Assembly: GCA_001412365.1 (NCBI GenBank) | Contig: LKUE01000423.1 | Span: 1-11,265 of the forward strand | Direction: 5' to 3' | Origin: Desulfuromonas sp. SDB | Lineage (GTDB): Bacteria; SDB-A | Length of the DNA: 11,265 nt | Shown: positions 1 through 11,265 of the stretch, piece by piece | How positions within the stretch are numbered: the first letter of the stretch is position 1 | Layout: each line of letters starts with the position of its first letter | Position numbers and translations under genes: made by a program | The notes under the pieces: model-generated | Told to the model about the DNA's origin: nothing | The model's input: only the letters and a program-made list of their open reading frames with translations | Databases searched by the model: none

Positions 1-26
1 GTGTAAATTGTTTAAGCGGGGAAAAA

Positions 27-1949
27 ATGTTCAGAAAAATATTTGAATTATTTTCATTCATCAAGGGAAATAAAATACTATATATTGGTGCCATATTAGC
101 AGTAGCTCTAGCTACAGTATTCAGTTATGCCATTCCCCAAGTGATCAGGATAACCATAGATTCGATAATTGGCAACAATCCTTTGCAAACACCTTTATGG
201 ATAGACAATATAATAGAGAAATTAGGAGGCACTGAATCTATTAGAAACCAATTGTGGCTGCCAGGGGCAGTAATTGTAATACTAACTTTATTTCAGGGTG
301 TATTCACCTATTTGAAAGGAAGGTGGGCAGCTCAGGCTTCCGAACAATCCATAAAGAAGCTAAGGGATCAACTTTACAATCATCTCCAGCATTTACCTTT
401 TTCTTTTCATTCTGAAAGTAAAACTGGAGATCTTATTCAAAGATGCACTTCTGATGTGGAGACCATCCGCAGATTTTTTGCGATGCAGTTTGTGGAAATT
501 GGAAGAGCATTGATAATGCTGTTGATTGTCATACCTATAATGATTTCTCTAAATGTCAAAATGACAATTATTTCAATGATATTAGTGCCTATCATTTTCA
601 TATTCGCCATAATATTTTTTATCAAGGTAAAAGCAGCATTTAAAATGTCTGATGAAGCAGAAGGAGAACTTTCCACCGTGCTGCAGGAAAATCTTTCCGG
701 GATTAGAGTGGTAAAAGCTTTTGCCCGGCAAAAATACGAAATCAATAAGTTCCAAGGTAAAAATATGAATTATCGTAATTTAACTTACCGTTTGATCATC
801 CTGCTGGCTTGGTACTGGTCTGTTTCCGATTTTCTCTGCCTAACTCAAATTGCATTGGTTCTGGTTACAGGGGCAATGATGGCGGCACAGAACCAGATCA
901 GCTTAGGAACGCTGGTGGTTTTCACCACCTATGTGGGATTACTGTTATGGCCGGTAAGACAGATGGGAAGAGTGCTGACGGACATGGGGAAAGCTTTTGT
1001 ATCCGTCGAGCGTATTAAAATGATTTTAAATACTCACGTGGAATCCCGGATATTAATTGACAAGCTAAATCCAGATCTTCTTTTGCCCAGTTATTTAAAC
1101 ATCCACGGAGATAGAGAAGCAAAATTAATTAAAATTGAGGGAAATATTCATTTTGATCAAGTAGGTTTTCACTATCTGTCCGGTCATAAAATTTTAAGCA
1201 ACATCAGTTTCAAGGTTAAACCAGGACAAACTGTTGCTATACTGGGACCTACCGGCTCGGGAAAATCCAGTTTGGTCAATCTAATACCAAGGCTTTATGA
1301 CTACAGTTCCGGTTCCATAACTGTTGATGGAGTTGAACTTAAGGATATTGACCGTTACTGGATTAGAAATCAGATTAGTATAATTCTTCAGGAACCATTC
1401 CTTTATTCTAAGACAATTACGGACAATCTGAAAATGGGTAAAGAACATTGCAAAGAGTATGAAATCCAGGATGCCACTCAGACCGCAGCCATACATGACG
1501 TAATTACTGAATTTGACCAAGGATATCAGACCTTGGTGGGAGAAAAAGGAGTAACCCTTTCCGGAGGACAGAAACAAAGAGTAGCTATAGCCCGGGCAAT
1601 TTTGAAAAATTCACCTCTGTTGATTTTTGATGATTCATTTAGCGCAGTGGACACCGAAACTGATCTCCGTATTAGAAATGCCTTAAATAAGAAATTAGGG
1701 AAAACTACCACCTTCATCATCGCCCACCGTTTAACTACTCTCGCTCAAGCTGATTTAATTCTGGTAATGGAAAAAGGAGAAATTGTCCAGAGTGGTAATC
1801 ATCATCAGCTTATTAATCAATCTGGTCTGTACCAGAGAATTTGGGAAATTCAAAATGATCTGGAGGATGATATTCAAGCGGAAATGGATAATCCTCCAAT
1901 GGACAAGCCACTAAATAAATCTTGGCAAGGAGCTCAACGTGGAATATGA
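27..1949 (+). CDS. Heterodimeric ABC exporter, half with the degenerate Walker B (LmrC/BmrC/TM287-like)
   Basis: This is a full-length ABC half-exporter of 640 aa. An N-terminal transmembrane domain (about residues 15-325, six expected helices) is followed by a nucleotide-binding domain from about residue 370. Visible motifs are Walker A GPTGSGKS (407-414), Q-loop Q455, signature LSGGQ (511-515), Walker B LLIFD (531-535) and H-switch H567. The residue after the Walker B aspartate is D536, not the usual catalytic glutamate. In known heterodimeric exporters this marks the subunit that builds the non-hydrolysing ATP site. The loop after helix 1 (about 50-75) and the linker between the domains (about 338-370) look rather long. 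The ATG at 27 gives a normal N-terminus. The frame stays open to the window edge but has no start codon there, and only a weak GCGGGGA stands upstream. The gene overlaps the next one by 11 bases, so both are surely one operon. The exported substrate cannot be read from the sequence; a multidrug or lipid-like compound is usual for the family. Confidence 0.95.
   Translation: MFRKIFELFSFIKGNKILYIGAILAVALATVFSYAIPQVIRITIDSIIGNNPLQTPLWIDNIIEKLGGTESIRNQLWLPGAVIVILTLFQGVFTYLKGRWAAQASEQSIKKLRDQLYNHLQHLPFSFHSESKTGDLIQRCTSDVETIRRFFAMQFVEIGRALIMLLIVIPIMISLNVKMTIISMILVPIIFIFAIIFFIKVKAAFKMSDEAEGELSTVLQENLSGIRVVKAFARQKYEINKFQGKNMNYRNLTYRLIILLAWYWSVSDFLCLTQIALVLVTGAMMAAQNQISLGTLVVFTTYVGLLLWPVRQMGRVLTDMGKAFVSVERIKMILNTHVESRILIDKLNPDLLLPSYLNIHGDREAKLIKIEGNIHFDQVGFHYLSGHKILSNISFKVKPGQTVAILGPTGSGKSSLVNLIPRLYDYSSGSITVDGVELKDIDRYWIRNQISIILQEPFLYSKTITDNLKMGKEHCKEYEIQDATQTAAIHDVITEFDQGYQTLVGEKGVTLSGGQKQRVAIARAILKNSPLLIFDDSFSAVDTETDLRIRNALNKKLGKTTTFIIAHRLTTLAQADLILVMEKGEIVQSGNHHQLINQSGLYQRIWEIQNDLEDDIQAEMDNPPMDKPLNKSWQGAQRGI
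1927..1932 (+). promoter_or_regulatory. Shine-Dalgarno for the second ABC subunit
   Basis: AAGGAG lies six bases before the GTG at 1939, inside the 3' end of the first ABC gene. It supports a GTG start that overlaps the upstream stop (TGA at 1947-1949), which implies translational coupling of the two subunits. Confidence 0.8.
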
Positions 1950-3792
1950 AGGTTTCCAGGAACAGGAATTCACCAAAACACTTAAGTTTGATCTGTGGAA
2001 AAAGGTATTCAGCTACTCCAAGCCCTATAAATACTACTTGATAGGATTGTTCGTAGTTATGCTGGGGGTGGCGGTGATTGATGCGGTATTTCCTCTGATG
2101 ACCAGAACCGCCATAGACAGTTATATTACCCCTAAGAATACCGATGGATTGGGAAGATTTGCCCTGATCTACTTTGTGCTGGTGGCGGTTCAAAGCATTA
2201 ATGTCTGGCTGTTGATAGCTTTAGCCGGAAAGATTGATATGTGGATGTGCTACGATATCCGGAAACAGGGTTTCCACAAGCTGCAGTCATTATCTTTTTC
2301 CTATTACGACCGCACTCCTATCGGCTGGATTATGGCTAGAATGACCTCGGACAGTGAAAGACTGGGAGATACCTTTGCCTGGGGATTTGTGGATTTGGTC
2401 TGGGGGACAACCATGATGCTCAGTATCTCTGTAATCATGATGGTGCTCAATTGGAAATTAGCTTTGATTGTACTGGTTACTGTTCCCCTGCTGGTGGCAG
2501 TCAGCGGAAAATTTCAAACTCTAATCCTCCGAAGCTACCGCAAGGTCAGAAAAACCAATTCCAAGATAACTGGATCATTCAACGAAGGAATAATGGGGGC
2601 TAAAACAACTAAAACCCTGGTCAGGGAAAATGAAAACTTATCTGAATTTCAGAATCTAACCACCAATATGTTCAGATATTCATTTTCCGCAGCAGTTCAA
2701 TCCTCCCTGTACCTTCCCCTGGTCATCCTCATTGGAAGTGCGGGTTCCGCTCTAGCTGTATGGTTTGGGGGAAATGGAGTTATCGGAGGAGTTCTGACCT
2801 ATGGTACCTTGGTGGCATTTATCGCCTATACGGTCAGATTTTTCGAGCCGGTACAGGAATTAGCCAGAATCTTTGCTGAGTTTCAAAACGCCCAGGCATC
2901 TGCAGAGAGAATTTTTTCACTATTAGATGTCCAACCGGAAATCCAGGATTCACCTGAAGTTAAATTGAAGTTAAAAAAATTCAAACAGCAACATCCGGAA
3001 GTAGTAGATCTCCATACTAAAGTATTCTCGGAGATCAAAGGGGATATTGAATTCAAACAGGTCAGTTTTTCCTACGCCAAAGGCGAACAGGTTCTAAAAG
3101 ACTTCAATTTAACTGTTCCTGCCGGACAAACTGTAGCCATTGTAGGAGAAACTGGTTCCGGTAAGAGTACTATTGTCAATTTAATTTGCCGGTTCTACGA
3201 ACCAACCCGAGGAGAAATTTTAATTGATGGCTTGGATTACCGACTCCGCAGCATTCACTGGCTGCAGAACAACATTGGAGTGATGATGCAGTCACCCCAT
3301 TTATTCAGCGGGACCATAAAGGAAAATATTTTATACGGTAAATTAAATGCTACTGATCAACAGGTTATCCAGGCGGCAAAACTGGTTAACGCCGATAATT
3401 TTATTAATTCACTGGATCAGGGTTATGATACCGAAGTCGGTGAAGGAGGAAGCTTGCTTTCAGTGGGACAAAAACAGCTGATCTCATTTGCCCGGGCAAT
3501 ATTAGCTGATCCCAGGATTTTCATCCTGGATGAAGCCACTTCATCGGTGGATACGGAAACTGAAAAATTAATCCAGGAAGCGGTAAACGCCGTACTCAAA
3601 GACCGAACCAGCTTTGTCATTGCCCACCGTCTTTCCACTATTAAAACCGCAGACCGGATACTGGTACTGGATAAAGGTATAATCATTGAAGACGGAAGTC
3701 ATCATCAGTTAATTCAAAACCGGGGATATTATTACAAGCTCTACACCAATCAGTTCATGGAGGAAAAAGAAACCCAGCTACTGTATAATTAA
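1939..3792 (+). CDS. Heterodimeric ABC exporter, catalytic half (LmrD/BmrD/TM288-like)
   Basis: This is the second ABC half-exporter, 617 aa, with six expected transmembrane helices (about residues 30-320) and then the ATPase domain from about residue 368. Motifs are Walker A GETGSGKS (403-410), Q-loop Q451, Walker B IFILD (527-531) followed by the catalytic E532, and H-switch H563. The signature reads LSVGQ (507-511), so the central glycine of LSGGQ is replaced by valine. Its intact Walker B pairs with the intact LSGGQ of the first subunit to make one working ATP site. Its defective signature faces the first subunit's Walker B aspartate and makes the degenerate site. This reciprocal pattern is the hallmark of heterodimeric exporters and strongly supports the two proteins acting together in the cytoplasmic membrane. 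The GTG start is fixed by the AAGGAG at 1927-1932. The linker between domains (about 333-366) is lysine-rich and long. No terminator hairpin is visible after the stop; the repeat region begins at once. Confidence 0.95.
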   Translation: MEYEGFQEQEFTKTLKFDLWKKVFSYSKPYKYYLIGLFVVMLGVAVIDAVFPLMTRTAIDSYITPKNTDGLGRFALIYFVLVAVQSINVWLLIALAGKIDMWMCYDIRKQGFHKLQSLSFSYYDRTPIGWIMARMTSDSERLGDTFAWGFVDLVWGTTMMLSISVIMMVLNWKLALIVLVTVPLLVAVSGKFQTLILRSYRKVRKTNSKITGSFNEGIMGAKTTKTLVRENENLSEFQNLTTNMFRYSFSAAVQSSLYLPLVILIGSAGSALAVWFGGNGVIGGVLTYGTLVAFIAYTVRFFEPVQELARIFAEFQNAQASAERIFSLLDVQPEIQDSPEVKLKLKKFKQQHPEVVDLHTKVFSEIKGDIEFKQVSFSYAKGEQVLKDFNLTVPAGQTVAIVGETGSGKSTIVNLICRFYEPTRGEILIDGLDYRLRSIHWLQNNIGVMMQSPHLFSGTIKENILYGKLNATDQQVIQAAKLVNADNFINSLDQGYDTEVGEGGSLLSVGQKQLISFARAILADPRIFILDEATSSVDTETEKLIQEAVNAVLKDRTSFVIAHRLSTIKTADRILVLDKGIIIEDGSHHQLIQNRGYYYKLYTNQFMEEKETQLLYN

Positions 3793-3825
3793 TTCTCTGT
3801 GTTCAGGTAGGGGTGAGTAGTGGGA

Positions 3826-3843
3826 CTCTGTGTTTTCTGTGGT
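3826..3843 (+). repeat. 18-bp direct repeat, copy 1
   Basis: CTCTGTGTTTTCTGTGGT is identical to the copy at 3992-4009, 166 bp downstream. It is followed by CAATTATTTATGGG, which resembles the sequence after the second copy. Confidence 0.9.
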
Positions 3844-3861
3844 CAATTATTTATGGGTGGT

Positions 3862-3888
3862 GGGTGGCATCTGCGCAGCAGCATCTTT
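3862..3888 (+). repeat. 27-bp direct repeat, copy 1 (contains CTGCGCAG palindrome)
   Basis: This matches 3961-3987 at 25 of 27 positions, 99 bp away. The core CTGCGCAGCAG can fold on the minus strand as CTGC-TGC-GCAG. The offset differs from that of the 18-bp repeat (166 bp), so the region is not one simple tandem duplication. Confidence 0.9.
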
Positions 3889-3927
3889 TATAATCTGTGT
3901 TCCTGTGGGACTGTGTGCTGGTGGGTA

Positions 3928-3946
3928 CTGTGTTCATCAGTGGTTA
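3928..3946 (+). repeat. 19-bp element matching the cassette's left terminal repeat
   Basis: CTGTGTTCATCAGTGGTTA differs at one base out of 19 from the reverse complement of 10743-10761, and at two bases from 11217-11235. It ties this intergenic region directly to the ends of the GxxExxY cassette about 7 kb away. Confidence 0.85.
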
Positions 3947-3960
3947 TTAATTCCGGGTGG

Positions 3961-3987
3961 GGGTGGCATCTGCACAGCAGCATCCTT
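3961..3987 (+). repeat. 27-bp direct repeat, copy 2
   Basis: This is the second copy of 3862-3888, with G to A and T to C differences. The core reads CTGCACAGCAG, so the 8-base palindrome is lost, but the minus-strand hairpin CTGC-TGT-GCAG is kept. Confidence 0.9.
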
Positions 3988-3991
3988 ACCT

Positions 3992-4009
3992 CTCTGTGTT
4001 TTCTGTGGT
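3992..4009 (+). repeat. 18-bp direct repeat, copy 2, three bases from the RND stop codon
   Basis: This is a perfect copy of 3826-3843. Its TTTATTATTGGGG continuation contains the stop codon of the minus-strand RND gene (TTA at 4013-4015), so the repeat runs into the end of that coding region. Confidence 0.9.
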
Positions 4010-4012
4010 TTA

Positions 4013-6895
4013 TTATTGGGGATGTGGAGTATTCTTTTTACTGAAGAAGGTATAATAAAATACCGGCAGGATTAACAAGCTGCCCAGAGTGGAAAAGATC
4101 AATCCCCCCAGGCAGGATATAGACAGTTTGGAGAACACCAGCACTTCTGACTCCATAAAGGCAAAAGGCAACAATCCAATCAACGTGGTAAAGGTGGTCA
4201 ACAGGATCGGCCTGAACCGGTGTCCTGCCCGGGTGACCACATTCTCCAGATTTTGATGTTTTCCCCGGGAAAGATGATCCACCAGTACAATGCCGTCATT
4301 CACCGCAATTCCCAGCAGCAGTATCAATCCCACAAATGCGCTGGCGTCAAAAAGCTGATCGAAAATAAAGTAAATCAAAGCTACTCCCACAAAGGCAAAG
4401 GGCAGCACTAATATTATCAGCAGCGGTTTGGTCAATGATTCATAAAGACTGGATAAAATTACCATAAGTAAAAACACTGCCAGCACCAAAGCAATGATAA
4501 TCTCCTTTTTACTCAGCTCCGGTTCCGGTTCATGGAACATGTAATCGCCCACGCTGAATCCTTGGGGCAGTTCCAATGAATTTCTAAAAGCAATCCGGAA
4601 GTTCTCCGCCATCTTATAGGGACCCTGAAAATCATAGGCAATTGCCTTGGTGTACTGCTGGTTTTCCCGTTCAATGACTCCCGGAGTTATATACTCCTGG
4701 ATATTGCATAGATCGGACAACTCCACTCCTCTTCCCACCGGCAGACTGTTCATCTGATCTTTTTTCAGCAGACTGTCTCTGAATACATTCAAAGTGTAGG
4801 TTTCATATTCGGTAACCAGATTAAAACTTATTTTCTGCCGGAGCATGCTGGCTACATAGTAGGGGGAAAAACCGTATAATATCATTGCCGGTTTGGGGGT
4901 TATCTGAAATTCCTTCTGCTGTCCCCACCAGGAGAAGTTGATGTCCACATTGACGATCCGGGGATGGGATTCCAGTTTCCCCTTGACCCGCTGGCAGACA
5001 TTGACCAGCTTGTAGTAGTCGTATCCTTTTATGGTGAACTGGGGAAAACCGCTGAACCCGCTTCCGGTCCAGAACGGATCACCAAATCCAACAATCACTA
5101 TCCGACAATTGGCAAAATTAGTAGCTAACTCCTGCAATCTTTCTCTGAGCAGATAAGCCTGGGGAATGTCTCTATCGTAGTCAATCTCAATAAACGCCAT
5201 TCTATCATAAGCCCGGGACATGTAGCTGATATATCCGGTATGCTGGCTTATCTCATGCTCGAATATATCCAGCATCCGAACTAATTCCCCCTTCTCCGAA
5301 CCGGCAGGCAGTGAAATTCTCATAAATAGAGTATTATCATCCCAGTAGCTGATAATACTTCCTTTTTCCACTTTAGCTTGAAACAGATATATACCTGCCC
5401 CGATGATTAAGGCAGTTAAGGGGATAACTACCCACCGGAACGTCAGTATATGCTTCAACAGCCACTGATAACTCCGGGGATGGTAGGAAATCACCGGTTT
5501 AAGCTTTTTAGCTAATACCGGAGTGAGGGTAAAGGAAACAATGATTGATGAAATCAGGGTGTAGGAGGCAGCCAGAGCGAAGGGAATGTAGTATGCCCGG
5601 GTTTCTCCCTGGAAAAACAGAAACGGGATAAAGATGGAAATGGTAGTTAAAGTGGATGCCACTACCGGTAGGAATACTTCTCCCGCTGCCTTCTTTTCCG
5701 GTTGGGGAACTTGGTCTTCCTTTAACCTTAGGATATTTTCCATGACGATGATGGAATTATCCACCACCAAGCCAAATCCCAGGGCAATTCCGCTTAAGGT
5801 CAGCACATTTAAACTTAATTTGGTGAAATACATTATGATCACGGTGATCAGAGATGAAAACAGTATGGTCAAGAAAAATATTACCACTGAATACCGACTC
5901 TTCATGGTCACCAGGAAGGTTAATGACACCCCGGTTATTGCAATTAACGCAACTATACCCAGTTTTTTCATATTATCCCGGATATCATCAGCTTCATCCC
6001 TGATTATCTCCAGTTCAACCTGGTCATCCAGATCAAGCAGAGTTAGGCAGGAGCGAACATGTTCACTGAATTCCAGTAGTCCCTGATCCCTGCGTTTCTC
6101 TATGCGGAAAGTTAAAGCAGGATTTCCGTTTATCCGGCTGATCCACATAGGTTCTTCGGTAATTAAGTTAATCCTGGCAACATCCGATAGCAGCCTGTCT
6201 CCGATGTACATCGGTTCCGGATATACCGGATTTTTCAGTACAATTGACAAATTCCTGCCGTCAATATCAATATGGCTGACTGCTTGATCCCTTTGATAGA
6301 ATGCCTGGGCTACCTGGTATGGATTTACGGTGGGATCAGTTATTTCCACATTTAATATATTTTCGGGAGTTCCGGATAAGAGGACCTGTTTAACCCCCTC
6401 TGTTCTCTCCAAAGCTATCTTGATCCTCTCTCCAATTTCAGTCATTTTATTCAGATCATAAGGTCCACTCAGGGATATGATCAGAGGGTAAGTTTTTTCA
6501 AATTCCTCCGGGGACTGTTCTTCGATATGAGGGGATCTTACATCCTGGGGAAATTCAATTCGGGAAATCGCCTCTGAAATCAGTACTTTCTGATATTCAA
6601 TGTCCACCGAAGGTTCGAATTCAACTGAAATTTCACTGCTACCTCTGGTTGACCGGGACTGAACATTACGAATGCCCTGCAGCTTAAATATTTCACTTTC
6701 AATCTTCCGGGTTATGGTTTTCTCCACCAACTCGGGGGAAGCTCCCGACCAGTTTACGGAGATGGTCAATCCCGGATAGGATACCTCGGGATACAGTTCG
6801 ATGGGCAGACGGATTAGAGAGGTGATGCCCAATACTGCAATGATTGCGTATAATGAAAAAAGTGCTTTTGGTCTATTTAGAAAAAATCCGGTCAT
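4013..6895 (-). CDS. RND efflux permease, second of the pair (HAE1/AcrB-like)
   Basis: This 960-aa protein has the RND layout: a first membrane helix (about 12-30), a large periplasmic-side loop (about 32-310), a membrane block (about 311-465), a second large loop (about 508-795) and a last membrane block (about 797-950). The N-terminus FFLNRP followed by a helix is typical and fixes the ATG. The N-terminal porter motif NWSGASPELVE and the TM4 motif GFGLVVDNSIIVMEN are clear. In TM4 only one aspartate (D379) is present, since the second AcrB position is N380. In TM10 the AcrB lysine position reads N866, followed by D867 (AVNDGIVLVD). Loop 2 carries a glycine/aromatic stretch (about 603-615) where AcrB has its switch loop. 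It starts inside the 3' end of the upstream RND gene (23-base overlap) and has no good Shine-Dalgarno, so translation probably depends on coupling. It may form a mixed trimer with its partner, as in MdtBC; that is inference. The last seven residues (about 954-960) look unconserved and abut the repeat. Confidence 0.95.
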   Translation of the reverse strand: MTGFFLNRPKALFSLYAIIAVLGITSLIRLPIELYPEVSYPGLTISVNWSGASPELVEKTITRKIESEIFKLQGIRNVQSRSTRGSSEISVEFEPSVDIEYQKVLISEAISRIEFPQDVRSPHIEEQSPEEFEKTYPLIISLSGPYDLNKMTEIGERIKIALERTEGVKQVLLSGTPENILNVEITDPTVNPYQVAQAFYQRDQAVSHIDIDGRNLSIVLKNPVYPEPMYIGDRLLSDVARINLITEEPMWISRINGNPALTFRIEKRRDQGLLEFSEHVRSCLTLLDLDDQVELEIIRDEADDIRDNMKKLGIVALIAITGVSLTFLVTMKSRYSVVIFFLTILFSSLITVIIMYFTKLSLNVLTLSGIALGFGLVVDNSIIVMENILRLKEDQVPQPEKKAAGEVFLPVVASTLTTISIFIPFLFFQGETRAYYIPFALAASYTLISSIIVSFTLTPVLAKKLKPVISYHPRSYQWLLKHILTFRWVVIPLTALIIGAGIYLFQAKVEKGSIISYWDDNTLFMRISLPAGSEKGELVRMLDIFEHEISQHTGYISYMSRAYDRMAFIEIDYDRDIPQAYLLRERLQELATNFANCRIVIVGFGDPFWTGSGFSGFPQFTIKGYDYYKLVNVCQRVKGKLESHPRIVNVDINFSWWGQQKEFQITPKPAMILYGFSPYYVASMLRQKISFNLVTEYETYTLNVFRDSLLKKDQMNSLPVGRGVELSDLCNIQEYITPGVIERENQQYTKAIAYDFQGPYKMAENFRIAFRNSLELPQGFSVGDYMFHEPEPELSKKEIIIALVLAVFLLMVILSSLYESLTKPLLIILVLPFAFVGVALIYFIFDQLFDASAFVGLILLLGIAVNDGIVLVDHLSRGKHQNLENVVTRAGHRFRPILLTTFTTLIGLLPFAFMESEVLVFSKLSISCLGGLIFSTLGSLLILPVFYYTFFSKKNTPHPQ

Positions 6896-9683
6896 AAACC
6901 ACTGGTATTAATACTAAAGTTATAAAGGTTGAAAATAGCAGACCCCCGATTATTCCTCTGCCCAAAGGGGCATGCAGAGTACTGCCCAGTGAAAACGGCA
7001 ATAGTCCCAACACTGTAGTTAGGGTAGTCATGATGATAGGTCGAAGCCGGTTCCTCGCGGCAATCTTTCCGGGAAATATTTCTCCCTGCTTCCTCAGATA
7101 TTCAGCTCTATCCACCAGCACAATGGAGTCATTGACTACTATTCCCACTAAAACCACCAGTCCGATTAGAGAAATTATATTAAGAGTGGTTCCGGTGATG
7201 ATCAGGGAAAGCATAAATCCGGAAGCGGCAAAGGGGACTGCTATCATTATCAGCAAGGGAATACGGAAGGATTCATAAAATGAAGCTAAAATCAAGTACA
7301 CCAAAAATACAGCTACTCCAAAAGCGAACAGGGCACTGAGTTGAGCCTGCTGATATTCTTTTACCTCCCCCCCCAATTCCAGCTTAAATGGGAATTCAGG
7401 TATGTTTAAATTGGTGGTGTAGGGGATTACCGCTTCAATACACCTTTTCCCATTAAATCTTACAATTCCCCGGGAGACCTCCTCCTGCTTGATTTCGGTG
7501 ATAAAATTTAAGGGGATGTTCTGTACAGTTAATTGCTGCAACTGGTCAATACCTCCGGGAGCAGTTAGATAAATGGATACAATCTCTTCCCCCCGTTCCA
7601 CCTCTACCACCTGTTCACCTTCGGTAAACATCTGTATCCGGGAGAGAATCTGATCAGTGGAAATTTCCAGTTGTGACATTATGCGGTGACGGGGATAGAT
7701 GTTGATTACCGGTATCTTTTCAGTGTAGTTGAATACTGCAGAATTCAGTTTTTCCTTCATCATCTCCAATACCACCTCACCTTCTCCGGGAGTATCATAA
7801 AATCCCCTCAGGGAAACCTCTCCCATCGAAGTAAATGCTGCCAAAACCGGATTATGATCGGTTAAAGAATATTGAATATCCTGGTAATCCTTAAATATTT
7901 CGTTTAAATCCGGTTTCCCCGGATAACCTTTGATCCGGATAACTCCATTTCCGGTATGAGCTAATCCAAATGGATCGGTTTCTCCCACCGCCAACAGACA
8001 ATCAGCACCTTGGCTGGTGAAATATTCAGTTAATCTCAATCCGATCTTTTCAGTTTCCGGAATTGAAGTATTGTAGGGAAGTTCGTATTCTAAAATTAAT
8101 TCAGCTCGGGTGGTGGGCAATGCTTGTTTGGGGACAATCCAGAATATCAATACCCCCACCACCAGGAATATAACTGAGTACAGGTAAACCATTAATTTGT
8201 GATGATAAAACCAGTCCGAAAATCTCCGGTAGATATTATTCAACTGCCGGTTGAACCGGGTTTCTCCGCTGCCCTTGATTCCCTGGGACAGTAAAGGCAA
8301 TATTGTAAAAGCGACCAGCAGGGAGAAGCCTAGAGTAATGATTACAGAAAAGGACAGGGGTTTGAGCATCATCCCCGCAATGCCGTGGATATAGATCACT
8401 GGAAAAAATACAGCCATGGTAGTTATAATTGAAGTGGTGACTGCCAATATCACTTCACTGGCTCCTTTTACCGCATCCTTGACTTTTATGATATTCTCCA
8501 GCACCACAATGGAAGCGTCCACCAGCATTCCAATAGCTAAAGCCAGACCGGCCAGGGTCATTGTGTTCACCGAAATTTTGCCCAGGTAAAAACAGAAAAA
8601 GGCAGGAACAATGGAAAGGGGCATGGATATTGCTAAAATGAGGGGGACTCTGCGGTTACCGGTAAACATGAATAAGGCGATAAAAGCAAGTAGTCCTCCG
8701 ATAATCAGGGAAATAATTATCTCTTTAATTGACTGAATAATAAATTTAGCATCATCAAAAGTTACCTGAAATTCTAATTCCGGATAATCCTTTATTATCT
8801 CTTCAATAACTCCGGAAACTCTACCTGATACTCTTACCGCATTGGTATTCCATTCTCGGTAGATTTCGATAAAATAACCTTTTTCACCATTGTAGTATAT
8901 TGAAGATGTCTGTTCCCCTTCCACTTCTTCCACCACCGCAATATCCCCAATCAAGTACCTGCCCTGCTGGAGGGGAAGATTTTTCACCTGATCTACTTCC
9001 TGAGTGCTCACCACAAACCGGATGGGAAATGAATAACTGCCTTCTCTTACCATTCCTATGGGCATGGAGATGTTGTAGCTTTCCAGGGTCTGCTTTATTT
9101 CCTCCGGGGATATACCGTAGGCATCGGTTAATTCAGGATTAATGATTACCTGTATCTGTTTTTCAGTTAATCCAATTATCCTAGCCTCGCTAACTCCTTC
9201 AATTTGCTCTAATCTCCGGGTTACTACTTCTGAAATTAGATCCCGGTCTCCTTTTACCCAAATCCCCATTATGGGCTGGGATGATGGACCGGTGGTCATT
9301 ATATTGGGACGATCAGCCTGATCAGGAAATGACCAGTAAGCAGCATCAAGCTTTTCCCTCAACTGTAGAAGAGATGCATCCACATCGCTGCTGCGGTGGA
9401 AATAAACAGTGACCAGGGATTTGCCTTCAGTGGATACCGATTTTACATCCATTACTCCTTTGATCCCGTAAACTGCTTCTTCAATCCGGGTAGTCACTTC
9501 TCTTTCCACGATTTCCGGAGAAGCACCTGAATACATGGTTACAATAGAAATCTCCGGCTTAGTTATATCGGGGAGCAGTTCATAGGGAAGATTGAACACT
9601 GATATAATCCCCAACACCATCAATGCCAAAAACAGCATGGCGGTAAATACCGGTCGGTGCACAAACAGGTTGACAAATCTCAT
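6873..9683 (-). CDS. RND efflux permease, first of the pair (HAE1/AcrB-like, short)
   Basis: This is a 936-aa RND permease, clearly shorter than the roughly 1,030-1,050 aa of AcrB-type pumps. It starts MRFVNLFVHRPVFTAML, with a classic first helix. It has the motif YSGASPEIVE (51-60), a full first loop including a docking-like region (about 170-300), the TM4 motif AIGMLVDASIVVLEN with D389 followed by A390, and the TM10 motif VVNDSIVLVD (849-858) with N851-D852. The second loop (about 520-780) is short. Just before TM7, around 750-775, it lacks a helix of about 17 residues that its neighbour keeps. The ATG overlaps the fusion-protein stop by four bases (ATGA), with AAGG ten bases upstream. 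It differs strongly in sequence from the second permease, so the pair is not a recent duplication. It is expected to use the proton gradient to export an unidentified substrate, working with the adaptor encoded just before it. Confidence 0.95.
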   Translation of the reverse strand: MRFVNLFVHRPVFTAMLFLALMVLGIISVFNLPYELLPDITKPEISIVTMYSGASPEIVEREVTTRIEEAVYGIKGVMDVKSVSTEGKSLVTVYFHRSSDVDASLLQLREKLDAAYWSFPDQADRPNIMTTGPSSQPIMGIWVKGDRDLISEVVTRRLEQIEGVSEARIIGLTEKQIQVIINPELTDAYGISPEEIKQTLESYNISMPIGMVREGSYSFPIRFVVSTQEVDQVKNLPLQQGRYLIGDIAVVEEVEGEQTSSIYYNGEKGYFIEIYREWNTNAVRVSGRVSGVIEEIIKDYPELEFQVTFDDAKFIIQSIKEIIISLIIGGLLAFIALFMFTGNRRVPLILAISMPLSIVPAFFCFYLGKISVNTMTLAGLALAIGMLVDASIVVLENIIKVKDAVKGASEVILAVTTSIITTMAVFFPVIYIHGIAGMMLKPLSFSVIITLGFSLLVAFTILPLLSQGIKGSGETRFNRQLNNIYRRFSDWFYHHKLMVYLYSVIFLVVGVLIFWIVPKQALPTTRAELILEYELPYNTSIPETEKIGLRLTEYFTSQGADCLLAVGETDPFGLAHTGNGVIRIKGYPGKPDLNEIFKDYQDIQYSLTDHNPVLAAFTSMGEVSLRGFYDTPGEGEVVLEMMKEKLNSAVFNYTEKIPVINIYPRHRIMSQLEISTDQILSRIQMFTEGEQVVEVERGEEIVSIYLTAPGGIDQLQQLTVQNIPLNFITEIKQEEVSRGIVRFNGKRCIEAVIPYTTNLNIPEFPFKLELGGEVKEYQQAQLSALFAFGVAVFLVYLILASFYESFRIPLLIMIAVPFAASGFMLSLIITGTTLNIISLIGLVVLVGIVVNDSIVLVDRAEYLRKQGEIFPGKIAARNRLRPIIMTTLTTVLGLLPFSLGSTLHAPLGRGIIGGLLFSTFITLVLIPVVYDRIFSK
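7367..7374 (-). repeat. Eight-base G tract in the first RND gene
   Basis: This is a run of eight C on the + strand, G on the coding strand, covering codons 771-772 (Gly-Gly) and flanking bases, just before TM7. A one-base slip here would remove the C-terminal membrane block of the permease. Confidence 0.9.
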
Positions 9684-10726
9684 TCAAAAACAACCTTGAC
9701 CAGGGCATCATGGGCAATGGTAAACTGGCCTTCCACCAGCACCGTATCTCCGGGGGAAACCCCCTCCACTACTTCCATATAATCCCTTCCCGTCTCCCCC
9801 ACTTCAATCCACTGCCACTTCGCTTTCCCTTCTTTTACCAGAAACACCAGAAATTTTCCTTCCCGCTGAAGTACTGCCTGCAGGGGTACTCTAATCCGGT
9901 TCTGGTATTTCTCGCTTTCAATATGTACTTCCACAATTTCACCGATCAGCCAGTGATCATTTACACTGACCAGCACTTTCCCGGTGCCATTTTGATCCAC
10001 CACCGGAGAAATCCCGGTTACCGTTCCCTGTTCTTCCCGTTGCTGATCAACTGACCTCACCAAAGCATGATTTCCCGGGGTGATGCCTCTGATTTCAGTT
10101 TGGGGTACATCCGATTCCACCACCAATCCCTGATCTGAATACACCGATAGCACCACATCTCCCTGCCGAACACTGCTTCCCTGGGCTAAGTTGACATTGG
10201 CTACCACTCCATCGAAGGGAGCGATAATATTCAAGTCCTGAATTGTTCTACTTACCGCAGTGTATTCTCTTTCCGCAGAAAGCAAACCTGAACTCACCCT
10301 TAACAAATCTTGGTTGGTGTCCCCCTGCTCCAGTGAATACTGATAACGGCTACGGGCTTTCTCCAGATCAAACAAAGCCTGTTCATATTGAGCTAGTTCT
10401 GCCCCATAACGCAATTGAGCTAATCTCTGACCTGATTCTACCCGGTCTCCTTCTTCCACATAAATCCTTTGAATATAAGTATTAGTGGGGCTTATGAAGT
10501 CAACTTTTCTCTGGGCTTCAATTCTGCCCAGGCATTCCACCCATTTCACTACATCCCCACTGTCCGCGATTGCCCCCCTTACTTCCAGGGGGGGGAGCTC
10601 ATCTAATTCACTGGCTTGTTCTTCCTGCTGATTTTTTCCTTTATCCAGAATTAGAATTTTCACTCCTACCCCAACCACTACAATCACCAGCAATATCACC
10701 AATCCAATTATAATTTTCTTAACCAT
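9680..10726 (-). CDS. Periplasmic adaptor / membrane fusion protein of the RND pump
   Basis: This 348-aa protein is of the HlyD/AcrA adaptor family. One N-terminal membrane helix (about 5-27) anchors it, and no lipobox cysteine is seen. Then follow an acidic linker (35-50), the first half of a lipoyl-like domain (about 58-105, with YVEEGDRVESGQRLAQL), a short alpha-hairpin (about 108-162), and the second lipoyl half (about 165-200, IIAPFDGVVANV and G-S-V-R-Q-G-D). A beta-barrel (about 201-280) and a membrane-proximal domain (about 281-348) ending VLVEGQFTIAHDALVKV complete it. The hairpin is short for one that must reach an outer-membrane channel. The gene is first in the operon and overlaps the RND start by four bases, so adaptor and pump are made together. 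A Shine-Dalgarno (AGGGGGAGG) lies very close to the ATG. The next in-frame alternatives (TTG and GTG, codons 9-10) would cut into the anchor helix, so the ATG is kept. No outer-membrane factor gene is in view. Confidence 0.93.
   Translation of the reverse strand: MVKKIIIGLVILLVIVVVGVGVKILILDKGKNQQEEQASELDELPPLEVRGAIADSGDVVKWVECLGRIEAQRKVDFISPTNTYIQRIYVEEGDRVESGQRLAQLRYGAELAQYEQALFDLEKARSRYQYSLEQGDTNQDLLRVSSGLLSAEREYTAVSRTIQDLNIIAPFDGVVANVNLAQGSSVRQGDVVLSVYSDQGLVVESDVPQTEIRGITPGNHALVRSVDQQREEQGTVTGISPVVDQNGTGKVLVSVNDHWLIGEIVEVHIESEKYQNRIRVPLQAVLQREGKFLVFLVKEGKAKWQWIEVGETGRDYMEVVEGVSPGDTVLVEGQFTIAHDALVKVVFE
10588..10595 (-). repeat. Eight-base C tract in the adaptor gene
   Basis: A run of eight G on the + strand corresponds to C on the coding strand at codons 44-47 (Leu-Pro-Pro-Leu), in the linker after the membrane anchor. 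Slippage would abolish everything after the anchor. A second run of six C lies at 10573-10578 on the + strand. Confidence 0.9.
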
Positions 10727-10736
10727 ACCTCCCCCT
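10727..10736 (-). promoter_or_regulatory. Shine-Dalgarno of the RND operon, unusually close to the ATG
   Basis: The coding strand reads AGGGGGAGGT directly before ATG. The GGAGG core leaves only one base of spacing; using the upstream AGGGGG gives about four. The site is only six bases from the end of the cassette's left terminal repeat (10743). Confidence 0.7.
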
Positions 10737-10742
10737 AAATTT

Positions 10743-10771
10743 TAACCACTGATAAACACAGCAAAACACAG
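10743..10771 (+). repeat. Left terminal inverted repeat of the cassette
   Basis: It begins TAACCACTGATAAACACAG and ends CACAG, a 29-bp element. Its reverse complement gives the CTGTGTTTATC(A/T)GTGGTTA core shared with 11217-11235 and, with one change, with 3928-3946. It lies in the leader of the RND operon. Confidence 0.85.
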
Positions 10772-10798
10772 TTAATATTAATGTACAAAAAAGATTTA

Positions 10799-11170
10799 TT
10801 AATATATTCTTCGTTTAATTTCAAATTTCTCTCCAAAATTTACTAATAATCCAACTTTTATACCAGTTGCGTTTAGATAATTTAATAATTGAGCTTCGTG
10901 ATGTTTTTGCAACTGAGATACTGCTTTAATTTCAATTATTACTTTATCATCAACAATTATATCTGCTTTATATTCACCAACCAGATTTCCTTTATAATGA
11001 ATTTCTATTATTTTTTCATTATTAACTTTAAGTTTCTTAATTTTTAATTCTTCAAGCAATGCTTTATGATATACGGTTTCAAGAAAACCAATCCCTAATA
11101 TATTGTACACTTCGTAAATACAGTTAATTATATTTTTAGTTAAATCTTGATATAAAAATTTCTTACCCAT
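10799..11170 (-). CDS. GxxExxY family protein (PD-(D/E)XK nuclease-like fold)
   Basis: This complete 123-aa protein matches the usual size of the GxxExxY family. The name motif is present as G28-F-L-E31-T-V-Y34 in the first helical region, after the typical IYEVYNILG. The PD-(D/E)XK core follows: D70 in GEYKADIIV, then E80-I-K82 in VIIEIKAV, then the helix HEAQLLNYL (91-99) with Q94. The C-terminal strand GLLVNFG and KRRIY are also typical. All expected catalytic residues are present, so it could be an active metal-dependent nuclease, but the family's biological role is not established to my knowledge. The ATG at 11170 is the only start in a frame that stays open up to the right terminal repeat. 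No good Shine-Dalgarno precedes it: the nearest, AGGAA, is 17 bases away. Codon and base use are extremely AT-rich compared with the RND operon, pointing to separate origin. Confidence 0.88.
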   Translation of the reverse strand: MGKKFLYQDLTKNIINCIYEVYNILGIGFLETVYHKALLEELKIKKLKVNNEKIIEIHYKGNLVGEYKADIIVDDKVIIEIKAVSQLQKHHEAQLLNYLNATGIKVGLLVNFGEKFEIKRRIY

Positions 11171-11189
11171 AATTTTATCATTATCATTT

Positions 11190-11203
11190 CCTGCGTCAGC
11201 AGG
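11190..11203 (-). other. Small hairpin in the leader of the GxxExxY gene
   Basis: On the coding strand this reads CCTGC-TGAC-GCAGG, a five-pair stem with a four-base loop, sitting between the right terminal repeat and the start codon. The intergenic repeats at 3862 and 3961 carry the related minus-strand CTGC-N3-GCAG in the same order relative to the CACAG-rich block. Its role (RNA structure, protein site or transposition end) is unknown. Confidence 0.55.
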
Positions 11204-11207
11204 ACAT

Positions 11208-11235
11208 CTGTGTCTTCTGTGTTTATCTGTGGTTA
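11208..11235 (-). repeat. Right terminal inverted repeat of the cassette
   Basis: This 28-bp element, on the + strand, ends in CTGTGTTTATCTGTGGTTA (11217-11235). It pairs with 10743-10771 as an imperfect inverted repeat and lies upstream of the GxxExxY gene. Beyond it, 11236-11265 is AT-rich with nothing recognisable. Confidence 0.85.
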
Positions 11236-11265
11236 TTCTTATTCATTATTAATATTTCAAAATTC

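Follow-up and report, generated by a model that had tools for sequence, protein, structure and literature searches.

In REPIN/RAYT systems, the RAYT protein is a Y1/HUH transposase and the REPs are palindromes (PMC3116915). The cassette analysed here resembles these systems in its single gene flanked by short repeats, in a repeat type that is tied to the gene, and in dispersed gene-less copies, some of them in inverted pairs, but its protein is a predicted PD-(D/E)XK nuclease instead of a Y1/HUH enzyme and its ends are arrays of 9-10-bp units. In the Coxiella IVS, a single ORF is accompanied by a terminal inverted-repeat stem of 28 bp (PMC4990558). The cassette shares with 23S rRNA IVSs (S23, TIGR02436) a sub-kilobase size, one small ORF and terminal inverted repeats, but differs from them in protein family and fold and in not being located in an rRNA gene. 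As in MITEs with an autonomous partner, short gene-less inverted pairs share their ends with the gene-bearing element, but the cassette has no DDE transposase and no clear target-site duplication.

Since the RAYT enzyme is absent, the cassette is considered to work like REPIN/RAYT without belonging to it, and the 493-bp unit is probably a single-gene, REPIN/RAYT-like mobile cassette in which a PD-(D/E)XK nuclease replaces the HUH transposase. The recurrent arrays, the gene-restricted repeats and the empty site described below together look like an undescribed minimal mobile element. Alternatives in which the gene is a passenger of arrays spread by something else, a guardian of repeats or part of an element acting at the RNA level are less well supported.

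The window, that is, the whole stretch of DNA analysed (11,265 bp), is the entire contig C423 of the 433-contig assembly G000, and the contig ends 30 bp beyond the right arm of the cassette, which measures 493 bp from arm to arm. The left inverted array (TAACCACTGATAAACACAGCAAAACACAG, 10743-10771, plus strand) is composed of three CACAG-type units with its outer end at 10743. It lies 16 bp upstream of the start codon of a gene for an HlyD-type RND periplasmic adaptor (9680-10726, minus strand), which follows directly downstream of the cassette on the same strand and gives the host operon context. Between the arrays, the GxxExxY/PDDEXK_3 gene (10799-11170, minus strand) encodes a protein of 123 aa, predicted to be a Cas4/RecB-like PD-(D/E)XK nuclease. 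The right inverted array (11208-11235, minus strand) reads TAACCACAGATAAACACAGAAGACACAG on the strand of the gene, towards the gene, and an imperfect palindrome read from the sequence (CCTGCGTCAGCAGG, 11190-11203, no strand assigned) is located just inside it. The two arms are identical in 26 of 29 alignment columns and contain a 19-nt core with 95% complementarity in an inverted-repeat search of the window, and their score was reached in 2 of 3000 first-order Markov shuffles of both flanks. The GC content of the gene is 23.4%, compared with 42.3% for the window. The GxxExxY gene enclosed by imperfect inverted repeats, as described in the sequence-only reading, was therefore confirmed.

The family membership proposed in that reading from visible motifs also held. 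The ORF matched TIGR04256 (138.1 bits, cut-off 35) and PF13366 (139.8 bits, cut-off 22) over nearly the full profiles, PF13366 being the sole Pfam match at E <= 0.001, and the GxxExxY and catalytic motif residues are present. In an alignment of 64 proteins, G28, E31, Y34, Y59, E80, K82, Q94, Y98 and N111 were invariant and D70 was nearly invariant; the D-ExK and QxxxY motifs, which we assign as in RecB/Cas4 nucleases, are intact in the window protein. The AF2 model (pLDDT 94.5) has a restriction-endonuclease-like fold, and its top structural match was SSO0001 of Sulfolobus (4ic1; Foldseek E 2.6e-5; VIA-align Z 9.8 over 98 residues, rmsd 3.7), which we take to be a Cas4, followed by exonucleases and Holliday-junction resolvases. 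Weak Cas4 matches were given by PADLOC and weak matches to nucleases only by PHROGs, while a tblastn search of a phage collection returned no match and a sequence search against solved structures returned nothing useful. Judged from the model, the window protein is predicted to be a small Cas4/RecB-like nuclease that shares the predicted fold, D-ExK and QxxxY with Cas4 and RecB-AddB nucleases. Unlike Cas4, it has no four cysteines for an Fe-S cluster, since a single cysteine is found in its 123 aa, and no other cas gene was recognised in the window.

The ends of the cassette are not unique terminal inverted repeats. In each arm, CACAG-type units of about 10 bp (CCACAGATAAACACAG...) follow one another head to tail, with TAACC pointing outward, and the 19-bp core, with at most three mismatches, occurs in 63 genomic copies in G000, compared with 0 for the reversed control. 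In the window alone, the repeat pattern has 4 matches against 0.01 expected, and gene-less copies in direct orientation (3797-4010, plus strand; CTGTGTT..TCTGTGG at 3828, 3928 and 3994) are placed between the convergent ABC-transporter and RND genes. Contig C12 carries a near-identical sister of the right end together with its palindrome (L023, matching window 11189-11245), and near-identical gene-less sisters of the left end are found on contigs C175 and C35 (L031, L025). On account of the 63 copies, the gene-less copies in the window and these sisters, the cassette ends are regarded as part of a dispersed repeat. Many of the repeat copies in G000 are located at contig ends, i.e., at assembly break points. 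Gene-less copies in G000 are mostly in direct order and not in the inverted doublets of REPIN/RAYT; in other genomes, 12 of 12 close inverted array pairs among the matches listed (compiled by hand) have the same outward-CC geometry as the cassette.

Several further features of G000 were observed. Two adjacent ABC exporter genes (27-3792), possibly encoding a heterodimer, and the RND operon are transcribed towards each other, with the gene-less repeats in between. At L004, L007 and other loci, heptamer-like repeats (AACAATTAACAATTATCAATAAACAAT) adjoin the CACAG repeats, and the genome carries one TIGR02436 gene.

The arrangement recurs around GxxExxY genes of unrelated genomes. For a sample of 100 GxxExxY-bearing loci, drawn by profile score (not at random) from genomes throughout the domain, inverted similarity was scored between the 250-nt flanks of each gene; the window has too short a right flank to be included in the resulting set of 103 genes. 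A score of at least 14 was reached by 72% of the 103 GxxExxY genes, compared with 4.4% of 114 control ORFs at these loci and with 4.1% when flanks were permuted, and a score of at least 20 by 39%, compared with 1.8% of control ORFs and 0.6% of permuted flank pairs. Most arms consist of 2-4 units that repeat every 9-10 bp, and the spelling of the units varies widely (CACAGAG, CGCAGAT, CACGAAT, CACGAAG, CGCAAAG, ACAGGAT). A contig scan gave no more than four relatives, all with inverted similarity in their flanks, and the array plan was also present on three Prevotellaceae contigs. Among five named plasmid loci, those of Bacteroides finegoldii and Bernardetia have the plan, and a clear inverted array pair was absent at L271, L272 and L273. 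In G001, a genome of the same family as G000, CACGAAG units surround a GxxExxY gene with hairpins in between (L107, 1-330 and 670-900), a hairpin-laden variant of the array. At L138, L186, L122, L158 and L176, the gene is flanked on either side by long direct repeats (70-160 bp), several of which carry inverted arrays themselves, so that two copies of a small repeat element enclose it.

The unit sequence goes with the protein and not with the host genome. Between genomes, the 6-mer similarity of the arms was correlated with protein identity (r = 0.374, equalled by none of 2000 permutations; partial r = 0.373 when GC difference is taken into account), and the units of genes within one genome were no more alike than those of genes from different genomes (0.067 vs 0.069). 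At L128 and L156, the proteins are 82% identical and have units in common, with no flank match of at least 150 bp.

In addition, the arrays follow the gene. Across 366 genomes (86 GxxExxY carriers and 280 gene-free), CACAGA arrays, defined by a pattern of three units, were found in 33 genomes, of which 31 were among the 86 gene-bearing and 2 among the 280 gene-free genomes (Fisher p = 9e-20), one of the latter two also matching the reversed control. As in REPIN/RAYT, the flanking repeat is thus dispersed (63 copies in G000) and almost confined to genomes carrying the gene (31 of 33). For CGCAGA arrays, 20 of the 32 array-bearing genomes carry GxxExxY (p = 6e-7), and the exceptions without the gene include several genomes with a single match and some with tandem arrays. 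This association is correlational.

Two other gene families were considered as drivers of the arrays and rejected. For Y1_Tnp, no enrichment was observed in gene-free genomes, in which a CACAGA array was present in 1 of 134 Y1-positive and 1 of 123 Y1-negative genomes; among GxxExxY genomes, the numbers were 25 of 67 and 4 of 14, respectively. For the four-helix-bundle family TIGR02436, a CACAGA or CGCAGA array was present in 1 of the 24 genomes with only that family. Because neither family explains the arrays, their link looks specific to GxxExxY.

These surveys bear on the strongest alternative, namely that the arrays are spread by an unrelated enzyme (a Y1/RAYT transposase or the host's recombination machinery, for example), the gene having become lodged between two copies. 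G000 has about 60 arrays to one GxxExxY gene and carries one Y1_Tnp gene, and the dispersed unit type of a genome could not be predicted at a significant level from the exact unit type beside its gene, all of which is in line with a passenger gene. However, genomes free of the gene are nearly array-less with or without Y1_Tnp, and unit sequence tracks the protein across genomes, which makes this explanation unlikely. The sequence-only reading had called the unit non-autonomous; this is unproven, and the association of gene and repeat, judged from sequence comparison, points to the protein as a possible trans-acting factor.

Presence and absence at orthologous positions were compared in related genomes. 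The cassette of L109 in G096 is absent from the same spot in G363, a genome of the same genus, with flanks that are 97% and 98% identical; in G363, 18 bp take the place of about 480 bp. The junction lies between the stop codon of one gene and the start codon of the next, and the extra DNA extends from about 25 nt outside the left array to just past the right array. No perfect target duplication was found at the G363 empty site; the two sides are imperfectly alike in TGAG.A...AATA, which may be what is left of a decayed one. At this one site, a GxxExxY cassette is present or absent as a unit. It is the one clean empty site found, and the comparison is unrooted and compatible with insertion or loss. 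L120 was rejected as an empty site since the locus is rearranged. In G001 and G002, of the same family as G000, tolC-like, HlyD and RND genes stand in a row without a GxxExxY gene between tolC and HlyD; these genes share about 60-65% DNA identity with the window, where the contig stops short of the gene upstream. Conservation of the cassette at this locus in all relatives, which would have spoken against mobility, was thus not observed. Repeats flanking other GxxExxY genes, which the sequence-only reading suggested looking for, were found in unrelated genomes as the inverted arrays around 72% of 103 genes. GxxExxY genes of the same genome lacking such ends, named there as contrary evidence, do not apply here because G000 has one GxxExxY gene. 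The mobile cassette proposed in that reading thus gains support from the G363 empty site, from G001 and G002 and from the recurrent arrays, while its account of the ends needs correcting, since they are arrays of a dispersed repeat and not private to the cassette.

Some cassettes (L103/L118, L144/L158 and L121/L148) occupy equivalent positions in related genomes, so movement appears to be infrequent and turnover slow. Such conserved positions would also be expected of a guardian or domesticated nuclease that processes or restrains hairpin-forming repeats and serves a host or addiction function instead of mobility, as would the likeness of the protein to enzymes that work on DNA ends and cruciforms, namely Cas4 and Holliday-junction resolvases. 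This is quite improbable, however, given the presence and absence at an orthologous site, the scattered occurrence of GxxExxY genes with mostly different neighbours, and copy numbers of 0 to 11 per genome.

In comparing L144 of G096 with L158 of G363, two blocks of about 285 bp (L144, 774-1060 and 1932-2281) were observed in G096 that are absent at the same places in G363; with short repeats inside, they may be gene-less insertions. Conversely, an extra tandem gene-less inverted-array copy (L158, 2830-2930) lies beside the GxxExxY gene in G363 without a counterpart in G096.

The upstream neighbour was co-directional with the GxxExxY gene in 85 of 90 cases, compared with 149 of 205 other adjacent pairs (p = 8e-6), while the orientation of the downstream neighbour equalled the baseline. 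Arrays are often near the start and stop codons of GxxExxY genes, which, together with the co-directional upstream neighbour, suggests expression by read-through. A selfish element acting at the RNA level, whose arrays would pair in the transcript as in the 23S IVS so that the RNA is processed out or harmless, would account for this strong co-orientation and recalls both the Coxiella stem with its one ORF (PMC4990558) and the same plan, with 7-bp units, around four-helix-bundle (S23/IVS) genes, but it is highly improbable in view of the DNA-nuclease fold of the modelled protein and of the common direct-orientation array copies, which are unable to pair with each other.

For the mobile cassette that we favour, the following route is proposed, in which we infer the role of the nuclease in mobility, its binding and cleavage of the arrays and the way of movement. 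The cassette would insert along the direction of transcription, beside or between operon genes, and its gene would probably be expressed via read-through. Most likely, the GxxExxY nuclease nicks or cuts DNA at its own unit arrays after recognising them, and host repair would then copy or move the cassette to a new intergenic site. Gene-less array pairs could be copied or moved likewise, with the nuclease acting in trans.

More tentatively, GxxExxY proteins may in general drive the mobility of an unnamed class of minimal elements in many bacterial lineages, in which a lone Cas4-like nuclease acts on protein-specific arrays of 9-10-bp units and spreads its own cassette together with the common intergenic repeats of the CACAGAG and CGCAGAT type, S23/IVS-type proteins doing the same with arrays of 7-bp units. 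If the nuclease does mobilise the arrays, this would represent a way for a Cas4-like nuclease to move DNA on its own. The proposal offers a first functional hypothesis for the widespread GxxExxY gene family and a testable source for short intergenic repeats that recur across unrelated bacterial genomes, and the protein-specific units open DNA recognition by GxxExxY to direct testing. The family itself is already annotated; in the open-access literature, no paper on the function or ends of GxxExxY, PDDEXK_3, PF13366 or TIGR04256 and no description of two of the repeat sequences or of the flanking arrays was found.

Around TIGR02436 genes (L193-L262), inverted unit arrays with a 7-bp period were observed at 58% of 67 genes (score of at least 14), the unit lag being 7/14 there compared with 9-10 in the GxxExxY arms. 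The four-helix-bundle (S23/23S IVS) genes apparently form a second, parallel class of single-gene cassettes.
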